From positions 27,261 to 91,260 of the forward strand of contig DFEB01000078.1 of assembly GCA_002368605.1 (NCBI GenBank): DNA of 64,000 bases, given 5' to 3'. This stretch comes from Treponema sp. UBA3813. GTDB taxonomy: Bacteria; Spirochaetota; Spirochaetia; Treponematales; Treponemataceae. The notes under the pieces were generated by a model. That model had not been told where the DNA came from. It did no database searches and saw only the letters and a list, made by a program, of their open reading frames with translations. Position 1 is the first letter of the stretch. Every line of letters begins with the position of its first letter. Below are positions 1 through 64,000 of the stretch, in pieces. The position numbers were made by a program, and so were the translations under genes.

Positions 1-1
1 T

Positions 2-1909
2 GTTTTTGAACGACATAAAGTTGTTCCAATATTAAAAAAACGGCTTGTCGAAATCGGAATTCACACATTTGCCCTTGTTCTCTATGAGGATGAAACATAT
101 TCTACCTATGTCGGCGGTTTTGGCGGTGCCGAGGATGTTCACTCTGATGAAATTCGCTTTCCGCGAAGCAATTTCGTTCCAGAGCGATACTCTTCTGATT
201 TTGCTCACGGCGCTTTTATAATTCAGCCCTTGTTTGTGGAAGATTGCTCTTACGGATACATCATTTGTAATTATTCTGGTTGCCAAGGAATTGCTTATGA
301 AGATATACGATCCTCTCTTAGTGCGGCTCTTCAGAGTATTTTGCTTTTTGAACAGACGAATGAGTCAAGAAGGATTGCCGAACAGGCAGAATTTGCAAAA
401 ACAGAATTCTTTGCGAATGTTGGAAGTGATTTGTGCGACCCGCTCAAAAATATTTCATCAAAACTCCAACAAATGGAGGAAAATGTCGAAAAAAACATTC
501 TCGACAAAGATATTCTTGCCGAACAGCTTTTGTTCCTTCGCTCTCAGATTGATTCTCAACTCGAAAAAACCGAAACTCTCGTTGATTTGACTCGTTCTCA
601 GGTTGATGATTTGCCGATGGATAAAAAACTCTTTGATATCCGGCAAGTTCTTCACGGAAGTGCTGTCGCAGATTTGAATCGTGATATGCCGCTTCTTTTT
701 GGAGATGCAGAACGGCTCAAGCGGGCTCTTCAGACGATTTTTGAATTTGCAGAGAAGACTCCGTATATTTCAGAAAAAACAGATGGAATTCACATCGAAT
801 TTTACTCAAGTAGATTTGATTGGCAAAAACCGGAGTTGCTTCTTGCGGAAAAGATTATCCTCCTGCAATTTGGTGATGTAGAAAAATCAGAAAACTATGC
901 TGAGGTTACCTTGCCCTGGCCGAACCTTGCGGGGCTTCCTCCGGAAGGTCGTTCTATTGAAAATCTTGAGATGTATTCAGTTTCAGACTCAACATGTGAA
1001 ATGAGGCTTGGTCTTAAGCCCAAATATGTTTTTGAGACTGGGGTGGTTCCCGAAAACATCGAAAATGCCATTCTTGTTTGGGAGCCAGATTCTGCCCCTA
1101 TAGATGAATGGATAAAAGTATACGGTTTACGCCATAATGACGCTTTGTTCCGTGCTCCACTTGTTTGCTACAGCCGCAATATGATTGGGCATACTTTTAT
1201 TGAAATGCTTGAGCAAAAAATAAAATCTCAGCGTGCGGCTCCGGTACTCTTTGTAAATGCCAAGCATACTCACTATGGAACTTGGGCTACTGATTCAAAC
1301 ACTGTAAGCATCTCTTCCATGGAAGAATTTGATCATATCCTTGAAGAAATCACACCGTCTCTGATTGTTTTTGAAAAAATCGATGAAGATACAATCCGAC
1401 GAATCCGACAGAATCAAAAAACCGTTCTTGTTCCAATCTTGGTTCTTCCTGACACTGTGTCTACCGACGAAGAAATAGAGCTGCTTTGTTCGCATCCTCG
1501 AATTATTTTGTGTAACCGCGGGGCCGCAGAATCTGAGCAGTTTAATGAGCGTGTAAAAGGAATCCTTGCCGGTGAAGAAATTCTTCCTCCGCACACTGGC
1601 GCACTCGTAAAAAAGGCTATATTATATTTAAATAGAAATGCTTCCCAGCAAATTGTCCGATGGAAACTTGCAGATACCGTTCATGTGAGTGAAGATTATC
1701 TTACACGAATTTTCCATAAAGAAATTGGATTAAGTTTGTGGGAATACCTAAATAGGTATAGAATATATATAGCAACGAAAATGCTTCTGGAAACGAACGA
1801 CACGATTTATGAAATCGCAGAGAATTCGGGCTTTCAGGATCAGGCGTATTTCTGCAGGGTCTTTAAAAAGATTTATGGTGTTCCTCCGGGCAAAATTCGT
1901 TCAAAATAA
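2..1909 (+). CDS. Pseudo-histidine-kinase/AraC hybrid transcriptional regulator (5' end outside window)
   Basis: The frame is open to the left window edge, so the gene starts upstream; 635 codons are visible. The first ~100 residues resemble the effector-linked segment seen in spirochaetal LacI-like hybrid regulators. Around visible residue 135 is a histidine-kinase-like dimerisation segment, FFANVGSDLCDPL, where a functional kinase would read N-I/V-S-H-E; the phospho-acceptor His position carries Ser. A degenerate ATPase-like stretch (GDAERLKRAL) and a receiver-like stretch follow. The last ~100 residues are a clear AraC/XylS DNA-binding domain with two helix-turn-helices (VSEDYLTRIFHKE and IAENSGFQDQAYFCRVFKK). 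It lies 93 bases upstream of the sugar ABC operon on the same strand and is the likely activator of that operon. Family assignment of the AraC domain is firm; loss of phosphorylation is inferred from the missing His. Confidence 0.85.
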   Translation, partial: VFERHKVVPILKKRLVEIGIHTFALVLYEDETYSTYVGGFGGAEDVHSDEIRFPRSNFVPERYSSDFAHGAFIIQPLFVEDCSYGYIICNYSGCQGIAYEDIRSSLSAALQSILLFEQTNESRRIAEQAEFAKTEFFANVGSDLCDPLKNISSKLQQMEENVEKNILDKDILAEQLLFLRSQIDSQLEKTETLVDLTRSQVDDLPMDKKLFDIRQVLHGSAVADLNRDMPLLFGDAERLKRALQTIFEFAEKTPYISEKTDGIHIEFYSSRFDWQKPELLLAEKIILLQFGDVEKSENYAEVTLPWPNLAGLPPEGRSIENLEMYSVSDSTCEMRLGLKPKYVFETGVVPENIENAILVWEPDSAPIDEWIKVYGLRHNDALFRAPLVCYSRNMIGHTFIEMLEQKIKSQRAAPVLFVNAKHTHYGTWATDSNTVSISSMEEFDHILEEITPSLIVFEKIDEDTIRRIRQNQKTVLVPILVLPDTVSTDEEIELLCSHPRIILCNRGAAESEQFNERVKGILAGEEILPPHTGALVKKAILYLNRNASQQIVRWKLADTVHVSEDYLTRIFHKEIGLSLWEYLNRYRIYIATKMLLETNDTIYEIAENSGFQDQAYFCRVFKKIYGVPPGKIRSK

Positions 1910-1957
1910 TCATAAGAGAGTTCGGTTTTGTCCAATAAGGCATAAGGATTTTTAAAG

Positions 1958-1981
1958 TATAATTAGGTTACCAAGTGGTAA
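1958..1981 (+). promoter_or_regulatory. Candidate promoter and operator of the sugar ABC operon
   Basis: A TATAAT hexamer at 1958-1963 has no good -35 at normal spacing, as expected for an activator-dependent promoter. Directly downstream, at 1968-1981, lies a perfect palindrome TTACCA-AG-TGGTAA that would overlap the transcription start. The upstream AraC-type protein is the obvious candidate ligand-responsive factor, but a palindrome is not the usual AraC site, so a second regulator is possible. Confidence 0.5.
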
Positions 1982-2002
1982 AATAATATATTGAGGTTAG
2001 GT

Positions 2003-2944
2003 ATGAACGCACAAGAAACAAATGTTTTAACTGCACCGAAAAAGGATCTCTGGAAAAATGTAAAGAGACACTTTTCGGTCTATGCTCTTCTTATCATTCC
2101 TGTTGTGTACTATGCTATCTTAAAGTATGGTCCAATCGTTAATGGTCAGATTGCTTTTAAAAACTTCGCTCCTGTTGATGGTGTTTGGGGCAGTGTTTGG
2201 GTTGGTTTTAAGAACTTCAGCACATTTATCCATTCATTCTACTTTAGCGAACTTTTAAGAAATACAATTTTGTACAGTTTGGCAAAATTGTGTATTTCTG
2301 TTCCACTTTCAATTATATTGTCAGTGGCCTTATACGAATGTACGCACAATGTGCTTCGTCGTGTTGTTCAGACTTTGGCTTATTTGCCACACTTCCTTTC
2401 TTGGGTTATCATGTATGGTATCCTTCTTATTTTGCTTGCTCCTGGTGACGGTCTTGTAAACGACATCATCAAAGCTGCAGGAGGTACTCCAAAAGACTTC
2501 CTTACAAATACTGGCGTGTTCCCGATTGTAGTCGTTCTTTCGGATGCATGGAAGGAAATGGGTTGGGCAGCTATCATCTTCATCGCCGCTCTTATGGGTA
2601 TCGACCCGTCATTGTTCGAGGCTGCAATGGTTGAGGGTGCTTCCGCTGTTCAGCGCGTTTGGTATATCACTATTCCTTCAATCAAACCAGTTATCGTTAC
2701 GGTTGTTCTTCTTAAGCTTGGTACCGTTCTTGACGCTGGATTTAACCAGATGTTCATGTTGTACTCTCCTGCTGTTTATTCGGTAGCTGATATCATTGAT
2801 ACATGGGTTTATCGTCAAGGTCTTCTTCAGTTCGAGTTCGCTCTTGCAACTGCGGTAGGTATCTTCAAGGGTGTTATCGGTATGATTCTTGTTATGGTTT
2901 CTAACAAAGTCGTCAAGAAGTTGACGGAATCTTCACTCTTGTAA
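2003..2944 (+). CDS. lplB: Sugar ABC transporter permease, LplB type
   Basis: An inner-membrane permease of the CUT1 (carbohydrate uptake 1) class, 313 residues with about six hydrophobic segments. The ATPase-docking EAA loop is visible as EAAMVEGASAVQRVWYITIP near residue 210. The LplB subgroup is suggested by the N-terminal segment YALLIIPVVYYAILKYGPIV. ATG at 2003 is chosen because GAGG lies seven bases upstream; an in-frame TTG at 1991 has no ribosome site. It is followed after 18 bases by the partner permease and then by the binding lipoprotein. No ATPase gene is nearby, as is normal for CUT1 systems that share an MsmX-like ATPase encoded elsewhere. The substrate is probably an oligosaccharide; pectin-derived sugars are an inference from the uronate genes in the window. 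Confidence 0.9.
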   Translation: MNAQETNVLTAPKKDLWKNVKRHFSVYALLIIPVVYYAILKYGPIVNGQIAFKNFAPVDGVWGSVWVGFKNFSTFIHSFYFSELLRNTILYSLAKLCISVPLSIILSVALYECTHNVLRRVVQTLAYLPHFLSWVIMYGILLILLAPGDGLVNDIIKAAGGTPKDFLTNTGVFPIVVVLSDAWKEMGWAAIIFIAALMGIDPSLFEAAMVEGASAVQRVWYITIPSIKPVIVTVVLLKLGTVLDAGFNQMFMLYSPAVYSVADIIDTWVYRQGLLQFEFALATAVGIFKGVIGMILVMVSNKVVKKLTESSLL

Positions 2945-2962
2945 TTTGAGGTGGTGCATAAA

Positions 2963-3856
2963 ATGGAAAAACCAAAGACAGTAAAATTAACATCAGGTGA
3001 TCGTGCATTTTACATTGGTGTAAACAGTTTCCTTGTTTTCATCGGTGTAATCATTGCTATCCCTATTATCAGTACAATTTCTTCTTCTGTAACTCCAAAC
3101 GGTTACATTGGAACTACATTTGACAAATTCATCCTTATGCCATGGAAGTGGGATTCTTCAGCATATAAGGCTCTTCTTGGAAACAATGGTTTTACTCTTG
3201 CGTTCTGGAACTCAATTAAAATCATGTTGTTCGGTGTTGTAACATCTTTGTCCCTCACTGTTCCAATGGCTTATTGTATGTCTGTTCAGGATTTGCCAGG
3301 TCGCAAAATCCTCAACTACTTCGTTCTTATTCCATATTTGTTCAACATCGGTGTTATCCCAACATTCTTGGTTGTAACAAATCTTCATCTTACTAACCAC
3401 TTGTGTTCAATCTTCTTGCCAGGTGCAATTGGTACATACAACTGTTTGATTATGCGTGGCTTCTTCGAGGGCATCCCAGAGTCTCTCAAAGAGTCAGCTC
3501 GAATCGACGGTGCGGCAGAATGGTATGTTCTTGTTTCTATCATTCTTCCTTTGTCAAAGCCAATCATCATGACAATCGGTTTGTATTATGCGGTTGGCTA
3601 CTGGAATGACTTCATGCACGCCTTGCTTTACTTAACAGAAGCATATCTCCAGCCACTTCCAATTCTTACTCGAAACATCTTGTTGGGTGCTTCAATGAGT
3701 GATACATTGGATACAGGAACTGCGTTCGGTGCGGCATCTATTTCATCTATCAAGGCTGCTTGTGTATTCCTTTCAGCTATTCCGATGATGCTTGCTTATC
3801 CGTTCATCCAGAAATACTTTACAAAAGGTACAATGCTTGGTTCTGTTAAGGGCTAA
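2963..3856 (+). CDS. lplC: Sugar ABC transporter permease, LplC type
   Basis: The second permease of the heterodimer (COG0395-like), 297 residues with six predicted membrane helices. The EAA loop reads KESARIDGAAEWYVLVSIIL near residue 180. ATG at 2963 is preferred because GAGGTGG is placed eight bases upstream; an in-frame GTG at 2951 overlaps that ribosome site. It is co-transcribed with the LplB-type partner and the downstream lipoprotein. Codon use matches its neighbours. Confidence 0.9.
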   Translation: MEKPKTVKLTSGDRAFYIGVNSFLVFIGVIIAIPIISTISSSVTPNGYIGTTFDKFILMPWKWDSSAYKALLGNNGFTLAFWNSIKIMLFGVVTSLSLTVPMAYCMSVQDLPGRKILNYFVLIPYLFNIGVIPTFLVVTNLHLTNHLCSIFLPGAIGTYNCLIMRGFFEGIPESLKESARIDGAAEWYVLVSIILPLSKPIIMTIGLYYAVGYWNDFMHALLYLTEAYLQPLPILTRNILLGASMSDTLDTGTAFGAASISSIKAACVFLSAIPMMLAYPFIQKYFTKGTMLGSVKG

Positions 3857-3904
3857 GTTTAAATAAAAAATTAATTTCATTTGTTTTCAATTAAGGAGGA
3901 AAAA

Positions 3905-5470
3905 ATGAAAAAGTTAATGAAGGGTGTTGTCGTTTCGGCAGCCGCTCTTGCAGCTTTGGCCATGGTTTCATGTGGCAATGGTAAAGCAAAAGGCAATGCA
4001 GTAGACATCGAACTTTGGTATGGTGCAGCCGCATCTGAAGCAGGTCCGATTCCAGCTGATTGGGTTGGCTATCAGATTATAAAAGATAAGCTTAACATCA
4101 ACCTCAAACTCACAAACTTGCCATCATCAGAAGCAGATCAGAACACAAAGATCAACGCTGCTGGTGCTGCAAACACTTTGCCAGATCTCTTCATGGTTTC
4201 AAATGAAGTTTATGCAACTCTCGTTCAGAAAAAGTTGCTTGCTCCAGTTGATTCTATTTACAACAAAATGCCAAATCGTACTGCAAAATTGTACGATAAA
4301 GACTCACGCGCATTCACAACTATCGACGGACACTCTTACGCTCTCGCTCAGCCAGGCTCAATCGTTCGCAACGAAGGCGTTCTTATCCGCAAAGACTGGT
4401 TGGATAAACTCGGTCTCGCTGTACCAAAAACAACTGAAGAGTTCTTCAATGTTATGAAGGCTTTCACAGAGAAAGATCCTGATGGAAACGGCAAGAACGA
4501 TACATACGGATACGGCGGATACCTCGAAGTTTCTGCAACAAACGAAGGTCTCGGACGACGCTTCGACCCACTCTTTGGTGCATTCGGCGTTGCTGGTACT
4601 TGGAACTTGGCTTCTGCTAAAACAGCTGGTCTTAACATCTACAAACCAGAATACTATGACGCAATGGTCTATGTAAAACAGATTGTTGACGCTGGTGTTA
4701 TCGATCCAAACTGGTTGGCTTATAAGAAAGATGACTTCCGCGCTGCTTGGAAACAGGGACGCTTTGGTATCATGCGTGAGCAGAACGCTGCTTATGCAAA
4801 CGAAGGTAACTACAAACCATTCGATAATAACTTCCCAGATGGTGAATGGATTGTTGTTGAGCCTCCAGTAGGACCAAAAGGTCAGTCAGCTGCTGGTACA
4901 TACTCACAGGCTTATCGTATGTATGCTGTTTCAGCAAAAGCTGCTAAAGACGGAAAACTTGACAAAATCGCTGAACTCCTTGAATGGATGTCTTCTGACG
5001 AAGGCTACTATCTCCTCGGATGGGGTCAGGAAGGTGTTAACTATGTATTCGACAAGAATGGCGTTCCAACAACAGCTGGTCTTGCTGATCCATCAAAGGG
5101 ATACACAGAATCTGCTATGATTCCTCTTACACAGCTCCGCAACATGGTTTACTACAATGGCGATATCGAATTGGCTTCACGCTACCCGACATGGTACTCA
5201 AAGAACGGCAAAGAGATGTCTGCTCTTAAAACTCTCCGCGAAATGCAGGCTAAATCTTGGACAGCTTGTATCGGTCAGGACAAAATGCCACAGCCAAACG
5301 CAGATGTTAAACGATTCTACGAGCAGGGCGTTGTTGAGTTCATGACTGGAAACCGCACTCTTAACCCAACTGAATGGCAGAAATTCCTCGATGAATTCTC
5401 TAAGATCGGTGGTAAAGAATGGAACGATGCAGGTATCCAGACTGCTAAAGAAAAGAACCTCATCAAATAA
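3905..5470 (+). CDS. lipO: Extracellular solute-binding lipoprotein, LipO type
   Basis: A 521-residue periplasmic sugar-binding lipoprotein (family 1 extracellular solute-binding protein). The signal peptide MKKLMKGVVVSAAALAALAM is followed by a spirochaete-style lipobox ending in VSC, with the lipidated Cys at residue 23. The body has the expected two-lobe composition rich in Trp and Tyr, with LWYGAA near the N-terminus typical of this family. ATG at 3905 is chosen because AAGGAGGA lies just upstream. The gene closes the importer operon and is followed by a strong terminator. It would deliver an oligosaccharide to the two permeases; the ligand cannot be read from the sequence. Confidence 0.9.
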   Translation: MKKLMKGVVVSAAALAALAMVSCGNGKAKGNAVDIELWYGAAASEAGPIPADWVGYQIIKDKLNINLKLTNLPSSEADQNTKINAAGAANTLPDLFMVSNEVYATLVQKKLLAPVDSIYNKMPNRTAKLYDKDSRAFTTIDGHSYALAQPGSIVRNEGVLIRKDWLDKLGLAVPKTTEEFFNVMKAFTEKDPDGNGKNDTYGYGGYLEVSATNEGLGRRFDPLFGAFGVAGTWNLASAKTAGLNIYKPEYYDAMVYVKQIVDAGVIDPNWLAYKKDDFRAAWKQGRFGIMREQNAAYANEGNYKPFDNNFPDGEWIVVEPPVGPKGQSAAGTYSQAYRMYAVSAKAAKDGKLDKIAELLEWMSSDEGYYLLGWGQEGVNYVFDKNGVPTTAGLADPSKGYTESAMIPLTQLRNMVYYNGDIELASRYPTWYSKNGKEMSALKTLREMQAKSWTACIGQDKMPQPNADVKRFYEQGVVEFMTGNRTLNPTEWQKFLDEFSKIGGKEWNDAGIQTAKEKNLIK

Positions 5471-5497
5471 TTAATTAAACTTCGTGTTTAATGAAGA

Positions 5498-5527
5498 GGG
5501 CACTAGATAAATCTGGTGCCCTTTTTT
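5498..5527 (+). terminator. Rho-independent terminator of the sugar ABC operon
   Basis: An 8-bp stem GGGCACTA/TGGTGCCC around an 8-base loop, followed directly by six T residues. It lies 28 bases after the lipoprotein stop codon. Confidence 0.9.
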
Positions 5528-5557
5528 CATTTTTAAATTGTGTATAAGTGAGATTGT

Positions 5558-5650
5558 TTTTGTGGAAAAAGTCTTTAGTTTTCCACAAAATATGCAAAAT
5601 TTGTTAAAAACTTGTGGATAAATTGGTGAAAATTAGCTACTATTTCCACA
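5558..5650. other. Cluster of DnaA-box-like motifs with a 12-bp inverted repeat
   Basis: A perfect inverted repeat (5558-5569 and 5579-5590, TTTTGTGGAAAA and its complement) contains two one-mismatch DnaA boxes, TGTGGAAAA and TTTTCCACA. A consensus DnaA box TGTGGATAA follows at 5613-5621, and a two-mismatch copy ATTTCCACA at 5642-5650 overlaps the next start codon. The segment is very A+T rich. It may be a DnaA-binding regulatory or titration site; nothing nearby suggests the chromosomal origin. Confidence 0.45.
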
Positions 5651-6435
5651 TGAAGAATGATTTTAGAAATGAACTTGCAGTTTGTGGTTTTGAAGCGGTT
5701 AAAGCTCTCGTGAAATGTAATCCGCAGAAAATTCGTCGTTTTTATTATACACGCGATCGAATGATGGATTTTAAGGATTTATTTAAGCAATTAGCCGAAC
5801 GAAAAGTACCTTATAATAATATCCCGGAAGGGGAGCTTGAAAAATTGAGCGGCACAGTGCATCATCAGGGGGTAGTCGCCATGATAGAGCAGCCGGAAAT
5901 CCCTCATTTGAACACCGACATAACTGACGGCTGGCTTCACAATAAAGAGAGTGCGATTTTGCTTGATCGCGTAGGAAACGCAAATAATCTTGGTGCGATT
6001 GTACGCAGCGCGGCTTTCTTTGGATTCAAGAATATTGTAATTCCGCGGGATGAAGAGCAAACTTCGGTAACGACGAGTTCTTATCGAGTAGCTCAGGGCG
6101 GAATGGAATATGTCAATGTGTATTCGATTCAGTCTATTGAGAAATTGCTTGTCTCTATGAAGGGGAAGATGATTCGCTTTGGAACAGATGTGCGAGGCGA
6201 CACCCCGGTGGAAGATATTCCGGAATTATGTTCAGAAAAAACCAAGCCTGCTCTTATTGTTCTTGGAAATGAAGAGCATGGTATTTCAGGGCTTGTGCGA
6301 AGAAACTGTGACGCGCTTATTCGGATTCCATTTGCTGCAACGCTTGATACAGACAAGACCCAGCCAATTGAGAGCCTGAATGTGGCGCAAGCGGCGGCGA
6401 TTATTCTGTATGAGTGTAGGAAATTAACGAAATAA
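5650..6435 (+). CDS. TrmH/SpoU-family RNA 2'-O-ribose methyltransferase
   Basis: A 261-residue SAM-dependent methyltransferase of the SPOUT superfamily acting on tRNA or 23S rRNA. The three family motifs are clear: NLGAIVRSAAFFGF (motif 1, with the catalytic Arg), ALIVLGNEEHGIS (motif 2) and IESLNVAQAAAI (motif 3), together forming the trefoil knot in the C-terminal ~160 residues. The N-terminal part resembles the substrate-binding domain of RlmB-like members. ATG at 5650 lacks a Shine-Dalgarno site; a TACTAT hexamer lies six bases upstream, which suggests a leaderless message. Earlier in-frame GTG and TTG codons (5614-5626) are less likely. The exact target nucleotide cannot be assigned. Confidence 0.88.
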   Translation: MKNDFRNELAVCGFEAVKALVKCNPQKIRRFYYTRDRMMDFKDLFKQLAERKVPYNNIPEGELEKLSGTVHHQGVVAMIEQPEIPHLNTDITDGWLHNKESAILLDRVGNANNLGAIVRSAAFFGFKNIVIPRDEEQTSVTTSSYRVAQGGMEYVNVYSIQSIEKLLVSMKGKMIRFGTDVRGDTPVEDIPELCSEKTKPALIVLGNEEHGISGLVRRNCDALIRIPFAATLDTDKTQPIESLNVAQAAAIILYECRKLTK

Positions 6436-6442
6436 AAGAAGA

Positions 6443-6472
6443 GGGGATGACCAATAATTATGAGTCATCCCC
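6443..6472. terminator. Bidirectional terminator between convergent genes
   Basis: A perfect 9-bp stem GGGGATGAC/GTCATCCCC sits between the convergent methyltransferase and sugar-kinase stops. It has T-rich flanks on both strands, so it can serve both genes. Confidence 0.8.
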
Positions 6473-6478
6473 TTAACT

Positions 6479-7504
6479 TTATCGGTTCATTTCGGATTGT
6501 TTGCCTTTTGTTTTGTGAGCCTTAATGATTGAGCTTATTTCGGCAAAATCTGAAAGGGGAAGGTCACCGAAGATTGTATTCTTGGTGGCACAAGTTGCGT
6601 TTCCGAATTCAGTTGCTTTTTGAGGATCATCGTATTTGAGAAGACCGAAGAGAACTCCGGCACAGTATGCATCCCCGCTACCAATTCGGTCAACGACATC
6701 GATGTCTTTGTAAGGCTCTTCTGTGTAGAACTTGTCGTCTTTTTTTGAGTAAACGACAGATGTGAAAGAATGGACTTTCGGGCTGATGACTTCGCGCATT
6801 GAAGAGGCAATGTAGCTGATATTCGGGAAATCTTTGCAGAATTCTCTGTGCATATCTTCGAGGGAGCCTGTTTTTTGGAACATACGGCGGCAGCTTTCTT
6901 CGGAAATGAAGAGAATGTCAACGAAGGGGAGAATTGACTTGATTGTAGTGCGGGCTGTGTCTTCGTCCCAGAGATTTGCCCGATAGTTTACATCGAAAGC
7001 GATTTTTGCGCCTGCTGCCTTAAATTTTTTAATCATTTCGATGGCAAGAGTGCGTGTGTTTTCGCTGAGGGCGAGGGTGATTCCAGATGTGTAGAACATT
7101 CTTGTTTTTGTGTAAATGTCATCAGGAATTTCTGACGGAGAAATTTTTGTGATTGAAGAATTTTTGCGGTCATAAACGACTGTCGGTTTTCGCGGATATG
7201 CGCCGTTTTCGTAATAGTAAATGCCGACGCGGGCTTCTGGCGAATCATCAAAAATAATGTAGTCATCGCTGACGCTTGAAGCACGGATTCGATTCTTGAT
7301 GAATGTACCCAGCTGGTTTTTTGGGAGGCGGGTGATAATACCTGTTCGCAAGCCTAAGAGAGAGACGCCTGAGGCAACATTGAGTTCTGCGCCACCAGCG
7401 TGCTTTTTGAAAGAATCGCTTTTGCTGATAAGTTCATTAACCGACGGTGAGAGGCGAAGCATGATTTCGCCGAATGTAATCAAATCAAATTCTTTGTGTT
7501 CCAT
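6479..7504 (-). CDS. kdgK: 2-keto-3-deoxygluconate kinase, PfkB family
   Basis: A 341-residue PfkB/ribokinase-fold kinase predicted to convert 2-keto-3-deoxygluconate (KDG) to KDPG in the cytoplasm, the step before KDPG aldolase in pectin and uronate breakdown. The N-terminus LITFGEIMLRLSP and the segment GGAELNVASGVSLLGL are typical of KDG kinases, and the anion-hole/catalytic-Asp motif is DRIGSGDAYCAG near residue 275. An ARVGIYYYENGA segment also fits KdgK. No aldolase gene is adjacent. There is no Shine-Dalgarno site; a TTGTTT-N17-TAAAAT promoter (7541 to 7513, minus strand) would start the message almost at the ATG. Sibling PfkB sugars remain possible. Confidence 0.85.
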   Translation of the reverse strand: MEHKEFDLITFGEIMLRLSPSVNELISKSDSFKKHAGGAELNVASGVSLLGLRTGIITRLPKNQLGTFIKNRIRASSVSDDYIIFDDSPEARVGIYYYENGAYPRKPTVVYDRKNSSITKISPSEIPDDIYTKTRMFYTSGITLALSENTRTLAIEMIKKFKAAGAKIAFDVNYRANLWDEDTARTTIKSILPFVDILFISEESCRRMFQKTGSLEDMHREFCKDFPNISYIASSMREVISPKVHSFTSVVYSKKDDKFYTEEPYKDIDVVDRIGSGDAYCAGVLFGLLKYDDPQKATEFGNATCATKNTIFGDLPLSDFAEISSIIKAHKTKGKQSEMNR

Positions 7505-7586
7505 ATTCTTCTATTTTATCCTTTAATCGGTCTGTAAACAAGTGGAAATCGTTTCATTTTCGTCTTTATCTTCCGATAATAAAAAT

Positions 7587-8519
7587 ATGAGTGAAAAGGG
7601 AAAGAATAATAAGAAGAAAACCGGGCTTGGACTTGCAATCTGGATTCTTTTGATTTTGATTATATTGATTGTTTTTTTGGTTAAACAGGAAGAAATCAAG
7701 GAAAATTTTGATAAATCGGGAGCGACGGCTCTCATCGAAAAGAAAATCGGAAAAGAAATTTTTGATGATAAAAAAGACTCTAAGAAATCAGAGGACAGCG
7801 GCGAAATCATTATCGATTTGACGAAAAATTCTAAAAAGACTGAGCCAGTCGCAAAAACTGATACTCCTGCAAAAAAGGAAATTACCGAAGCAAAAAGCGA
7901 AAGCAAATCGGAAAATACAGTAGATTCTTCGAAAAAAGATTCAAATTTGAAAAAAGAGCAGGAATCAACGGAGACAAAAAAAGACAAGCCCTCAGCTAAT
8001 ACGATTAATGCAGAAAAGAAGCCGGTTGTAACGGCAAAATCTTCGCCAAGCGTAACTTCGGCTGAGAAAACCGTAACTAAGACTGTGACAAGTGCGCCTG
8101 CTAATACGACAAAAAGTAAAATCTGCTTCGTGGCGCTTGATTCTGATGGCCTTGTCGTGCGAAAGGAAGTGAGCAGAAGCGTTGCAAAAGACTCTCCATT
8201 GGCGGAAGCTCTGAAAGAACTTTTAAAAGGTCCTTCTGCCACGGAGGCAAAAACCGGCTGTCAGTCTTATATTCCTGAGGGCAGTAAATTGCTTGGGATT
8301 TCGATTAAAGACGGAATCGCGACATTGAATTTTAATGAGGAATTCCAGTTCAATAATTACGGCCCGGTGGGCTCGAATGTTCAGTTGATGCAGGTTGTTT
8401 ATACGGCTACAAGTTTTTCAACTGTAAAAAAAGTGCAGTTCTTAATTGAAGGGAAAAAACTTGATTATTTGAGCGAGGGTGTTTGGGTTGGAAGTCCTCG
8501 CGGACGAAATGATTATTAG
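7587..8519 (+). CDS. Membrane-anchored GerMN-domain protein
   Basis: A 310-residue protein with a lysine-rich cytoplasmic tip, one membrane helix (about residues 14-34, hydrophobic ILLILIILIVFLV), a long low-complexity K/S/T/E linker, and a C-terminal GerMN domain (about 175-300). GerMN hallmarks are LKELLKGPSATEAKTG, LGISIKDGIATLNFNEEF and a terminal VKKVQFLIEGKKL. GerMN occurs in spore germination proteins but also in non-spore-formers, where it is thought to act at the envelope. ATG at 7587 is favoured over an in-frame GTG at 7542 because GATAAT stands six bases upstream as a possible -10 of a leaderless transcript. Precise role unknown. Confidence 0.8.
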   Translation: MSEKGKNNKKKTGLGLAIWILLILIILIVFLVKQEEIKENFDKSGATALIEKKIGKEIFDDKKDSKKSEDSGEIIIDLTKNSKKTEPVAKTDTPAKKEITEAKSESKSENTVDSSKKDSNLKKEQESTETKKDKPSANTINAEKKPVVTAKSSPSVTSAEKTVTKTVTSAPANTTKSKICFVALDSDGLVVRKEVSRSVAKDSPLAEALKELLKGPSATEAKTGCQSYIPEGSKLLGISIKDGIATLNFNEEFQFNNYGPVGSNVQLMQVVYTATSFSTVKKVQFLIEGKKLDYLSEGVWVGSPRGRNDY

Positions 8520-8522
8520 TTT

Positions 8523-8626
8523 ACGGTAAAAGCCGCCCCGCTATGGAGCGACGCGCTTGCGCGGTTCGAAGCACTGAGCGTTAGCGAATCGCGGAACAGC
8601 GTCAGTGAGAAATAGCGGCGCAATTA
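8523..8626. repeat. GC-rich intergenic inverted-repeat element 1
   Basis: About 100 bases of markedly higher G+C than the flanks fill the gap between two convergent genes. The ends are complementary (GCCGC...CCGCTA and TAGCGGCG), and an internal CGCGCTTGCGCG palindrome is present. It shares the word TTCGCTA(A/G)CGCTCA (here on the minus strand) with the element at 11683-11815. Probably a dispersed palindromic repeat; copy number cannot be judged here. Confidence 0.55.
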
Positions 8627-8629
8627 TAA

Positions 8630-9697
8630 TTATTCAAAGCTTGCCAAAATCGCATTGAAGTATTTTTTGTTCGGCTCGTAGGCACCCGCAAAAACGGTGA
8701 GGGTATATAAAGCTACAGTTTTTGAATCGATTTCACGCAAGAATTTAAAATCATAGGTGTAGCTGTCGTTTTCGGCATGATAGGAAATCTGTGTGTAAAG
8801 AGTTCCATTTAATTTTTCTTCGATTTTTTGGTTTTGCCAATTCGGATAAATCATTTGATTTCCCAAAAGAAGACGACGCTTTAGTACATCGATTTGATTT
8901 TCTTTTTGAGAAGTGACTTCATTTACAGAGAATGCTGCCAAATTTCCCAAAGTGAGAAAATTTTCTGCTGCTGCGTTCCATGAAGAATCTAATTTTGCCT
9001 TGAGTTCTGTAGAGTTTTCCGTTGCCTTATAATTTACTTCAAGAGGTTTGGCCTTCTTGTCTTTTTTGAATTTGTGATTTTTATCGGTGAATTTTTCTTC
9101 AATTCCTGTGAACTTGGCGAAACTCTGGTCTTCGGCAGAAATTAGCTGACCTGCCGTTACGATTTGCAGAACAGTTTTTTTATCGACGGAGACGATTTTT
9201 TCGAGATTGAAAATCGGGATAAGCGGATTGAAATAAAGTGTGACTTTACCGCCAAACTGTTCATAATCCTGATAATCGTTCTTTTCCTTCGAGATATCAC
9301 CGACATTTTGGCGGCGTTTTGTCATCTCGTAGAAAAAATCATGGATATAATTGATTAAATCCGTGTCGTCAGGCTGAATTGTGCTCATAATTCGCTCGCC
9401 GGTAAGTTCAAGGTCTTTTTTTTCAGAGTCAATGGTAAAGAGAATATGAATATTTTTTTCTGGTTTTAAGGATTTGCCCTTGCCTGTGACAGGAGCGTAA
9501 TAGCGAAGGGCATAAGTTGATTCATCGTAATAGAGAATACCGATGTAAGATTCCCGCTCAAAACTCGTGTCCCGGTAGTAGACATACTGGCCGGAAAAAT
9601 CTGGCACTGATGGCGTGACTGCTGGCAGAGCGAAGGAAAGCGAAAGATGAAAAATGAAAATTAAAAATATAACAAGTGATTTTTTGAAAAGATTCAT
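8630..9697 (-). CDS. Secreted/periplasmic protein of unknown function
   Basis: A 355-residue protein with a clear signal peptide: Lys-containing N-terminus MNLFKKS, then a hydrophobic core (IFLIFIFHLSLSFA) and a probable cleavage after SFA. I recognise no domain. The mature part is rich in Tyr, Lys and Asn, with alternating beta-like stretches such as GQYVYYRDTSFERESYIGIL and a near-C-terminal YTYDFKFLREIDSKTVALYT, suggesting a beta-rich periplasmic or outer-membrane-associated protein. ATG at 9697 is chosen for its AAAGGAC ribosome site and signal peptide; a longer frame to 9784 has neither. It lies downstream of proS on the same strand but 89 bases away. Confidence 0.7.
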   Translation of the reverse strand: MNLFKKSLVIFLIFIFHLSLSFALPAVTPSVPDFSGQYVYYRDTSFERESYIGILYYDESTYALRYYAPVTGKGKSLKPEKNIHILFTIDSEKKDLELTGERIMSTIQPDDTDLINYIHDFFYEMTKRRQNVGDISKEKNDYQDYEQFGGKVTLYFNPLIPIFNLEKIVSVDKKTVLQIVTAGQLISAEDQSFAKFTGIEEKFTDKNHKFKKDKKAKPLEVNYKATENSTELKAKLDSSWNAAAENFLTLGNLAAFSVNEVTSQKENQIDVLKRRLLLGNQMIYPNWQNQKIEEKLNGTLYTQISYHAENDSYTYDFKFLREIDSKTVALYTLTVFAGAYEPNKKYFNAILASFE

Positions 9698-9785
9698 GGA
9701 TTGTCCTTTTTGGCGATTTAAGGGAGAGAAAGCCGTGCTCAAGGGCGACAAGTAATGTCCTTGAAACACGGCAATGACAGGCAAT

Positions 9786-11621
9786 TTATGCGTTCAGCTG
9801 GGCGAGCGCGTCTTTTACGAACTTGATTGCCTTTGCGGCGGCTTCCGTGGCTGGAACAAGTTCGGCTTCGCTTGCGGCGCGGGGCTTGAACTCAATGTTC
9901 GGAAGATTTTTGTCGCCCACGGTGATTCGAAGCGGGATTCCGATAAGCTCCATGTCGGCGAATTTTACGCCAGGACGCTCATTGCGGTCATCCAGCAGAA
10001 CTTCGATTCCGGCGGCTTTAAGTTCGTCGTAGATTTTGTCTGCGGCTTCTTTCATGGCGCCTTCGTATTTGATTGGAACGATACAGACCTGGAATGGAGC
10101 GACGGTCATTGGCCAGATGATGCCTTTTTCGTCGTTGTTTGCCTCAATGATTGAAGCGAGGGTGCGGTCAACGCCGATTCCGTAGCAGCCCATGGTCGGC
10201 TCGGTTGGCTTTCCGTTCTGACCAAGGAAGGTGACATGCATTGATTTTGTGTATTTGTGACCCAGCTTGAAGATGTGACCAAGCTCGTTGCCTTTTTTCT
10301 GATAGAAAACGCCTCCACAGCAGGCACATTTGTCGCCTTCTTTGACGGTGCGGACATCTGCGTTAATGTAGGGAGTGAAGTCACGGAGTGGTTCAACATG
10401 CTTTACATGGTAGCCGTTTTTGCCAGCACCGGTGATTGCGTCGTGCATTCGGGCCTGACCGTCCTTTACGACAGAATAATCCACTACAAGCGGGCATTTT
10501 GATGTCATTGGGCCGACAAAGCCGTGGCCTGCCTGAGCGTATTCGAGGATTTCTTCATCTTCTGCAAGAACGACTTCGCTTGCTTTGAGAGTTGCGGCAA
10601 GTTTTGCTTCGTTTACATCCAAATCAGAGCGGATACAGACGCAGGCGTAAGAAAGAGGATAGTAGTCACCGGCCGGATCCTTGACACGCTTCCAGTTTTT
10701 GGCGCAATTCAAGGCCGAATAGTCAAGGGAAGAGTTGATTACGCGGTAAATGAGACACTTGATGAACATTTTTGGCGACTCATCGAAGAATTTTTCCATG
10801 TCTTCGATTGAGAAAACATTGGGAGTCTCAACTTCTTCAAGAGCCTTGTCTGTTGCGGCGACTTTTTCGCCCTTTTTGTTTGTTGAGTCGTCCAAGGCGC
10901 ACTCGGCCTTTTCCACATTGGCGGCATAACCGCACTTTTCGTTAGGACAGATGATAAGGGTGTCATCGCCGATTGGAGACTCAACCATGAATTCTTCTGA
11001 GCCGCTTCCGCCCATTGCACCTGAATCAGCCTTTACGGGAATGATTTTGAGCCCAAGCCGCTTGAAGATGCGGAAATATGCCTTTTCGTAGGCCTTGTAT
11101 GACTCGTCCAAAGATTCGTCATCGGCGTTCATGGTGTAGCCGTCGGCCATGATGAATTCACGGCCCCGCATAACACCATATCGGGGGCGGATTTCGTCCC
11201 GGTATTTTGTGTTAATCTGATAGAGGTTCACGGGAAGCTGCTTGTATGAGTCGAGGCCGTCACGCACGATGGCAGTGTAGGCTTCTTCGGCAGTGGGGGA
11301 GACGACCATGTCCTGCTCGCCCCGGTTCTTTGCCTTGAGCATCTGAGGCCCCATTGTTTCCCAGCGGCCAGATTCTTTCCAGAGTTCGCCCGGTACAATT
11401 ACGGTTGGCTTGAATTCCAAAGCGCCGGCGGTTTCGTTCCATTCCTCACGGATGATATTTTCGAGTTTATAAAGAGAGCGTACGCCCAGCGGAAGATATG
11501 TATAAAGACCGTTTCCAAGTTTGCGTGTGATTCCTGCCCTGAGCATGAGTTTGTGGCTCGCGATGACGGCCTCAGCCGGTGCCTCGCGTAGAGTTGAGAT
11601 ATAGAATTTTGAAGTTTTCAT
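9786..11621 (-). CDS. proS: Prolyl-tRNA synthetase (bacterial, editing type)
   Basis: A 611-residue class IIa aminoacyl-tRNA synthetase that charges tRNA-Pro. Motif 2 is visible as RPRYGVMRGREFIMADGY (around residue 140) and motif 3 as PTMGCYGIGVDRTLASIIE (around 450). The large insertion between them (roughly residues 220-400) is the INS editing domain that removes mischarged alanine. The C-terminal anticodon-binding domain contains VLLDDRNERPGVKFADMELI. The start MKTSKFYISTLREAP at 11621 matches the family; the longer frame to 11660 adds an atypical extension. Length is slightly above the E. coli enzyme. Confidence 0.96.
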   Translation of the reverse strand: MKTSKFYISTLREAPAEAVIASHKLMLRAGITRKLGNGLYTYLPLGVRSLYKLENIIREEWNETAGALEFKPTVIVPGELWKESGRWETMGPQMLKAKNRGEQDMVVSPTAEEAYTAIVRDGLDSYKQLPVNLYQINTKYRDEIRPRYGVMRGREFIMADGYTMNADDESLDESYKAYEKAYFRIFKRLGLKIIPVKADSGAMGGSGSEEFMVESPIGDDTLIICPNEKCGYAANVEKAECALDDSTNKKGEKVAATDKALEEVETPNVFSIEDMEKFFDESPKMFIKCLIYRVINSSLDYSALNCAKNWKRVKDPAGDYYPLSYACVCIRSDLDVNEAKLAATLKASEVVLAEDEEILEYAQAGHGFVGPMTSKCPLVVDYSVVKDGQARMHDAITGAGKNGYHVKHVEPLRDFTPYINADVRTVKEGDKCACCGGVFYQKKGNELGHIFKLGHKYTKSMHVTFLGQNGKPTEPTMGCYGIGVDRTLASIIEANNDEKGIIWPMTVAPFQVCIVPIKYEGAMKEAADKIYDELKAAGIEVLLDDRNERPGVKFADMELIGIPLRITVGDKNLPNIEFKPRAASEAELVPATEAAAKAIKFVKDALAQLNA

Positions 11622-11682
11622 GGAAGATATTTTATTGAAAATTTGAGAGATATACAACAAGAAGGATTTTTTAATGCAGGGC

Positions 11683-11815
11683 GGTCCGGCACTTCCGTGC
11701 CGTCGCTATGTCCGCCCTTCGCTAGCGCTCATTCCTGCGCTCAGTCATTCCGACAAAAGTCGGAATCCCTTCGCTACGGAACTTCGGGGCTCCCAGCGCT
11801 ACCGCAGCCCTACAT
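11683..11815. repeat. GC-rich intergenic inverted-repeat element 2, abutting pfp
   Basis: About 130 bases of high-G+C sequence with several short hairpins (GGCAC-TTCC-GTGCC, ATTCCGAC-AAAA-GTCGGAAT, and GGGCGG paired distantly with CCGCCC). It shares TTCGCTAGCGCTCA-like words with the element at 8523-8626. Its right end runs into the last codons of the PPi-phosphofructokinase gene and supplies that gene's stop codon. It probably belongs to a dispersed repeat family of this genome. Confidence 0.6.
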
Positions 11816-13033
11816 CGATAAATGCAAATGCCGTGGTAAGCCGTCTACCATGATTGGTGAAAGCTCTGCCTGGATGAGCGGGTGGATGTAGTGAATCAAA
11901 TCGTTGGTGACATAATCATCGTCGGTAATCCAGTCCATTGGAACCTTTTTTTCGACATTGGCGATTTTGCTTACATCCGCTGTTTCGGTGATGCACATGT
12001 AAGGATCGTCTGAGACTCGCTTTAAGACAACGACTTTGCCTGTTTCGCCTTCAAATGCCGCTTTGACTGCCGCACCGCCTACATTGTATGCCTCGGTGAT
12101 GTCAGTTCGGCTGGACATGTGAGCCGCACATCGCTGGAGGGTAGAAAGTTCGATTGCACGAGCTTTAGTTCCTAATTCCGCGGTGATTTTGTTGGCTAGG
12201 AATTTTGCCGTACCGCTCATCTGCTTGTGACCGAAGGCATCGACGAATTCAACATGCTCAGCAAGTTCGAAAACGAAGCGACCGTCTGCAACCCGGACAC
12301 CTTCTGAAACAGCGACGACGATTGATTTGCCTGTTTTTGAAAGCTCTTTGATTTTGTTGATGAAGTGGTCAACATCGAAGACTTTTTCTGGCAAGTAGAT
12401 TAAATCTACGCCTTCACAGTCATCTGATTTTGCCAGAGCCGCCGCCGCCGTGAGCCAGCCTGCGTTTCGACCCATGATTTCAACGACGGAAATTGTAGGA
12501 TAGTCGTAGACATGGCCGTCGCGGATGATTTCCTTCATTGTTGCGGCGATGAATTTTGCCGCGCTTCCGTAGCCCGGAGTGTGGTCAGTGATTGCAAGGT
12601 CATTGTCGATTGTTTTTGGAACACCCATGAAGCTGATGTCGCTGTTTACGGTTTTTGCGTATTTTGAGAGCTTATCGATGGTGTCCATTGAATCGTTGCC
12701 ACCAATGTAGAAGAAGAATTTGATGTCGAGTTTTTTGAGGATTTCAAAAATCCGCTCGTAAGTTGCCTTGTCCTTTTCGACATCTGGGAGCTTGAAGCGG
12801 CATGAGCCAAGGAAAGATGACGGCGTGCGTTTGAGCAAGTCGATTGCCATTGTTGAGTTGAGCTTGTCGGTCAAATCGACATATTTTTCGTCGAGAAGAC
12901 CTTTGATTCCGTTGCACATTCCGTAGATTTTCTTTGCGCCACGGTCAAGTGCCGTTTTGAAAACACCTGCCAAACTTGAGTTGATTACTGCTGTTGGACC
13001 ACCTGACTGTCCGACGATTACATTTCCGTTCAT
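11810..13033 (-). CDS. pfp: Pyrophosphate-dependent 6-phosphofructokinase
   Basis: A 407-residue glycolytic enzyme that reversibly phosphorylates fructose 6-phosphate with PPi. The N-terminal GQSGGPTAVINSSLAG and the phosphate-donor motif GGNDSMDT (where ATP enzymes read GGDGS) plus MGVPKTIDNDLA, with the Lys characteristic of PPi users, define the family. A sugar-phosphate-binding MGRNAGWLTA follows. ATG at 13033 is preceded by GGAGCAAG. The C-terminus ends HLHLSM, with the final codons and the TAG stop lying at the edge of a GC-rich intergenic repeat, so the original end may have been altered. PPi-PFK is the usual glycolytic enzyme in treponemes. Confidence 0.92.
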   Translation of the reverse strand: MNGNVIVGQSGGPTAVINSSLAGVFKTALDRGAKKIYGMCNGIKGLLDEKYVDLTDKLNSTMAIDLLKRTPSSFLGSCRFKLPDVEKDKATYERIFEILKKLDIKFFFYIGGNDSMDTIDKLSKYAKTVNSDISFMGVPKTIDNDLAITDHTPGYGSAAKFIAATMKEIIRDGHVYDYPTISVVEIMGRNAGWLTAAAALAKSDDCEGVDLIYLPEKVFDVDHFINKIKELSKTGKSIVVAVSEGVRVADGRFVFELAEHVEFVDAFGHKQMSGTAKFLANKITAELGTKARAIELSTLQRCAAHMSSRTDITEAYNVGGAAVKAAFEGETGKVVVLKRVSDDPYMCITETADVSKIANVEKKVPMDWITDDDYVTNDLIHYIHPLIQAELSPIMVDGLPRHLHLSM

Positions 13034-13140
13034 ATCTTGCTCCAAATTGAATAATTGATTACCTGAATTTTCAGATAAAATCACTAATTACATTTTACCA
13101 CGAAATTCCATAAACACAAGGGTATCGAGAAAATTTGGAA

Positions 13141-13174
13141 ATAAAAAAAATCCACTCCGATGTGGAGTGGATTT
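13141..13174 (-). terminator. Terminator of the KduD-type dehydrogenase gene
   Basis: An 11-bp perfect stem AAATCCACTCC/GGAGTGGATTT with a 5-base loop, followed on the minus strand by a run of T. It is placed 19 bases after the dehydrogenase stop. Confidence 0.9.
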
Positions 13175-13192
13175 ACCGCAAAAAAGCGTTTT

Positions 13193-14002
13193 TTACGACG
13201 GTTGTTTTCCGATGTAAGCGAGGATACCGCCGTCAACATACAGGATGTGGCCGTTTACAGCGTTTGAAGCGTCTGAAGCCAGGAATACTGCAGGACCTGC
13301 GAGTTCCTCTGGGTCGAGCCAGCGTCCAGCCGGAGTTTTTGCGCAGATGAACTGGTCGAACGGATGTCGGCTGCCATCTGGCTGTTTTTCGCGGAGAGGA
13401 GCTGTCTGTGGAGTAGCGATGTATCCAGGTCCGATACCGTTACACTGGATGTTCTGTCCGCCGTACTCAGAACAGATGTTGCGTGTGAGCATTTTGAGAC
13501 CGCCCTTAGCTGCTGCATAAGCAGAAACTGTCTCACGGCCGAGCTCTGACATCATAGAACAGATGTTGATGATTTTTCCGTGGCCTTTTTTAATCATGCC
13601 CGGAAGAACTGCCTTAGAAACGATGAATGGTGCGTTCAAGTCAACATCGATAACCTGACGGAATTCCTCTGCTTTCATTTCGAGCATTGGGATTCGTTTG
13701 ATGATACCAGCGTTGTTTACGAGAATATCGACTACGCCGACATCTTTCTCGATTTTTTTGACTGTTTCCTGAACAGCATTTTCGTCTGTAACATCACAGA
13801 TATAGCCGTGTGCTTTGATTCCAGCCTCTTTGTAGTTTTTGAGACCGTTGTCGAGCTGTTCCTGTCCGCGGTCATTGAAAACGATTTTTGCGCCAGCAGC
13901 AGCGAAAGCCTTAGCGATAGCGAAACCGATTCCGTAAGAAGCACCTGTTACCCAAGCGACTTTTCCAGTGAGGTCAAAATCCTTCATTTTGAATTCTGCC
14001 AT
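13193..14002 (-). CDS. kduD: SDR dehydrogenase, KduD / gluconate 5-dehydrogenase type
   Basis: A 269-residue short-chain dehydrogenase. Visible features are the cofactor loop VTGASYGIGFAIA, NNAGIIKR, the catalytic Ser in NICSMMSELGRETVSAY with the Tyr-x3-Lys pair YAAAK, and a C-terminal ILYVDGGILAYIG. It closely resembles the gluconate 5-dehydrogenase-like enzymes that accompany KduI in Bacteroidetes. There the role is reduction of 2,5-diketo-3-deoxygluconate to KDG. The KduI gene is 22 kb away and KdgK 6 kb away in this window, which supports the uronate role over gluconate metabolism. ATG at 14002 has GGAGG eight bases upstream, and the gene ends in its own terminator. Confidence 0.85.
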   Translation of the reverse strand: MAEFKMKDFDLTGKVAWVTGASYGIGFAIAKAFAAAGAKIVFNDRGQEQLDNGLKNYKEAGIKAHGYICDVTDENAVQETVKKIEKDVGVVDILVNNAGIIKRIPMLEMKAEEFRQVIDVDLNAPFIVSKAVLPGMIKKGHGKIINICSMMSELGRETVSAYAAAKGGLKMLTRNICSEYGGQNIQCNGIGPGYIATPQTAPLREKQPDGSRHPFDQFICAKTPAGRWLDPEELAGPAVFLASDASNAVNGHILYVDGGILAYIGKQPS

Positions 14003-14063
14003 TTAAATCCTCCAAAAAATTATTTCGATTCAGGAAAATCCTAAAAATCTACCATTTAAAGAT

Positions 14064-14111
14064 ATTATATTTGGGCAAGGGAATCAAGATAGTTAGGATT
14101 CCTAATTCCCT
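14064..14111 (-). promoter_or_regulatory. Promoter with nested palindromes upstream of kduD
   Basis: On the minus strand TATAAT lies at 14069-14064 with no good -35. Upstream are nested inverted repeats: AGGGAAT (14078-14084) with ATTCCCT (14105-14111), enclosing a perfect 13-bp palindrome TTAGGA-T-TCCTAA (14093-14105). An outer GGGC/GCCC pair at 14073-14076 and 14121-14124 adds another layer. This looks like an operator for a regulator of the dehydrogenase; an RNA structure on the plus strand ending in TTTTTT is the alternative. Confidence 0.5.
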
Positions 14112-14222
14112 AGTTTGTAAGCCCTTTTTTCGTTCATGGGCGATTTTTTTTTGTATATGAGGACAAATTTTGTAATTTTGAAATTGTTGAATGAAAAGTG
14201 TTTTTTTTGTTATCTTTAAGAT

Positions 14223-14849
14223 ATGCGAAAATTTTCTTTTTTATTCTTAATCTTCTGTTCGTTTGCATTTTTTTCATGCTCAAAACCTGGCGATTTGACT
14301 GTAGGACGGGCAATGAAATCTTATCAGAATCAGAATTATGATGAAGCACTCAAGCTTTTTAAGGCCTCCTTGGAAGAGGAGACAAATTATTCGCCTGAGT
14401 TGATTTATAATTTTATTGCTACAATCTATCTTCAGCAGGATGATTTGGAAAATGCACTTGTCTATCAAGAAAAGAGCACAGAACTTAGACCAGAATACCG
14501 AGGTCTTGTTTCTTTGGGAATGACAATGCATTTGTTGCAGCGAGATGCAGAGGCGGAAGGTGCATATCGAAAGGCGATTGATTTGAATCCACAGAAGGGC
14601 GAGGCTTATGCGAGTTTAGGCGCGCTTTATCTTGGGCAGGGAAGGGCAAAAGACGCAATCGTAAATTTAAAAAAAGCCTCTGATTTGGAGCCGAAAATTG
14701 CCATGATTCACGCGAATTTGGCGGTTGCTTATGCGGCGGACGGTCAGGCAGAACTTTCCGAGGCAGAATTCAAAATCGCTGAGGAACTTAAATGCGAGAA
14801 TCTTGAGGAATTCCGTTCCCGCGCAGAAAATTTTTCTGAAAATCGCTAA
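14223..14849 (+). CDS. TPR-repeat lipoprotein
   Basis: A 208-residue lipoprotein: signal peptide MRKFSFLFLIFCSFAF with the lipidated Cys in FFSC at residue 19, then about five tetratricopeptide repeats. TPR signatures include YDEALKLFKASLEEE, LENALVYQEKSTELRP, AEAEGAYRKAIDLNP, AKDAIVNLKKASDLEP and a final AELSEAEFKIAEELK. It should sit in the periplasm attached to a membrane and mediate protein-protein contacts. No Shine-Dalgarno site is present. TTGAAT (14187) and TTATCT (14210) spaced by 17 bases end seven bases before the ATG, suggesting a leaderless mRNA. It precedes the TetR gene but has a separate promoter. Confidence 0.85.
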   Translation: MRKFSFLFLIFCSFAFFSCSKPGDLTVGRAMKSYQNQNYDEALKLFKASLEEETNYSPELIYNFIATIYLQQDDLENALVYQEKSTELRPEYRGLVSLGMTMHLLQRDAEAEGAYRKAIDLNPQKGEAYASLGALYLGQGRAKDAIVNLKKASDLEPKIAMIHANLAVAYAADGQAELSEAEFKIAEELKCENLEEFRSRAENFSENR

Positions 14850-14854
14850 ATTCG

Positions 14855-14906
14855 TTGACATGTTACCGAATGTTCGGTATATTTTTGTTACCGTATGTTC
14901 GGTAAC
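14855..14906 (+). promoter_or_regulatory. Sigma70 promoter with two TetR-type operators
   Basis: TTGACA (14855-14860), a 17-base spacer and TATATT (14878-14883) form a near-consensus promoter. The spacer is filled by a palindrome ACCGAA-TG-TTCGGT (14865-14878). A second, longer palindrome GTTACCG-TATGTT-CGGTAAC (14887-14906) covers the start site. Both share the core TTACCG(A/T)ATGTTCGGTA. Binding would block polymerase, so the downstream tandem-TetR gene and efflux operon are probably autorepressed. Confidence 0.85.
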
Positions 14907-14909
14907 AAA

Positions 14910-16169
14910 ATGGCTAAAAATTTAAACTCAAAACCAACAAAAGAACTGATTCTCGACGCCGCTTTTTCTTTCCTCGAAAGGCCTTTTTTTTCGTCTTTTT
15001 CTATGAATGAGCTTGCGGCAAAAGTCGGAATTTCAAAGCCTGCCATTTACCGCCATTTTAAAAACAAAGATGATTTGCTTGACGCAATGGAAAACCGAAT
15101 CGTCGATAATATGGCAGATTTGCTCAAAGATATTGCCTCAAAAGATTTTGAAACTACAAAAAAATCCTTGGCGGGCCTGATTCGGTATTTCATTGAGAAT
15201 CCCAGCCATATCAATTATTTTATCGCCCAGATGTCGCAGAATCCGAATTATGAGGATCGTCTTTTTAAAAGACTAAGCGAACGGAATGTTTCATTTACTG
15301 ATATCGAAAAAGGTCAGCCCTTCTATCTTGATAATTTCAAAACTGACATGAGCCTTTTCGCCAAGCACATTTTTTCGGGCATGTCGCTTATGTATTTCGT
15401 CAAGTTGCAGGAAAACCTTCGCAGTGAGGGCAAAATCGCAGGTATGCCGCATGATTTTTCTGAAAAAGTCGTGAATCTTCTTTTAAATGGCTTTTCCGGA
15501 ACTTGTGAAAAAGATAATCCGATTTATCCTCAGGAAATCACCAGGGAGCGTCAGAAAGAGCTGTTCGATTTGTGCAAAATTTCAGAAGATTCTTTCCCGG
15601 CAGAAAATCGGATTTTTACGGCACTTGCGGCTGTTATCGAAAAATACAAGATGGGCGGCGTAACTGTCGAGCGTATTGCTGATGAGCTTGGTATGGCAAA
15701 AAGCAGTCTCTACGAGTATTTCGACAACAAAAATCAAATGATAAAAACTCTGGTCAATAAAGAGCTTTTGCTCTTGGAAACAATTGCCAATGAAAATACG
15801 GTCGAGGCAAAGAATTTTACAGAATATATTCTGATTCAGATGTATTCGGAATTGGAGTATTTTATGCATCGTCCGTCAATCATTCCGATTTGCGGCTGGC
15901 TTTTGATGAGCAATGACAATTCCTTTGAGGAGAATCAAAAAAAATCCGAGGAGTGTAACGATTATCTGGAAGTTTGGGTAAAGTGGCTTCCTGAGCGGAT
16001 TAACTCTCCTGATTTAGGATTTCCTTATTCGCCGAAAATGCTTACGACTTGGGCGGGGGTTTTGCCGGTCGCATTTCTTGTGGAGGCAAAAGGCAAAGAT
16101 TTGAGCAAGGAAAAGTTCATGGAAGGTTTTAATTTCATGATTGATTATATATTTAATGGAATAAAATAA
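14910..16169 (+). CDS. Tandem-TetR fusion repressor of the efflux operon
   Basis: A single polypeptide of 419 residues containing two complete TetR-like units, about twice the usual family length. The first DNA-binding helix-turn-helix is near residues 30-60 (MNELAAKVGISKPAIYRHF) and the second near 240-275 (VERIADELGMAKSSLYEYF). Each is followed by a helical ligand-binding-like segment. ATG at 14910 is preferred to ATG at 14895 because the latter lies inside the second operator. Neither has a strong ribosome site. It is followed after 11 bases by TolC, MFP and RND genes, so it most likely controls drug or lipid efflux in response to a hydrophobic ligand. Confidence 0.85.
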   Translation: MAKNLNSKPTKELILDAAFSFLERPFFSSFSMNELAAKVGISKPAIYRHFKNKDDLLDAMENRIVDNMADLLKDIASKDFETTKKSLAGLIRYFIENPSHINYFIAQMSQNPNYEDRLFKRLSERNVSFTDIEKGQPFYLDNFKTDMSLFAKHIFSGMSLMYFVKLQENLRSEGKIAGMPHDFSEKVVNLLLNGFSGTCEKDNPIYPQEITRERQKELFDLCKISEDSFPAENRIFTALAAVIEKYKMGGVTVERIADELGMAKSSLYEYFDNKNQMIKTLVNKELLLLETIANENTVEAKNFTEYILIQMYSELEYFMHRPSIIPICGWLLMSNDNSFEENQKKSEECNDYLEVWVKWLPERINSPDLGFPYSPKMLTTWAGVLPVAFLVEAKGKDLSKEKFMEGFNFMIDYIFNGIK

Positions 16170-16180
16170 CGGAGGAATAA

Positions 16181-17605
16181 ATGAAAAAAATCGTAAGTCT
16201 GATTTTGATTTTTTTTACGGCAGTAACTTTTACTTTCGCGCAAGAAGATTCAAAATCTGAGACAAAAGAAGAAAAATCAGAAGTCATAAAGCTTTCGATT
16301 GAGGACGCTGTGAGCTACGCGCTTTCACACAACCGCACTCTCAAAAGCAACGACATCGATTTGGAAATAAAAAAACGGGCTTCCAGCAATTCTTGGAATG
16401 TGTTTTTGCCAAATGTTCAGGCTTCTGGAACGATGAGCCGCGCAAATGAGTATAACCCAGGAACAGCGGCTACAAACAAAATGATGAGCCAGCTCACTGG
16501 TGGCGCATATCCCGCTAAAACGGACTACGACAAAGAAGAGGACAGATGGTCTACGGTGGGAACGGTTTCTGCCAGCTGGAATTTTACGCCGGCATACATT
16601 GCCCAGATAAAAATTGCAAAAGCCCAGTACGAGGCAGGAAAAATCTCCTGGGAACAGAGCCAGCGGGAGACAATCACCAACATCAAAAAGATGTATTATG
16701 GCCTTCTCTTGCAGCAGGAAAGCCTGAAAATTCAAAAGACATCTCTGGAAAATGCCCGGCAGCGAATGATTCAGGCGCAAACAAACTTCAGAAACGGCGC
16801 TATCCCCGAAATCCAATATTTGCAGACTCAGGTAAACTATGAGAACGCAAAACCTGATGTTGACAGCGCAGAGCAATCACTGACCCAGCAAATGGATTTG
16901 TTTGCCTTTATGATTGGTATGCCGGTTGGAACAAATATAGAACTGACTGATTCAATCGAGCCTGTGTATGTTGATGTCTCGGCAGATGATTTGCTTGCGA
17001 AATATTCCGACAACGATCTCCAGATTCAGAATCTCGAAAAGAACAAACTTGCGGCAAAATTGGGAATTACGGCTTCTGAACTTGCGACATGGCTTCCTAC
17101 CCTTGCCCTTAGTTATTCTTATCAGCCGGTGTACATCGGTTCGGAAGGAGCATGGCATTTTTCTAAAGACATTGGAGACGGTGAAAAATGGTATGATTCA
17201 GGCTCTTTCAGTGCAACTCTTGTTTGGAACATCACAAACATGCTTCCTTGGTCTTCTAACCGTCAGAAACTAAAGGACTACAAACAGCAGCTTGTCCAGC
17301 TTGATCTTTCAATCGAAAGTCTCAAAGAGAATCAAAAAGTGCAGGTCAGAAAGGCTGTTGACACCCTCACTCAGGCAAAAGAGCAGATTGATGTCATGGG
17401 AAGAAATGTTACCCTTGCTCAACGGGCTTATGATATGACGGCTCGTTCTTACAGAAACGGTACGACAGAGCTTCTTGATTTGCGTGACGCCGAGGCTTCC
17501 CTCAATCAGGCAAAGCTCGGTCAAATCAATCAGAAATTCCAGTACATCTCGGCTTTGATGGATTTGGAAAATACGCTGAATGTAAGCCTTACGGAATCAA
17601 AATAA
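16181..17605 (+). CDS. TolC-family outer-membrane efflux protein
   Basis: A 474-residue outer-membrane channel partner of the RND pump. It has a signal peptide (MKKIVSLILIFFTAVTFTFA, cleavage before QED) and two long alpha-helical repeats typical of outer-membrane efflux proteins, with heptad-rich stretches such as ENARQRMIQAQTNFRNGAIP and the repeat-equivalent TARSYRNGTTELLDLRDAEA. ATG at 16181 has an ideal GGAGGAATAA ribosome site. It is co-transcribed with the TetR-type regulator upstream and the membrane-fusion protein 55 bases downstream. Confidence 0.9.
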   Translation: MKKIVSLILIFFTAVTFTFAQEDSKSETKEEKSEVIKLSIEDAVSYALSHNRTLKSNDIDLEIKKRASSNSWNVFLPNVQASGTMSRANEYNPGTAATNKMMSQLTGGAYPAKTDYDKEEDRWSTVGTVSASWNFTPAYIAQIKIAKAQYEAGKISWEQSQRETITNIKKMYYGLLLQQESLKIQKTSLENARQRMIQAQTNFRNGAIPEIQYLQTQVNYENAKPDVDSAEQSLTQQMDLFAFMIGMPVGTNIELTDSIEPVYVDVSADDLLAKYSDNDLQIQNLEKNKLAAKLGITASELATWLPTLALSYSYQPVYIGSEGAWHFSKDIGDGEKWYDSGSFSATLVWNITNMLPWSSNRQKLKDYKQQLVQLDLSIESLKENQKVQVRKAVDTLTQAKEQIDVMGRNVTLAQRAYDMTARSYRNGTTELLDLRDAEASLNQAKLGQINQKFQYISALMDLENTLNVSLTESK

Positions 17606-17660
17606 AAGATATTCCGAAATCGTTTCGGAATCTAAACAGGAACTAATTGGAGGAAAATAT

Positions 17661-18584
17661 ATGAAACGAACAGCAAAATCAGTAACCACTGTGGCAGCGA
17701 TAGCCGCAGTCCTTACACTCATCAGTTGTGGAAAAAAATCTGCTGCGAATACAGAGGATAACAAAGAGGTTGAGACCTTGTACGCCGTTTCAACATATAA
17801 AACTGTGGCGGGAAATCTTGACGATTACCTTGAATTTGGCGGTGATGTGGCTTCTGTGAATGAGGTTATGGTTTTACCGGATCAGGCAGGAAAAATTACG
17901 AATATCCTTGTAAAAGTCGGGGATATGGTAAAAAAAGATCAGGTAATTGCCTATGTAAATCCGCTTCGTGTTGGAGTTGTTTATAACGACAGTCCCGTTA
18001 AAGCTCCTATTGCGGGTCGAATCACTTCGCTCCCTGTAACGGTCGGCTCAACCGTCTCTCAGTCATCGTCTGTTGCAAAAGTTGCCCGCACGGATGACCT
18101 TGAAATCAGAATAAATATCGCTGAGCGTTTTATCAGTCGAATTTCAAATGGACAAAAAGCGACTGTTACATTTGACGCATATCCTAGCGTTGAGTTCGGG
18201 GCAAAAATCTTTGAAGTTAGCCCTGTTTTGGACACTTCAACACGCACGATGGGCGTAAAACTTCGGCTTAATCCGCCAGATCCACGGGTAAAAGTCGGTA
18301 TGTACGGACGAGTACGCCTTGTCACGGACAGCGTAAAGAATGCGATTGTCCTTCCGTCTTCTGCATTGGTTACTCGTGATGGGAAAAATTATGTTTTCGT
18401 TATTTCAAGCCCAAAATCAGGAAAAAATGCAGCTGTAGTCAGTCTTGTCCCAGTTACAAAGGGAATTGCGGTTGACAACAAAGTTGAAATAACAAAAGGT
18501 CTTGAGGTCGGTGATGAGGTCGTCATAAAAGGACAGACTTTGCTTAATGACGGCTCAAAAGTCAACATAGCTTCGTCTAACTAG
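17661..18584 (+). CDS. RND efflux membrane-fusion lipoprotein
   Basis: A 307-residue periplasmic adaptor of the HlyD/AcrA family, lipid-anchored through the Cys of LISC at residue 23. It contains the biotinyl-lipoyl-like half motifs GKITNILVKVGDMVKKDQVI and VKAPIAGRITSLPVTVGSTV with only a short hairpin between them, then the beta-barrel domain (IAERFISRISNGQKATVTFD) and a membrane-proximal domain ending in GLEVGDEVVIKGQTLL. GGAGGA precedes ATG 17661. It links the inner-membrane pump to the TolC-type channel encoded on either side. Confidence 0.92.
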   Translation: MKRTAKSVTTVAAIAAVLTLISCGKKSAANTEDNKEVETLYAVSTYKTVAGNLDDYLEFGGDVASVNEVMVLPDQAGKITNILVKVGDMVKKDQVIAYVNPLRVGVVYNDSPVKAPIAGRITSLPVTVGSTVSQSSSVAKVARTDDLEIRINIAERFISRISNGQKATVTFDAYPSVEFGAKIFEVSPVLDTSTRTMGVKLRLNPPDPRVKVGMYGRVRLVTDSVKNAIVLPSSALVTRDGKNYVFVISSPKSGKNAAVVSLVPVTKGIAVDNKVEITKGLEVGDEVVIKGQTLLNDGSKVNIASSN

Positions 18585-18592
18585 GAGAAAGT

Positions 18593-21500
18593 ATGACAAT
18601 TTCGGAAAGATGTGTTAATAAACCGACAACGACATTCCTTGTTTTTTTGATGTCGGTTTTGCTTGGTCTTTATTGTATGTTTAAACTTCCGGTTGATATG
18701 TATCCGGAAATGGACTTGCCTTACATGATTGTCTATACGACTTATAGCGGTGCGGGTCCAGAAGAGGTTGAGCAAAGCTTGACCCGAACAATGGAAAGTT
18801 CTCTTTCGGGACTTTCTGGTCTTAAAAAATTGCAGTCACGCTCAATGTCGGGCGTCAGTTTGATTATTCTTGAATTGAACTATGGCGTGAATCTTGATGC
18901 TACGGCAAATGAAATTCGTGACAAAATCGATATGGTACGAAGTTATCTTCCTGACGATGCGAGTTCTCCGATTACGATTAAGATGGATCCCGCAATGATG
19001 CCGATTATGATGCTTTCATTACGGGGCAGCCGAACTCCAGAGGAACTTCGTACTTATGCGGAAGATGTTGTCCAACCACGGTTGGAGCAGCTTGACGGTG
19101 TTGCTTCGGCAAATGTTTCTGGTGGTCGTGAACGCTCCATAAATGTTGATATTCCACGAGACCGATTAGAGGCTTACGGACTTTCAATCTCAACTGTGGC
19201 TCAGCTCATCGGTGCTCAGAATATTCAGTCTTCAGGTGGTACAATCACTTCGGGCGACACTAATTATACCATTAAAACTAGCGGTAAATATCAGTCAATC
19301 GATGATTTGAAAAACACTGTTATTTCTTACAAGCCTTCTTCAGAAGGTCAGATTCGCACAATTCGATTGCGTGATGTCGCTGATGTTTATGATGGCTACA
19401 AAAAAGAGTCAACGCTTGCATATATTGACGGTGAGCCATGTGTCGTCATTATGGTTCAGAAACAATCAGGCAAAAACTCTGTAACGGCGGCAAAAAATGT
19501 CCGGAAGACAATTCCGTCGATTAAGGCGGAACTTCCCAGTGATGTTGAGCTTGTGGAGACTTCAAACACAACTGATATTATTGAGCAGACAATCAATGAG
19601 GTTGTAAAATCTGTAATTCAGGGAGCTTTTCTTGCAATTGCCGTTTTGATTATCTTCCTGCGTTCTCTTAAATCCACTATTATTGTCGGTCTTTCAATTC
19701 CGATTTCGGTATTCATCACGCTCATGCTCATGTATTTCCAGGGGCTTACGCTCAATATGGTTTCATTGGCAGGTTTGCTGCTGGGTATCGGTATGTTGGT
19801 CGATAACTCCATCGTTGTATTGGAAAATATTTATGCTTATCGCCAGAGAGATGCAAAACCGCGCGTGGCTTCAATTCTTGGTTCTCAGGAAATGGTTATG
19901 TCAATCACCGGCTCAACACTCACATCAATCTGTATCTTTGCGCCGATGCTTATGTTCAAGAAAACTTTGGGAATCATGGGACAGATGTTCAATGATCTGG
20001 CATGGACAATCATCTTCTCGCTCACCTGTTCACTTCTCGTCGCAATGTGTCTCGTTCCGGTTTTGACTTCAAAATACCTCAAAATCGACAAAATTGACAC
20101 GACGAAAAAAGGTGAGGGAAAAATTGGCGAAATTATGTATGCGATTAATGGTGCATTCAATACTTTCTTTGCCAAACTTGATGAAAAATACGCAAAAGGA
20201 GTATCATTTGTTCTTCATCATAGAAAGGCTAGTCTCCTTACACTCGTTGCCGCTTTGATCCTTTCATTTGTCTCAATTAAATTTATCGGTTTCATCTTTA
20301 TGCCTTCTTCTGCCTCAAACTCTGTAGCCGTTGAATTCACGCTTCCTCAGGGAACTAAGCTTGAAATCACTGACGACACAATGCATGAATTTGAGAATAT
20401 AGCGACACAGGAGCTAACAGGCGTTAAATATGTTACGATGACGGTTGGTGGAACTAGCGTATTCTCTGCCGGCTCTGAGACGAACAAAGGCTCTATTACA
20501 TTTACCCTTTATCCTCCAAGCGAGCGACTTGATGGTTATGACAACGAGAAAACGGCAAAAGCCAAGCTCCGTAAGCATTTTAATGACTTCCCTGGCGTTG
20601 ATATGGCTTTCTCGGCTGGCGCGAATCAGGCATCATCTTCAAGCGATATCAATATTACGGTTAAGAGTGATGACTTGAAACTCGTTCGCGAATATGCTGC
20701 GATTGTTGAAAAAATGCTCAAAGAGAAGGGCGGTGATTTTGTTCAGGAAGTTTCTTCTGATCAGGAAGAAGGTTTGCCTGAAGCTACGATTACTGTAAAT
20801 CGTGAGAAAATGTATGAATTCGGCTTGAACATTCATTCTGTCGGTGCGGAGATTCAAGGTGCAATCAACGGAACTACGGCAAGTCGTTACACTGACCGCG
20901 GTAAAGACATTGATGTCGTTGTTCGACTTGCAGAAGCAGATAAAAAACGACTTGATGATTTGGACTCGATTTCTGTGTTGAATTCTCAGGGACAAAGGAT
21001 TCCGCTTTCAAGTTTTGCAAAATATGAAGAGACGACGGCTCCTGTAACAATTTACCGTGAGAATCAGGCCCGAATTGTTCATGTTACGGCAAATCGTCTT
21101 GATGGAATGTCTCTCGGAGTTTGTCAGGAAGGTGTAAGAAAATTGCTCGCTGACAATATTCCAAAAGAAGATGGCGTTACGGTTCAGCTTGGTGGTTCTA
21201 TGGAAGAATTGCTTGAGATTGGTCTTAACTTCGTTATCATCATATTGATGGCAGCCCTTTTGGTCTTTGTAGTTATGGCTTCACAGTTTGAGTCACTTTT
21301 GGATCCTTTCATTGTTATTCTTACGATACCTTTGTCATTCATTGGTGTCATCATGATTTACGGACTTACCAGAACACAACTCAATCTTATTACTATTATG
21401 GGTATGTTGGTTTTGGTCGGTACAATCGTAAACAACGGTATCGTTTTGGTTGACTATACTAACTTGCTCCGTAAGCGTGGTATGGAACTTGAAGAGGCTT

Positions 21501-21877
21501 GTGTTGAGGCTGCACGAAACCGCTTGCGACCGATTCTCATGTCAACTTTGACGACGGTTATTTCTCTTGCCCCGATGGCTTTCTTCCCTGGCGAAGGCTC
21601 ACAGTCAATGCAGCCGATTTCACTCACCGTTTTCGGTGGTATGACATTCGGTTCTATGATGACTCTCTTTATCATGCCGACCATTTACTTCATCTTTAAT
21701 AACCGCCGACTTAAAAAGGCTGAGAAGAAGCGAATGAAGCAGCTTATAAAGGAAGGCAAAATCAACAAAAACGAGGAAAAAATGCGTCTTCGTGAAGAAA
21801 AGAAACGGGCAAAACTTGAGGCAAAGGCCGCTAAAGCCGCAAAGAATCTGGAGGACTTCAAAAATGGGTTATCTTGA
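18593..21877 (+). CDS. RND-family efflux transporter (AcrB/MexF-like)
   Basis: A 1094-residue inner-membrane proton antiporter. It shows the first helix with VFLMSVLLGLYCMFKLPVDM, the periplasmic porter start YPEMDLPYMIVYTTYSGAGP, the TM4 proton-relay region LGIGMLVDNSIVVLENIYAY with its Asp, and the second-half counterpart GMLVLVGTIVNNGIVLVDY. The C-terminus is a long basic/acidic charged tail rich in Lys, Glu and Ala (about residues 1045-1094). AGGAGAAAG precedes the ATG. The stop codon overlaps the start of the next gene by 14 bases. Substrate unknown; hydrophobic compounds are usual. Confidence 0.94.
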   Translation: MTISERCVNKPTTTFLVFLMSVLLGLYCMFKLPVDMYPEMDLPYMIVYTTYSGAGPEEVEQSLTRTMESSLSGLSGLKKLQSRSMSGVSLIILELNYGVNLDATANEIRDKIDMVRSYLPDDASSPITIKMDPAMMPIMMLSLRGSRTPEELRTYAEDVVQPRLEQLDGVASANVSGGRERSINVDIPRDRLEAYGLSISTVAQLIGAQNIQSSGGTITSGDTNYTIKTSGKYQSIDDLKNTVISYKPSSEGQIRTIRLRDVADVYDGYKKESTLAYIDGEPCVVIMVQKQSGKNSVTAAKNVRKTIPSIKAELPSDVELVETSNTTDIIEQTINEVVKSVIQGAFLAIAVLIIFLRSLKSTIIVGLSIPISVFITLMLMYFQGLTLNMVSLAGLLLGIGMLVDNSIVVLENIYAYRQRDAKPRVASILGSQEMVMSITGSTLTSICIFAPMLMFKKTLGIMGQMFNDLAWTIIFSLTCSLLVAMCLVPVLTSKYLKIDKIDTTKKGEGKIGEIMYAINGAFNTFFAKLDEKYAKGVSFVLHHRKASLLTLVAALILSFVSIKFIGFIFMPSSASNSVAVEFTLPQGTKLEITDDTMHEFENIATQELTGVKYVTMTVGGTSVFSAGSETNKGSITFTLYPPSERLDGYDNEKTAKAKLRKHFNDFPGVDMAFSAGANQASSSSDINITVKSDDLKLVREYAAIVEKMLKEKGGDFVQEVSSDQEEGLPEATITVNREKMYEFGLNIHSVGAEIQGAINGTTASRYTDRGKDIDVVVRLAEADKKRLDDLDSISVLNSQGQRIPLSSFAKYEETTAPVTIYRENQARIVHVTANRLDGMSLGVCQEGVRKLLADNIPKEDGVTVQLGGSMEELLEIGLNFVIIILMAALLVFVVMASQFESLLDPFIVILTIPLSFIGVIMIYGLTRTQLNLITIMGMLVLVGTIVNNGIVLVDYTNLLRKRGMELEEACVEAARNRLRPILMSTLTTVISLAPMAFFPGEGSQSMQPISLTVFGGMTFGSMMTLFIMPTIYFIFNNRRLKKAEKKRMKQLIKEGKINKNEEKMRLREEKKRAKLEAKAAKAAKNLEDFKNGLS

Positions 21878-22190
21878 GAATATTAAAATTCACGCAGGCG
21901 TGCAGAAAAGAGTCGAGATTATTTTCTCACAGGCTGTCGAAGAGGACTTCATCGCTGAATTCAAAGAAGCTGGAGTCGGCGCAAAATATACTAAGATGGC
22001 AAATGTAATGGGTGCGGGTTTCTCAAATCCGCGTTTGGGGGATGCAATCTGGCCTCAGCTCAATATGATGTATATCATCTATTGCAGTGAGGAAGATTGC
22101 GCCAAAATCATCGCAATTGTTGAAAAACTCCGCGAACAGTACATGGGCGAGGGAATCGCCTGCTTCGTGAGCGAGTCAACAGAGGTGTAG
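21864..22190 (+). CDS. Small PII-like protein coupled to the RND pump
   Basis: A 108-residue soluble protein beginning inside the last codons of the RND gene (ATG 21864, with GGAGG upstream), so the two are translationally coupled. The pattern of strands and helices (KRVEIIFSQAVEEDFIAEFK, then MMYIIYCSEEDCAKIIAIVEKLREQY) resembles a ferredoxin-like PII or DUF3240-type fold, which in other bacteria also follows RND genes. A central Gly/Asn-rich loop (ANVMGAGFSNPRLGD) sits where PII proteins carry their ligand-binding T-loop. It may be a regulator or ligand sensor of the pump. Homology is my inference from pattern, not a clear motif. Confidence 0.6.
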   Translation: MGYLENIKIHAGVQKRVEIIFSQAVEEDFIAEFKEAGVGAKYTKMANVMGAGFSNPRLGDAIWPQLNMMYIIYCSEEDCAKIIAIVEKLREQYMGEGIACFVSESTEV

Positions 22191-22193
22191 CCT

Positions 22194-23021
22194 ATGGCAA
22201 TTATCACTCTTACAAGACAATCGGGATCATTCGGCGATGAAATCGGAATGTTGATTGCCCGCCGTCTCGGTTATACTTTTTATGATAAGAAAGAAATCGA
22301 AAAGCGTATTATCGCAAAAGGCTTGCCAAAGGAAGAGTTTATTAAATTTGATGAGCGAAAGCCAAGACTTCTAGATCGATTTACAAAAAACCGTGACAAA
22401 TATCTAAATTATTTGAGCATGGTAATTCTTGAAATCGCTCAGGAAGGAAATTGCGTAATTATGGGGCGGGGGGCTTTTCTCTTTTTGAACAGCCTGCCAA
22501 ATCATATTACGCTTCGTTTCGTTTCAACGCTAAAAGAGAGACTTAATCATATAAAGGAAATTACGGGGATTACGACTGATAAAGTTGCTCTCAAATTGAT
22601 TGCTGATTCCGACAAACGGCAGGCTCAGTTTTATAAAAGTTGCTTTAAATACGATTTGCATAATCATGATGCGATTCAGGCAACGATTAATACGGCCTTG
22701 GTTCCGCCAGATATGCTGTCTGAAATGATTGTCGCTGGAGTCAAAAACAATCTTTCAGAACAAATAGAAAATGCTGGTAAAAAACGAGTTGATGAATTGA
22801 TTCTCGCACAGCAGATGACTAATAAACTTATTTTCGAGCATGGTCTTCACATCGATGAGTTGTGGATTAGTGTAGAGGATAAAAAAGTTCTTTTGAATGG
22901 TCTGACTTCATTCCATGCGACAGTTGAGCGAGCGATTACAATTCTTGAAAGTGAATATGCTGGCTACAAAGTTGAATCAAAAATCAAATGTGTTCAAGAT
23001 AATAGATTTTCAAAGGCTTGA
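22194..23021 (+). CDS. Cytidylate-kinase-like protein with BON-like C-terminus
   Basis: A 275-residue cytoplasmic protein. The N-terminal ~200 residues match the cytidylate-kinase-like family: ITLTRQSGSFGDEIGMLIA (an atypical P-loop), RRLGYTFYDKKEI and GNCVIMGRGAFLFL. The C-terminal ~65 residues (about IDELWISVEDKKVLLNGL to GYKVESKIK) have the BON-like beta-alpha-beta-beta pattern often linked to phospholipid or envelope binding. The phosphoryl acceptor is not known for this family. It is the last gene of the efflux operon, four bases after the PII-like gene, and ends in a strong terminator. Confidence 0.78.
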   Translation: MAIITLTRQSGSFGDEIGMLIARRLGYTFYDKKEIEKRIIAKGLPKEEFIKFDERKPRLLDRFTKNRDKYLNYLSMVILEIAQEGNCVIMGRGAFLFLNSLPNHITLRFVSTLKERLNHIKEITGITTDKVALKLIADSDKRQAQFYKSCFKYDLHNHDAIQATINTALVPPDMLSEMIVAGVKNNLSEQIENAGKKRVDELILAQQMTNKLIFEHGLHIDELWISVEDKKVLLNGLTSFHATVERAITILESEYAGYKVESKIKCVQDNRFSKA

Positions 23022-23022
23022 A

Positions 23023-23062
23023 AAAAATCTGTTTCGTGTGAAAATGCGAAACAGATTTTTTT
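23023..23062 (+). terminator. Terminator of the TetR-efflux operon
   Basis: A long stem AAAAATCTGTTTCG/CGAAACAGATTTTT with a 10-base loop and a following T tract, starting just after the kinase-like stop codon. Confidence 0.92.
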
Positions 23063-23079
23063 ATATATATGGGCTATAC

Positions 23080-23107
23080 TTACATAATCACGAAAACTTG
23101 TTATAAT
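23080..23107 (+). promoter_or_regulatory. Candidate promoter of hisG
   Basis: TTACAT (23080-23085) and TATAAT (23102-23107) are separated by 16 bases, 35 bases before the hisG start. The leader shows no attenuator or T-box. Confidence 0.5.
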
Positions 23108-23142
23108 AAAAGAATAGAGAAATCTAAAAAAGGAATTTTATT

Positions 23143-24015
23143 ATGGAAAAATTACGAATATTGTTGGCAAAAGGCAGAATCTACGAGTCTGTTTACGAAC
23201 TTTTGAGCGATGTGGGCATTTCCCTCAAACTTGCTGACCGCACATATTTTCCTACGACCAATCAGGATGATTTGGCTTTTCAGGTCGTAAAACCTCAGAT
23301 TGCAAGCGCCCTTCTGGCCTCAAACAAGGCAGATGTTGGATTTTCCGGCAAGGACTGGGTTTACGAGAACGGCGTTCAAGACGGAGTTGAGGAAATCATG
23401 GATTTGGGATTTGACCCCGTCCGAATCGTAGCGGCAATCCCCAATACCGTTGATTTTGAGGCTTTGGTTCAGAAACCGGTCACAATCGCCACCGAATATC
23501 AGACTTTGAGCAAAAAATGGCTCGCAGACAAAAAAATCGACGGAACGATTTTCCGCACCTGGGGAACCAGCGAAGGCTTCGTTCAGGACAACGAGGATTC
23601 TCTGGCCCAGATTTTGATTGACAACACTTCCACAGGCTCAAGCTTGCGTGCAAACAATCTCAAAATCGTGGACACCCTCATGACTTCTTCAACGAGGATG
23701 TATGCCTCAAAAGAAGCCCTCAAAGACCCGGAGAAAAAGCAGAAAATCATGGAGCTTAAAATGCTCTTCGAGTCAGTCTTGAACGCCCGCGGCCGGGTAA
23801 TGCTTGAAATGAATGTGGCAAAAGACAAATTCGACGGACTGATTAAGGCCCTTCCATCAATGAAAAGCCCCACAGTCAGCCCTCTCTTCGGCGACGACGG
23901 CTATGCAGTAAAAATCGCAGTCAAAAAAAGCGAAGTCCCCACCCTGCTGCCAAAATTGCAGTCTCTGGGCGCCACAGACATCCTTGAATACGCATTGCGC
24001 AAAGTCGTGAGATAG
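23143..24015 (+). CDS. hisG: ATP phosphoribosyltransferase, long form
   Basis: A 290-residue enzyme for the first, feedback-controlled step of histidine synthesis (ATP + PRPP to phosphoribosyl-ATP). N-terminal LRILLAKGRIYESVYELL and KADVGFSGKDWVYENG match the catalytic lobes, and the PRPP-binding loop is seen as QILIDNTSTGSSLRANNL near residue 165. The last ~75 residues (LPSMKSPTVSPLFGDDGYAV onward) form the allosteric HisG C-terminal domain, so this is the long, HisZ-independent form. AGGAATTTT precedes the ATG. hisB follows after a GC-rich spacer; hisD is 16 kb away. Confidence 0.93.
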   Translation: MEKLRILLAKGRIYESVYELLSDVGISLKLADRTYFPTTNQDDLAFQVVKPQIASALLASNKADVGFSGKDWVYENGVQDGVEEIMDLGFDPVRIVAAIPNTVDFEALVQKPVTIATEYQTLSKKWLADKKIDGTIFRTWGTSEGFVQDNEDSLAQILIDNTSTGSSLRANNLKIVDTLMTSSTRMYASKEALKDPEKKQKIMELKMLFESVLNARGRVMLEMNVAKDKFDGLIKALPSMKSPTVSPLFGDDGYAVKIAVKKSEVPTLLPKLQSLGATDILEYALRKVVR

Positions 24016-24054
24016 CAAACTGAAAACGGAAAGTTGAAGATTGAAAGTTAGGGT

Positions 24055-24135
24055 TGGGGGAAGTCTCCCCCTCGGCTGCAATGGCTCCGCCATTTCCGCC
24101 TACCCCCTCTGCGGGAGGACCCGCAACGCCCCGAT
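24055..24135. repeat. GC-rich intergenic repeat element 3
   Basis: The hisG-hisB gap contains a G+C-rich stretch of about 80 bases with complementary words (GGGGGAAGTCTCCCCC, GCGGGAGGACCCGC), unlike the A+T-rich flanks. It is preceded by a degenerate AACTGAAAACGGAAAGTTGAA segment. It resembles the other GC-rich intergenic elements in composition but I see no long shared word. Confidence 0.4.
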
Positions 24136-24153
24136 ATGGCAGGAGAAATTTTT

Positions 24154-24771
24154 ATGGCAAGAACGGCTACTATTGAACGAATTACCGGGGAGACTCAAAT
24201 CTCTCTTACACTTAATCTTGACGGTACAGGGAAGTGCAGCGTGGAGAATCCTATCGGATTTTTTGACCATCTGTTGCGCTCTTTCTGCAAGCACGGACTT
24301 TTTGACCTTTCGGGCTCTATCAAGGGTGACTTGAATGTTGACCAGCACCATACAATCGAGGATACGGGAATCGTTTTGGGTATGTGCTTTGCAAAGGCTC
24401 TGGGCGACTGTGCCGGCATTTACCGAAGCGGCTCTTTCCTTTACCCCATGGACGAGGCTCTTCTCCGTGCGGCCGTGGATTTTGGCGGCAGGCCTTTCTT
24501 GGTCTGCGATGCTGAGCTTACGGGAATTCCTCTGGTGAGCGTTCAGGACGGAAAAGAAGGCACTTTCCAGACCGATTGCTTTGAGGATTTCTGGAATGGC
24601 TTTGTTCAGGCAGCAAAATGCAATCTTCACTTGGACACTCTCCGTGGCCGAAGCGACCACCACAAAATGGAAGGTCTTTTTAAGGCGGCGGCTCGTGCAA
24701 TCCGTTCTGCTGTTGAAATTGATCCCAGGCGAAACGGCGAAGTTCCCAGCACGAAGGGCGTTATAGTATAA
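24154..24771 (+). CDS. hisB: Imidazoleglycerol-phosphate dehydratase
   Basis: A 205-residue monofunctional HisB that dehydrates imidazoleglycerol phosphate in histidine synthesis. The manganese-binding duplicated motifs are clear: FDHLLRSFCKHG, DQHHTIEDTGI and, in the second repeat, RSDHHKMEGLFKAAARA. ATG at 24154 is chosen because AGGAGA lies seven bases upstream; the in-frame ATG at 24136 overlaps that ribosome site and the GC-rich spacer. Probably co-transcribed with hisG and followed after 17 bases by the Lrp-type regulator. Confidence 0.95.
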   Translation: MARTATIERITGETQISLTLNLDGTGKCSVENPIGFFDHLLRSFCKHGLFDLSGSIKGDLNVDQHHTIEDTGIVLGMCFAKALGDCAGIYRSGSFLYPMDEALLRAAVDFGGRPFLVCDAELTGIPLVSVQDGKEGTFQTDCFEDFWNGFVQAAKCNLHLDTLRGRSDHHKMEGLFKAAARAIRSAVEIDPRRNGEVPSTKGVIV

Positions 24772-24788
24772 AACTGAAGGAGATAATT

Positions 24789-25283
24789 ATGGACGGAAAG
24801 GAAGAAATCTTGGATTTGTTGCGTGAAAATGCGCGTCTTGCAGTAGAAGACATTTCGGCGATGACAAAAAAATCCGCCGATGAAGTAAAGGCAATCATCA
24901 AGTCTCTGGAAGACGAGGGAATCATCTTAAAATACGCCGCCATTGTGAATCCTGAAAAAGACATCAACACAAAGGACAAGGTTCGGGCTGAAATCGAGAT
25001 TCAGTGCCAGCCGGAGCGTGAGCACGGATTTGATGCCCTTGCCGAGCGAATCTACCGCTTCCCCCAGGTCAAGTCACTTTATCTTATGAGCGGCGGTTAT
25101 GACCTTAAAGTCGTAATCGAAGGCGATGATTTGCGCGAGGTCGCTCTTTTCGTGGCGCAGAAACTTTCTACTCTGGAAGGCGTGCGCTCAACAAAAACCC
25201 ACTTCCTCCTTAAAACCTACAAGGAAAACGACGTTCTTTATGTGGAAGACGAATCTGACCGCCGCGAAGGAGTGATGGCTTAA
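24789..25283 (+). CDS. Lrp/AsnC-family transcriptional regulator
   Basis: A 164-residue amino-acid-responsive regulator: N-terminal winged helix-turn-helix (about residues 5-55, LLRENARLAVEDISAMTKKS), then the RAM/AsnC ligand-binding beta-alpha-beta domain (VRAEIEIQCQPEREHGFDAL, SGGYDLKVVIEGDDLREVAL). AAGGAGAT precedes the ATG. The aminotransferase gene starts two bases after its stop codon. This Lrp-aminotransferase pairing recurs in other bacteria (yugG-patA type) and suggests control of amino-acid turnover. Confidence 0.9.
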   Translation: MDGKEEILDLLRENARLAVEDISAMTKKSADEVKAIIKSLEDEGIILKYAAIVNPEKDINTKDKVRAEIEIQCQPEREHGFDALAERIYRFPQVKSLYLMSGGYDLKVVIEGDDLREVALFVAQKLSTLEGVRSTKTHFLLKTYKENDVLYVEDESDRREGVMA

Positions 25284-25284
25284 A

Positions 25285-26454
25285 ATGAATACTAGACCAG
25301 ACAGACTTTCAAAATCAATGCAGAATATTCCGCCGTCGGGCATCCGTAAGTTTTTTGAGATGCTCATCGGCCATGACGATGTAATTTCCCTTTCGGTGGG
25401 CGAGCCGGACTTTCCTACGCCCTGGGTTATCCGCGAGGAAGCCTACTATCATCTTGAAAAAGGTCACACTTCTTACACATCAAACTGGGGCCTGATTGAG
25501 CTTCGTGAAGAAATCGCCAAATACATGGAGCGCTACCAGCTTTACTACAATCCCAAGAACGAGATTTTGATTACCGTGGGTGCCAGCGAGGGCGTTGACG
25601 CGGTTTTGCGGGCAATTTTGAATCCCGGAGATGAAATCATCGTGGTTCAGCCCTGTTATGTAAACTACACGCCGCTTGCCGAGCTTACGGGGGCAAAAGT
25701 CGTTCCAATCGACACCAGCGTAAACGGATTTTACCCTACGGCAGAGCAGATTGAAAAGGCAATCACTCCCAAAACAAAGTGCGTAATGATGTGTTCGCCC
25801 AACAATCCTACGGGAACCATGATTCCAAAGGAAGAGCTTGAAAAAATCGCCAAAGTCGTGGTCAAAAATCAGATTTGGTGCATTTCTGACGAGATTTACT
25901 GCGAGCTTGCCTACGATGACGCAAAGCACACATCAGTGGGTTCTTTCCCCGGCATGAAGGATTACGCCATTATCCTCAACGGATTCTCAAAATCTTTCGC
26001 AATGACAGGCTGGCGAATCGGCTATATTGCCGCTCCCGCAGAAGTCCTTGCTCAAATCGTAAAATTGCACGGCTACAACACAATCTGCGCCCCGATTTTC
26101 AGCCAGTACGCGGCAGTCGAGGGCTTGAAGCACGGCTGGAAAGATGTTGAGAAAATGCGGGTCTCTTACCAGCAGAGGCGAAATCTCATGTACAAGGCTT
26201 TCTGTGACATGGGGCTTGAAGTTCCTGAGCCGACCGGAGCCTTCTACATGTTCCCCAGCATCAAAAATCTCGGTATTTCCAGCGAAGAATTCGCCACTCA
26301 GCTTTTCCAGAAGCACAATGTTGCCGTCGTTCCGGGAAGCGTATTTGGTCTTGGCGGCGAGGGGCATATCCGCTGCTGTTACGCCACCGCCGTGGACAAA
26401 ATGAAGGTCGCCCTGGACAGAATCGCTGAGTTTGTCGAAGAATTAAGGAAATAG
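25285..26454 (+). CDS. Class I/II pyridoxal-phosphate aminotransferase
   Basis: A 389-residue fold-type I aminotransferase. PLP-binding Lys lies in NGFSKSFAMTGWRIGY (around residue 234), with CSPNNPTGTM and SDEIYCELAY as the Asn and Asp/Tyr cofactor contacts and an Arg near the C-terminus (HIRCCYA) for the substrate carboxylate. Best match is the PatA-like aspartate/aromatic/alanine transaminase group. Coupled to the Lrp regulator and downstream of hisG-hisB, it could in principle fill the histidinol-phosphate step, but its sequence style is not HisC. Confidence 0.88.
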   Translation: MNTRPDRLSKSMQNIPPSGIRKFFEMLIGHDDVISLSVGEPDFPTPWVIREEAYYHLEKGHTSYTSNWGLIELREEIAKYMERYQLYYNPKNEILITVGASEGVDAVLRAILNPGDEIIVVQPCYVNYTPLAELTGAKVVPIDTSVNGFYPTAEQIEKAITPKTKCVMMCSPNNPTGTMIPKEELEKIAKVVVKNQIWCISDEIYCELAYDDAKHTSVGSFPGMKDYAIILNGFSKSFAMTGWRIGYIAAPAEVLAQIVKLHGYNTICAPIFSQYAAVEGLKHGWKDVEKMRVSYQQRRNLMYKAFCDMGLEVPEPTGAFYMFPSIKNLGISSEEFATQLFQKHNVAVVPGSVFGLGGEGHIRCCYATAVDKMKVALDRIAEFVEELRK

Positions 26455-26481
26455 GCATTTTTTGCCGATAATAAAGGCGAT

Positions 26482-27810
26482 ATGAGTAATTTAATTGCTG
26501 TTGTTATCATTGTGGCATTTGGTGCAATTGTCGTTTCTTTTGCCACCAGAAAAAAGTCTGGGAAGAAGGGCAAACAGAAGACTCGTGCCCAGATTATAAA
26601 AGAATCTACTCGTAAACTTGCTCAGGATCCTCACAATGCGGACGCACTCATTGCGCTTGGAGATTTATATTATAATGAGCGTGCCTGGGATAAGGCATTT
26701 CCGATTTATGAAACTCAGATGGGAATCGCTCCTGCTCATAGAGAAATTGATATTTTCAAGGCATCGCTCCGTCAGGGAATTTGTGCTGTTAAATTAGAAA
26801 AAATTCCAGAATCATTTAAGGGATTGAGCGCAGCGGCTCAGATAAATCCAAATGATTTTGAAGTGAATTATTATCTTGGTGTTGCTTTTTATAAAAACAA
26901 TGAATTTGAAAAAGCCGTGCCAAGATTCAAAAAAGCCGTTGTTGTAAAACCAGAAGCAAGTGGAATTAACTCTCCGCTTGGACTGGCTCTTTATAAAGCT
27001 AAGCATTACAAAGAGTCTTTGCCGTATTTAAAGCGTGCCCTTGATGAAAATCCAGAAAATAAAGAGGCTCTTTTTGCCATGGCTGATGGCATGAATGAAA
27101 GCGGATATGGTGAAAAAGCAATCAAAGTCTTTATGCACTTGCGTCCAGATCCTGAATTTGGCGCAAAAGCTTGTCTTGCAGCCGGAATTTTCCATCTTAA
27201 AATGGGGCAACCAGATAAAGCTGTTCAGGATTTTGAAATCGGTCTCAAGCATCAAAATGCAACTCCTGAGATTGCGATAGAAACTCGCTATCGTTTGGCT
27301 AATGCTCATTTCGCGATGAAGGCAATTGGAAAAGGAATAGGTTATTTGCAGGAGATTCAGGCAGTCAATCCGCAGTATAAAGATGTTCCTCAATTGCTTT
27401 CTAGATATTCGGAATTAAATCAAAATAAGAACCTTCAGACCTATCTCATGGCAAGTTCAAGCGATTTTGTTGCGCTTTGCCGTCGAATCGTCATGAAATA
27501 TTATCAGCGTGTTGTTGCAAAAATCATTGATATATCAGTTAAACCTGAAAATGTTGAGATTTTGATGAACATCGACTTTGTACGCTCAGAGGAAACTCAT
27601 ATTTTCCGTTTTTACCGAACAACTGGTGCAGTAGCTGATTTGTATGTCCGTGAATTCCATGCTCGTGTCTCAGAGGCTAAAGCGGATAAGGGCGTGTGTA
27701 TTACGGCAGGCTTGTTTAGCGAAGAAGGTCGCAAATATGCAGAAGGCCGCCCTATCGATTTGGTAGATAAGAACGGCCTTGTTAAGATTTTAAAGAAGAT
27801 TGACAGCTAG
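26482..27810 (+). CDS. TPR protein with degenerate Mrr-nuclease-like C-terminus
   Basis: A 442-residue protein: an N-terminal membrane helix (residues 4-21), a basic linker, about seven tetratricopeptide repeats (residues 45-300), and a ~110-residue C-terminal domain. That end reads YVREFHARVSEAKADKGVCI and TAGLFSEEGRKYAEGRPIDL, which follows the late half of Mrr-type restriction-endonuclease domains (REF...ADKGV.ITTG.FTEEA..YA...I.LID). The catalytic strand, normally Q-x-K, reads IFRFYRTTG, so nuclease activity is unlikely. ATG 26482 has no ribosome site; GATAAT stands ten bases upstream. The TPR and membrane anchor suggest a scaffold. Confidence 0.75.
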   Translation: MSNLIAVVIIVAFGAIVVSFATRKKSGKKGKQKTRAQIIKESTRKLAQDPHNADALIALGDLYYNERAWDKAFPIYETQMGIAPAHREIDIFKASLRQGICAVKLEKIPESFKGLSAAAQINPNDFEVNYYLGVAFYKNNEFEKAVPRFKKAVVVKPEASGINSPLGLALYKAKHYKESLPYLKRALDENPENKEALFAMADGMNESGYGEKAIKVFMHLRPDPEFGAKACLAAGIFHLKMGQPDKAVQDFEIGLKHQNATPEIAIETRYRLANAHFAMKAIGKGIGYLQEIQAVNPQYKDVPQLLSRYSELNQNKNLQTYLMASSSDFVALCRRIVMKYYQRVVAKIIDISVKPENVEILMNIDFVRSEETHIFRFYRTTGAVADLYVREFHARVSEAKADKGVCITAGLFSEEGRKYAEGRPIDLVDKNGLVKILKKIDS

Positions 27811-27813
27811 CTT

Positions 27814-28710
27814 TTAACGAATCTTTTCGATTTTTTCGTGCTGCTCGTCAAATATCTCCATGATATGATCGATGACCTTTTGCTTGGGATCTGCTTCGTC
27901 GGCAGGAAGTGAAGCCAAATAGTCTTTACGGAACTGTTTACAATCAATAACAGGGCTTGCGCCAAAAATCTGGACGGCTGGCTCAATCAAGTCTGCCAGC
28001 ATGTCGTCTGGATTGTTCATATCGATGGTGAGGGCGCTTCCGTTAATCGTAACCAAAATCATGACATCAAACATTCGCAAGTAAGAGTCGATTTCTCGGA
28101 GGCCTCGTTTTGTCTCTGGATGGCCAGGTCGGTAGCGGGTTCCGCTGGGGAAGACCAAGATGACTTCACCGTCTCGCTTGCATTTGTCCATAGCGCGCAT
28201 TGCGGCCAGGTTAATCGTGCGGGCGCGTTTTTCTTCTTCGAGTTTTTCTTCTTCGGTCTGAGCTTTTTCTTCAGCCTTTGTGAGCGAGCGGGTGGGGTAA
28301 ATGACGACTCGCGTAAAACTTTCTGCAAAGGCGCGGACAAGGGGATTTGCCTCGTTGAGTTTCATTCCTGCGATTGCGACGATTCGTTTTGAAAGGTCTT
28401 TGCCTTCCTCGCCCAAATCATGCTCCAGAAGATAGCAGAGAGCGGGCAAGTCAGTGTTTGAGTAGTGCTCCATGAGAATGAGACCGTGCTTGCCAGATTT
28501 GACCGCATCTAAAAAAGCGCGGAAATTTTCTTTGCCTTCAAGACGGCTTCCTTCCGCCATATTGTCCTCAACGAGCTTGTCCATAAATTTGCGCGTCTGG
28601 GGATTTTCTTTTTGATAAACATTCGTCTCATCGATTTTGGCCGCTGCAACCGAAAGATTTGCCAGCGACTTGAACATGTCAGCGTATTTTTCACGAATTG
28701 AAAGTGCCAT
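27814..28710 (-). CDS. Glycerol-3-phosphate / 1-acylglycerol-phosphate acyltransferase-like protein
   Basis: A 298-residue acyltransferase of the PlsB/PlsC superfamily for phospholipid synthesis. The catalytic HX4D motif is HYSNTD in LMEHYSNTDLPALCYLL, followed by the substrate motif VFPSGTRYRPG, which corresponds to FPEGTRS. No strong membrane helix is visible, fitting the soluble glycerol-3-phosphate acyltransferase group. A highly charged insert TEEEKLEEEKRARTIN lies between the motifs. ATG at 28710 is preceded by GAGGAAAC; a longer frame to 28767 is not supported. It converges on the TPR gene with only three bases between stops. Confidence 0.82.
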   Translation of the reverse strand: MALSIREKYADMFKSLANLSVAAAKIDETNVYQKENPQTRKFMDKLVEDNMAEGSRLEGKENFRAFLDAVKSGKHGLILMEHYSNTDLPALCYLLEHDLGEEGKDLSKRIVAIAGMKLNEANPLVRAFAESFTRVVIYPTRSLTKAEEKAQTEEEKLEEEKRARTINLAAMRAMDKCKRDGEVILVFPSGTRYRPGHPETKRGLREIDSYLRMFDVMILVTINGSALTIDMNNPDDMLADLIEPAVQIFGASPVIDCKQFRKDYLASLPADEADPKQKVIDHIMEIFDEQHEKIEKIR

Positions 28711-28785
28711 AGTTTCCTCTATAAATGTAGTAATCTCTATTTTAAGTCCTAGAAGAGAATTTAGCAAGTTGTTAGAATCATTTAT

Positions 28786-29700
28786 ATGGAAATCAAAAGA
28801 GTTACGATGATTGGCGTTGGTGCCGTGGGTGCGGTGCTTGCCTCAAAATTAACCGGCTATCTCGGAAAAGAGAATGTGGAATGTCTGGCGGACGGTGAGC
28901 GAAAGGCGCGTTATGAGCGGGACGGAATCTTCTTGAACGGCGAAAAACAGGATTTTAAATTCGTAGAAAGCTCAAATGCCCGTGAAAGCGATTTAATCAT
29001 CATTGCGACAAAGAATTTACAGCTGAATCAGGCGATGGAAATGATGAAAAAGGCTTGCGGAAAAAAGACTTTGATTCTCTCGGTTTTGAACGGAATCCAG
29101 AGCGAGCGGGAAATTGCGAAAGTCTACGGCGAGGAAAACCTGCTCTACGGATTCGTAATCAGCCTTAACTCTATCCATGAAGGAAAGAATGTCCTTTGCT
29201 CTGACTTCGGAACTGTGGTCTTTGGCGAAAAAAATAATGCTAAAAACGAGCGGACACAGGCTTTGTGCGAGCTTTTTGAAAAATCAGGGATGCGCTACAA
29301 AAATCCCGATGACATTCATTTTGAAATGTGGAAGAAATTCTTCATAAATACGGTTTTCAACACTCTCTCAGCCATTACCCGTTCTCCCTATGGAGGATTT
29401 AAGTATGAGGTCATGCAGAATCTGGCCCGGAAAGTGGGAGATGAATTCCTTCGAGTGGCAAAAGCAGAGGGAATTACGCTGCCGGAGACGATTTGTGAGG
29501 ACGCAATCAATATGATGTGTCACCATGACAGCAAGGGAAAAACGAGTATGCTTCAGGATATGGAAGCGGGCCGCAAGAGCGAGAATGACTTTTTCTGCGG
29601 AACGATTGTCCGTCTTGCAAAATCTCACGGAATTTCAACGCCTTATTGCGAATTTTTAAGGGATTTAATCGAGGGAAGCGAATCTGTAAGAAATATCTGA
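28786..29700 (+). CDS. panE: 2-dehydropantoate 2-reductase
   Basis: A 304-residue NADPH-dependent ketopantoate reductase of pantothenate/CoA synthesis. The Rossmann loop is MIGVGAVGAVLASKLTGYLG; the family motif around the catalytic Lys appears as WKKFFINTVFNTLSAITRSP, and the C-terminal domain includes SMLQDMEAGRKSENDFFCG with the substrate-binding Glu/Asn pattern. No ribosome site is present; TAGAAT is seven bases before the ATG. It is divergent from the acyltransferase gene. Some family members act on other ketoacids. Confidence 0.88.
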   Translation: MEIKRVTMIGVGAVGAVLASKLTGYLGKENVECLADGERKARYERDGIFLNGEKQDFKFVESSNARESDLIIIATKNLQLNQAMEMMKKACGKKTLILSVLNGIQSEREIAKVYGEENLLYGFVISLNSIHEGKNVLCSDFGTVVFGEKNNAKNERTQALCELFEKSGMRYKNPDDIHFEMWKKFFINTVFNTLSAITRSPYGGFKYEVMQNLARKVGDEFLRVAKAEGITLPETICEDAINMMCHHDSKGKTSMLQDMEAGRKSENDFFCGTIVRLAKSHGISTPYCEFLRDLIEGSESVRNI

Positions 29701-29827
29701 AAATGATGTATAAAGAAAAATCGCTTTTGTTCCATTGCACTCAGGCTAATCGAACGAGCAAGCCTTGCGCCATATCCTGTCGAACTTGAATTCTTTTTAG
29801 ATTTTCACTAAGATAGAATCCGATTTT

Positions 29828-29900
29828 GGGGGCGTAGCTCATCTGGTAGAGCATTTGGTTCGCAATCAAAGGGTGGTCGGTTCGAGTCCGATCGTCTCCA
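29828..29900 (+). tRNA. tRNA-Ala (anticodon CGC)
   Basis: A complete 73-base cloverleaf: acceptor GGGGGCG/CGTCTCC, D-arm GCTC...GAGC, anticodon stem TTTGG/TCAAA with loop TTCGCAA giving anticodon CGC, and T-arm GTCGG/CCGAT with TTCGAGT loop. The acceptor carries the G3-U70 wobble pair that identifies alanine tRNAs. CCA is not encoded. Confidence 0.95.
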
Positions 29901-29901
29901 C

Positions 29902-29933
29902 AAAGTTCCGCAAAAACAGCGGAACTTTTTTTG
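29902..29933 (+). terminator. Terminator after tRNA-Ala
   Basis: A 10-bp stem AAAGTTCCGC/GCGGAACTTT with a 7-base loop and T tract, starting two bases after the tRNA. Confidence 0.9.
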
Positions 29934-29947
29934 TTTTAAACGAGATT

Positions 29948-30454
29948 TTAGAGCTTCATCAGACAGTTATGCTCTAAATCAATTATTCGCTGGTTTCTGC
30001 TACCGCGGAAATTAAGTGTGAGGTCTCTCTGGCTTTCGATGTAGGGGCCATCAACAAGAACATCTATGCAGGCCAACATTCGGTTAGTAAAGGCCGTGTG
30101 CTTGCGTCCGTCCGCGGGGAGCAAATCTTTGTCGTAGATATAGCCTGTGTAGCACCAGATATTTTTTTTTGGAAAGGCTTTTTTTACTGTTTCGAGAAAT
30201 GGTGCGAGCACTTCTTGATTTTCTTCTTCAAAAGGCTCGCCTCCTAATACGGTTAGCCCATCGATATATGATGGAGCAAGCGCATCGAGAATTTCCATTT
30301 CTGTCATTTCAGTAAAGATATTGCCGAATTTAAAATCCCAGGTAATCTGATTGTGACAACCTTTACAGTGATTCCGACAGCCTGAGACGAAGAGAGAAAC
30401 TCTTACGCCTAGACCGTTGGCAATATCTGTTTTTTTAATTGTTCCGTAATACAT
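29948..30454 (-). CDS. nrdG: Anaerobic ribonucleotide reductase activating enzyme
   Basis: A 168-residue radical-SAM enzyme that installs the glycyl radical on NrdD. The iron-sulfur motif C-x3-C-x2-C is seen in GCRNHCKGCHNQITW (residues ~30-42), and GLTVLGGEPFEEEN contains the GGE SAM-binding motif. It lies 12 bases downstream of nrdD on the same strand and is certainly co-transcribed. No strong ribosome site is seen before the ATG, suggesting translational coupling. Confidence 0.95.
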   Translation of the reverse strand: MYYGTIKKTDIANGLGVRVSLFVSGCRNHCKGCHNQITWDFKFGNIFTEMTEMEILDALAPSYIDGLTVLGGEPFEEENQEVLAPFLETVKKAFPKKNIWCYTGYIYDKDLLPADGRKHTAFTNRMLACIDVLVDGPYIESQRDLTLNFRGSRNQRIIDLEHNCLMKL

Positions 30455-30466
30455 GGACGCCTTCGT

Positions 30467-32644
30467 TTACAAGTGGAGAACGCGCTCCTTGATTTCTTGC
30501 GTGCGACCCTGATTCCAGTATTGTGTGCCGATGTAACCGCAAGTGCGGCGAGCGACATTCATTGTTGCCTGATCCTTGTTGCCGCAGTTGGGGCATTGCC
30601 AGATCAGTTTGTTGTCGCTGTCGGTGACGATTTGAATTTCACCTGTATAACCACATTTCTGGCAGCAGTCAGATTTTGTGTTGAGCTCGGCGTACATGAT
30701 GTTCTCGTAAATGTGTTTGAGAAGAGTCATAACAGCCGGAATGTTGTTCTCCATGTTTGGAACTTCAACATAGCTTACCGCACCGCCCGGAGAAAGCTCC
30801 TGGAACTGGCTTTCAAAGGTGAGCTTTGAGAAAGCGTCCATTGGTTCAGTAACATGAACATGGTAACTATTCGTGATGTAGTTTTTGTCGGTAACGCCCT
30901 TGATTTCGCCAAATCGCTTTTTAAGGCATTTTGCGAATTTGTATGTCGTTGACTCAAGAGGAGTGCCGTAGAGAGAGAATGCGATGTTTGAAGCAGCCTT
31001 CCACTCTGCACATTTTGCGTTGAGGTGTTTCATGATTTCGATTGCAAAGGGCGTTGCGTCAGGGTCAGTGTGGGGCTTTCCTGTCATGTAGCGAACGCAC
31101 TCACACAAGCCTGCATAGCCCAAAGAAATCGTTGAGTAACCGCCAAAGAGCAGTTTGTCGATTGTCTCACCTTTTTCGAGGCGGGCAAGGGCTCCGTGCT
31201 GCCAGAGGATTGGAGCCACATCGCTTGGAGTGCCGAGCAATCGCTGGTGACGGCGCATAAGTGCCTTGTGGCAGAGTTCAAGACGCTGATCGAAAATTTC
31301 CCAGAAGACCTTGTAGTCGCCGCCAGAAGAGCAAGCCACATCGACCAAGTTGATTGTGACGACGCCCTGATTGAAGCGGCCGTAATATTTTGGTTTGCCA
31401 TGCTCGTCGAGATATGGTGTGAGGAATGAGCGGCAGCCCATGCAAGGATAACAGTTTCCTTTGCCGTTTGCATCGACTTTAAGCTCAAGCATCTTTTTTT
31501 CGGAAATGTAGTCCGGAACCAGGCGGCGGGCCGTACATTTTGCGGCAAGTTCTGTGAGTGAATAATATTTTGAGCCCGGTTCAATGTTATCAGGTTCGAG
31601 GACATAGATGAGTTTTGGGAATGCCGGCGTGACCCAGAAGCCCTTTTCGTTTTTTACGCCCTGGTATCGCTGTTTGAGCATTTCCTCAATAATCATTGCA
31701 AGGTCGGCTTTTTCCTGCTCGCTTTTTGCTTCGTTGAGATACATGAAGACAGTGATGAAAGGAGACTGACCGTTTGTTGTCATGAGGGTGACGACCTGAT
31801 ACTGGATTGTCTGAACACCTCTTTTGATTTCGTCCTTGAGCCGCATTTCAACGATTTTGTTGAACTGGTCATCGCTGAATTTAACGCCTGTCTGCTCTTC
31901 AATTTTTTCGGTTTCACGCATGATTTTGCGTCGGCTTACTTCAACGAAGGGAGCGAGGTGGGTGAGGGAGATAGACTGACCGCCGTACTGGCTAGAAGCT
32001 ACCTGAGCGATAATCTGTGTGGCGATGTTACATGCCGTTGAGAAAGAGTGAGGCGTATCGATTTTTGTGCCTGAAATGACAGTGCCGTTCTGCAGCATGT
32101 CTTCGAGGTTGACCAAATCGCAGTTATGCATGTGCTGGGCGAAATAGTCTGCATCGTGGAAGTGAATGATTCCCTCTTCGTGAGCCTTTACGATATCTTC
32201 ATCCAGCAAGAATCGTTTAGTGATGTCTTTTGAGACTTCACCTGCCATATAATCGCGCTGAACCGAAACGACGGTTGAGTTTTTGTTGGAATTTTCCTGT
32301 TTAACTTCCTCGTTGTTACATTCGAGAAGAGAAAGAATCTGTGAGTCAGTTGAGTTTGCCCGGCGCATGAGCTGATGCTGGTAGCGGTAAGTGATGTATT
32401 TTTTTGCAATGTCGAATGCGCTTGCTTTCATGATGGCCTTTTCGACCAAATCCTGAATAGCTTCGACATTCATCTCGTGATTTTCAGCAGCACATTGTTT
32501 TTCGATTGATTCTGCAATGCTTGTGATTGTTGCAGAGCTCATCTGTTCCGACGGTGGAACTTCTTTGTTCGCTTTTGAAATAGCCGTAATGATTTTGTTG
32601 ATGTCAAATACGACTTCTTCACCGTTGCGTTTGATAATTTTCAT
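30467..32644 (-). CDS. nrdD: Anaerobic ribonucleoside-triphosphate reductase
   Basis: A 725-residue class III reductase making deoxynucleotides under anoxia. The N-terminal ATP-cone (MKIIKRNGEEVVFDINKII, residues 1-90) gives allosteric control. The catalytic barrel contains the thiyl-radical Cys region, and the C-terminus has a zinc site (CCQKCGY...CPNCGN) and the glycyl-radical motif RRTCGYIGTQYW. ATG 32644 has GGAGGGG upstream, so the longer frame to 32713 is rejected. Expression is probably governed by NrdR through the box at 32768-32783. Confidence 0.97.
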   Translation of the reverse strand: MKIIKRNGEEVVFDINKIITAISKANKEVPPSEQMSSATITSIAESIEKQCAAENHEMNVEAIQDLVEKAIMKASAFDIAKKYITYRYQHQLMRRANSTDSQILSLLECNNEEVKQENSNKNSTVVSVQRDYMAGEVSKDITKRFLLDEDIVKAHEEGIIHFHDADYFAQHMHNCDLVNLEDMLQNGTVISGTKIDTPHSFSTACNIATQIIAQVASSQYGGQSISLTHLAPFVEVSRRKIMRETEKIEEQTGVKFSDDQFNKIVEMRLKDEIKRGVQTIQYQVVTLMTTNGQSPFITVFMYLNEAKSEQEKADLAMIIEEMLKQRYQGVKNEKGFWVTPAFPKLIYVLEPDNIEPGSKYYSLTELAAKCTARRLVPDYISEKKMLELKVDANGKGNCYPCMGCRSFLTPYLDEHGKPKYYGRFNQGVVTINLVDVACSSGGDYKVFWEIFDQRLELCHKALMRRHQRLLGTPSDVAPILWQHGALARLEKGETIDKLLFGGYSTISLGYAGLCECVRYMTGKPHTDPDATPFAIEIMKHLNAKCAEWKAASNIAFSLYGTPLESTTYKFAKCLKKRFGEIKGVTDKNYITNSYHVHVTEPMDAFSKLTFESQFQELSPGGAVSYVEVPNMENNIPAVMTLLKHIYENIMYAELNTKSDCCQKCGYTGEIQIVTDSDNKLIWQCPNCGNKDQATMNVARRTCGYIGTQYWNQGRTQEIKERVLHL

Positions 32645-32767
32645 GTCGTTTCCCCTCCAATGACTTACATGATAATGATTTGCGATTTTTTTTATTTTTT
32701 TCGCAAAAAACACTTGACATTTTGGAAAATCTCATAGTGTTTCTTGCTGTAATTATCGGTTGAAAAG

Positions 32768-32783
32768 ACACTATCTGTAGTGT
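32768..32783 (-). promoter_or_regulatory. NrdR box upstream of nrdD-nrdG
   Basis: ACACTATCTGTAGTGT is a good match to the 16-bp NrdR box, lying 124 bases before the nrdD start. A half-site ACACTAT with a distant AGTGT is nearer the gene (about 32709-32742). Paired boxes are usual for NrdR. The rest of the 355-base gap up to 32999 is A+T rich and holds only the promoter of the next operon. Confidence 0.75.
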
Positions 32784-32933
32784 TTTCTTTCTTAATTAAC
32801 AAAATCATAGATTCGCAATCGTTTTATGTCAATCCATTTTTTGCAGAAAGTCGAAAAAATCAAAATCATGTCTGTTTTGTCTAATCAAGTGCAAAATGAA
32901 GGGAAATGTAAAAATATCTGAAAAAGTTAGCAT

Positions 32934-32995
32934 TTGACAACAAAGGTTAGATTTAGTATATTTTTATTACGATAACAAAAATTAGACGAGACTAA
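32934..32995 (+). promoter_or_regulatory. Promoter and DtxR-like operator of the DUF3793-flavodoxin operon
   Basis: TTGACA (32934-32939), 17 bases, TATATT (32957-32962) form a strong promoter. Downstream at 32982-32995 lies TTAG-ACGAGA-CTAA, the same TTAG-N6-CTAA architecture as at 46014-46028. GTTAG copies also flank the -35 (about 32926 and 32946). Such TTAG/CTAA elements recall DtxR-family boxes, so metal-dependent repression is likely. Confidence 0.6.
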
Positions 32996-32999
32996 CAAA

Positions 33000-33422
33000 A
33001 TGAGTTTTGACGAGACGATAATCCACTGTTCTGCACCCGCTTTGTGCGGAATCAAACCGGCGAATCTTTTCTCAATGGACGCCGAAAGTTTTATGAAAGG
33101 TCGGAAAAAGCTTTTAAAATGGCAGGGAGATTTCTGCAAGTCAAAGCGATATTTCGTGCCGCTCAAAAAAGACGACTCTCGCTTTTTGTTCTTTGTCTAT
33201 GACCGCGAATTGCTGGAAAAAATCATTTCTTGTGCAGAAAATATCCGCTACTTGGAATCAAAAGGATATTCCTTTGAAAAGGGCCTGAACGGAATTCTCT
33301 GCGAGCTTTTGCACCGCCTTATGTACAAATCATGTAGTGAAACCTGCATGAAATGGCTCGATGAAGGACTGTCAGTTCCAGTCGTTGCCAAAAAATATTC
33401 AAATCAAAAAAAAGGAGCGTAA
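33000..33422 (+). CDS. DUF3793-family protein
   Basis: A 140-residue protein matching DUF3793: N-terminal IIHCSAPALCGIKPANLFSM, a basic stretch GRKKLLKWQGDFCKSKRYFV, and the end LLHRLMYKSCSETCMKWLDE. Function is unknown. In many anaerobes the family is encoded next to flavodoxin and iron-uptake genes. Cysteines at several positions could bind metal or a cofactor. It is followed after three bases by flavodoxin and preceded by a promoter with a DtxR-like operator, so an iron-starvation role is inferred. Confidence 0.8.
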   Translation: MSFDETIIHCSAPALCGIKPANLFSMDAESFMKGRKKLLKWQGDFCKSKRYFVPLKKDDSRFLFFVYDRELLEKIISCAENIRYLESKGYSFEKGLNGILCELLHRLMYKSCSETCMKWLDEGLSVPVVAKKYSNQKKGA

Positions 33423-33425
33423 AAT

Positions 33426-33818
33426 ATGGTAGCTATCGTATACGCATCAACAACAGGAAACACGGAGGCTCTTGCAAATGCCGCAAAAGAAGCAGCAGGC
33501 GCAGACGCATATTTCTCAACGGCAGATTCTGCTGACAGCGCGGAAGTTCTCAAGGCAGATTTGATTGCTTTGGGAAGCCCTGCAATGGGAGCAGAGCAGC
33601 TTGAGGATTCAATGGAATCATTCTATTCATCAATCGAGGGAAGTTTGAGCGGAAAAACAGTCGTTCTCTTCGGTTCTTATGACTGGGGCGACGGCGCTTT
33701 CCTTGAAGATTGGAAAGGCCGGCTTGAGGGAGCAGGCGCAAGTGTGAAAGCTGTCGTTAAAGCCCAGCTTACTCCAGATGACGCCGCTCTTTCAGAAATG
33801 AAAGCTGCAATCGCGTAA
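33426..33818 (+). CDS. Flavodoxin (short chain)
   Basis: A 130-residue FMN electron carrier. The phosphate-binding loop is YASTTGNTEALA near the N-terminus, the second FMN loop is ALGSPAMGAEQLE (about residue 58), and the third FGSYDWGDGAFLEDW (about residue 88) carries the aromatic flavin contacts. Flavodoxin replaces ferredoxin when iron is scarce, which fits the operator upstream. AAAGGAGCG precedes the ATG. It converges on the ammonia-lyase gene with a single base between stops. Confidence 0.93.
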   Translation: MVAIVYASTTGNTEALANAAKEAAGADAYFSTADSADSAEVLKADLIALGSPAMGAEQLEDSMESFYSSIEGSLSGKTVVLFGSYDWGDGAFLEDWKGRLEGAGASVKAVVKAQLTPDDAALSEMKAAIA

Positions 33819-33819
33819 G

Positions 33820-35394
33820 TTACGCAAATAAATCTGTTTTTTTAAGCCATTCTGCGACGGCCGTTGCCTCTTTATCCAGAGGGCGGTCGTCCTCAACAAA
33901 TGCACTCATCTTTCGAACTTCCTCATGCACTTTCTGCGTGAAGGGGGCGAAATCTTCTTTTCCAGCCAAATCCACTGCCTGCATTGCGGCCAGCAAGTGA
34001 GTCGCGAACTGCAAGAAAACAAGCTCAATCTGCTCGGTGAATTTTCGTGCTGAAATCGTTCCCATTGAAACTTTGTCCTGATTGAGGGCTTCTGTCGGAG
34101 CCGAGGTAAGGGAAACCGGAAAACAATAGGTCGCAACCTCTCCGCGGATTGCGCTGATTGTAATTTGGGCGGCTTTAAATCCGAGCCGAAGTCCTGCGCG
34201 AGGGTGGTCAGCCGGAGTAAAAGGAATAAGGTTTTCGGTAAGGCCGTTGAATTTTCCGTCGATGATAATTTCTGCCTGCTTGTCGCTTAAATCCGCTATG
34301 TTGGCAAGAGCCGTCCTCATGTAGTCACAGGCTGCGCAAATGTGACCGCCGTAGAAATTTCCCGTGTTATAAAGACGCTCTGCATCGATGTCAACGAGGG
34401 GATTGTCATTTGCGCTGTTCAGCTCTTCAGTAATCATTTCCCTTGCAAAACGAAGGGTGTCCCTGTAAACGCCGGTAATCTGTGGGGCGCAGCGGATTGA
34501 ATATCTGTCCTGAATTTTATTCTGCTGGGCGACAAAGCCTTTTCCGTCAAGCTTTTCAATCTGATTTTTTAAAAAGTCCTCGTATTTCCAGACCCGCTTT
34601 GACTCCGTGATGATATTGTGGACATAAACCGCCGATTCCATCTGTCCCCGGTGATTTTTAATCTGGCTTACCTTCGTGACGAAAGGAGTGTCCTTGCCGC
34701 GAGTGATTTCTGATGTGACCGCCGTGAGGAAGTCAGAGATATTGGCCAGACGCTGGGCTTTTTTCCAGGCAAGGGAAGCCACCGCCGTCATTACGGAAGT
34801 GCCGTTCATTAAAGCCAGGCCTTCTTTTGCCTCGATGGGAAGCGGCTCGATTCCCTCTGCCTTGAAAGCCTCGGCTGCAGGAACAATTTTTCCTTTATAG
34901 TAAACATCCCGCTGCCCCATAATGACCGCCGCAAGGTAAGAAAGTGGAGTGAGGTCTCCAGAAGCACCCACAGAGCCTAGCTGGGGAATTACCGGGATGA
35001 TGTCTTTGTTCAAAAGAGTGACCATCATGCGAGCAAGTTCCGGCCGAATGGCTGAATGACCGCCCTTTACATTTCCGTTCAGGCGTGCAAGAACTACAGC
35101 CCGGCCTGTCTCGTGGTCAAATTTTGGCCCCAGTCCGATTCCATGATAAGCGCAAATGACCCGCTGCAACTCTCCGGCTTTTTCCACGCTAATCTGATTG
35201 TGGCAGGAATCGCCAAAATCCGTGGTGACTCCGTAAGTCGGAACGCCAGTTGCAATATAGTCCATTAAAAATTTTCGTGATTTTTTTAATGTATCCCAGA
35301 ATTTTTCGTCTGTGGGAAGTGCGACTTCTTCATTTTTGTAAGCGACATCGCATACATCTTCTATTGTAAGTTCATTTCCGCTGATAATTTTCAT
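33820..35394 (-). CDS. hutH: Aromatic amino acid ammonia-lyase (histidine ammonia-lyase family)
   Basis: A 524-residue lyase with the self-forming MIO cofactor motif GSVGASGDLTPLSYLA near residue 155. It also has YGVTTDFGDS and SANDNPLVDI, typical of the HAL/PAL/TAL family. The selectivity region reads LQRVICAYHGIG; the His kept here matches histidine and tyrosine lyases rather than phenylalanine lyases. No hutU, hutI or hutG gene is adjacent, so the physiological substrate is uncertain. ATG 35394 is chosen by homology; no ribosome site exists, but TTTACG-N17-TACACT ends eight bases upstream. Confidence 0.85.
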   Translation of the reverse strand: MKIISGNELTIEDVCDVAYKNEEVALPTDEKFWDTLKKSRKFLMDYIATGVPTYGVTTDFGDSCHNQISVEKAGELQRVICAYHGIGLGPKFDHETGRAVVLARLNGNVKGGHSAIRPELARMMVTLLNKDIIPVIPQLGSVGASGDLTPLSYLAAVIMGQRDVYYKGKIVPAAEAFKAEGIEPLPIEAKEGLALMNGTSVMTAVASLAWKKAQRLANISDFLTAVTSEITRGKDTPFVTKVSQIKNHRGQMESAVYVHNIITESKRVWKYEDFLKNQIEKLDGKGFVAQQNKIQDRYSIRCAPQITGVYRDTLRFAREMITEELNSANDNPLVDIDAERLYNTGNFYGGHICAACDYMRTALANIADLSDKQAEIIIDGKFNGLTENLIPFTPADHPRAGLRLGFKAAQITISAIRGEVATYCFPVSLTSAPTEALNQDKVSMGTISARKFTEQIELVFLQFATHLLAAMQAVDLAGKEDFAPFTQKVHEEVRKMSAFVEDDRPLDKEATAVAEWLKKTDLFA

Positions 35395-35488
35395 AATGGT
35401 TAAGTGTATTCTTTTTATGAGATGTCGTAAATAATGATAGAAAAAAAATTTTTTTTTTGGTATAACAAGATATATAGGAGTATAAGCT

Positions 35489-35842
35489 ATGAAAAAACTT
35501 TTGGCATTGGTTACTGTTGTTGCAATTCTTGGTTCAACATCCCTGTTTGCTTCAGGAAAAAAGGATTCGTCTTCAAATGAGACTACGGAAACAACCGAGC
35601 GCACAAAGTCAGAATCAGAAGAAAAACTTGAGGCAGCGGCAAAGGATGTAAAAGAATCTACAAAAAATGCTGTTGAGGTTACAAAAGAAGCTGGAAAAAC
35701 AGTAGGGGATTCTGCAAAAGAAACTGGTAAAGAAATCGGTGAGGCTGCAAAAGCTGCAGGAAAAGAAATTAAAAATGCAGCCCAGAATTTTAAAAATGAT
35801 GTAAAAGAATCTCTTAATAAAGATTCATCTTCAAAAAACTAA
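35489..35842 (+). CDS. Small secreted LEA-like repeat protein
   Basis: A 117-residue protein with a signal peptide (MKKLLALVTVVAILGSTSLFA) and no lipobox Cys. The mature part is a long amphipathic helix of loose 11-residue repeats: AAAKDVKESTKNAVEVTKEA, then GKTVGDSAKETGKEIGEAA and GKEIKNAAQNF. This pattern is typical of LEA-like or apolipoprotein-like stress proteins. AGGAG lies upstream of the ATG. It is 17 bases before kduI but probably only read through. A role in periplasmic stress protection is an inference. Confidence 0.7.
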   Translation: MKKLLALVTVVAILGSTSLFASGKKDSSSNETTETTERTKSESEEKLEAAAKDVKESTKNAVEVTKEAGKTVGDSAKETGKEIGEAAKAAGKEIKNAAQNFKNDVKESLNKDSSSKN

Positions 35843-35859
35843 AAATTAGGGTACTAAAA

Positions 35860-36702
35860 ATGGATATTCGTTATTCAACAGGAAAAGAGCCGTTCAAAAG
35901 AATGACTACCGAAGAAATGCGTGAGGAATTCCTCATCCAGAACATTTTCATCAAAAATGATGTCACAGCTGTTTACAGCCACATCGACCGAATCGTCACA
36001 TTGGGCGCAATGCCGACAGACGAGACAATCCGCCTTGACAAAAACATCGACGCAATGAAAGATTTCGGCGTTGACTTCTTCTTGCAGAGACGAGAGCTTG
36101 GCATGATTAACATCGGCGGCGACGGAGTTGTCGTTGCAGACGGCAAAACTTACGAAATCAAGCACTACGACGCACTTTACTTGGGAGCAGGCACAAAAGA
36201 AGTCACGCTTGCTTCAAAAGACGCAAAAAATCCGGCTAAGTTCTACATGAACTCAACTCCGGCTCACTGCACTTACCCAAGCCGCATCATCACTTACGAG
36301 CAGGCAAACCATATTCACATGGGAAGCGCCGCAGAATCTAACGACCGCACAATCAACCAGTACATTCACCCGTCAGTCCTGGACACCTGCCAGCTTTCAA
36401 TGGGCATGACTCACTTGGAGACAGGCTCTGTCTGGAACACAATGCCGGCTCACACTCACGAGCGACGCATGGAAGTCTACTTCTACTTCGACTTCCCAGA
36501 AGATCAGGTTGTTTTCCACATCATGGGCGAACCCCAGCAGACCCGCCACCTCGTAATGCACAACAACGAGGCCGTAATCAACCCAAGCTGGTCAATCCAC
36601 TCAGGCTGCGGTACAAGCAACTACACCTTCATCTGGAGCATGGGCGGCGAAAACCGCACCTACACCGACCAAGATTGGATCCGCACGCCAGATCTGCGTT
36701 AG
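35860..36702 (+). CDS. kduI: 5-keto-4-deoxyuronate isomerase
   Basis: A 280-residue zinc-dependent isomerase converting 5-keto-4-deoxyuronate to 2,5-diketo-3-deoxygluconate in pectin breakdown. The cupin metal site is visible as MPAHTHERRMEVYFYF (two His and a Glu) with the fourth His in INPSWSIHSGCGTSNY. Length equals the E. coli enzyme. Also diagnostic are GMTHLETGSVWNT and TYPSRIITYEQANH. It feeds the KduD-type dehydrogenase and KDG kinase encoded elsewhere in this window. G+C is higher than in adjacent genes (frequent C-ending codons). Confidence 0.96.
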   Translation: MDIRYSTGKEPFKRMTTEEMREEFLIQNIFIKNDVTAVYSHIDRIVTLGAMPTDETIRLDKNIDAMKDFGVDFFLQRRELGMINIGGDGVVVADGKTYEIKHYDALYLGAGTKEVTLASKDAKNPAKFYMNSTPAHCTYPSRIITYEQANHIHMGSAAESNDRTINQYIHPSVLDTCQLSMGMTHLETGSVWNTMPAHTHERRMEVYFYFDFPEDQVVFHIMGEPQQTRHLVMHNNEAVINPSWSIHSGCGTSNYTFIWSMGGENRTYTDQDWIRTPDLR

Positions 36703-36734
36703 CAGTCTGGCGAAGTTAAATAACTTCCTTGCAG

Positions 36735-36760
36735 GACGAGGCGGCTTGTCCGCCTCATAA
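36735..36760 (+). other. GC-rich hairpin after kduI
   Basis: GAGGCGG-CTT-GTCCGCCTC forms a strong short stem 30-60 bases after the kduI stop. The T-run is weak, so it may be a poor terminator or the remnant of a GC-rich repeat. Confidence 0.4.
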
Positions 36761-36851
36761 GAACACCGGATCTGCGATAGATTTTTTCTATAGTCAGAAA
36801 AACTTCTTTCCGATATTCTATATAAGCCCTTGTTTGCTTGTGGGGCAGGCA

Positions 36852-36950
36852 AGGGTTCTCTGGAGAGTCCTCACGATGGAGTGGGGCGCCGAAGGGTTAA
36901 GATTATTACAATCGATATCTCAGGCACAAAGGACAGGGCGAAAGAAGTTC
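36852..36950 (+). promoter_or_regulatory. Glycine riboswitch
   Basis: The conserved glycine-aptamer words occur in order: TCTCTGGAGAGTCC, GGCGCCGAAGGGTTAAG, and ATCTCAGGCACAAAGGACAG. It appears to be one full aptamer; the following TTTGGAGAG at about 36963 could be a partial (ghost) second unit. It lies in the 328-base leader of the alanine/glycine:cation symporter gene, on the same strand. It would sense glycine and set transporter expression. Confidence 0.92.
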
Positions 36951-37030
36951 CAATCCTACTCTTTGGAGAGTTTGTTTCATTCTTTTTGAATGTGGCAAAC
37001 TCTATTTTCTTTTTAAACGGGGATTTAAAA

Positions 37031-38452
37031 ATGTTTGACCAAATCCTTAACTTAATCGACGATGTTGTCTGGGGAATTCCTACCATCGTTCTAATCTTGG
37101 CTACGGGCTTAGTTTTGACGATTCGTGCCCGCGGATTACAGTTTACAAAACTCGGCCGGGCTTTCCGCTCAATTTTCAAAGAGAATGAAGGTCACGGTGA
37201 GCTTTCAGGTTTTTCTGCCCTTTGTACTGCACTTTCTGCAACTATCGGTACAGGTAACATTGTCGGTGTCGCAACGGCTATCGCTGCCGGCGGTCCTGGC
37301 GCTCTCTTCTGGATGTGGATTGCGGCAATTTTGGGAACGGCGACAAAATTCGCTGAGTGTATGCTTGCAATCAAATACCGTGAAGTAAAAGAAGACGGTC
37401 ATGTCTTGGGCGGCCCATTCTACACAATCGAAAAGGGCATGGGAAAAAGCTGGAAGTGGCTTGCGATTCTCTTCGCTGTTTTTGGCGTTCTTGCAGGTCT
37501 CTTGGGTATCGGTACAATGACCCAAATCAACGGAATCACATCTGCCGTCAACATGGCATTTGACCCGAAAAACGCAAACATCGCTTTCACAATCGGCGAA
37601 AACTCATACACTTGGGCCACGGTTATCGGCGGCGCAGTTGTCACAATCTGTGCGGCTCTTGTAATCTTGGGCGGGCTCAAACGAATTTCAAAAGTTGCAG
37701 AAAAAGTCGTTCCAGCAATGGCAATCATCTATGTATTCCTGGGACTTTCAGTAATTCTCATGAACGCGACAAAAGTTCCGGCCGCCTTCGCCCTCATCTT
37801 CAAATCAGCATTCGGTTTCAAGGCAGTGGCAGGCGGAGCAATCGGCTGGACAATCAAGCAAATCACCGAGTCAATGCAGAAAGGTATCGCACGAGGAATT
37901 TTCTCAAACGAGGCGGGCTTGGGTTCTGCTCCAATCGCTGCGGCTCCGGTTCAGACAAACGAGCCTGTAGAGCAGGGCCTGGTAAACATGACGGGAACAA
38001 TCATCGACACGCTCATTGTTTGCACAATGACAGGTTTGGCAATCGTCATCGCTCTTTGTAATCCATCTTTCAATGCAACAGACTTGAAAGGCGTTCAGCT
38101 TACGGCGGCAGCCCTCTCGTTCGACTTGGGCGGCGACGGCGTTTCTGTTCAGTTCCTTCTCATGCTCTGCTTGGCATTCTTCGCATTCACCACGATTTTG
38201 GGCTGGGACTACTACTCAGAAAAGTGCTTGGAATATCTCACCAATGGCCGCATGAAGCTGGTCTTCATCTATCGCCTGGTTTACATCGCCGCAATCGCAA
38301 TCGGCCCCTACTTCACAGTTAACGCTGTATTCACAATTGCCGACATCACAAACGGACTCATGGCAATTCCAAACTGTGTCTCGCTGATTGTTTTGAGCGG
38401 AGTCGTTGCAGAAGAAACAAAGAAATACTTTGCAAAATATCCGACGCTTTAA
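37031..38452 (+). CDS. Alanine/glycine:cation symporter (AGCS family)
   Basis: A 473-residue inner-membrane transporter with about eleven helices. AGCS signatures include GFSALCTALSATIGTGNIVG, GPGALFWMWIAAILGTATKF with ECMLAIKYRE following, and GIARGIFSNEAGLGSAPIAA. ATG at 37031 fits the family start (MFDQILNLIDDVVWGIPT). The longer frame to 36830 runs through the riboswitch and is rejected. The riboswitch indicates glycine as a physiological substrate. A terminator follows. Confidence 0.95.
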   Translation: MFDQILNLIDDVVWGIPTIVLILATGLVLTIRARGLQFTKLGRAFRSIFKENEGHGELSGFSALCTALSATIGTGNIVGVATAIAAGGPGALFWMWIAAILGTATKFAECMLAIKYREVKEDGHVLGGPFYTIEKGMGKSWKWLAILFAVFGVLAGLLGIGTMTQINGITSAVNMAFDPKNANIAFTIGENSYTWATVIGGAVVTICAALVILGGLKRISKVAEKVVPAMAIIYVFLGLSVILMNATKVPAAFALIFKSAFGFKAVAGGAIGWTIKQITESMQKGIARGIFSNEAGLGSAPIAAAPVQTNEPVEQGLVNMTGTIIDTLIVCTMTGLAIVIALCNPSFNATDLKGVQLTAAALSFDLGGDGVSVQFLLMLCLAFFAFTTILGWDYYSEKCLEYLTNGRMKLVFIYRLVYIAAIAIGPYFTVNAVFTIADITNGLMAIPNCVSLIVLSGVVAEETKKYFAKYPTL

Positions 38453-38490
38453 TTAATGCATAATTCATAATTTTGCAGTGAAAAATTGGT

Positions 38491-38524
38491 ACCGGACGGG
38501 CACATGGCTTGTCCGGTGTTTTTT
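38491..38524 (+). terminator. Terminator of the glycine symporter gene
   Basis: ACCGGAC/GTCCGGT stem with a 13-base loop, then GTTTTTT. It is preceded at 38451-38475 by a TAATGCATAATTCATAATTT repeat remnant. Confidence 0.85.
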
Positions 38525-38534
38525 ATGAGGGGAA

Positions 38535-39287
38535 TTAGTGGAAAGTGTATCTGTAGCCGGCTGACATTAAGAAAACTTTTCTTGTGCCGACTTTATCGCC
38601 GTCAGATTTCAGCTCGCCTAAGTCAATCATGTAGCGGGCATTCAGCAAAAGTGCGGAAGTTTTATTGAAGTTGAAGGCGAAATCTGCGCCGAAGGCCGTT
38701 CCGAAAATGCAGGCATTGTCGATTTTGTCTTTTGAACTTCCTGACTTGCTAGCAAGTGTATTTCCATTATATTTTGCTGTCACATCAATTTCCTGCTTTA
38801 TCTTTCCAATTGGGAATGAAAGGTAAAATCCTGCCTGCGGGATAAATTCAAAAAAGCCGCCTTTATTGACCGTGTATGTCACGAGGAAAGGAAGTTCCAT
38901 GGTGGTATAAGTAATCTTGTCTTTAACTTCCATTTTTACTCCGCTGGATTTTGATTCTATCGTCAGTTCTGTACCGTTATTGAATAAAAATCCTAATTCT
39001 GCCTGTAAACCGAGGGCTGGAATTTTTTCAAAACTGTAGTTGCCCCAAAGTGCAAAACCGCCGCACAAAATCGTTTTGTTATCGACAGAATATGAAGCAG
39101 GATTTCCTGTTATAGAAGAAAGCTCACTTGCGACAGAATTTCCCAGTCCTCGTTTTATGTCATCTGCAATAGTCATGTCGCTGACACCCAGTGAACCACG
39201 GACACCGAAAGACATTTGTGAGAGTTGTGCGAAAGAGCTTGAAAGCAGCAGTGCTCCCACAGCCAAAGTCGTAATCAATTTTTTCAT
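38535..39287 (-). CDS. Outer-membrane beta-barrel protein
   Basis: A 250-residue protein with a signal peptide (MKKLITTLAVGALLLSSSFA) and repeated amphipathic strands ending in aromatic residues, e.g. MSFGVRGSLGVSDM, ALGLQAELGFLF, YTTMELPFLVTYTV and the last strand FLMSAGYRYTFH, which ends in a C-terminal aromatic as barrels do. It resembles the PorT/OmpA-like eight-strand barrel group. AAAGGAG precedes ATG 39287. It is divergent from an XRE regulator gene with shared palindromes between them, which suggests regulation. Confidence 0.78.
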   Translation of the reverse strand: MKKLITTLAVGALLLSSSFAQLSQMSFGVRGSLGVSDMTIADDIKRGLGNSVASELSSITGNPASYSVDNKTILCGGFALWGNYSFEKIPALGLQAELGFLFNNGTELTIESKSSGVKMEVKDKITYTTMELPFLVTYTVNKGGFFEFIPQAGFYLSFPIGKIKQEIDVTAKYNGNTLASKSGSSKDKIDNACIFGTAFGADFAFNFNKTSALLLNARYMIDLGELKSDGDKVGTRKVFLMSAGYRYTFH

Positions 39288-39314
39288 ATAAAACTCCTTT
39301 TTGTTATAATTTGC

Positions 39315-39410
39315 GTAATATGTCTGAATATTACTTAAATATAACAATCTGTTATAAGGGTAACACAGATTTAACAATCGTTCAATCAGATATTACGCAC
39401 TTTAGCGTAT
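39315..39410. promoter_or_regulatory. Divergent regulatory region with two palindromes
   Basis: A perfect inverted repeat GTAATAT-GTCTGA-ATATTAC (39315-39334) lies on the barrel-gene side. ATTACGC-ACTTTA-GCGTATT (39392-39411, one mismatch) overlaps the possible -10 (TATTAT, 39408) of the XRE gene. The shared half-site GTAATA/TATTAC with equal 6-base spacers points to one DNA-binding protein, likely the XRE product. Confidence 0.6.
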
Positions 39411-39419
39411 TATGAAAAT

Positions 39420-39761
39420 ATGAGTTTTAGAGAGAATCTAAAATCTGAATTAGTTTTCCGCGGTATTCTGGTAAAAGAGCTTTCTGCCAAAACAGGAATA
39501 AATAAAAGGACTCTGGACAATTATCTGCGGGAAAAAAGCAGTACGCCTCCCGCAGACATAGCCGTAAAAATCGCCGATGCTTTGGGCGTTTCCGTGGAAT
39601 TTTTAGTTACAGGCACGGATAAAAAGTCTTCGCTCAGCCCGGAAGAACGCTATTCGTCAGATGTGCGAATTCTCGCCAAAAAACTTTCAGCAATGACCGA
39701 AAACGAGAAAAAATTAGTCACTGCCCTTGTCGAAGAAATTGAACGGCAGAGAATTTGCTAG
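39420..39761 (+). CDS. XRE-family helix-turn-helix regulator
   Basis: A 113-residue regulator: residues 8-65 form a Cro/CI-type helix-turn-helix (VKELSAKTGINKRTLDNYL, then PPADIAVKIADALGVSVEFL), with a helical C-terminal tail (about 75-110) for oligomerisation. No ribosome site precedes the ATG; TATTAT is six bases upstream. It is divergent from the beta-barrel gene and 32 bases before hisD. Likely controls the barrel gene and itself. Confidence 0.85.
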   Translation: MSFRENLKSELVFRGILVKELSAKTGINKRTLDNYLREKSSTPPADIAVKIADALGVSVEFLVTGTDKKSSLSPEERYSSDVRILAKKLSAMTENEKKLVTALVEEIERQRIC

Positions 39762-39793
39762 TAATCTCCGCTAAAATTCGCTATATTATTCCT

Positions 39794-41155
39794 ATGATAA
39801 AAATACAGTCCTACGCTGAAATTGAGCCGGAATTCTTTACAGGCCGTGATTTCGGTGCTTCTATTGATATTGTAAAAGATGTGCTTTCCGATGTTAAAAA
39901 TCGGGGAGACGCGGCTTTATCTGAGTACGGTGCAAAATTCGATGTGTCGGCGCCTTCTTCCCTTGAAATCCCGCAGTCTGAGCTAAAGTCGGCTGCTGAA
40001 AAAATGCAGAGGGAAAATCCTGAGCTTTACAAGGCGATTGAATATTCTCACGATTTGGCCCTTCGCTTTGCAAAAAAACAGCGTGAGTCTTTTGATGATT
40101 TTGAAGTTGAGCTTACCGAGGGCGTTTTTACGGGGCAGAAAAATATCCCTGTTGACCGTGCGGGCGTTTATGTTCCGGCTGGCCGCTTTCCTCTCGTTTC
40201 GACCGTTGTGATGACCATTACTCCGGCGGTGGCGGCAGGCGTTAAGGAAGTAATTCTCTGCACACCGCCCCGTGTTCACCCGGAGGACAAGGCTGCCGCC
40301 GAAAAAGCTGGCACTGGCATTCCCGGAAAGCCTTTCCTTGGCGGAAAACCCTATGCTGACGAAAATATTATGGCGGCGGCTTACATTTGCGGCGTAACAA
40401 AAGCTTTTGCTTGCGGAGGAGCTCAGGCAATCGGAGCGATGGCTTTCGGAACTCAGTCAATTCCCCGCACTGATGTAATCGTAGGCCCCGGCAATAAATT
40501 CGTCGCAGAGGCAAAAAAGCTGGTTTACGGCACTGTCGGAATCGATATGGTGGCAGGCCCCACAGAAGTCTTCATCATCGCGGACAAATCGGCGAATCCT
40601 TCTTGGGTTGCCGCTGACCTTTTGGCTCAGGCAGAGCACGACATTGTAGCCCAGCCGGTCATGGCCACTGATTCAGAAGCATTGGCAAAGGCCGTGGCAG
40701 AAGAAATCGAAAAACAGCTTGCCACGCTTCCCACAAAGGCAACGGCAAAGCAGAGCATAAAAAATTGCGGAAGAATCATCATCTGTAAAAATCTTGAAGA
40801 GGCGGCTGAATGTGCCAACAAAAAAGCCCCTGAGCATCTGGAGCTTGCCATGGAAGAGGGAGCGGTGCGGGATAAAATCGCTTCCCTCGTCCACAATTAC
40901 GGCTCCCTTTTCATCGGTCACGGAAGCGCGGAAGTTTTCGGCGACTATGCGGCCGGCCTCAATCACACTTTGCCAACCAGCGGAAGCGCGCGATTCACCG
41001 GCGGTTTGAGCGTCCGAGTCTTCTTGAAGACCGTAACTACTTTGCGCACAATCCCCGGCTCAAAGGGCGCGGTGGCTTCGGCAGAGGCTTCAGGCGTTCT
41101 TGGAGATGCGGAAGGACTGGCCGGTCACGCGCGGGCAGCACGAATCAGATTGTAA
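39794..41155 (+). CDS. hisD: Histidinol dehydrogenase
   Basis: A 453-residue zinc enzyme for the last two steps of histidine synthesis. Motifs include GVYVPAGRFPLVSTVVMTI, ACGGAQAIGAMAFGT, IVGPGNKFVAEAKKLVYG, the DMVAGPTEVFIIAD segment, the catalytic Glu/His in PEHLEL, and GSLFIGHGSAEVFGDYAAG. ATG 39794 is chosen by family start; the frame to 39755 overlaps the upstream regulator. It is separated from hisG-hisB by 16 kb and followed closely by def. Confidence 0.95.
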   Translation: MIKIQSYAEIEPEFFTGRDFGASIDIVKDVLSDVKNRGDAALSEYGAKFDVSAPSSLEIPQSELKSAAEKMQRENPELYKAIEYSHDLALRFAKKQRESFDDFEVELTEGVFTGQKNIPVDRAGVYVPAGRFPLVSTVVMTITPAVAAGVKEVILCTPPRVHPEDKAAAEKAGTGIPGKPFLGGKPYADENIMAAAYICGVTKAFACGGAQAIGAMAFGTQSIPRTDVIVGPGNKFVAEAKKLVYGTVGIDMVAGPTEVFIIADKSANPSWVAADLLAQAEHDIVAQPVMATDSEALAKAVAEEIEKQLATLPTKATAKQSIKNCGRIIICKNLEEAAECANKKAPEHLELAMEEGAVRDKIASLVHNYGSLFIGHGSAEVFGDYAAGLNHTLPTSGSARFTGGLSVRVFLKTVTTLRTIPGSKGAVASAEASGVLGDAEGLAGHARAARIRL

Positions 41156-41183
41156 GATTCAGAAAGAGGAATTGGAGAATATT

Positions 41184-41762
41184 ATGAAAATTTACAAATT
41201 AGGCGAAGAAGTTTTAAGAAAAAAGGCTCTTCCGGTTAAGGAAGATGAAATCAATGATTCTCTCCGCGAGACATTCAACGAAATGTTTGAGACTATGCTG
41301 GAGGCAGACGGCGTTGGTTTGGCCGCTCCTCAAATCGGAGATTCCCGCCGTTATTTCGTAATCATTTCTGACGATGAAGTGCGCCGGGTTTTCGTAAATC
41401 CTCAGATTGTCGCCACAAGCAATGATTTGTGCGATTATGACGAAGGCTGCCTTTCTTTGCCAGGTTTTAACGAAACGATTAAACGCCCGTCAAAAGTTAC
41501 GGTTCAGGCTCTCAACGAAAACGGAAAGCCCTTCACCCTTGAAGCAGACGGACTTTTAGCTCGAATCATACAGCACGAGTACGACCATCTTGAAGGAATC
41601 GTTTATATTGACCGTGGTGACCCTCAGATTGCCGCTGAAATCACCGAAAAAATGAAAAAACGCCTGGAGCGTTCCGCTAAAAAAGAAGCCGAAAAAGCTA
41701 AAAAAGCCGCAAAAATCGCAGCTAAAATTGCCGCAAAAGAAGCAAAAAAGGCTTCAAAATAA
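41184..41762 (+). CDS. def: Peptide deformylase with basic C-terminal tail
   Basis: A 192-residue metalloenzyme removing the N-formyl group from new proteins. All three motifs are present: GVGLAAPQIG, EGCLSLPG and QHEYDHLEG. After the catalytic domain (~residue 160) there is an unusual tail of about 30 residues made almost only of Lys, Ala, Glu and Ile (KKRLERSAKKEAEKAKKAAK...), which may bind the ribosome or RNA. AATTGGAGAA gives the ribosome site for ATG 41184. fmt follows after six bases. Confidence 0.96.
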   Translation: MKIYKLGEEVLRKKALPVKEDEINDSLRETFNEMFETMLEADGVGLAAPQIGDSRRYFVIISDDEVRRVFVNPQIVATSNDLCDYDEGCLSLPGFNETIKRPSKVTVQALNENGKPFTLEADGLLARIIQHEYDHLEGIVYIDRGDPQIAAEITEKMKKRLERSAKKEAEKAKKAAKIAAKIAAKEAKKASK

Positions 41763-41768
41763 AAGCCC

Positions 41769-42743
41769 ATGCAAAGTTTAAAAATCATTTACGCAGGCTC
41801 ACCCCTTGCCTCTAGTATCGTTCTGAAAAATCTCATCGCCGTTCAAAAAGAATGCGGATTTCAGATTGCGGGAGTCCTTACAAATCCTCCTGCAAGCCGG
41901 GGCCGACACTCTGAGCTGATTCCCACGGAAGTCGCTGTGGTGGCGCGGGAAAATAATATTCCTGTCTTTGAATTTGACCACCTTATGAGCGAGGCCAGGG
42001 ATTCAATTTCTCCATTGGGCGCGGATTTGCTCGTCTCTTTTGATTACGGCCGCATTTTCGGGCCGAAATTTCTCGCTCTTTTCCCTTTGGGCGGAATCAA
42101 CCTGCATCCAAGTGCCCTTCCAAAATACCGCGGCTGTACTCCGGTTCCGGCGGCTCTTCTCAATGGCGATAAAAGTCTTGGAGTCACTGTGCAAAAGCTG
42201 GCTCTGGCAACTGACGAAGGCGACATTCTCGCACAAACAGAAATTCCTTTGGACGGCAGCGAAACAACTCTTTCTCTGATGGACGGCGATGGCAAATCAA
42301 GCGCAGTCACGGACGCGGGAGTAAAACTTCTCAAAAAAGTCCTCAAGGAAATTTCCAATTCTGATTCAGAACTTGTCGGAAAAAAGCAGTCTGGCGAAAC
42401 AAGTTACACGGAATTCCTCAAAAAAGATGACGGAAAAATCGACTGGAATGAAAGTGCAGAGCTAATTGAGCGAAAAATCCGGGCATTCACGCCCTATCCA
42501 CTTTGTTTTTCTTCCTTTAACGGTGTTCGGGTCACGATTCTTAAAGCAAAAATCGGAGATGCAGAATCTTCCGAAAAGCCGGGCACGGTTCTTCCTTACC
42601 GAAAGGCCGTGGGAATCGAAATTGCCTGTGGCGGCGGCTCAACTCTCGTGGTGACGGAATTGCAGCAGGAGAAAAAAAAGGCCATGGATTACAAGTCTTT
42701 TCTCAATGGTGCTAGAAATTTTGTTGGTTCTATATTAGAGTAA
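41769..42743 (+). CDS. fmt: Methionyl-tRNA formyltransferase
   Basis: A 324-residue enzyme that formylates initiator Met-tRNA using 10-formyl-THF. Diagnostic segments are IYAGSPLASSIVL, NLHPSALPKYRGCTPV (formyl-THF site with its His and following catalytic Asp region), GVTVQKLALATDEGDIL, and the C-terminal tRNA-binding domain from about residue 210 (IERKIRAFTPYPLCFSSFNG). It is co-transcribed with def, the standard pairing. Confidence 0.96.
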   Translation: MQSLKIIYAGSPLASSIVLKNLIAVQKECGFQIAGVLTNPPASRGRHSELIPTEVAVVARENNIPVFEFDHLMSEARDSISPLGADLLVSFDYGRIFGPKFLALFPLGGINLHPSALPKYRGCTPVPAALLNGDKSLGVTVQKLALATDEGDILAQTEIPLDGSETTLSLMDGDGKSSAVTDAGVKLLKKVLKEISNSDSELVGKKQSGETSYTEFLKKDDGKIDWNESAELIERKIRAFTPYPLCFSSFNGVRVTILKAKIGDAESSEKPGTVLPYRKAVGIEIACGGGSTLVVTELQQEKKKAMDYKSFLNGARNFVGSILE

Positions 42744-42780
42744 TAGGAACTTTTTATGAACAAAAGACGGACTAAAAGAA

Positions 42781-43818
42781 ATGAAAATTAAGAATCTTAA
42801 GCCCAAAGAACTTGCGGAAAATCTTAAAAGCGAAGGAATAAAAACAGTTTCTGCAATCAATGAGAATAGAAAGCCATTTTTGCTGGTGGTAATTATCGCT
42901 CTTGTACTCATGTTCTCAATCTGTTGGATTACTTTTTTTGCTACAGTTCGGGAAGCAGAGCAGGTTATGGTTCCAAATGTGGAAGGAAAGGAACTTACAA
43001 CGGCTCTCCTTGAAATGCAGGTCAAAGAGCTTTATCCAAAAATCCAGCTCAAATACACAGACAATCCTGACGATGCGGGTAAAATCCTCGCACAAAATCC
43101 AGAGGGTGGCTCAATTGTAAAGGCAGGGCGAAGAATCACACTCACTGTCAGCCGAGGTACCATTCTTGATCATGTAGAAAATTACATTGGTCAAAATTAC
43201 GATAATGTCAAAATCAACTTGCAGACTATGTTCACTGGCTCAAGCAAGCCTCTTATCGTACTAGCAGAGCCCTCTTATAAGTCTGATCAGAGTGATGCCG
43301 GAACAATTCTTGCTCAGGATCCGCCTGAAGGCACGATTATTTCAAGTCCCGTTACAGTAAAGTTGATTGTCAGCCGGGGTCCAGAATTTGAAAATACGCG
43401 AGTCCCGAAAATCACAGGTCTTGATATTGCGAAATTGCTCCAGACTATGGCTTCTTCAAAAATTGTTTTCGACTTTACAAGTCATATTGCTGGCGATAAC
43501 GAAAAGGAAGGCACGGTTACAAGTCAGCAGGAACTTTCAAATCAGTATGTTCCGAATTATACGCGGGTAACGGCAGAAATTGCCCTTCCCAAAAAACAAA
43601 AAGATGACAATGTTATGGGCTTATTCACGGCAAATCTTCCGAATTATCCCTATGCCGTTGAGATGACGCTTGAATCTTCAAAAGACGGAATACACAATCA
43701 GATTATTACTATAAAACATACGGGCGGCTTGGTCACCATTCCTTACATTGCGCAGAAGGACAGTGAATTGATTCTTTCTATTGCTGGAAGAACTGTCGCA
43801 CGCCAAATGACCGAATAG
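42781..43818 (+). CDS. Membrane protein with PASTA domains
   Basis: A 345-residue protein with one membrane helix (about residues 33-55) and periplasmic PASTA domains: VPNVEGKELTTALLEMQVKE...LAQNPEGGSIVKAGRRITLTVSRG, a second (ILAQDPPEGTIISSPVTVKL IVSRGP), and a third starting VPKITGLDIAKLL. PASTA units usually sense peptidoglycan, often on Ser/Thr kinases, but no kinase domain is present. The def-fmt-PASTA order is also what I recall from other treponemes. ATG 42781 has only a weak ribosome site, and an 11-codon frame at 42756 ends inside it. Confidence 0.85.
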   Translation: MKIKNLKPKELAENLKSEGIKTVSAINENRKPFLLVVIIALVLMFSICWITFFATVREAEQVMVPNVEGKELTTALLEMQVKELYPKIQLKYTDNPDDAGKILAQNPEGGSIVKAGRRITLTVSRGTILDHVENYIGQNYDNVKINLQTMFTGSSKPLIVLAEPSYKSDQSDAGTILAQDPPEGTIISSPVTVKLIVSRGPEFENTRVPKITGLDIAKLLQTMASSKIVFDFTSHIAGDNEKEGTVTSQQELSNQYVPNYTRVTAEIALPKKQKDDNVMGLFTANLPNYPYAVEMTLESSKDGIHNQIITIKHTGGLVTIPYIAQKDSELILSIAGRTVARQMTE

Positions 43819-43830
43819 CGAGATAAAGAG

Positions 43831-45510
43831 ATGATACTGAACCTAATCAATTTTGCTGGTAGTTTGTGTTTCTTGCTTTACGGCATGAAACTTATGAGTG
43901 ACGGAATCCAAAAGAGCGCGGGTCAAAAGTTGCAGGCTGCCCTTGCTTTTATGACAGGAAATCGCTTCGTGGGGCTTCTTACAGGCTGTATCCTCACCAT
44001 GATTATCCAGTCTTCGGGCGCAACTACGGTTATGCTGGTCAGCTTCGTAAACGCGGGGCTTGTTTCGGTCACTCAGGCAATCGGCGTTATCTTCGGTGCC
44101 AACATCGGTACTACGGTCACGGGCTGGATTGTCGCTTTGGGCTCTAGTTTTGAAATCAAGGACTATGCTGTTCCAATTTTCGGTCTTGGCTATCTTCTTT
44201 ACATTCTCAAACGCTTAAAATCAAGAGAAGGCTTATGGCTCGCTATTATGGGCTTCGGTCTTCTCTTTTTTGGTCTCGGCGGACTTTCAGACTTTTTCGC
44301 CGTTCCAGATGTTAAATCCTTTGTCATTCATTTTATCGATGCCGTGAACGGTTTTGGCGCAATCAGCTATGTCATCGGTCTTTTCATCGGAATCTTTCTT
44401 ACCGCCCTTATTCACTCTTCTTCCGCAATGTCGGCCATCGTCATCGGTATGGCAGTGGCAATGTCAAAAGAAGGAAATGCAAGTATCGAGGAACTCAATG
44501 AATTCTGGCGCTTCGGCGCGGTAATGATTATCGGAAGCTCGGTAGGCTCAACAGTGGACGCGATTCTTGCGGCTATCGGTGCCAACGCAAACGCAAAGCG
44601 CACGGCGGCAGTTCATGTTCTTTTCAATGTGGCTACGGTTATTATCGCCCTTATTTTCTTCAATCCTTTCATGAGTTTTGTGGAATTCGTCTCGCCGGGT
44701 CACAACATCGTTTTCCGAATCGCTATGCTTAACACGGCTTTCAAAGTCATGGGTACGGTGATTTTTATTCCTTTCGTCAATCAGATTTCAAAATTCGTCA
44801 GTATTCTTATTAAAGACGATAAAATTCCTGAAGGCACGGTCTACAAGCTTGAATTCAACGAGCGCATGGCTATTGAGTCTCCTGAAGGTTGTGTTTTCCG
44901 GGCTCAGAGTGAAGTCAAGCTCTTTTCCGATAAGGTTGCCCAGATGTTCGATGAGTTGCAGGCAGGATTCTCAAATTTCAATTCTGATTTTGTCACTGGC
45001 GGCTACGAGGAAATCGTCAAAACCGAAGATTATTGCGACCAGATGAACGAGCAACTTACCCAGTATCTTGTCCGTTGTACCCACTTGCACTTGAGCGATG
45101 AGGCAAAAGACAATGCCGCTCTTATGATGCAGCTTATCTCCGAAATGGAAGCTATGGCCGATGGTTGTCTCAATATCGCTTACCAGCTTAAAAAGGCAAT
45201 CGAAAAGGAAATGAAGTTCAACAAAGAAGATTTCGATCGCTTGCTCCCTTACTTTGAGCTTGCCCGACAGCTTATGTTCTTCATCTACAAGAATGTGTCA
45301 AAAATCCAGCGGCTTACCCCGGAACAGTTCCAGTTTGCCAGCGAGCTTGAGCAGCAGATTGACGATGAGAGAATCGCCCTTCGTAAACTTGCCCGAAGCC
45401 GCCTTGAGACTGGCGGGGACGTCCGCTCAGAGCTTTTGTACATGGACATTATCCGCCAAATCGAGAAAATCGGTGACCGCTGTTTCGACGCAGCCGGCGA
45501 TTTGAGATAA
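43831..45510 (+). CDS. Na/phosphate cotransporter family protein with PhoU-like tail
   Basis: A 559-residue membrane protein. The two Na/Pi-cotransporter repeats carry QSSGATTVMLVSFVNAGL (near residue 53) and HSSSAMSAIVIGMAVAMS (near residue 195), about eight helices in all. From about residue 345 the protein is soluble and helical with a PhoU-like pattern (FSDKVAQMFDELQAG, MEAMADGCLNIAYQLKKAI). Members of this NptA/YjbB family export or import phosphate. It starts 12 bases after the PASTA gene. Confidence 0.92.
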   Translation: MILNLINFAGSLCFLLYGMKLMSDGIQKSAGQKLQAALAFMTGNRFVGLLTGCILTMIIQSSGATTVMLVSFVNAGLVSVTQAIGVIFGANIGTTVTGWIVALGSSFEIKDYAVPIFGLGYLLYILKRLKSREGLWLAIMGFGLLFFGLGGLSDFFAVPDVKSFVIHFIDAVNGFGAISYVIGLFIGIFLTALIHSSSAMSAIVIGMAVAMSKEGNASIEELNEFWRFGAVMIIGSSVGSTVDAILAAIGANANAKRTAAVHVLFNVATVIIALIFFNPFMSFVEFVSPGHNIVFRIAMLNTAFKVMGTVIFIPFVNQISKFVSILIKDDKIPEGTVYKLEFNERMAIESPEGCVFRAQSEVKLFSDKVAQMFDELQAGFSNFNSDFVTGGYEEIVKTEDYCDQMNEQLTQYLVRCTHLHLSDEAKDNAALMMQLISEMEAMADGCLNIAYQLKKAIEKEMKFNKEDFDRLLPYFELARQLMFFIYKNVSKIQRLTPEQFQFASELEQQIDDERIALRKLARSRLETGGDVRSELLYMDIIRQIEKIGDRCFDAAGDLR

Positions 45511-45513
45511 AGT

Positions 45514-45542
45514 TTGCACGAAAACAGATTCTCGGTTATAAT
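45514..45542 (+). promoter_or_regulatory. Promoter of the DtxR-family gene
   Basis: TTGCAC (45514-45519), 17 bases, TATAAT (45537-45542). A CTAAC half-site follows at 45546-45550, consistent with weak autoregulation. Confidence 0.7.
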
Positions 45543-45570
45543 AAGCTAACTGTCTTTTTTGGAGGATTTT

Positions 45571-45933
45571 ATGTACGAGTCGGGCGAAGATTACCTCGAA
45601 GCAATATTAAGATTACAGTTAGAAAACGGATTTGTTCGCTCCGTAGATGTGGCAAATAAACTGGCTGTTTCGCGCCCCAGTGTCAGCCGGGCAATGGGCT
45701 TGCTCGAAAAAGACGGCTTTGTTGAATTCGGCATGGGAAACATGCTCAAACTCACCGAAAAAGGCAAGGCAAAGGCCGAAGATATTTACAATCGCCACAA
45801 ATTGCTCACGGTTTTCTTGCAGAAAATCACCGGGCTTCCAGAAGATCAGTGCGAAGAGAATGCCTGCCGCGTTGAGCATCAAATTGATGCCGATGTAGTA
45901 AAGGGAATTCAAATCTGGGTCGATAAAAACTAA
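45571..45933 (+). CDS. DtxR/MntR-family metal-dependent regulator (short form)
   Basis: A 120-residue regulator with an N-terminal winged helix (SVDVANKLAVSRPSVSRAMG) and a metal-binding dimerisation half, without the C-terminal SH3-like domain. Metal ligands can be matched: EDYLEAIL near the N-terminus, RHKLL for the central His, and ACRVEH near residue 105. The Cys in ACRVEH agrees with DtxR/IdeR (iron) rather than MntR, which has Glu there; the N-terminal Asp is MntR-like, so metal choice is open. ATG 45571 has GGAGG. The candidate small RNA immediately downstream carries the TTAG-N6-CTAA element it may recognise. Confidence 0.85.
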   Translation: MYESGEDYLEAILRLQLENGFVRSVDVANKLAVSRPSVSRAMGLLEKDGFVEFGMGNMLKLTEKGKAKAEDIYNRHKLLTVFLQKITGLPEDQCEENACRVEHQIDADVVKGIQIWVDKN

Positions 45934-45974
45934 AAAAAATCCTGAAAAAAGTTGCATAAAGCTAACAAAAGTTG

Positions 45975-46030
45975 TTGACAAAAAAAAGATAAAATGCTTT
46001 AATGAATATGAAAGTTAGCTATACCTAACT
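45975..46030 (+). promoter_or_regulatory. Promoter with DtxR-like operator for the small RNA
   Basis: TTGACA (45975-45980), 17 bases, TTTAAT (45998-46003). Immediately downstream AGTTAG-CTATAC-CTAACT (46013-46030) is a perfect 6+6 inverted repeat overlapping the likely start. A further CTAAC lies just 5' of the -35 (45962-45966). The operator matches the flavodoxin promoter element in architecture. Confidence 0.7.
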
Positions 46031-46176
46031 ATTTTAGTACCTCTTTAAGAAATTGCTTTTAGTGATTTCGGTGGAGTTGAGTTTATCGGGTGCTGTAGGT
46101 AGAGATGCAACATCCAATGATACCGGGGTCTTGAAATTTTGACTGTTTCTTCAAGATACCCGGTATTTTTTTCTTT
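46010..46176 (+). ncRNA. Candidate metal-regulated small RNA
   Basis: A ~165-base segment starts at a strong promoter and ends at a strong terminator, with no credible gene inside. The only frame of note is a 23-codon GTG frame (46071-46142) without a ribosome site, whose stop falls in the terminator loop. The RNA lies between the DtxR-like regulator gene and the MBL hydrolase gene, which has its own -10 (TATATT, 46205). It fits no riboswitch class I can recognise. By analogy with RyhB-type RNAs, an iron-starvation regulator is inferred. Confidence 0.6.
46122..46176 (+). terminator. Strong terminator of the small RNA
   Basis: A 14-bp stem, ACCGGGGTCTTGAA paired with TTCAAGATACCCGGT (one bulge/wobble), around a ~14-base loop, followed by ATTTTTTTCTTTT. 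Confidence 0.92.
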
Positions 46177-46216
46177 TCCCTTGTCTTCAATCAAAATTTT
46201 CTATTATATTTAGCTT

Positions 46217-47371
46217 ATGAAAAAATTACTTCATTTTCTTGCAATTATTGGAATTGTTATTGTCGGCGTCATTGCGGTCGTGTCCCTTTTTGCCATTGTT
46301 TTCTTAAAAGCATGGAAGCCTTTTGGCGGTAAAGCCAGCAAGGCTGACCGAAAGAATTACGCCGAGCGAGCCGCCAATTTTGACGGGAAAAAATTCCACA
46401 ATGAAGAAGATTTTTCTGCCGTAATGGACAAAAACGCTGCTCCAGACCCCCTTACTTTCTCAAAACGGCAGCCACGCCCTGATTTTGAATTTCCTACGAA
46501 GATGCCGGATTATCTTTCTGACCCAGAAAACCGCCTGCCTCTTGAGGAATTCCGCGTCACCTGGTTCGGGCACTCTTCACTTTTGCTTCAAATGCACGGC
46601 ATGAATATTTTGATTGACCCGGTTTTCTCAGAGATGATTTCCCCGGTCAGCTGGGTTGGAAGCAAGCGTTTCTCTCATCCGCCGGTAAGCGTTGCCCAAT
46701 TGCCTGAAATCGACATTTTGATTCTTTCCCACGACCATTATGACCACTTGGATTACGATGTGATTTGCCAAATCGATCCGAAAGTCAAACAGTATATCGT
46801 GCCCTTAGGCGTTGAAAATCACCTCAAACGCTGGAAAGTAAAGGCCGAAAAAATCACGAACATGGCATGGTGGGAAGAAACAGAAATCAACGGGCTTACG
46901 ATTGCCTGTACGCCTTCACAGCATTTTTCTGGCCGCAAACTCGTTGACAACATGACGACCCTTTGGTGCAGCTGGGTTTTAAAAGACGATTATCACAAGA
47001 TTTTTGAAAACGGAGATTCAGGATTTGCCCCGCATTTCGAGAAAATTCACGAAAAGTACGGAGATTTTGATTTTGCCCTTATGGAATGCGGCCAGTACGA
47101 TGTGCAGTGGCCGAAAGTGCACATGTTTCCGGAGCAGTCGGCTCATGCCGCAAAAATTTTGGGGGCGAAAGTCGTGCAGCCAATTCACTGGGGAGCGATT
47201 GTTCTTTCCCGCCACGGTTGGGACGACCCGGTGGAGCGCTTTTTGCTTGCCGCAGAAAAAGAAAATCTCACGGTCATCACGCCCTGCATTGGACAGACCG
47301 CGAGATTGGAAACGCCGTCCTTGTTCATGGAAAGATGGTGGCGAAGAGAAGTTCTAACGCTATTGCGCTGA
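46217..47371 (+). CDS. MBL-fold metal-dependent hydrolase (UlaG/NAPE-PLD-like)
   Basis: A 384-residue protein with an N-terminal membrane helix (about residues 5-30) and a metallo-beta-lactamase fold. The dinuclear zinc motif is SHDHYDHLDYD, preceded by VTWFGHSSLLLQMHGMNILI and followed by PSQHFSGR and QPIHWGAIVLSRHGW, a pattern of NAPE-phospholipase-D/RomA-like enzymes. A membrane phospholipid or lactone substrate is possible. No ribosome site is present; TTGTCT-N18-TATATT ends six bases before the ATG. Its 3' end overlaps the convergent flavin reductase by 12 bases. Confidence 0.88.
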   Translation: MKKLLHFLAIIGIVIVGVIAVVSLFAIVFLKAWKPFGGKASKADRKNYAERAANFDGKKFHNEEDFSAVMDKNAAPDPLTFSKRQPRPDFEFPTKMPDYLSDPENRLPLEEFRVTWFGHSSLLLQMHGMNILIDPVFSEMISPVSWVGSKRFSHPPVSVAQLPEIDILILSHDHYDHLDYDVICQIDPKVKQYIVPLGVENHLKRWKVKAEKITNMAWWEETEINGLTIACTPSQHFSGRKLVDNMTTLWCSWVLKDDYHKIFENGDSGFAPHFEKIHEKYGDFDFALMECGQYDVQWPKVHMFPEQSAHAAKILGAKVVQPIHWGAIVLSRHGWDDPVERFLLAAEKENLTVITPCIGQTARLETPSLFMERWWRREVLTLLR

Positions 47372-49093
47372 TTTTACATATTCGATTGCACTGTCAGCGG
47401 CGATTTTACCGAAAATACAGTAGTCCGCGACGGCATTTCCGCCTAAGCGGTTTGCTCCGTGGATTCCGCCAGTTACTTCCCCTGCTGCAAACAAGCCCGG
47501 AATCGACTGTCCGCTCTTGTTAATAACCTCTGCCTTTGTGTTGATTTTGAGACCACCCATTGTGTGATGAACAGCCGGTTCAACTTCAATCGCATAGAAG
47601 GGACCTTGTGAAATTGGTCTTTCCATGCTACTCGGATTTCGACCGAAGTCCCCATCTTTTTTTTGCTCAACGAATCGGTTATATTCTTGAATCGTGTATT
47701 CTAGCGCGACTGCATCGATTTGAGTTTTTTCAGCAACTTCTCTGAGAGTGTTTCCTTCTGTAAGCAAACCTTGTTTTGCATAATCTTCAACGGCTTTTAA
47801 TGATTCTCGGATTTTTTGGTCAAAAATAATGAAAGCAGATTTTTCTGGACACTTGAGAATTGCCGCAGAGACTATATCGCGGGTTTCAATCTCATTAACA
47901 AATCGCCTTCCTGCCTTGTTTACGAGAATTGCTCCGTTTCCTCGAATTGCTTCTGTTATCATAATACCGGTACCTTTTACGACGGTAGGATGTGTTTGAA
48001 TTTGCTCCATTTGAACAAGCTCAGCATTGAATTTTTCGACCATTGGAAAAGCGTCACCTGTTGCCCCCCTCTGATTAGTTGTGCCAAAACCTTCAAGAGC
48101 AGCCTGATAAAAAACCACCAAGTTAGGATTTGCGCCAAATCCGCCTGTGGCAATGATTATGGCTTTTGCTCGGACTGTGTATTCACCGCCAGCGTAAGAA
48201 ACTCGCACTCCGCAAGGATTGCCGTTTTCTTCAATAATATCTATAACCTTGTTTTTGAGTCGGATATCTGCTCCCTGTGCTAAAGCAGCTTTGTGAAGAA
48301 GGGGAACAAGGTGTGCTCCAATAGCACTTCCGCCTTTCGGACGATGAATTCGCTTGTTTGTTGCGCCACCGAACATGCCGACATCACTTAAATCAGCTCC
48401 AATAAGCGGAGACTGAAGCCATTCGATAATTCCGGCAGACTCATCGACAAGTTTGTGAACAAGATCAGGGTCATTCAGGAATTTACCGCCTTTCATCGTG
48501 TCGTTAAAAAAAACTTCTTTTGAATCTTTTATTCCGAGTCTTTCCTGTTCTTTTGTGTAAGCGGCATTGATTCCACCTGTTGAGAAATTTGAATTTCCTC
48601 CGACAAAATTCATTTTTTCAAGGACGATTACTTTTGCCCCCTTGCTTGCTGCTTCTGTTGCTGCTGTAAGGCCTGCTCCTCCTGCTCCTATAATTGCAAT
48701 ATCACATTCTGTATCAGAGTAGCTTGTTTCGATAGGATTTTCGTTTTTTGATTTTGCGAGAGCGGCGTCGAGTGCGTCTAGCAGGGCATTGGAAGTTATA
48801 GTCGCACCAGAAACAACATCTATATTTTTTGTGTTACCTTCTTCAATAAACTGATTGATAATTTGAATTTTTGCGTTGTCTGCGATTCCGTCAGTTTCCT
48901 TTTCGTTTAATATTTCCGCATTGGTAACTTTGCCGCCTGTTATAGTGACGGAAACTTCTACAGTTCCGTTTCGGCCTTCGCCTTCTCCAGAAAATGTGCC
49001 GTCTTTTAAGGAATAAGTTTTGCTCCCGCAAGAACATACGGCAAACGAAATTAATAAAACTGAAAATGCTGAAAAGAATTTTGTATATTTCAT
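47360..49093 (-). CDS. Flavocytochrome-type FAD/FMN reductase lipoprotein (fumarate reductase-like)
   Basis: A 577-residue lipoprotein (signal peptide with Cys in CSC, about residue 20). First comes an FMN-binding domain (residues ~25-115) with SGATITSNALLDALD, whose Thr can carry covalent FMN. Then comes an FAD-binding flavoprotein of the fumarate reductase/urocanate reductase family (CDIAIIGAGGAGLTAATEAA, GGNSNFSTGGINAA, HHTMGGLKINTKAEV, and the end GANRLGGNAVADYCIFGK). No heme-binding CxxCH is seen. It would reduce an external acceptor at the periplasmic face. It is third in the operon with the HD-GYP receptor and BMP protein. Acceptor unknown. Confidence 0.88.
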   Translation of the reverse strand: MKYTKFFSAFSVLLISFAVCSCGSKTYSLKDGTFSGEGEGRNGTVEVSVTITGGKVTNAEILNEKETDGIADNAKIQIINQFIEEGNTKNIDVVSGATITSNALLDALDAALAKSKNENPIETSYSDTECDIAIIGAGGAGLTAATEAASKGAKVIVLEKMNFVGGNSNFSTGGINAAYTKEQERLGIKDSKEVFFNDTMKGGKFLNDPDLVHKLVDESAGIIEWLQSPLIGADLSDVGMFGGATNKRIHRPKGGSAIGAHLVPLLHKAALAQGADIRLKNKVIDIIEENGNPCGVRVSYAGGEYTVRAKAIIIATGGFGANPNLVVFYQAALEGFGTTNQRGATGDAFPMVEKFNAELVQMEQIQTHPTVVKGTGIMITEAIRGNGAILVNKAGRRFVNEIETRDIVSAAILKCPEKSAFIIFDQKIRESLKAVEDYAKQGLLTEGNTLREVAEKTQIDAVALEYTIQEYNRFVEQKKDGDFGRNPSSMERPISQGPFYAIEVEPAVHHTMGGLKINTKAEVINKSGQSIPGLFAAGEVTGGIHGANRLGGNAVADYCIFGKIAADSAIEYVKSAQ

Positions 49094-49141
49094 TATGAGT
49101 CCTTAAATTGTGAAATTAATCTGAAATATAATAATACAGAA

Positions 49142-50356
49142 TTAATTTTGGAACAATGAAATTTCGTCTACTTTTATTACATCTTTTAGAACATAATTGA
49201 ATGACGGTGCGGAAGAATTTGCGTTTTCCTTGAAGCCTTTCCTTAAATCATAAATATCGTTTTCATCATAGGGGTTGACGCCGATGTAGTCTCCAACATA
49301 TACATTGGTCTTTCCGCGTTTGAAATTTTGAATTGCTTTTGCGATTTGTTCTTCCGTACCTTTTGCGGTGATAATTGAATTTAATTCGAGAATCTGAACC
49401 CAATTTAAGTCGATTCCTGCGCCTACATCATTTCCGTGAACATGGCCTTTTACAGTTTTTTCAATGCTTTTTTTGTTGAGGACTGCTTCGACTGCTCCTG
49501 TGATATATGGAGTCCAGTTAATTCGTGTGCTCATGAGAGAAGTCATGGGAGCTATATCTATCATATTTTGATTGTAACCGATATGGAAAATATTTTTTTC
49601 AAAGGCTGCTTCACAGGCAACGGCTGGCCCGACTGTATCGGAATGTTGTGAAATGATGATGCAACCATTGTTTATGAGATGCTCAGCACAAGCCTTTTCT
49701 TGTGAGAACGAGCTCCAGGTGTATGAATAAATGACTGTCATTGTCGTAGAGGGAACTATAGAGCGCGCTCCAAGCAAGAATGCCGTGTAACCAGAAATAA
49801 CTTCCGGGAATGGATAGGAACCTACATATCCGAGTTTTGCCTGCTCAGCGGTGATAACGCCGTTTTCGATTAATTCTTTGAGCTTCATGCCTGCGACGAT
49901 TCCTGAAATGTAGCGCCCCTGATAAATTTCACCCATAAAAGTGTGGTAATTGCTGATGAAAGGCTCTTCCTGTGCATTGTCGCCAGTGGCCTGACAGATT
50001 TGAATTTCCGGGTATTTTTCGGCACATTCTTTTGCTACTATAGAATGTGCGTAACTTGTCGTGAAGATAATTGAGCATTTTTCCCGTGCCATTTCGTCAA
50101 TTGCCGCCTCGATTTGGTCTGGGGAAACATTGTTCCTTACGATTATGCTTATTTCGTCATTGTATTGTTCCTCAAGCAAATGCTGAGAGCGTATAAAATT
50201 GTTTGTGTTAGGAATACTTTCATCGCCATCATAAATGAAACCGATCTTCATTTTTTCACTTCGTTGTCCAGTTGGTTTTGTCATGACTTGATGAAGAAAG
50301 AAAAAGGCTAGGAAAAAGAATGAGGCAAATGCCGTGATTTTTGTTTCTCTTCTCAT
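49142..50356 (-). CDS. BMP-family periplasmic ligand-binding protein
   Basis: A 404-residue binding protein of the basic membrane protein/PnrA group that usually binds nucleosides. It has an N-terminal membrane or signal segment (ITAFASFFFLAFFFLH) without lipobox. The body shows KIGFIYDGDESIPNTN, IIFTTSYAHSIVAKECAEKYPEIQI, GRYISGIVAGMKLKELIENG, LGYVGSYPFPEVISGYTAFL and IISQHSDTVGPAVACEAA. No ABC permease or ATPase is nearby. Its ATG overlaps the stop of the giant receptor gene by four bases (ATGA), so the two are made together. It probably presents a ligand to that receptor. Confidence 0.85.
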   Translation of the reverse strand: MRRETKITAFASFFFLAFFFLHQVMTKPTGQRSEKMKIGFIYDGDESIPNTNNFIRSQHLLEEQYNDEISIIVRNNVSPDQIEAAIDEMAREKCSIIFTTSYAHSIVAKECAEKYPEIQICQATGDNAQEEPFISNYHTFMGEIYQGRYISGIVAGMKLKELIENGVITAEQAKLGYVGSYPFPEVISGYTAFLLGARSIVPSTTMTVIYSYTWSSFSQEKACAEHLINNGCIIISQHSDTVGPAVACEAAFEKNIFHIGYNQNMIDIAPMTSLMSTRINWTPYITGAVEAVLNKKSIEKTVKGHVHGNDVGAGIDLNWVQILELNSIITAKGTEEQIAKAIQNFKRGKTNVYVGDYIGVNPYDENDIYDLRKGFKENANSSAPSFNYVLKDVIKVDEISLFQN

Positions 50357-53300
50357 GACTGCTTACCTTCTTGTTTGTGTTTTGATTCATTATAAAGCTC
50401 TTCAACATCTATCTTGCCCTTGTCGATAAGGCTCAGCAAGATGTCTGCGATTTTTGGATCAAACTGTGTTCCGCGGCATCGCTTGATTTCCGAAACTACA
50501 AAATCAAAATCCAGTTTTTTTCGGTAGACACGATTTGCCGTCATTGCGTCAAAGGCATCTGCAATTCCGATGATTCGCGCGTAAAGAGGAATTTCCTCAC
50601 CTTTTAAGCCGTCCGCATAACCGCTTCCGTCCCATCTTTCATGGTGATAGCGTGCGCCTTCGTCTACATGGTCAATCATTGTGAATCCTTTTAGGATTTC
50701 TGCGCCTCGTGTGACATGAGTTTTCATAATTTCATATTCGTCATCGTCAAGTCTTGAAGGCTTATTTAAGATTCTGTCAGGAATGCCGATTTTTCCAATG
50801 TCGTGAAGAAGGGCGGCTTTGCGCAGATTCTCACATTCTGCTTTTTTAAATCCGAGCTCTTCAGCAATCATGACTGAGTATTCGGAGACTCGCATTGAGT
50901 GTTGTGAAGTGTTTTCGTCTTTTGCATCGACAGTTTTTGCAATAGCAAGAATGGTTTCGTTTCCCATTCGAATTTGTTCTCTTGCGAATTCAATTTCTTT
51001 TTTCTGCAAGTCAAAACGATGCTGCAACTGACTGCGAACCGCAAGGAATGTAAGCCATGCAACTGCGATTACAGCAACAAGGAACAGATAGACTTTAAAA
51101 TAAGTGTTATCGTAAATTTCTTTTTCTTTTATGAAAGAATAAAAGCTTTCCTCAAGGATATTCTGGTCTTTGTCAAACACCGAAAGATGGAAAGAGTAGC
51201 TTCCATAAGGAAGATTCGTGTAGACTATGCTTGAGAGTTCGCTTTGGTAAACAATGTTTTCTTTTTGGTCAAAGCCTTCGAGCCAATAACCGACTTGAGG
51301 GTCAAGGACAGTAAAATTAATGACTTCTGGGAAAATTTCGATTTTGCTTATGTTTCTGCCGATAATAAGCGGTTCGTCACGGTCGATGGGGAAAGTCACA
51401 GAATCCAATTTGACAGAAGATACCATCATGCGGTATGAAAGTTTTGAAAAAGAATAATTGCTTGTGTCGAGGCTATATACACCAGTTCCAGTTGAAAGGT
51501 AAAGAGTTCCCTCTTCATCGATGTAATTCCAGGCGTTTGCCGTAAGTGAGGATGTGAGGCCGCTTTTTGAGTCAAGCAGGTCGAAGTGAATTTTGTCCGC
51601 AGCAGATAGAATTGAAGAGCTGCTCACGATATAAATACCTGCGCTTCCGAGAACAAATAACTTTCCGTCAGCGCCGATTTGAATGTCATAGTTGTTGAAA
51701 TAGGGAAAATTTTCGATGGCGCGGATAGAGAATCTTTTGTCCATGTAGCAAAGACTGTTGCTCGTGATGATGTAAACGCCAGAATTTATTGGGTCGCACA
51801 CGGTTCTTAAAATAACTCCGCTTGTGAGGCCTTCTGTTTGCGTGAAAATCCTCTTTACTTCTTCATTTTGAATAACGATTAGGCCGTCTCCGTCAGAGCC
51901 TGCGAGAATCGTTCCATCAGGCATTTCCATGAGGCTTAAAATGACAGCGTTGCTCAGATTCTCGCCATATTTCAGAAGTTTTGTGACTTTTTTGTTTTTT
52001 ATGAAAGAGATTCCCTTTTCACCTGCGGCAAGCATCGTTCCGTTGCTCAATTCTATGACGACGCGCATCCAATTTCCGATTTTGCCCAAAGAACTGTCGT
52101 AAACCGTGATTTTTCCGTTTTCTTCGACTTCCAGCAAGCCTCTGCCGTAAGTGCAAATCCAAAGGTGATTGTTTGAATCTTTCTTGATACAGCGGATACG
52201 AACGGATGCGAGCTGAGAAGAAAGCTCCGTTTGAATTTTTTTGCCGTCTTTGATGATGTCGAGGCCTTTGTCCGTTCCTATATAAAGAGAATCCTGCCAT
52301 TTTGTAACGGTATTTACGACTTTTGAAGGAAGATTGCTCGATGCGTACAAATTCGTGAAAGCCGAGGCAGAAAGTCTCATCAAACCTTGTCGTGATGATG
52401 TAAACCAGTAATTTCCCTGATAGTCAACGCACATGTTATCTATAGAATTGTTGAATCTACCAGTCCCGATTATGACAAAATTGTTTTCGTTGTCGTAGTA
52501 GCCGATTCCGTTGTCAGCGCAGACAAATATGCGATCCTTGTCAAAGTATATTGTTTTGAGATATGTGAGGTTATCCGTAGAGCTAAAGCCCTGGGGTTCT
52601 GAAAATTCCTGACCTACTTTATAGCGGTAAATATGATTTTTTGAGGTTCCTACATTCAGAATTCCGTCTTTGCCGAAAGAACAGCAGGTGTAAATTTCTT
52701 TTTCACTTTCTAAAACTTGCGAATAACGGATTTCGCTTTCATTTAATATGAAGAGTTTGCCCCCAGAACTGACTGCCGCTACAAATCCGTTGTTATCGGC
52801 ACTTAAGCTCATTATGTATCCCGCTTCTTTTATGATGTTGCAGATTCTAAGCCCGCTGTTGAGTTCCAGAACCAGGATTCCTACAGAAGTTCCCACATAA
52901 TAATAACCGTCTGCGCCCTTTACGATTTTGCGAACGGAATTTGAAGGAAGCCCTTTATTTCTGTCCAGAGTGTTTACGATTTTTCCGTTGATGCAGATTG
53001 AGAGTCCGTTGTCATTTGTTCCAATCCAAAGGCGGCCTTCTTCGTCCACATACAAACAGTTTATGCTTCGTACTGACTTAAAATCTGTCATGCAACGGAA
53101 TTCACTTCCGTTGTAGCGGTAAAGCCCCGCATAAGTGCCGATCCAGAGAATGCCGTTGGGAGTTTGGGCAATGTCATTTGCTTCTCCGCAAGGGAGTCCT
53201 GTATTGTTTGAATATATGGTTTGAACATAGGCATTGAAATTTGAATCCTTTTGTTCGGCGATGGATTTCTGACTGGCAGAAAAAATCAGTGGAAAAAGCA

Positions 53301-53874
53301 TAAGAAAAATGAAATTCTTTTTTGTGAGAAATAAATTTCGCTTTTTCCAGATTTTTAGGGCGAAATAAAGAGCAATAAGAGTTACGGCCTTGTCGAGAAA
53401 ATCGAGGTAGAACTGACCCAAAATGGAACTTGGAAGTTCCGGAAGTCCTTGTTCTTCGAGGTAGCGGATAACTCCGTCGCCCCAAATATTGTTAGTCATG
53501 CCGTCTGCAAAAAACCAGCTGACTGATACAGAAACGAAAACAGAGCAGACCGTAAGAAGTACACTGATATTCATTGTTTTGTAAAAAGACGAGAGCCATT
53601 TTTTACGGGCGGAAAAGCCAATTATTATGGCTATGGCTATGCTGGTCAGGCTATATGCTGCCGACAAGGGGTTTTTGATGCTATATAAAATATTCATGGT
53701 GATTCCAACTATAGCTCCGGGAATTGTTCCCAAAGTGTATGAGGCTGCGACCGTTCCAAAAGAATCAAGCCAAAGAGGAAGATGAAAAGATGCTGCGAAA
53801 ATCTTTCCCGCTAGATTAGTAAAAATGCATAAGATTACGAAAAAGAACAGCTTAATATCTTTTTTACATAGCAT
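50353..53874 (-). CDS. Membrane receptor: ECF-S-like domain, Reg_prop propeller, Y_Y_Y and HD-GYP
   Basis: A 1173-residue one-piece signalling protein. Residues ~1-215 are a membrane domain with segments like LWLDSFGTVAASYTLGTIPG and AIVGITMNILYSIK, resembling ECF transporter S components. Residues ~225-830 are a periplasmic two-component-regulator propeller with repeated ILWIGTYAGLYRYNG-like blades (LWIGTNDNGLSI, YIGTDKGLDI, LWICTYGRGLLEV). A Y_Y_Y domain (~850-910), a helix (~925-945) and a coiled region follow. The C-terminal ~180 residues are HD-GYP (HSMRVSEYSVMIAEELGF, LLHDIGKIGIPD, HHERWDGSGYADGLKG), a c-di-GMP phosphodiesterase. GYP reads GYA. TATAAT lies nine bases before the ATG. Confidence 0.88.
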   Translation of the reverse strand: MLCKKDIKLFFFVILCIFTNLAGKIFAASFHLPLWLDSFGTVAASYTLGTIPGAIVGITMNILYSIKNPLSAAYSLTSIAIAIIIGFSARKKWLSSFYKTMNISVLLTVCSVFVSVSVSWFFADGMTNNIWGDGVIRYLEEQGLPELPSSILGQFYLDFLDKAVTLIALYFALKIWKKRNLFLTKKNFIFLMLFPLIFSASQKSIAEQKDSNFNAYVQTIYSNNTGLPCGEANDIAQTPNGILWIGTYAGLYRYNGSEFRCMTDFKSVRSINCLYVDEEGRLWIGTNDNGLSICINGKIVNTLDRNKGLPSNSVRKIVKGADGYYYVGTSVGILVLELNSGLRICNIIKEAGYIMSLSADNNGFVAAVSSGGKLFILNESEIRYSQVLESEKEIYTCCSFGKDGILNVGTSKNHIYRYKVGQEFSEPQGFSSTDNLTYLKTIYFDKDRIFVCADNGIGYYDNENNFVIIGTGRFNNSIDNMCVDYQGNYWFTSSRQGLMRLSASAFTNLYASSNLPSKVVNTVTKWQDSLYIGTDKGLDIIKDGKKIQTELSSQLASVRIRCIKKDSNNHLWICTYGRGLLEVEENGKITVYDSSLGKIGNWMRVVIELSNGTMLAAGEKGISFIKNKKVTKLLKYGENLSNAVILSLMEMPDGTILAGSDGDGLIVIQNEEVKRIFTQTEGLTSGVILRTVCDPINSGVYIITSNSLCYMDKRFSIRAIENFPYFNNYDIQIGADGKLFVLGSAGIYIVSSSSILSAADKIHFDLLDSKSGLTSSLTANAWNYIDEEGTLYLSTGTGVYSLDTSNYSFSKLSYRMMVSSVKLDSVTFPIDRDEPLIIGRNISKIEIFPEVINFTVLDPQVGYWLEGFDQKENIVYQSELSSIVYTNLPYGSYSFHLSVFDKDQNILEESFYSFIKEKEIYDNTYFKVYLFLVAVIAVAWLTFLAVRSQLQHRFDLQKKEIEFAREQIRMGNETILAIAKTVDAKDENTSQHSMRVSEYSVMIAEELGFKKAECENLRKAALLHDIGKIGIPDRILNKPSRLDDDEYEIMKTHVTRGAEILKGFTMIDHVDEGARYHHERWDGSGYADGLKGEEIPLYARIIGIADAFDAMTANRVYRKKLDFDFVVSEIKRCRGTQFDPKIADILLSLIDKGKIDVEELYNESKHKQEGKQS

Positions 53875-53932
53875 ACTGATTTAATTATAATACATAATTA
53901 TAAGAAATCAAATTTTTCTCAATTTGCGACTC

Positions 53933-53977
53933 GTTCCCATATTGACACTTTTCAGGCAATCTGTATAATTTGGGAAC
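53933..53977 (+). promoter_or_regulatory. Promoter of zur-znu flanked by an inverted repeat
   Basis: TTGACA (53942-53947), 16 bases, TATAAT (53964-53969). The promoter is bracketed by GTTCCCA (53933-53939) and TGGGAAC (53971-53977), a perfect 7+7 inverted repeat with 31 bases between the halves. This would let a dimeric or looped repressor cover the promoter. Confidence 0.75.
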
Positions 53978-54017
53978 AATTCTTAAATTGCAAAGAATTT
54001 TGTGAGAGGAATTTAAA

Positions 54018-54416
54018 ATGACTTACAACACGGAGCAAAGGACGGCTCTTCTCTCCTTTCTCACCGAAAATCCCGACAAAACCTTTTCTGCCAAAGAAAT
54101 CGCTCAGGCTCTGGCGGGCAAAAATATCAGCAAAAGTTCCGTCTACCGCAATTTGGCCGAGCTTGAATCAGAGCAAAAAATCAAGCGGGTCACAAAGGCG
54201 GGGAGTCACGAGTCTTTTTATCAGTTTTGCGACAATTCTTCCTGCAAAAATCACATTCATCTTTCCTGCACCAAATGCGGCAAAATCTTCCACATGGAGC
54301 ACTCGCAAACCGAGCGGCTGGTAAACGAGCTGGAATCCAGCGACGGCTTTGAGGTGAGCGTAGGGGAGACCACCCTGTATGGAGTTTGTAAAGAGTGCAT
54401 AATTCAGAATGCATGA
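54018..54416 (+). CDS. zur: Fur-family zinc regulator (Zur-like)
   Basis: A 132-residue Fur-family repressor. N-terminal winged helix (SAKEIAQALAGKNISKSSVY), then the metal domain with HIHLSCTKCGKIFHM and the second Cys pair in CKECI, giving the structural Cys4 zinc site. Position as first gene of a zinc uptake operon supports Zur rather than Fur or PerR. AGAGGAA precedes the ATG. The last codons (CIIQNA) lie in a GCATAATTCAGAATGCA repeat remnant, so the C-terminus may have been altered. Confidence 0.88.
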   Translation: MTYNTEQRTALLSFLTENPDKTFSAKEIAQALAGKNISKSSVYRNLAELESEQKIKRVTKAGSHESFYQFCDNSSCKNHIHLSCTKCGKIFHMEHSQTERLVNELESSDGFEVSVGETTLYGVCKECIIQNA

Positions 54417-54434
54417 TTTAATGCATAATTTGGA
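54403..54434. repeat. GCATAATT-type dispersed repeat remnant
   Basis: GTGCATAATTCAGAATGCAT followed by GATTTAATGCATAATTTGG at the zur-znuA junction. The same words occur at 38453-38475 and in prmC (59947-59976, 60083-60117). Confidence 0.6.
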
Positions 54435-54444
54435 GTTTTATTTT

Positions 54445-55416
54445 ATGAGAAAATTGTTTTTAGTCTTTGTAAATCTGTGTTTGATTTTATCTTGCTTCGG
54501 CTTTGTTTCCTGTCGTGAAAAATCGGCTTCGGCCCAGGCTTCGAAAGCGGAGAAAATCACCGTGCTTGCCAGTGTTTTCCCGGCTTACGACTGGGCTAGG
54601 AATCTTGCGGCAGGCAGCGATAATGTCTCTGTTGAGTTGCTTTTAAAGGACGGCGTTGACTTACATTCTTATCAGCCCTCGGCAAAGGATATAGTAAAAA
54701 TCTCTACGGCTGACATTTTCATTTATGTGGGCGGCGAGTCTGACCAATGGGTGGGCGATGCCCTCAAAAATGCCGGGAACGAAAATCAGATTGTCATCAA
54801 TCTTATGGAAGTGCTAAAAGGCTTCGTCAAAGAAGAAGAAGTCGTGGAAGGAATGCAGGCAGAACACGAAAATGAGCACGATCATGATCATGAAGAAGCT
54901 GAATTCGATGAGCATGTCTGGCTTTCCCTTAACAATGCAATTGCATCTTCAAACGAAATTGCCCGCGCACTTATGGAAAAGGACGAAGTAAACGCTCAAA
55001 TCTACATGGCAAATCTCGTAAGCTATGTTCAGGCTCTTTCTTCACTCAAAGAGGCTTATGCCAACGAATTCGGCGGAAAGACCATCATCGTCTGTGACCG
55101 TTTCCCCTTCCGCTACCTGACCGACGAATTCGGGATTAAATATTATGCGGCTTTTGCCGGATGCTCTGCCGAAACCGAGGCCAGCTTTGAGACAATCGCT
55201 TTCTTGGCAAAGAAATGTCAGGAATTGGACGCAAAGGCGGTCTTCGTAACCGAAAGCGCAGACAAAAAAATCGCCCGGACTGTCATTTCAAGCGCAAATC
55301 GGGAAGGGCTTCCGGTCATAACGCTGGATTCCATGCAGTCTGTCACGCTGAAACAAGCCAAAAAAGGCGCAGACTACCTGAACATCATGCGAAGCAATCT
55401 GGAAGCATTAAAATAA
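54445..55416 (+). CDS. znuA: Zinc-binding lipoprotein of ABC transporter
   Basis: A 323-residue periplasmic zinc-capture lipoprotein, Cys in FVSC at residue 23. ZnuA features are DGVDLHSYQPSAKDIVKIS (His ligand), the acidic His-rich loop HENEHDHDHEEAEFDEHVW, and the C-terminal AVFVTESADKKIARTVI. The His-rich loop is typical of zinc rather than manganese binders. ATG 54445 has TGGAG upstream. The signal peptide (FLVFVNLCLILSC) is encoded by a TTTGTAAATCTGTGT dispersed-repeat word. It is followed by the ATPase after a repeat-filled 99-base gap. Confidence 0.93.
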   Translation: MRKLFLVFVNLCLILSCFGFVSCREKSASAQASKAEKITVLASVFPAYDWARNLAAGSDNVSVELLLKDGVDLHSYQPSAKDIVKISTADIFIYVGGESDQWVGDALKNAGNENQIVINLMEVLKGFVKEEEVVEGMQAEHENEHDHDHEEAEFDEHVWLSLNNAIASSNEIARALMEKDEVNAQIYMANLVSYVQALSSLKEAYANEFGGKTIIVCDRFPFRYLTDEFGIKYYAAFAGCSAETEASFETIAFLAKKCQELDAKAVFVTESADKKIARTVISSANREGLPVITLDSMQSVTLKQAKKGADYLNIMRSNLEALK

Positions 55417-55417
55417 T

Positions 55418-55500
55418 CCACAGATTGGCACAGATGAACACAGATTATAATTTTTCTTATATGAAAATCTGTGAAAATCGGTGGAAATCTGTGGATAGAA
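55418..55500. repeat. ATCTGTG-type dispersed repeat between znuA and znuC
   Basis: The gap contains ATCCACAGATTGGCACAGAT, ACACAGATTATAA and then AATCTGTGAAAATCGGTGG plus AAATCTGTGG, i.e. inverted copies of an ATCTGTG(T/G) word. Related copies lie in the signal-peptide codons at 54462-54478 and 57131-57163. Confidence 0.65.
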
Positions 55501-55515
55501 TTATGGAGAAGAAAA

Positions 55516-56259
55516 TTGTCACAGTTGACTTGTGAAAATCTTACCTTGGGCTATGACTCTAAGGTTATTGTTAAAAATCTCTCTTTTTCGGTGAATGCGG
55601 GGGACTATCTCTGCATTTTGGGCGAGAACGGCTCAGGAAAATCCACTCTCATGAAGACAATCCTCCACCTGATTAAGCCTCTGGACGGGAAAATCACCAC
55701 GGGCGACGGACTCCTGGCAGACGAAATCGGCTATCTTCCCCAGCAGACCATGATTCAAAAAGATTTTCCTGCCAGCGTGCGTGAAATAGTGCTTTCTGGC
55801 TGCCAGTCTCGCTGTGGTCGCAGGCCTTTCTATATCAAAAGCGAACGGCTCCTTGCCGCCCGTGCCATGGCAAAAATGGGAATCACCGACCTTGCAAAAA
55901 AATGCTACCGGGAACTTTCAGGCGGTCAGCAGCAGCGGGTTTTACTGGCCAGAGCCTTGTGCGCCACACAGAAAATGCTCTTTTTGGACGAGCCGGTTTC
56001 TGCCCTTGACCCAGCCGCTCAGGAAGAAATGTACGCCCTCATCGAAAGCCTTCACAAAGAGGGAATCACAATAATTATGATTAGCCACGATGTGGAAGCA
56101 GCCCTCCGCTACGCAACTCATGTTCTTCACATCGGCGAGAGTATTTTCTTCGGAACAAAGGCCGAGTTCATCCACAAAACCACTTGCCCGGACTGCAACG
56201 GACAAATCAAAAAAATTATCGGAAGAACGCCGGTGTCATTGTCGGGCTTGAATCGATAA
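55516..56259 (+). CDS. znuC: Zinc ABC transporter ATP-binding protein
   Basis: A 247-residue ATPase. Walker A GENGSGKSTLMKTI, signature ELSGGQQQRVLLARALC, Walker B MLFLDEPVSALDP and the His loop ISHDVEAALRYA are intact. A zinc-like Cys pair (TCPDCNG) is near the C-terminus. I chose TTG 55516 because GGAGAA lies five bases upstream. An ATG at 55503 gives only MEKKIVTVDL before a stop in another frame, and loss of one T near 55531 would fuse it to the ATPase, so a frameshift or sequencing error is possible. Confidence 0.92.
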   Translation: MSQLTCENLTLGYDSKVIVKNLSFSVNAGDYLCILGENGSGKSTLMKTILHLIKPLDGKITTGDGLLADEIGYLPQQTMIQKDFPASVREIVLSGCQSRCGRRPFYIKSERLLAARAMAKMGITDLAKKCYRELSGGQQQRVLLARALCATQKMLFLDEPVSALDPAAQEEMYALIESLHKEGITIIMISHDVEAALRYATHVLHIGESIFFGTKAEFIHKTTCPDCNGQIKKIIGRTPVSLSGLNR

Positions 56260-56272
56260 TCTGGGAGGACAG

Positions 56273-57112
56273 ATGTTACAGGATTTAATCACTTTCTTTC
56301 ACTTCAATTTTCCCTTCGTGCAGCGGGCTTTTATCGTCGGTATTTTGGTGGCTCTCTGCTCTTCCTTGCTGGGCGTTACCCTTGTTCTCAAACGATTCAG
56401 CTTTATCGGCGACGGATTGAGCCATGTGGCTTTCGGGGCTATGTCAATTGCCGCCGTGGTCAATCTTTCCAATAATATGTATCTCGTGCTTCCGGTCACT
56501 GTAATCGCCGCGATTTTGCTTCTCCGCACTGGAAAAAACACCAAAATTCAGGGAGATGCCGCCGTAGCCATGATTAGTGTGGCTTCCCTTGCTTTGGGCT
56601 ACCTGATTATGAACATCTTCAAGCCCTCAAACAATCTTTCCGGTGATGTCTGCTCCACCCTTTTCGGCTCTTATTCGATTCTTACCCTTACAAAAGGTGA
56701 AGTCTGGCTCTGCGCCGGCCTTTCCCTTGCCGTGATTGCCGCATTCATCGTTTTTTACAACAAAATTTTCGCCGTTACTTTTGACGAAGCCTTTGCCCAG
56801 GCCGTGGGAACTCATGCCTCTGTCTACAATCTCGTGATTGCAATCATCATCGCCGTGATTATCGTCCTCGCCATGAACTTAGTCGGCTCACTTTTGATTT
56901 CAGCCCTTGTGATTTTTCCGGCTCTTTCGGCCATGAGGGTCTTCAAAAGTTTCAAGAGCGTAACAATTTGCTCTGTCATCATCAGCGTCACTTGCGCTCT
57001 TACGGGGCTTTTGATTTCCGTACCCGCTGGCACTCCGGTCGGCTCAACAATAGTAGCCGCCGACCTTTTGGCCTTCATCATATTCTACATCGTGGGAAAA
57101 GTAAGGAGTTAA
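56273..57112 (+). CDS. znuB: Zinc ABC transporter permease
   Basis: A 279-residue ABC-3 family permease with about eight helices. Family segments are VGILVALCSSLLGVTLVLKR, FSFIGDGLSHVAFGAMSI and LVGSLLISALVIFPALSAMR. GGGAGGACAG precedes the ATG. It completes the znuACB uptake unit under the Zur-type promoter and is followed after three bases by a lipoprotein gene. Confidence 0.95.
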   Translation: MLQDLITFFHFNFPFVQRAFIVGILVALCSSLLGVTLVLKRFSFIGDGLSHVAFGAMSIAAVVNLSNNMYLVLPVTVIAAILLLRTGKNTKIQGDAAVAMISVASLALGYLIMNIFKPSNNLSGDVCSTLFGSYSILTLTKGEVWLCAGLSLAVIAAFIVFYNKIFAVTFDEAFAQAVGTHASVYNLVIAIIIAVIIVLAMNLVGSLLISALVIFPALSAMRVFKSFKSVTICSVIISVTCALTGLLISVPAGTPVGSTIVAADLLAFIIFYIVGKVRS

Positions 57113-57115
57113 AAA

Positions 57116-57640
57116 TTGAAAAAAATTTTTTTAATCTGTGTAAATCTGTGTAATCTGTGGCTTTTTATTTCCTGCAAAGAAAAAGCTCCTGTAGCGACCA
57201 GCTTTGCCATTCCTGAAAATGCACTCACCATGGAAGAAGCCGCTGTCGCCGCCAACAATGCAACTTCTGCCAGTGCCGCCACATCTTCTGACGGCTCAAA
57301 AATCGACTACGATCTTTCATCAATGAACGCGAATATGGTCTATGCCGAAGTCTTTAACATGATGGCTGAACCTGAAATTTATGACGAAAAAACCGTCAGA
57401 ATGAAAGGAAAATTTGCTGCGTATCCGAATTCACCCACTGCAAACGGTGGGACGGCTTATGCGGTAATAATTACGGATGCACTTGCCTGCTGCCAGACTG
57501 GAATCGAGTTCAAATATGATTTTGGCGGAGAAGTTCCAAAAGAAGGCGATGAAATCACCGTTACGGGAAAGTATGTCACCGCATTTCTTGACGGAGATGT
57601 CGCCTACAATTATGTAAAAGCCGATTCTGTGGAAATGTAA
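57116..57640 (+). CDS. Zinc-operon lipoprotein with CC motif
   Basis: A 174-residue lipoprotein starting at TTG 57116 (no in-frame ATG gives a signal peptide), Cys in FISC at residue 20. The mature C-terminal ~110 residues (MVYAEVFNMMAEPEIYDEKT, VRMKGKFAAY, ALACCQTGIEF, DEITVTGKYVTAF) look like an OB-fold. The order and the CC motif recall the DUF1980 domain of YcgQ-type proteins, which are zinc-regulated elsewhere. The signal peptide is encoded by a run of the ATCTGTG dispersed repeat. Position after znuB suggests a role in zinc handling. Confidence 0.7.
   Translation: MKKIFLICVNLCNLWLFISCKEKAPVATSFAIPENALTMEEAAVAANNATSASAATSSDGSKIDYDLSSMNANMVYAEVFNMMAEPEIYDEKTVRMKGKFAAYPNSPTANGGTAYAVIITDALACCQTGIEFKYDFGGEVPKEGDEITVTGKYVTAFLDGDVAYNYVKADSVEM
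57131..57163. repeat. ATCTGTG-type repeat encoding a signal peptide
   Basis: AATCTGTGTAAATCTGTGTA followed by ATCTGTGG, three tandem words within the coding region of the lipoprotein signal peptide. Confidence 0.7.
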
Positions 57641-57642
57641 AT

Positions 57643-57921
57643 TTAGCAGTAGAAGCGTAATTCACCGAAAGTTTCTTTCCAAAGTGAAAGAATTTCCATG
57701 TATTGGCTTTCAAGCAGACGAACGATATTTCCAAGTGTTTTTGCAGGTATGTTGGACTTGTTATTTGCAACTGAACATTTTCCCGTGCTTGTAATCCAAA
57801 TTTTGGTTGAATTTTCAGAAGGCGTGCCTTGTGAGACATGGACATGAACGGGTTCAACAGGTTTTCCTTCATTGAGCCAGAAATAGATTCTATATGAGCC
57901 GAATTTAAAAATTTGAGGCAT
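57643..57921 (-). CDS. DUF4160-family protein
   Basis: A 92-residue protein with the DUF4160 pattern: N-terminal YRIYFWLNEGKPVEPVHVHV, then WITSTGKCSVANNKSNIPAK and a C-terminal helix (LGNIVRLLESQYMEILSLWK). It overlaps the DUF2442 gene by 17 bases and is downstream of it. The pair recurs in many genomes and is thought of as a possible toxin-antitoxin-like module; the biochemical role is not known. No ribosome site is needed if translation is coupled. Confidence 0.82.
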   Translation of the reverse strand: MPQIFKFGSYRIYFWLNEGKPVEPVHVHVSQGTPSENSTKIWITSTGKCSVANNKSNIPAKTLGNIVRLLESQYMEILSLWKETFGELRFYC

Positions 57922-58177
57922 TTTCGAAACCGCCTGTCTGTGAGAATTCCAAAATCAGATGAGCCATTGATTCTACAAGGTTTTTTAAATATCTTTGTTC
58001 TTCAGCCGAGTAGCCGACAATATTTTCCCATTTGTAATCAGGGAGCCAGCAATCTGCGCTTTTGAAACCGATTTTTTCATCAGGAGTTTCAATTTTAACA
58101 ATAACTCGACCGTCTTCTTTCATTTCTGAGTGGACGATTTCTGTCCCATCATTCAAAGTCATTAATGGATACAACAT
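57905..58177 (-). CDS. DUF2442-family protein
   Basis: A 90-residue protein with the DUF2442 pattern (LMTLNDGTEIVHSEMKEDGR, ADCWLPDYKWENIVGYS) and a helical tail. ATG 58177 has AAAGGAG; a longer frame to 58222 lacks one. It precedes and overlaps the DUF4160 gene, as in other genomes. Confidence 0.8.
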   Translation of the reverse strand: MLYPLMTLNDGTEIVHSEMKEDGRVIVKIETPDEKIGFKSADCWLPDYKWENIVGYSAEEQRYLKNLVESMAHLILEFSQTGGFENASNF

Positions 58178-58252
58178 AAAAACTCCTTTATTCATAATGA
58201 ACGATTTAGAACGATTTTTCAATACTGCCCCAAATCTGCCGATAATTTCAGC

Positions 58253-59578
58253 ATGAAGAAATCTGCTCTTATTATCGGAATAATCTCGTTTTTTCAGGCC
58301 TTTGTTTTTTCTCAGACGAAACTGACTTATTCAGGCGACTCCAGCTATAAAATGGTGGAGAGAACCAATCTGCGCCGCTATGTGAACGGAAAATATTCTG
58401 GCCTTACCAGCCGTGAAGTACGTTCTTTTATCAGCCGAAGCGATGCGCCTGACGGAATCCGCTCTTCAAAATCAGACCGCTGGTATGACGGCAATTTCTT
58501 TGTCGTGGAAGAGACGCTCCGCAATTCCCAGTCAACGATGGCCGGCATTCATGATGCAATTCCTTCTGTTTTTAAAATCTCTGCTGACGGAAAAATGACC
58601 ATGATTTCCGATAACGGCTATCCCACATTCCGAAGTTTTCCTTCTTACACCACCGAGCAGCTAAAATCGGGCGATTCATGGAAAGGGGAGGGAGAGAGGG
58701 CTGTTGACCCTATGAACAAAGGCATTTTCACCCGGATTCCGATTTTGGTTCGCTACACTTTTGAGGGAGCGGAAGTCTACAAGGGCGAGAATGTATATAG
58801 AATAAAAGCGATTTGGCAGACGAATTACGGGTTTTCAAATTTTGACCGCGACCCAAAGGGCGATGACTCTCTCAGGCAGGCAAGAGGCGGCCACAAAGCG
58901 GACATAATCGTGCGGCAGAGCACAGGCGAGGCGATTCTTATCAGCGACAATGTTGATGAGACTTTCACCTACACCGACGGAACGCAAGTAAATCTCAAAG
59001 GAACGATTACCATGTTCACCGAATATCCGCCTGCAATCGACCGCGACAAGCTGATTTTTGCCCTCAACCGAATCGCAAAAGCCGATGACAAGCCGAAAGC
59101 AGGAAAAGGCACGACAGGCACAAGTGGCACAGGCGGAAAATCTTCCCTCTCGGAAAAAATCGCCTCTTCAAAAGGCAGCGGCACAAGCCCTGACGGAAAT
59201 TCTAAAAACAATATGGTCTTTGAGGAAACTCCTGCCGGAATCCGACTTTCCGTGCGTGACATAAAATTCAAGGCGGACAGCGATGAAGTTCTCGCCACGG
59301 AAAAATCCCGCCTTGATGAAATAGCAGAAGTCTTAAAACTGGCGCCAAATTCCCAGTTCTTGATTGAAGGACATACGGCGGCCGTGGGAAAACCCCAGGG
59401 GGAGCAGGCACTTTCTGTTCAGCGCGCCCGCCGAATCGCCGCGGAATTGTCAAATCGGGGAATCGCCGCCGACCGCTTTATTTGCAAAGGACTGGGCGGC
59501 ACAAAACCCGTCGCAAGCAACTCCACTGACGAAGGCCGCGCCCAGAACCGTCGCGTAGAAATCACGATTCTGGAGTGA
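58253..59578 (+). CDS. OmpA-family outer-membrane/peptidoglycan-binding protein
   Basis: A 441-residue exported protein (signal peptide MKKSALIIGIISFFQAFVFS). The N-terminal ~280 residues are an unrecognised beta-rich domain. A Gly/Ser/Thr/Lys linker (residues ~285-325) leads to a C-terminal OmpA-like peptidoglycan-binding domain: DIKFKADSDEVLATEKSRLD, FLIEGHTAAVGKPQGEQALS and DEGRAQNRRVEITI with the diaminopimelate-binding Asp/Arg pattern. No ribosome site; GATAAT stands six bases before the ATG. It converges on prmC with one base between stops. Confidence 0.9.
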   Translation: MKKSALIIGIISFFQAFVFSQTKLTYSGDSSYKMVERTNLRRYVNGKYSGLTSREVRSFISRSDAPDGIRSSKSDRWYDGNFFVVEETLRNSQSTMAGIHDAIPSVFKISADGKMTMISDNGYPTFRSFPSYTTEQLKSGDSWKGEGERAVDPMNKGIFTRIPILVRYTFEGAEVYKGENVYRIKAIWQTNYGFSNFDRDPKGDDSLRQARGGHKADIIVRQSTGEAILISDNVDETFTYTDGTQVNLKGTITMFTEYPPAIDRDKLIFALNRIAKADDKPKAGKGTTGTSGTGGKSSLSEKIASSKGSGTSPDGNSKNNMVFEETPAGIRLSVRDIKFKADSDEVLATEKSRLDEIAEVLKLAPNSQFLIEGHTAAVGKPQGEQALSVQRARRIAAELSNRGIAADRFICKGLGGTKPVASNSTDEGRAQNRRVEITILE

Positions 59579-59579
59579 T

Positions 59580-60518
59580 TTACTTTACTCCCACGACATC
59601 GCGCATCATCTCGTTCATGTCGTATTCGATTCTCACATTGCGGAAACCAGCCTGCCTAAAAAGTTCCGCCGTTTCCTGGGCATTGTATTCGCCGGTTTCC
59701 ATAATCAGCACTCCGTTTCGGTTCAAATGCTCATAGCACTGGGGAAGAAGCCGCCTGATTAAAGAAAGGCCGTCCTCTGTGCGGGCATATTCGCCGTTTT
59801 CTGTCACATCGCCGTCCAAGGCAAGAAGCGGCTCGCTCCGTCCGTCCTTCAAAAGCTCCAGACTTTCAGAATGAGGCACATAAGGCGGATTGGTGACGAT
59901 TAAATCAAAAGTATGGGGAATATTCTCAAAAAGATTTGACTGGACGAATGCACAATTCATAATGCTTAATTCATAATGTGGCACAGGACATTGGTCGCTT
60001 GGCTCCCCCGTCCCTAAAAGTCTCTGCGCGTTTTTCTTCGCAACTTCCAGAGCTTTTTCGCTGATGTCAACGAATGTCATTTTTAATTCTGCATTCTGCA
60101 TTCTCAATTCAGCATTGATAGAAATCCCAACGCAGCCGCTTCCAGTGCACATATCGCAGACAGTGGGAATCGAGGCCGGATTTGCCCGGAATTTATCTTC
60201 CAATGCGTCCAAGGCCAGCTCCACCAAAAGCTCGGTGTCAGGTTTTGGAATCAAAACATCCGGCGTGACTAAAAAATCCAAGGCGAAAAATTCTTTGTGA
60301 CCGGTGATGTAGGCGACAGGAAGGCCGGTCTTTCGCTTTTCAATAGCGGCGAGAAAATCAGCTTCCTGACCGCCAGACAATTCAAAATCCCGGTTTAAAA
60401 GCAAATGAGTTTTATCAAAGCCTGTGATGTGCTGCAGCAAAACCGCCGTATCAAGCTCTGGCGTTGGAGAATCGGGAAGATTTATCTTTCCATAAAGTTT
60501 TGCTTCTTGAATGGTCAT
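59580..60518 (-). CDS. prmC: Release factor glutamine methyltransferase with repeat insertions
   Basis: A 312-residue SAM enzyme that methylates the GGQ glutamine of release factors. Motifs are CDMCTGSGCVGISI (SAM loop) and VTNPPYVPHSE (catalytic NPPY). Two stretches are unlike the family: NAELRMQNAELKM after the SAM loop and GEPSDQCPVPHYELSIMNCA later. Both are encoded by GCATTATGAATT/GCAGAATGC repeat words found also between genes. The frame is kept and the core is intact, so the enzyme is probably active. It lies downstream of prfA, its substrate, with a Fic fragment between. Confidence 0.9.
   Translation of the reverse strand: MTIQEAKLYGKINLPDSPTPELDTAVLLQHITGFDKTHLLLNRDFELSGGQEADFLAAIEKRKTGLPVAYITGHKEFFALDFLVTPDVLIPKPDTELLVELALDALEDKFRANPASIPTVCDMCTGSGCVGISINAELRMQNAELKMTFVDISEKALEVAKKNAQRLLGTGEPSDQCPVPHYELSIMNCAFVQSNLFENIPHTFDLIVTNPPYVPHSESLELLKDGRSEPLLALDGDVTENGEYARTEDGLSLIRRLLPQCYEHLNRNGVLIMETGEYNAQETAELFRQAGFRNVRIEYDMNEMMRDVVGVK
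59947..60117. repeat. Dispersed GCATAATT-type repeats inside prmC
   Basis: Within prmC, GCACAATTCATAATGCTTAA with TTCATAATGTGG (59947-59976) and TAATTCTGCATTCTGCATTC with TCAATTCAGCATT (60083-60117) repeat the same words seen between zur and znuA. Both copies maintain the reading frame. Confidence 0.65.
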
Positions 60519-60521
60519 AAA

Positions 60522-61226
60522 TTACAACTCCGTTCCCCGCCGCAAAATTGCCAGATAATCCGTGTAGGAATAGAGACTTGCCTTTCCCCGCTTTGCCGAC
60601 GGCTCAAGAATCATCTGCAAGAAAAAGAAAATCCACTGCTCGTAATTTCCGCTGCGACGCACTTCACTCAGCCGGTCGTAGTATTCCACTCGGTTTATTT
60701 TGAGAAAGCATGAAATGTATAAAATCGGCTTTGAGATGATTTTCTTCTGCAGCAAAAAAAGCGTTATGAGAAGCCTGCCGATTCTGCCGTTTCCGTCCAA
60801 AAATGGATGAATGGTCTCAAACTGATAGTGAATAAGTGCCGCCTGAATCAAAGGATCGAGCCGGTCATCTGAATTCATAAACTGCTCCAGCTGATTGAGG
60901 GCGATTTTCATGTCGTCAACGCTGGGCGGAATATAGCGGGCATTTTTGAGACTGCTTCCCTGACCGCCGATCCAGTTCTGGCTTGTGCGGAATTCGCCGG
61001 GCGTTTTGTCACTACCGCGCACGCCTTTTATCAAAACCGCATGAGTTTCTTTTAAAAGCCTCATGCAAAGAGGCAGCTTTTCCAAGCGGTCAATGGCAAA
61101 ATCAGTTGCGCCGATGTAATTGATGACTTCGCCTACATCGATATTTGCGTTTTCTTCGTTTTCGGGGTCAAGGACATCATCAAGGTAAGCGACTTTTCGG
61201 TTCGCCTCGATAAGAAGAGCCAGCAT
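60522..61226 (-). CDS. Fic-family protein, short form
   Basis: A 234-residue Fic-domain protein. The catalytic motif HPFLDGNGRIGR (residues ~138-150) and the preceding LIQAALIHYQFETI are intact, so AMP transfer is possible. Typical stand-alone Fic proteins have ~370 residues. Here the N-terminus begins inside the usual Fic_N region (the position of the inhibitory S/T-x3-E-G motif reads ALLIEAN) and no C-terminal winged helix follows. The usual auto-inhibition motif is therefore missing or altered. It sits between prfA and prmC, which are normally adjacent, and may be a transferred or decayed gene. Confidence 0.82.
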   Translation of the reverse strand: MLALLIEANRKVAYLDDVLDPENEENANIDVGEVINYIGATDFAIDRLEKLPLCMRLLKETHAVLIKGVRGSDKTPGEFRTSQNWIGGQGSSLKNARYIPPSVDDMKIALNQLEQFMNSDDRLDPLIQAALIHYQFETIHPFLDGNGRIGRLLITLFLLQKKIISKPILYISCFLKINRVEYYDRLSEVRRSGNYEQWIFFFLQMILEPSAKRGKASLYSYTDYLAILRRGTEL

Positions 61227-61281
61227 TTCTTGAAAATTCTACAGTGATTTTAACAAAGTATTTTCACAAATTCAAGGTTTC

Positions 61282-61318
61282 TTGAAAATTCTTCCTCTAA
61301 AACAAGGGAGAATTTTCA
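61282..61318 (-). terminator. Weak terminator after prfA
   Basis: A 12-bp near-perfect inverted repeat GAAAATTCTCCC/GGAAGAATTTTC lies 25 bases past the prfA stop, with only a short T tract. A direct repeat TTTCTTGAAAATTCT occurs here (61278) and again at the Fic start (61226). Confidence 0.45.
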
Positions 61319-61343
61319 ACTTTTTCCGCATCCATGCAGCGTA

Positions 61344-62420
61344 TTAACTGTCCAGAGCCTTGAACTCTTCCTCTTTGGCGTAGACATTGAGGGCGTCAAG
61401 CATTTCGTCCATGTTGCCCATCATAAAGCTGGGCAAGTTGTGGAGGGTAAGGTTGATTCGGTGGTCTGTTACGCGATCCTGAGGATAGTTATAAGTGCGG
61501 ATTTTCTCCGAGCGGTCGCCGTTTCCGACCATGCTCTTTCGGGCAGAAGAACGCTCTGCGTCCAGTTTGCTCTGCTCAAAGTCAAAGAGGCGGGCGCGGA
61601 GAACTTCCCAAGCCTTTTCTTTATTCTTAATCTGAGATTTCTGATCCTGCTGGATGACGACGATTCCCGTTGGAATGTGAGTGAGCCGAACGGCTGAGTC
61701 CGTGGTATTTACACACTGACCGCCAGGACCGCCCGCACGCATTACGTCGACGCGGACATCCCCCGGATTGATTTTAATGTCGGCTTCTTCGGCTTCAGGC
61801 AGAACAGCAACGGTAACGGTAGAAGTCTGCAATCGTCCCTGGCTTTCCGTGGCAGGAACTCGCTGAACCCGGTGAACGCCAGATTCCCATCGCAAAGTTC
61901 CGTAGACGAATTTTCCTGTAATCTGAGTGACGATTTTGTTAAAGCCGCCGACTTCAGTTTCCTGAGCCTCCACATTCTCGTACTTCCAGCCCTTTCGCTC
62001 GCAGAGGTGGATATACATTTCCCACATGTCGCGCACGAAGAGTGATGCCTCATCGCCGCCCGCAGCCGAGCGAATCTCAAGGATAATGTTCTTTTCGTCA
62101 AGGGGATCCGGTGGAATCAGCTTTAGCTTAATCTGCTCTTCCAGCTGGGGAACCTTTTCTTCAAGTTCTTTAAGCTCCTCACGGGCCATTTCCTTCATTT
62201 CGGCATCGTCTTCAGCCGTAATCATCATTTTTGCGTCTTCAATGCCTTTCAGACATTTTCTGTATTCGTTTCCGACTTCAAGCACGTCTGTCAAATGACC
62301 GTGCTCTCGCATCACGTCCTTGTATTTTTTCTGGTCTTTTACCAAATCCGGGTCTTGCACCAATTCGCTCACTTCTGCAAAACGAGCGTCCAATTCTGTA
62401 AGTTTTTTCAATAAATCCAT
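61344..62420 (-). CDS. prfA: Peptide chain release factor 1
   Basis: A 358-residue release factor reading UAA and UAG. The codon-recognition tripeptide PAT is in RVPATESQGRLQTST and the catalytic GGQ loop is RAGGPGGQCVNTTDSA. The SPF motif of RF2 is absent, so this is RF1. The N-terminal helical domain is rich in Glu and Lys. It is followed on the same strand by the Fic fragment and prmC. Confidence 0.97.
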   Translation of the reverse strand: MDLLKKLTELDARFAEVSELVQDPDLVKDQKKYKDVMREHGHLTDVLEVGNEYRKCLKGIEDAKMMITAEDDAEMKEMAREELKELEEKVPQLEEQIKLKLIPPDPLDEKNIILEIRSAAGGDEASLFVRDMWEMYIHLCERKGWKYENVEAQETEVGGFNKIVTQITGKFVYGTLRWESGVHRVQRVPATESQGRLQTSTVTVAVLPEAEEADIKINPGDVRVDVMRAGGPGGQCVNTTDSAVRLTHIPTGIVVIQQDQKSQIKNKEKAWEVLRARLFDFEQSKLDAERSSARKSMVGNGDRSEKIRTYNYPQDRVTDHRINLTLHNLPSFMMGNMDEMLDALNVYAKEEEFKALDS

Positions 62421-62475
62421 AATCTATAATTTACCAAATTTCAGCATTTTATACAAATGAGACAGTTCTAGGCAG

Positions 62476-63798
62476 TTATTGTTTTTCAAAAAACATACAG
62501 TAATAAATGGGCATGTAGCATATTCCTTCTTTTACAACGACAGATGAATCGTTTGAGAATACGAAAGCTTTTTTTATTTCGTAGTCTGTATTTACCATAA
62601 AATTAGTCAAAGCACTGTGAACCGAATAATTTTTCCCAGATTTAATTCTGAATGGGATTACAGATTCTGATTCATAGTCATCTATAAGAAAATCCACTTC
62701 ACCTTTCAAGCGATCATCGTAATAGAAAAGATTAAATCCATGAGCGCGTAATTCCTGTGCTACGGCAGATTCATACACAGAGCCTAATTCAATGCTTTTT
62801 TTGTCATCCAAAATTGCCCTGATATCATTTTTATAGAGAATATTGGTCAGAATCCCGACATCGTTAAGGTAAAGTTTTAGAATCTTTTTCCCAGAATTCT
62901 CGTTAAGAGGAAAAGAAGGCTTTGATGTTGCTTGTACTTCAAGGGCCGTTCCTGAATTTAAGAGATAATCGAATTCTTTCTGATAGTCCGAAAATCGTTT
63001 TCCTTTTTTATTTTCGATTGCCTGTACAACGATACGCTTTTTTTTGTTTTTAAGATTTGAGGGAATCATTTCATAAATTCGTTTTGTTTTTAGATTTTTT
63101 TCTATGTCGAATTTAGCTGCATCCGTACAGTAAAGCTTATGAATTTCATCCTGAATTTTACGCACATCCATGACATTCATTTCACCAACGAAAGCTTTTA
63201 CGGCATCTGGGAGACCGCCCACAAGCAAATATTTCTTAAACATATCCAGCATTTTCTCATGGACTTGAGGCGAAAGCTCCTCGAATGATTGGAATTTTTT
63301 TCTGATTGAATTTATCGTGCTTTGTTGAAACGAATTCGCGATAAGGAATTCCTCAAAATCCATTGGATACATCTGGCAAATTTCAAGACCGTCTAATTGA
63401 AGTGATGAAACCTGACCAAGCGTCTTTTCAGATAAAGAAGAGCTGGCAATATATGTGAAGCGGTCGTCATTTTTTAGAAATTTGAGAAGAGCGAAAAGGT
63501 GTGGATAAACCTGAATTTCGTCAAGAAATATGAGCGTAGTTTTTTTTCCGTGCATTCGGTCTCCGGCAAGCGTACTAAGCTGAAGATAAAAATCATCAAC
63601 AGTATGAGTGTCATCAAACAGTCTGTTCCTAAGAGAGTCCTCAAGAAGATTGATTTCGATATAATTTTTGAAGAGTTTTCGACCTGTTTCTCTAATGATA
63701 AAGGTTTTCCCGATTTTTTTAGCACCGTTAATAACAAGAACTTTACCCGACCCTGATTTAAGAAATTTCTCGATGAAACCGCTTATTTTACGAAACAT
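62476..63798 (-). CDS. AAA ATPase with DUF4143 (AAA_14 family)
   Basis: A 440-residue cytoplasmic ATPase. Walker A is NGAKKIGKTFIIRET (consensus GxR/KxxGKT), Walker B TLIFLDEIQVYP, and the sensor region FTYIASSSLSEKTLG. The C-terminal ~200 residues form DUF4143 with the nuclease-like motif GEVDFLIDDYES...PFRIKSG, which resembles the D-x(n)-E-x-K-type pattern (normally EVDFV...PIEVK). These genes are very common in gut treponemes and are of unknown role. ATG 63798 has GGGAGGAA. The frame stays open upstream through phased repeats. Confidence 0.85.
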   Translation of the reverse strand: MFRKISGFIEKFLKSGSGKVLVINGAKKIGKTFIIRETGRKLFKNYIEINLLEDSLRNRLFDDTHTVDDFYLQLSTLAGDRMHGKKTTLIFLDEIQVYPHLFALLKFLKNDDRFTYIASSSLSEKTLGQVSSLQLDGLEICQMYPMDFEEFLIANSFQQSTINSIRKKFQSFEELSPQVHEKMLDMFKKYLLVGGLPDAVKAFVGEMNVMDVRKIQDEIHKLYCTDAAKFDIEKNLKTKRIYEMIPSNLKNKKKRIVVQAIENKKGKRFSDYQKEFDYLLNSGTALEVQATSKPSFPLNENSGKKILKLYLNDVGILTNILYKNDIRAILDDKKSIELGSVYESAVAQELRAHGFNLFYYDDRLKGEVDFLIDDYESESVIPFRIKSGKNYSVHSALTNFMVNTDYEIKKAFVFSNDSSVVVKEGICYMPIYYCMFFEKQ

Positions 63799-63808
63799 AA
63801 ATTCCTCC

Positions 63809-63919
63809 CACTTTTCAATAAATTTTGCTAACGAAAATATACACTTTTCAATATAAATCCGCAAGAAAAACAGACACTTTTCAATATATTTTTGACCATA
63901 AAATCCACACTTTTCAAAG
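63809..63919 (-). repeat. Four 33-bp-phased direct repeats upstream of the AAA ATPase
   Basis: CACTTTTCAATA occurs at 63809, 63842 and 63875, and CACTTTTCAA at 63908, each exactly 33 bases apart, with unrelated A+T-rich 21-base spacers. On the minus strand this reads TATTGAAAAGTG. The copy nearest the gene touches its ribosome site. The rest of the right edge (63920-64000) shows nothing recognisable. Confidence 0.8.
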
Positions 63920-64000
63920 AATTTCCCCCAAAAATCCCCTTTTTTTGCCCCCAGAAATGTCGGAATCGTACTATGAAATTTAAACCTTGGTTTGTTTTTC

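Follow-up and report, generated by a model that had tools for sequence, protein, structure and literature searches.

The RNA locus and its surroundings

The window, by which we mean the whole 64,000-nucleotide stretch of Treponema DNA analysed here, from a rumen-type spirochaete, holds a predicted small RNA gene next to the gene of a DtxR-family regulator and, 13 kb away, a DUF3793-flavodoxin operon. The features that the argument needs are the following.

32981..32996 (+): operator preceding the DUF3793-flavodoxin operon; neither an RNA nor a terminator intervenes before the start codon
33000..33422 (+): DUF3793 gene, 140 aa, matching profile positions 2-94 of 167 only; in most relatives it adjoins the RNA
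33426..33818 (+): flavodoxin gene, 3′ of DUF3793
45535..45550 (+): operator-like palindrome with 1 mismatch over the -10 (TATAAT) of the DtxR-family gene, a promoter-like match
45571..45933 (+): DtxR-family regulator, 120 aa (Pfam Fe_dep_repress and Fe_dep_repr_C), too short to include an SH3-like domain at the C-terminus
45975..46003 (+): promoter of the RNA, TTGACA-17-TTTAAT, read from the letters; relatives keep the spacing between TTGAC and operator
46010..46172 (+): candidate sRNA of class A, about 163 nt long, its start placed from the -10
46013..46030 (+): palindrome AGTTAGCTATACCTAACT of the DtxR operator type, spanning the predicted start and potentially forming a hairpin at the 5′ end of the RNA
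46032..46046 (+): seed UUUUAGUACCUCUUU, complementary to Shine-Dalgarno/start regions, its AGUACCUC part conserved in the family
46119..46172 (+): terminator hairpin with a long, family-conserved loop UUUUGACUGUUUC (46137-46149) and a U-run

In line with a preliminary description of this DNA, we found a strong promoter (-35 TTGACA at 45975-45980, a 17-base spacer, -10 TTTAAT at 45998-46003), which a consensus promoter scan of the window did not return, its rule requiring A at the second -10 position. The operator-like palindrome reported over the start was likewise confirmed, and extends over 18 bp (arms AGTTAG/CTAACT at 46013-46030, core GTTAGCTATACCTAAC at 46014-46029). Allowing up to one mismatch, the window has three such sites versus 0.65 expected, a number reached in 3 of 100 shuffles, the other two lying before the DtxR gene (45535-45550) and before DUF3793 (32981-32996). 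Exact operators occur at three places in the whole genome, with a clear iron link at 46013-46030 only. A metal-regulator operator over the RNA promoter is one mark of iron-sparing sRNAs; here it takes the form of an operator-like palindrome over the predicted start, conserved in the family. The terminator had been described as 14 bp long; the hairpin stands but the length does not, since the stem (46119-46167) has 17 pairs and one bulge, its 3′ end passing into seven T at 46166-46172. A consensus terminator scan of the window, written for loops of 3-8 bases, misses this hairpin, the loop of which has 14.

The segment 46010-46178 folds with a z-score of -3.9, and none of 200 shuffles was as low. 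The interval 46010-46172 is without a credible or conserved open reading frame, as had been claimed for a transcript of about 165 bases; the one coding candidate is a 29-codon open stretch from TTG at 46053. At gathering score, Rfam gave no match over the RNA; its sole matches elsewhere in the window were a tRNA and, at 36850-36946, the aptamer of a glycine riboswitch (RF00504, 47.9 bits). The 11 relative loci scanned gave tRNAs only, and matches up to E = 10 were at chance level. A known riboswitch or Rfam sRNA family, RyhB included, was therefore rejected, the covariance models being without a match. The likeness to RyhB suggested earlier survives as a proposed role; homology with RyhB falls, to the extent that Rfam can tell.

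A family of RNAs in related treponemes

Searched at the DNA level, 97 genomes, that of the window among them, gave an 88% match over almost the whole query in one relative, G023 (155 of 163 RNA bases identical), and in a few others short matches near the operator and seed. Patterns reached further: the operator joined to AGTACCTC matched 9 of 98 congeneric genomes (reversed control, 0 matches) and a looser operator-seed pattern 14 of 98 (control, 2 matches), 15 genomes when combined. Three others show the element upstream of DUF3793, and the RNA, which we call class A, is thereby counted in at least 18 of the 98 genomes (G000, G013, G018, G022, G023, G028, G036, G038, G041, G047, G051, G097, G106, G122, G124, G128, G132 and G134). 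Its hallmark is the operator, AGUACCUC and a terminator with a variable stem and a constant loop.

By seed and loop we gathered 22 distinct class A RNAs of 81-205 nt, some from named loci of a species-wide scan, under the rule that a GACTGTTTC or GACATTTTC loop be followed by a T-run within limits, a rule that excluded locus L083. Their seed is AGUACCUC, or GUGUACCUC at L109; their loop is GACUGUUUC or GACAUUUUC, on stems that differ in sequence; and the operator palindrome is present in 21, L171 being without it. Thirteen of them are just 81-92 bases long. In the alignment of 12 of these 13 short RNAs (L040 left out), GUACCUC never varies, and compensatory changes are seen at 7 of the 18 consensus pairs. 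The predicted accessibility of the seed varies: GUACCUC has a mean unpaired probability of at least 0.86 in 14 of the 20 other class A RNAs, 0.41-0.78 in the remaining six, 0.56 in the window RNA and 0.51 in that of G023. This half-paired seed, as predicted for the window and G023, is a weak point of the sRNA reading. As to the loop, L083 (about 5920-6030) carries two tandem terminator-like hairpins before DUF3793, a GACTGTTTC loop and then a GACATTTTC loop, and this arrangement of one hairpin per loop variant suggests that the loop itself matters. We also considered the loop as a second seed and rejected it, its best duplexes in a sample of 610 ORFs being weak and not iron-linked by eye.

A strict promoter-operator-seed scan of 84,980 species, in which records near the window's genome may be missing, gave 22 loci: 20 in Treponema, one in a Spirochaetaceae MAG and one in Lewinellaceae. 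The last (L087) has neither the loop nor DUF3793 and looks like a chance match. DUF3793 lies downstream at 18 of the loci, the cultured species Treponema zioleckii (L069) being a carrier of the RNA in this position; two (L072, L080) are truncated where their stretch ends, and one (L070, on the G023 contig) lies beside a DtxR gene, so that the window is the second stand-alone case. Conservation beside DtxR-like genes, as expected earlier, thus holds for one relative (G023), while elsewhere the RNA is conserved beside DUF3793.

The slot between promoter and DUF3793 can hold other RNAs. In seven genomes (G001, G012, G017, G021, G037, G104, G123) it holds a second class, B, the loci of which (L118, L121, L154, L173-L176) share a conserved terminator loop UCUCCUUACACAGCCAC that is anti-Shine-Dalgarno-like (CUCCUU). 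A further unlike sequence with a terminator-like hairpin lies between operator and DUF3793 at L127 (G024). Separately, near 2189 on the reverse strand of L115 (G120), a double operator of the DtxR type precedes a gene with the start MIKIAIYGKGGIGKSTTTANLS, NifH-like by eye.

Antisense matches in the own genome

Within the RNA, UUUUAGUACCUCUU is antisense to Shine-Dalgarno/start regions, and two places of the own genome match seed bases in such a way that the opposite strand reads as a ribosome-binding site with its start codon. Searched with at most one mismatch, AAGAGGTACTAAA has six sites across the complete own genome. One is the RNA; the other five all lie directly before an ATG, which comes 12 or 13 bases after the site begins. 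The genes behind them encode a C_GCAxxG_C_C cysteine-rich redox protein, its start overlapping the stop codon with which a Fer4_5 membrane gene ends; a PALP enzyme that we take for cysteine synthase, encoded after a nitrogenase-component-type gene; a NUBPL/Mrp-type iron-transfer NTPase; desulfoferrodoxin; and a radical SAM/Fer4_12 protein, read as PflA. Three are iron proteins by family and two are linked through operon and function. Reversed AAGAGGTACTAAA had 28 sites, counted irrespective of their surroundings, versus 6; it is placement and gene identity that carry the case, not the number of matches.

The pattern AGAGGTAYTN{1,7}ATG has eight distinct sites in the own genome (reversed control, 3), namely six iron-linked genes, one EAL protein and one non-gene. 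New among them are two genes of one operon, a second nitrogenase-type gene and one for a radical SAM protein that we read as NifB-like. This nitrogenase-like operon of a treponeme (G000, contig C15, L152) comprises a NifB-like radical SAM gene, a NifX-like gene by eye, two PF00148 genes and cysteine synthase; three of its genes have seed-complementary ribosome-binding sites.

Duplexes between the seed and start regions were computed for 610 ORFs in a 600 kb sample of the own genome, of which contigs C15, C29 and C69 were chosen for known targets and C2 is a large contig that also holds targets. The best four belong to the C_GCAxxG protein, cysteine synthase, Mrp and a Fer4_20/GltD-like protein. 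The next four, at ranks 5-8, do not belong to iron proteins but to ribosomal protein L23, an NMT1-type protein, a GDT1 transporter and a permease. The PflA-like protein comes ninth and desulfoferrodoxin tenth. A Cys-motif regular expression, used as a proxy for Fe-S proteins, caught 23 of the 610 ORFs and missed known Fe-S proteins, and was replaced by Pfam names; enrichment by this proxy was weak (on all contigs, P=0.0016 for the top 15 and 0.051 for the top 10; once the three target-bearing contigs were removed, 0.095 and 0.045).

Antisense matches across genomes

In 15 RNA-bearing genomes, AAGAGGTACTN{1,7}ATG gave 14 matches versus 8 for the reversed control. Over all 98 genomes it gave 50 versus 49 (our own tally), and in the class A genomes 15 versus 9. 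What differs is the share of iron-linked genes, 9 of 15 matches in the 18 class A genomes versus 3 of 35 in the other 80 (Fisher P=2.8e-4), a contrast in which the sequences are not independent. The nine are four C_GCAxxG genes, cysteine synthase, Mrp, aconitase and two Fe-hydrogenases; the three are aconitase (G039), Fe-hydrogenase (G020) and Rrf2 (G019). Forty of the 50 matches encode at least 50 codons and were annotated by Pfam, the other ten (one class A, nine others) being scored as not iron-linked; with these ten dropped, P=0.001. Leaving cysteine synthase and Rrf2 uncounted gave P=3.9e-4, and leaving C_GCAxxG uncounted as well gave P=0.058. With one count per protein family, made by hand, the shares are 5/11 versus 3/31 or 3/32 (P about 0.02).

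Several targets recur: C_GCAxxG with GAGGTAC in five class A genomes, Mrp in G000, G023 and G036, and Fe-hydrogenase in G013, G124 and G036. Among the best 30 places of a C_GCAxxG homolog search that matched 66 of 98 genomes, GAGGTAC precedes 5 of 13 genes of class A genomes versus 1 of 17 others (P=0.04), and median duplexes with the window seed are -12.7 versus -8.9 (P=0.007). Two such targets are present in G020, though no class A RNA was found there.

Samples of four further class A genomes, consisting of the contigs that hold their RNA, were mixed. In G036 (214 ORFs) an Fe-hydrogenase ranked first, a folate enzyme second and Mrp third, and in G022 (118 ORFs) a radical SAM protein ranked second; nothing clearly iron-linked was seen among the proteins scanned from G038 (205 ORFs, three scanned) and G028 (135 ORFs, two scanned). 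For G049, in which no class A RNA was found (388 ORFs, two seeds), the six top proteins scanned included no Fe-S family. In all, 16 proteins from the top-10 lists of these five genomes, one with two seeds, were scanned with Pfam. Complementarity to the start regions of iron-protein mRNAs, a second mark of iron-sparing sRNAs, can be read from the own genome and from the 98-genome comparison, and is mixed in the samples of four others.

Discussion

In this study, we describe what we take, with a probability of roughly 0.78, to be the gene of a trans-acting sRNA (46010-46172) that would be controlled by a DtxR-family repressor and spare iron by pairing with start regions. The best reading, judged from sequence, is a new family working like FsrA or RyhB. 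The RyhB-like role proposed earlier gains support from a genus-conserved RNA family together with antisense matches at the starts of iron-linked genes.

What we observe directly is the anatomy of the gene, that its family is conserved, and where the antisense matches lie; from these we infer a course of events that includes transcription, repressor binding, the metal, target repression and a substitution by flavodoxin. While metal is plentiful, most likely Fe2+, a DtxR-family repressor would occupy the palindrome at the start site; the neighbour at 45571..45933 is the presumed repressor, and its own gene may be autoregulated through the operator at 45535-45550. When the metal drops, the RNA would be made and would end at its hairpin. 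Its stretch UUUUAGUACCUCUU could then pair with AAGAGGUACUAAAAUG-like start regions in the mRNAs of Fe-S proteins and their suppliers, blocking ribosome binding and so saving iron, and flavodoxin, under a similar operator, would replace ferredoxin.

The regulator bears on the choice between iron and manganese as the signal. According to Pfam it carries N-terminal DNA-binding and metal-binding/dimerisation domains, which agrees with its earlier description as DtxR-like, and its best solved relatives are IdeR, then MntR. The Fe-type primary metal site of DtxR is given as M10, C102, E105 and H106 in PMC2628430. In our alignment the C, E and H of this site (site 2) are present and D replaces M10, as in MntR; by our own reading site 1 departs as well (E83->T, H98->E). 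With C, E and H kept but D for M10, the metal is not readable from sequence. The same sRNA might therefore answer to manganese, or to manganese and iron together, and serve a general metal economy, a version to which the D residue and the altered site 1 lend some weight, as does TroR of T. denticola, which responds to both Mn and Fe (PMC2628430). The retained C, E and H speak against it, as do targets that include Fe-S and other iron proteins. We favour iron because of these predicted targets and the flavodoxin under a similar operator, and regard the manganese version as unlikely, albeit one to be reckoned with.

A different role, that of a cis-acting leader (5′ UTR) of the DUF3793(-flavodoxin) operon whose attenuator would let transcription through in response to some signal, is suggested by the relatives, in most of which the RNA sits between the DtxR-type promoter and DUF3793, with the terminator directly before the start of that gene and often adjoining its ribosome-binding site. 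The window copy would then be a relic left when the operon moved. However, DUF3793 does not invariably follow the RNA: in G023 and in the genome of the window the RNA stands alone beside a DtxR-like gene and retains promoter, operator, seed, loop and terminator, while DUF3793 lies elsewhere under its own operator and without a leader. This separation argues for a free RNA and not a leader only, and the seed matches start sites of other genes. We consider a leader alone improbable; a leader role and a trans role could coexist, and the RNA probably acts in trans, as far as its placement tells. As to the operon itself, flavodoxin accompanies DUF3793 in the window, and the DUF3793 of G023 (196 aa) spans profile positions 2-163; the window copy is by eye without an internal stretch, its frame intact. 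The arrangement of DUF3793 in G020 is by eye like that of the window and G023, and neither pattern searches nor weak DNA matches gave a class A RNA there.

It may also be asked whether the antisense matches are due to chance, ribosome-binding sites of the AGAGGTAC type being common, so that the Fe-S link would be coincidental and the RNA would do something else. The reversed pattern is as frequent over 98 genomes (49 versus 50), and the four fresh genome samples are mixed. Shuffled seeds nevertheless rarely or never reach the real duplexes. Over the 610 ORF starts, 0 of 120 full shuffles reached the best, third-best or fifth-best energy, and of 120 shuffles that kept the anti-Shine-Dalgarno core CCUCUU one reached the best, while the third and the fifth were matched by none of them; when the three chosen contigs were set aside, none of 60 came up to the best, second or third. 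Moreover, AGAGG lies upstream of 46 sample ORFs, and the seven in which TAYT (six) or TACG (one) follows are all iron-linked, five of these seven being on the target-chosen contigs C15, C29 and C69 and two on C2; none of the other 39, including a permease with AGAGGTACAA, is obviously so by eye. Chance thus appears a rather poor account of the matches. Finally, that the RNA encodes a small metal-regulated protein, of which MntS is an example, is very improbable, since the 29-codon stretch that would encode it is broken by a 1-base insertion in the nearest relative, G023, despite 155/163 identity, and 13 of 22 family members, at 81-92 bases, have a body too short for this stretch.

Iron-sparing RNAs are described from proteobacteria, Firmicutes and mycobacteria as mutually unrelated, IsrR, FsrA, RyhB, PrrF and MrsI having common targets and no shared synteny or sequence (PMC9410917, on which the following comparison also draws). 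Like the predicted treponeme RNA, FsrA of Bacillus subtilis spares iron and pairs a C-rich motif with Shine-Dalgarno sequences (PMC9410917), and pairing of this type is seen here between the seed UACCUCUU and AAGAGGUA. FsrA differs in being Fur-controlled and aided by FbpABC (PMC9410917), whereas the treponeme RNA has a DtxR-type operator, DUF3793 as its usual neighbour and no Rfam match. MrsI of Mycobacterium tuberculosis is alike in sparing iron under predicted IdeR control in a host without Hfq (PMC9410917), and IdeR is the closest solved relative of the treponeme regulator; MrsI belongs to another phylum, and its sequence was compared through the Rfam scan alone. IsrR of Staphylococcus aureus directs C-rich single-stranded motifs toward start regions of Fe-S enzyme mRNAs (PMC9410917) and shares the target types aconitase and glutamate synthase, but is Fur-regulated, has three C-rich regions and shows no sequence relation through Rfam. 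RyhB of Escherichia coli resembles the proposed role, a metal-repressed RNA lowering iron-protein synthesis, but depends on Fur and Hfq (PMC9410917) and finds no Rfam match here. The preliminary description knew of no such RNA from treponemes, and no such RNA is described in the titles and abstracts that our literature searches on treponeme and spirochaete small RNAs returned.

The promoter-DUF3793 slot holds two unlike RNA classes, A (seed AGUACCUC, loop GACUGUUUC) and B (loop UCUCCUUACACAGCCAC). Tentatively, and as a possibility to which we give rather little credence, the treponeme iron-sparing system might consist of a DtxR-controlled sRNA with DUF3793 as its protein partner or chaperone, the seed having been replaced, the protein kept, and the RNA freed beside the regulator in at least two genomes. 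A full-text literature search for DUF3793 turned up only work on fungal splicing.

In conclusion, a DtxR-controlled iron-sparing RNA in spirochaetes would, if true, be another independent solution to this task. The targets it offers, namely the places where translation begins in Fe-S carrier, hydrogenase, nitrogenase-like and radical SAM genes, are exact and testable. DUF3793 would gain a physiological setting, that of metal starvation, beside flavodoxin and an sRNA.
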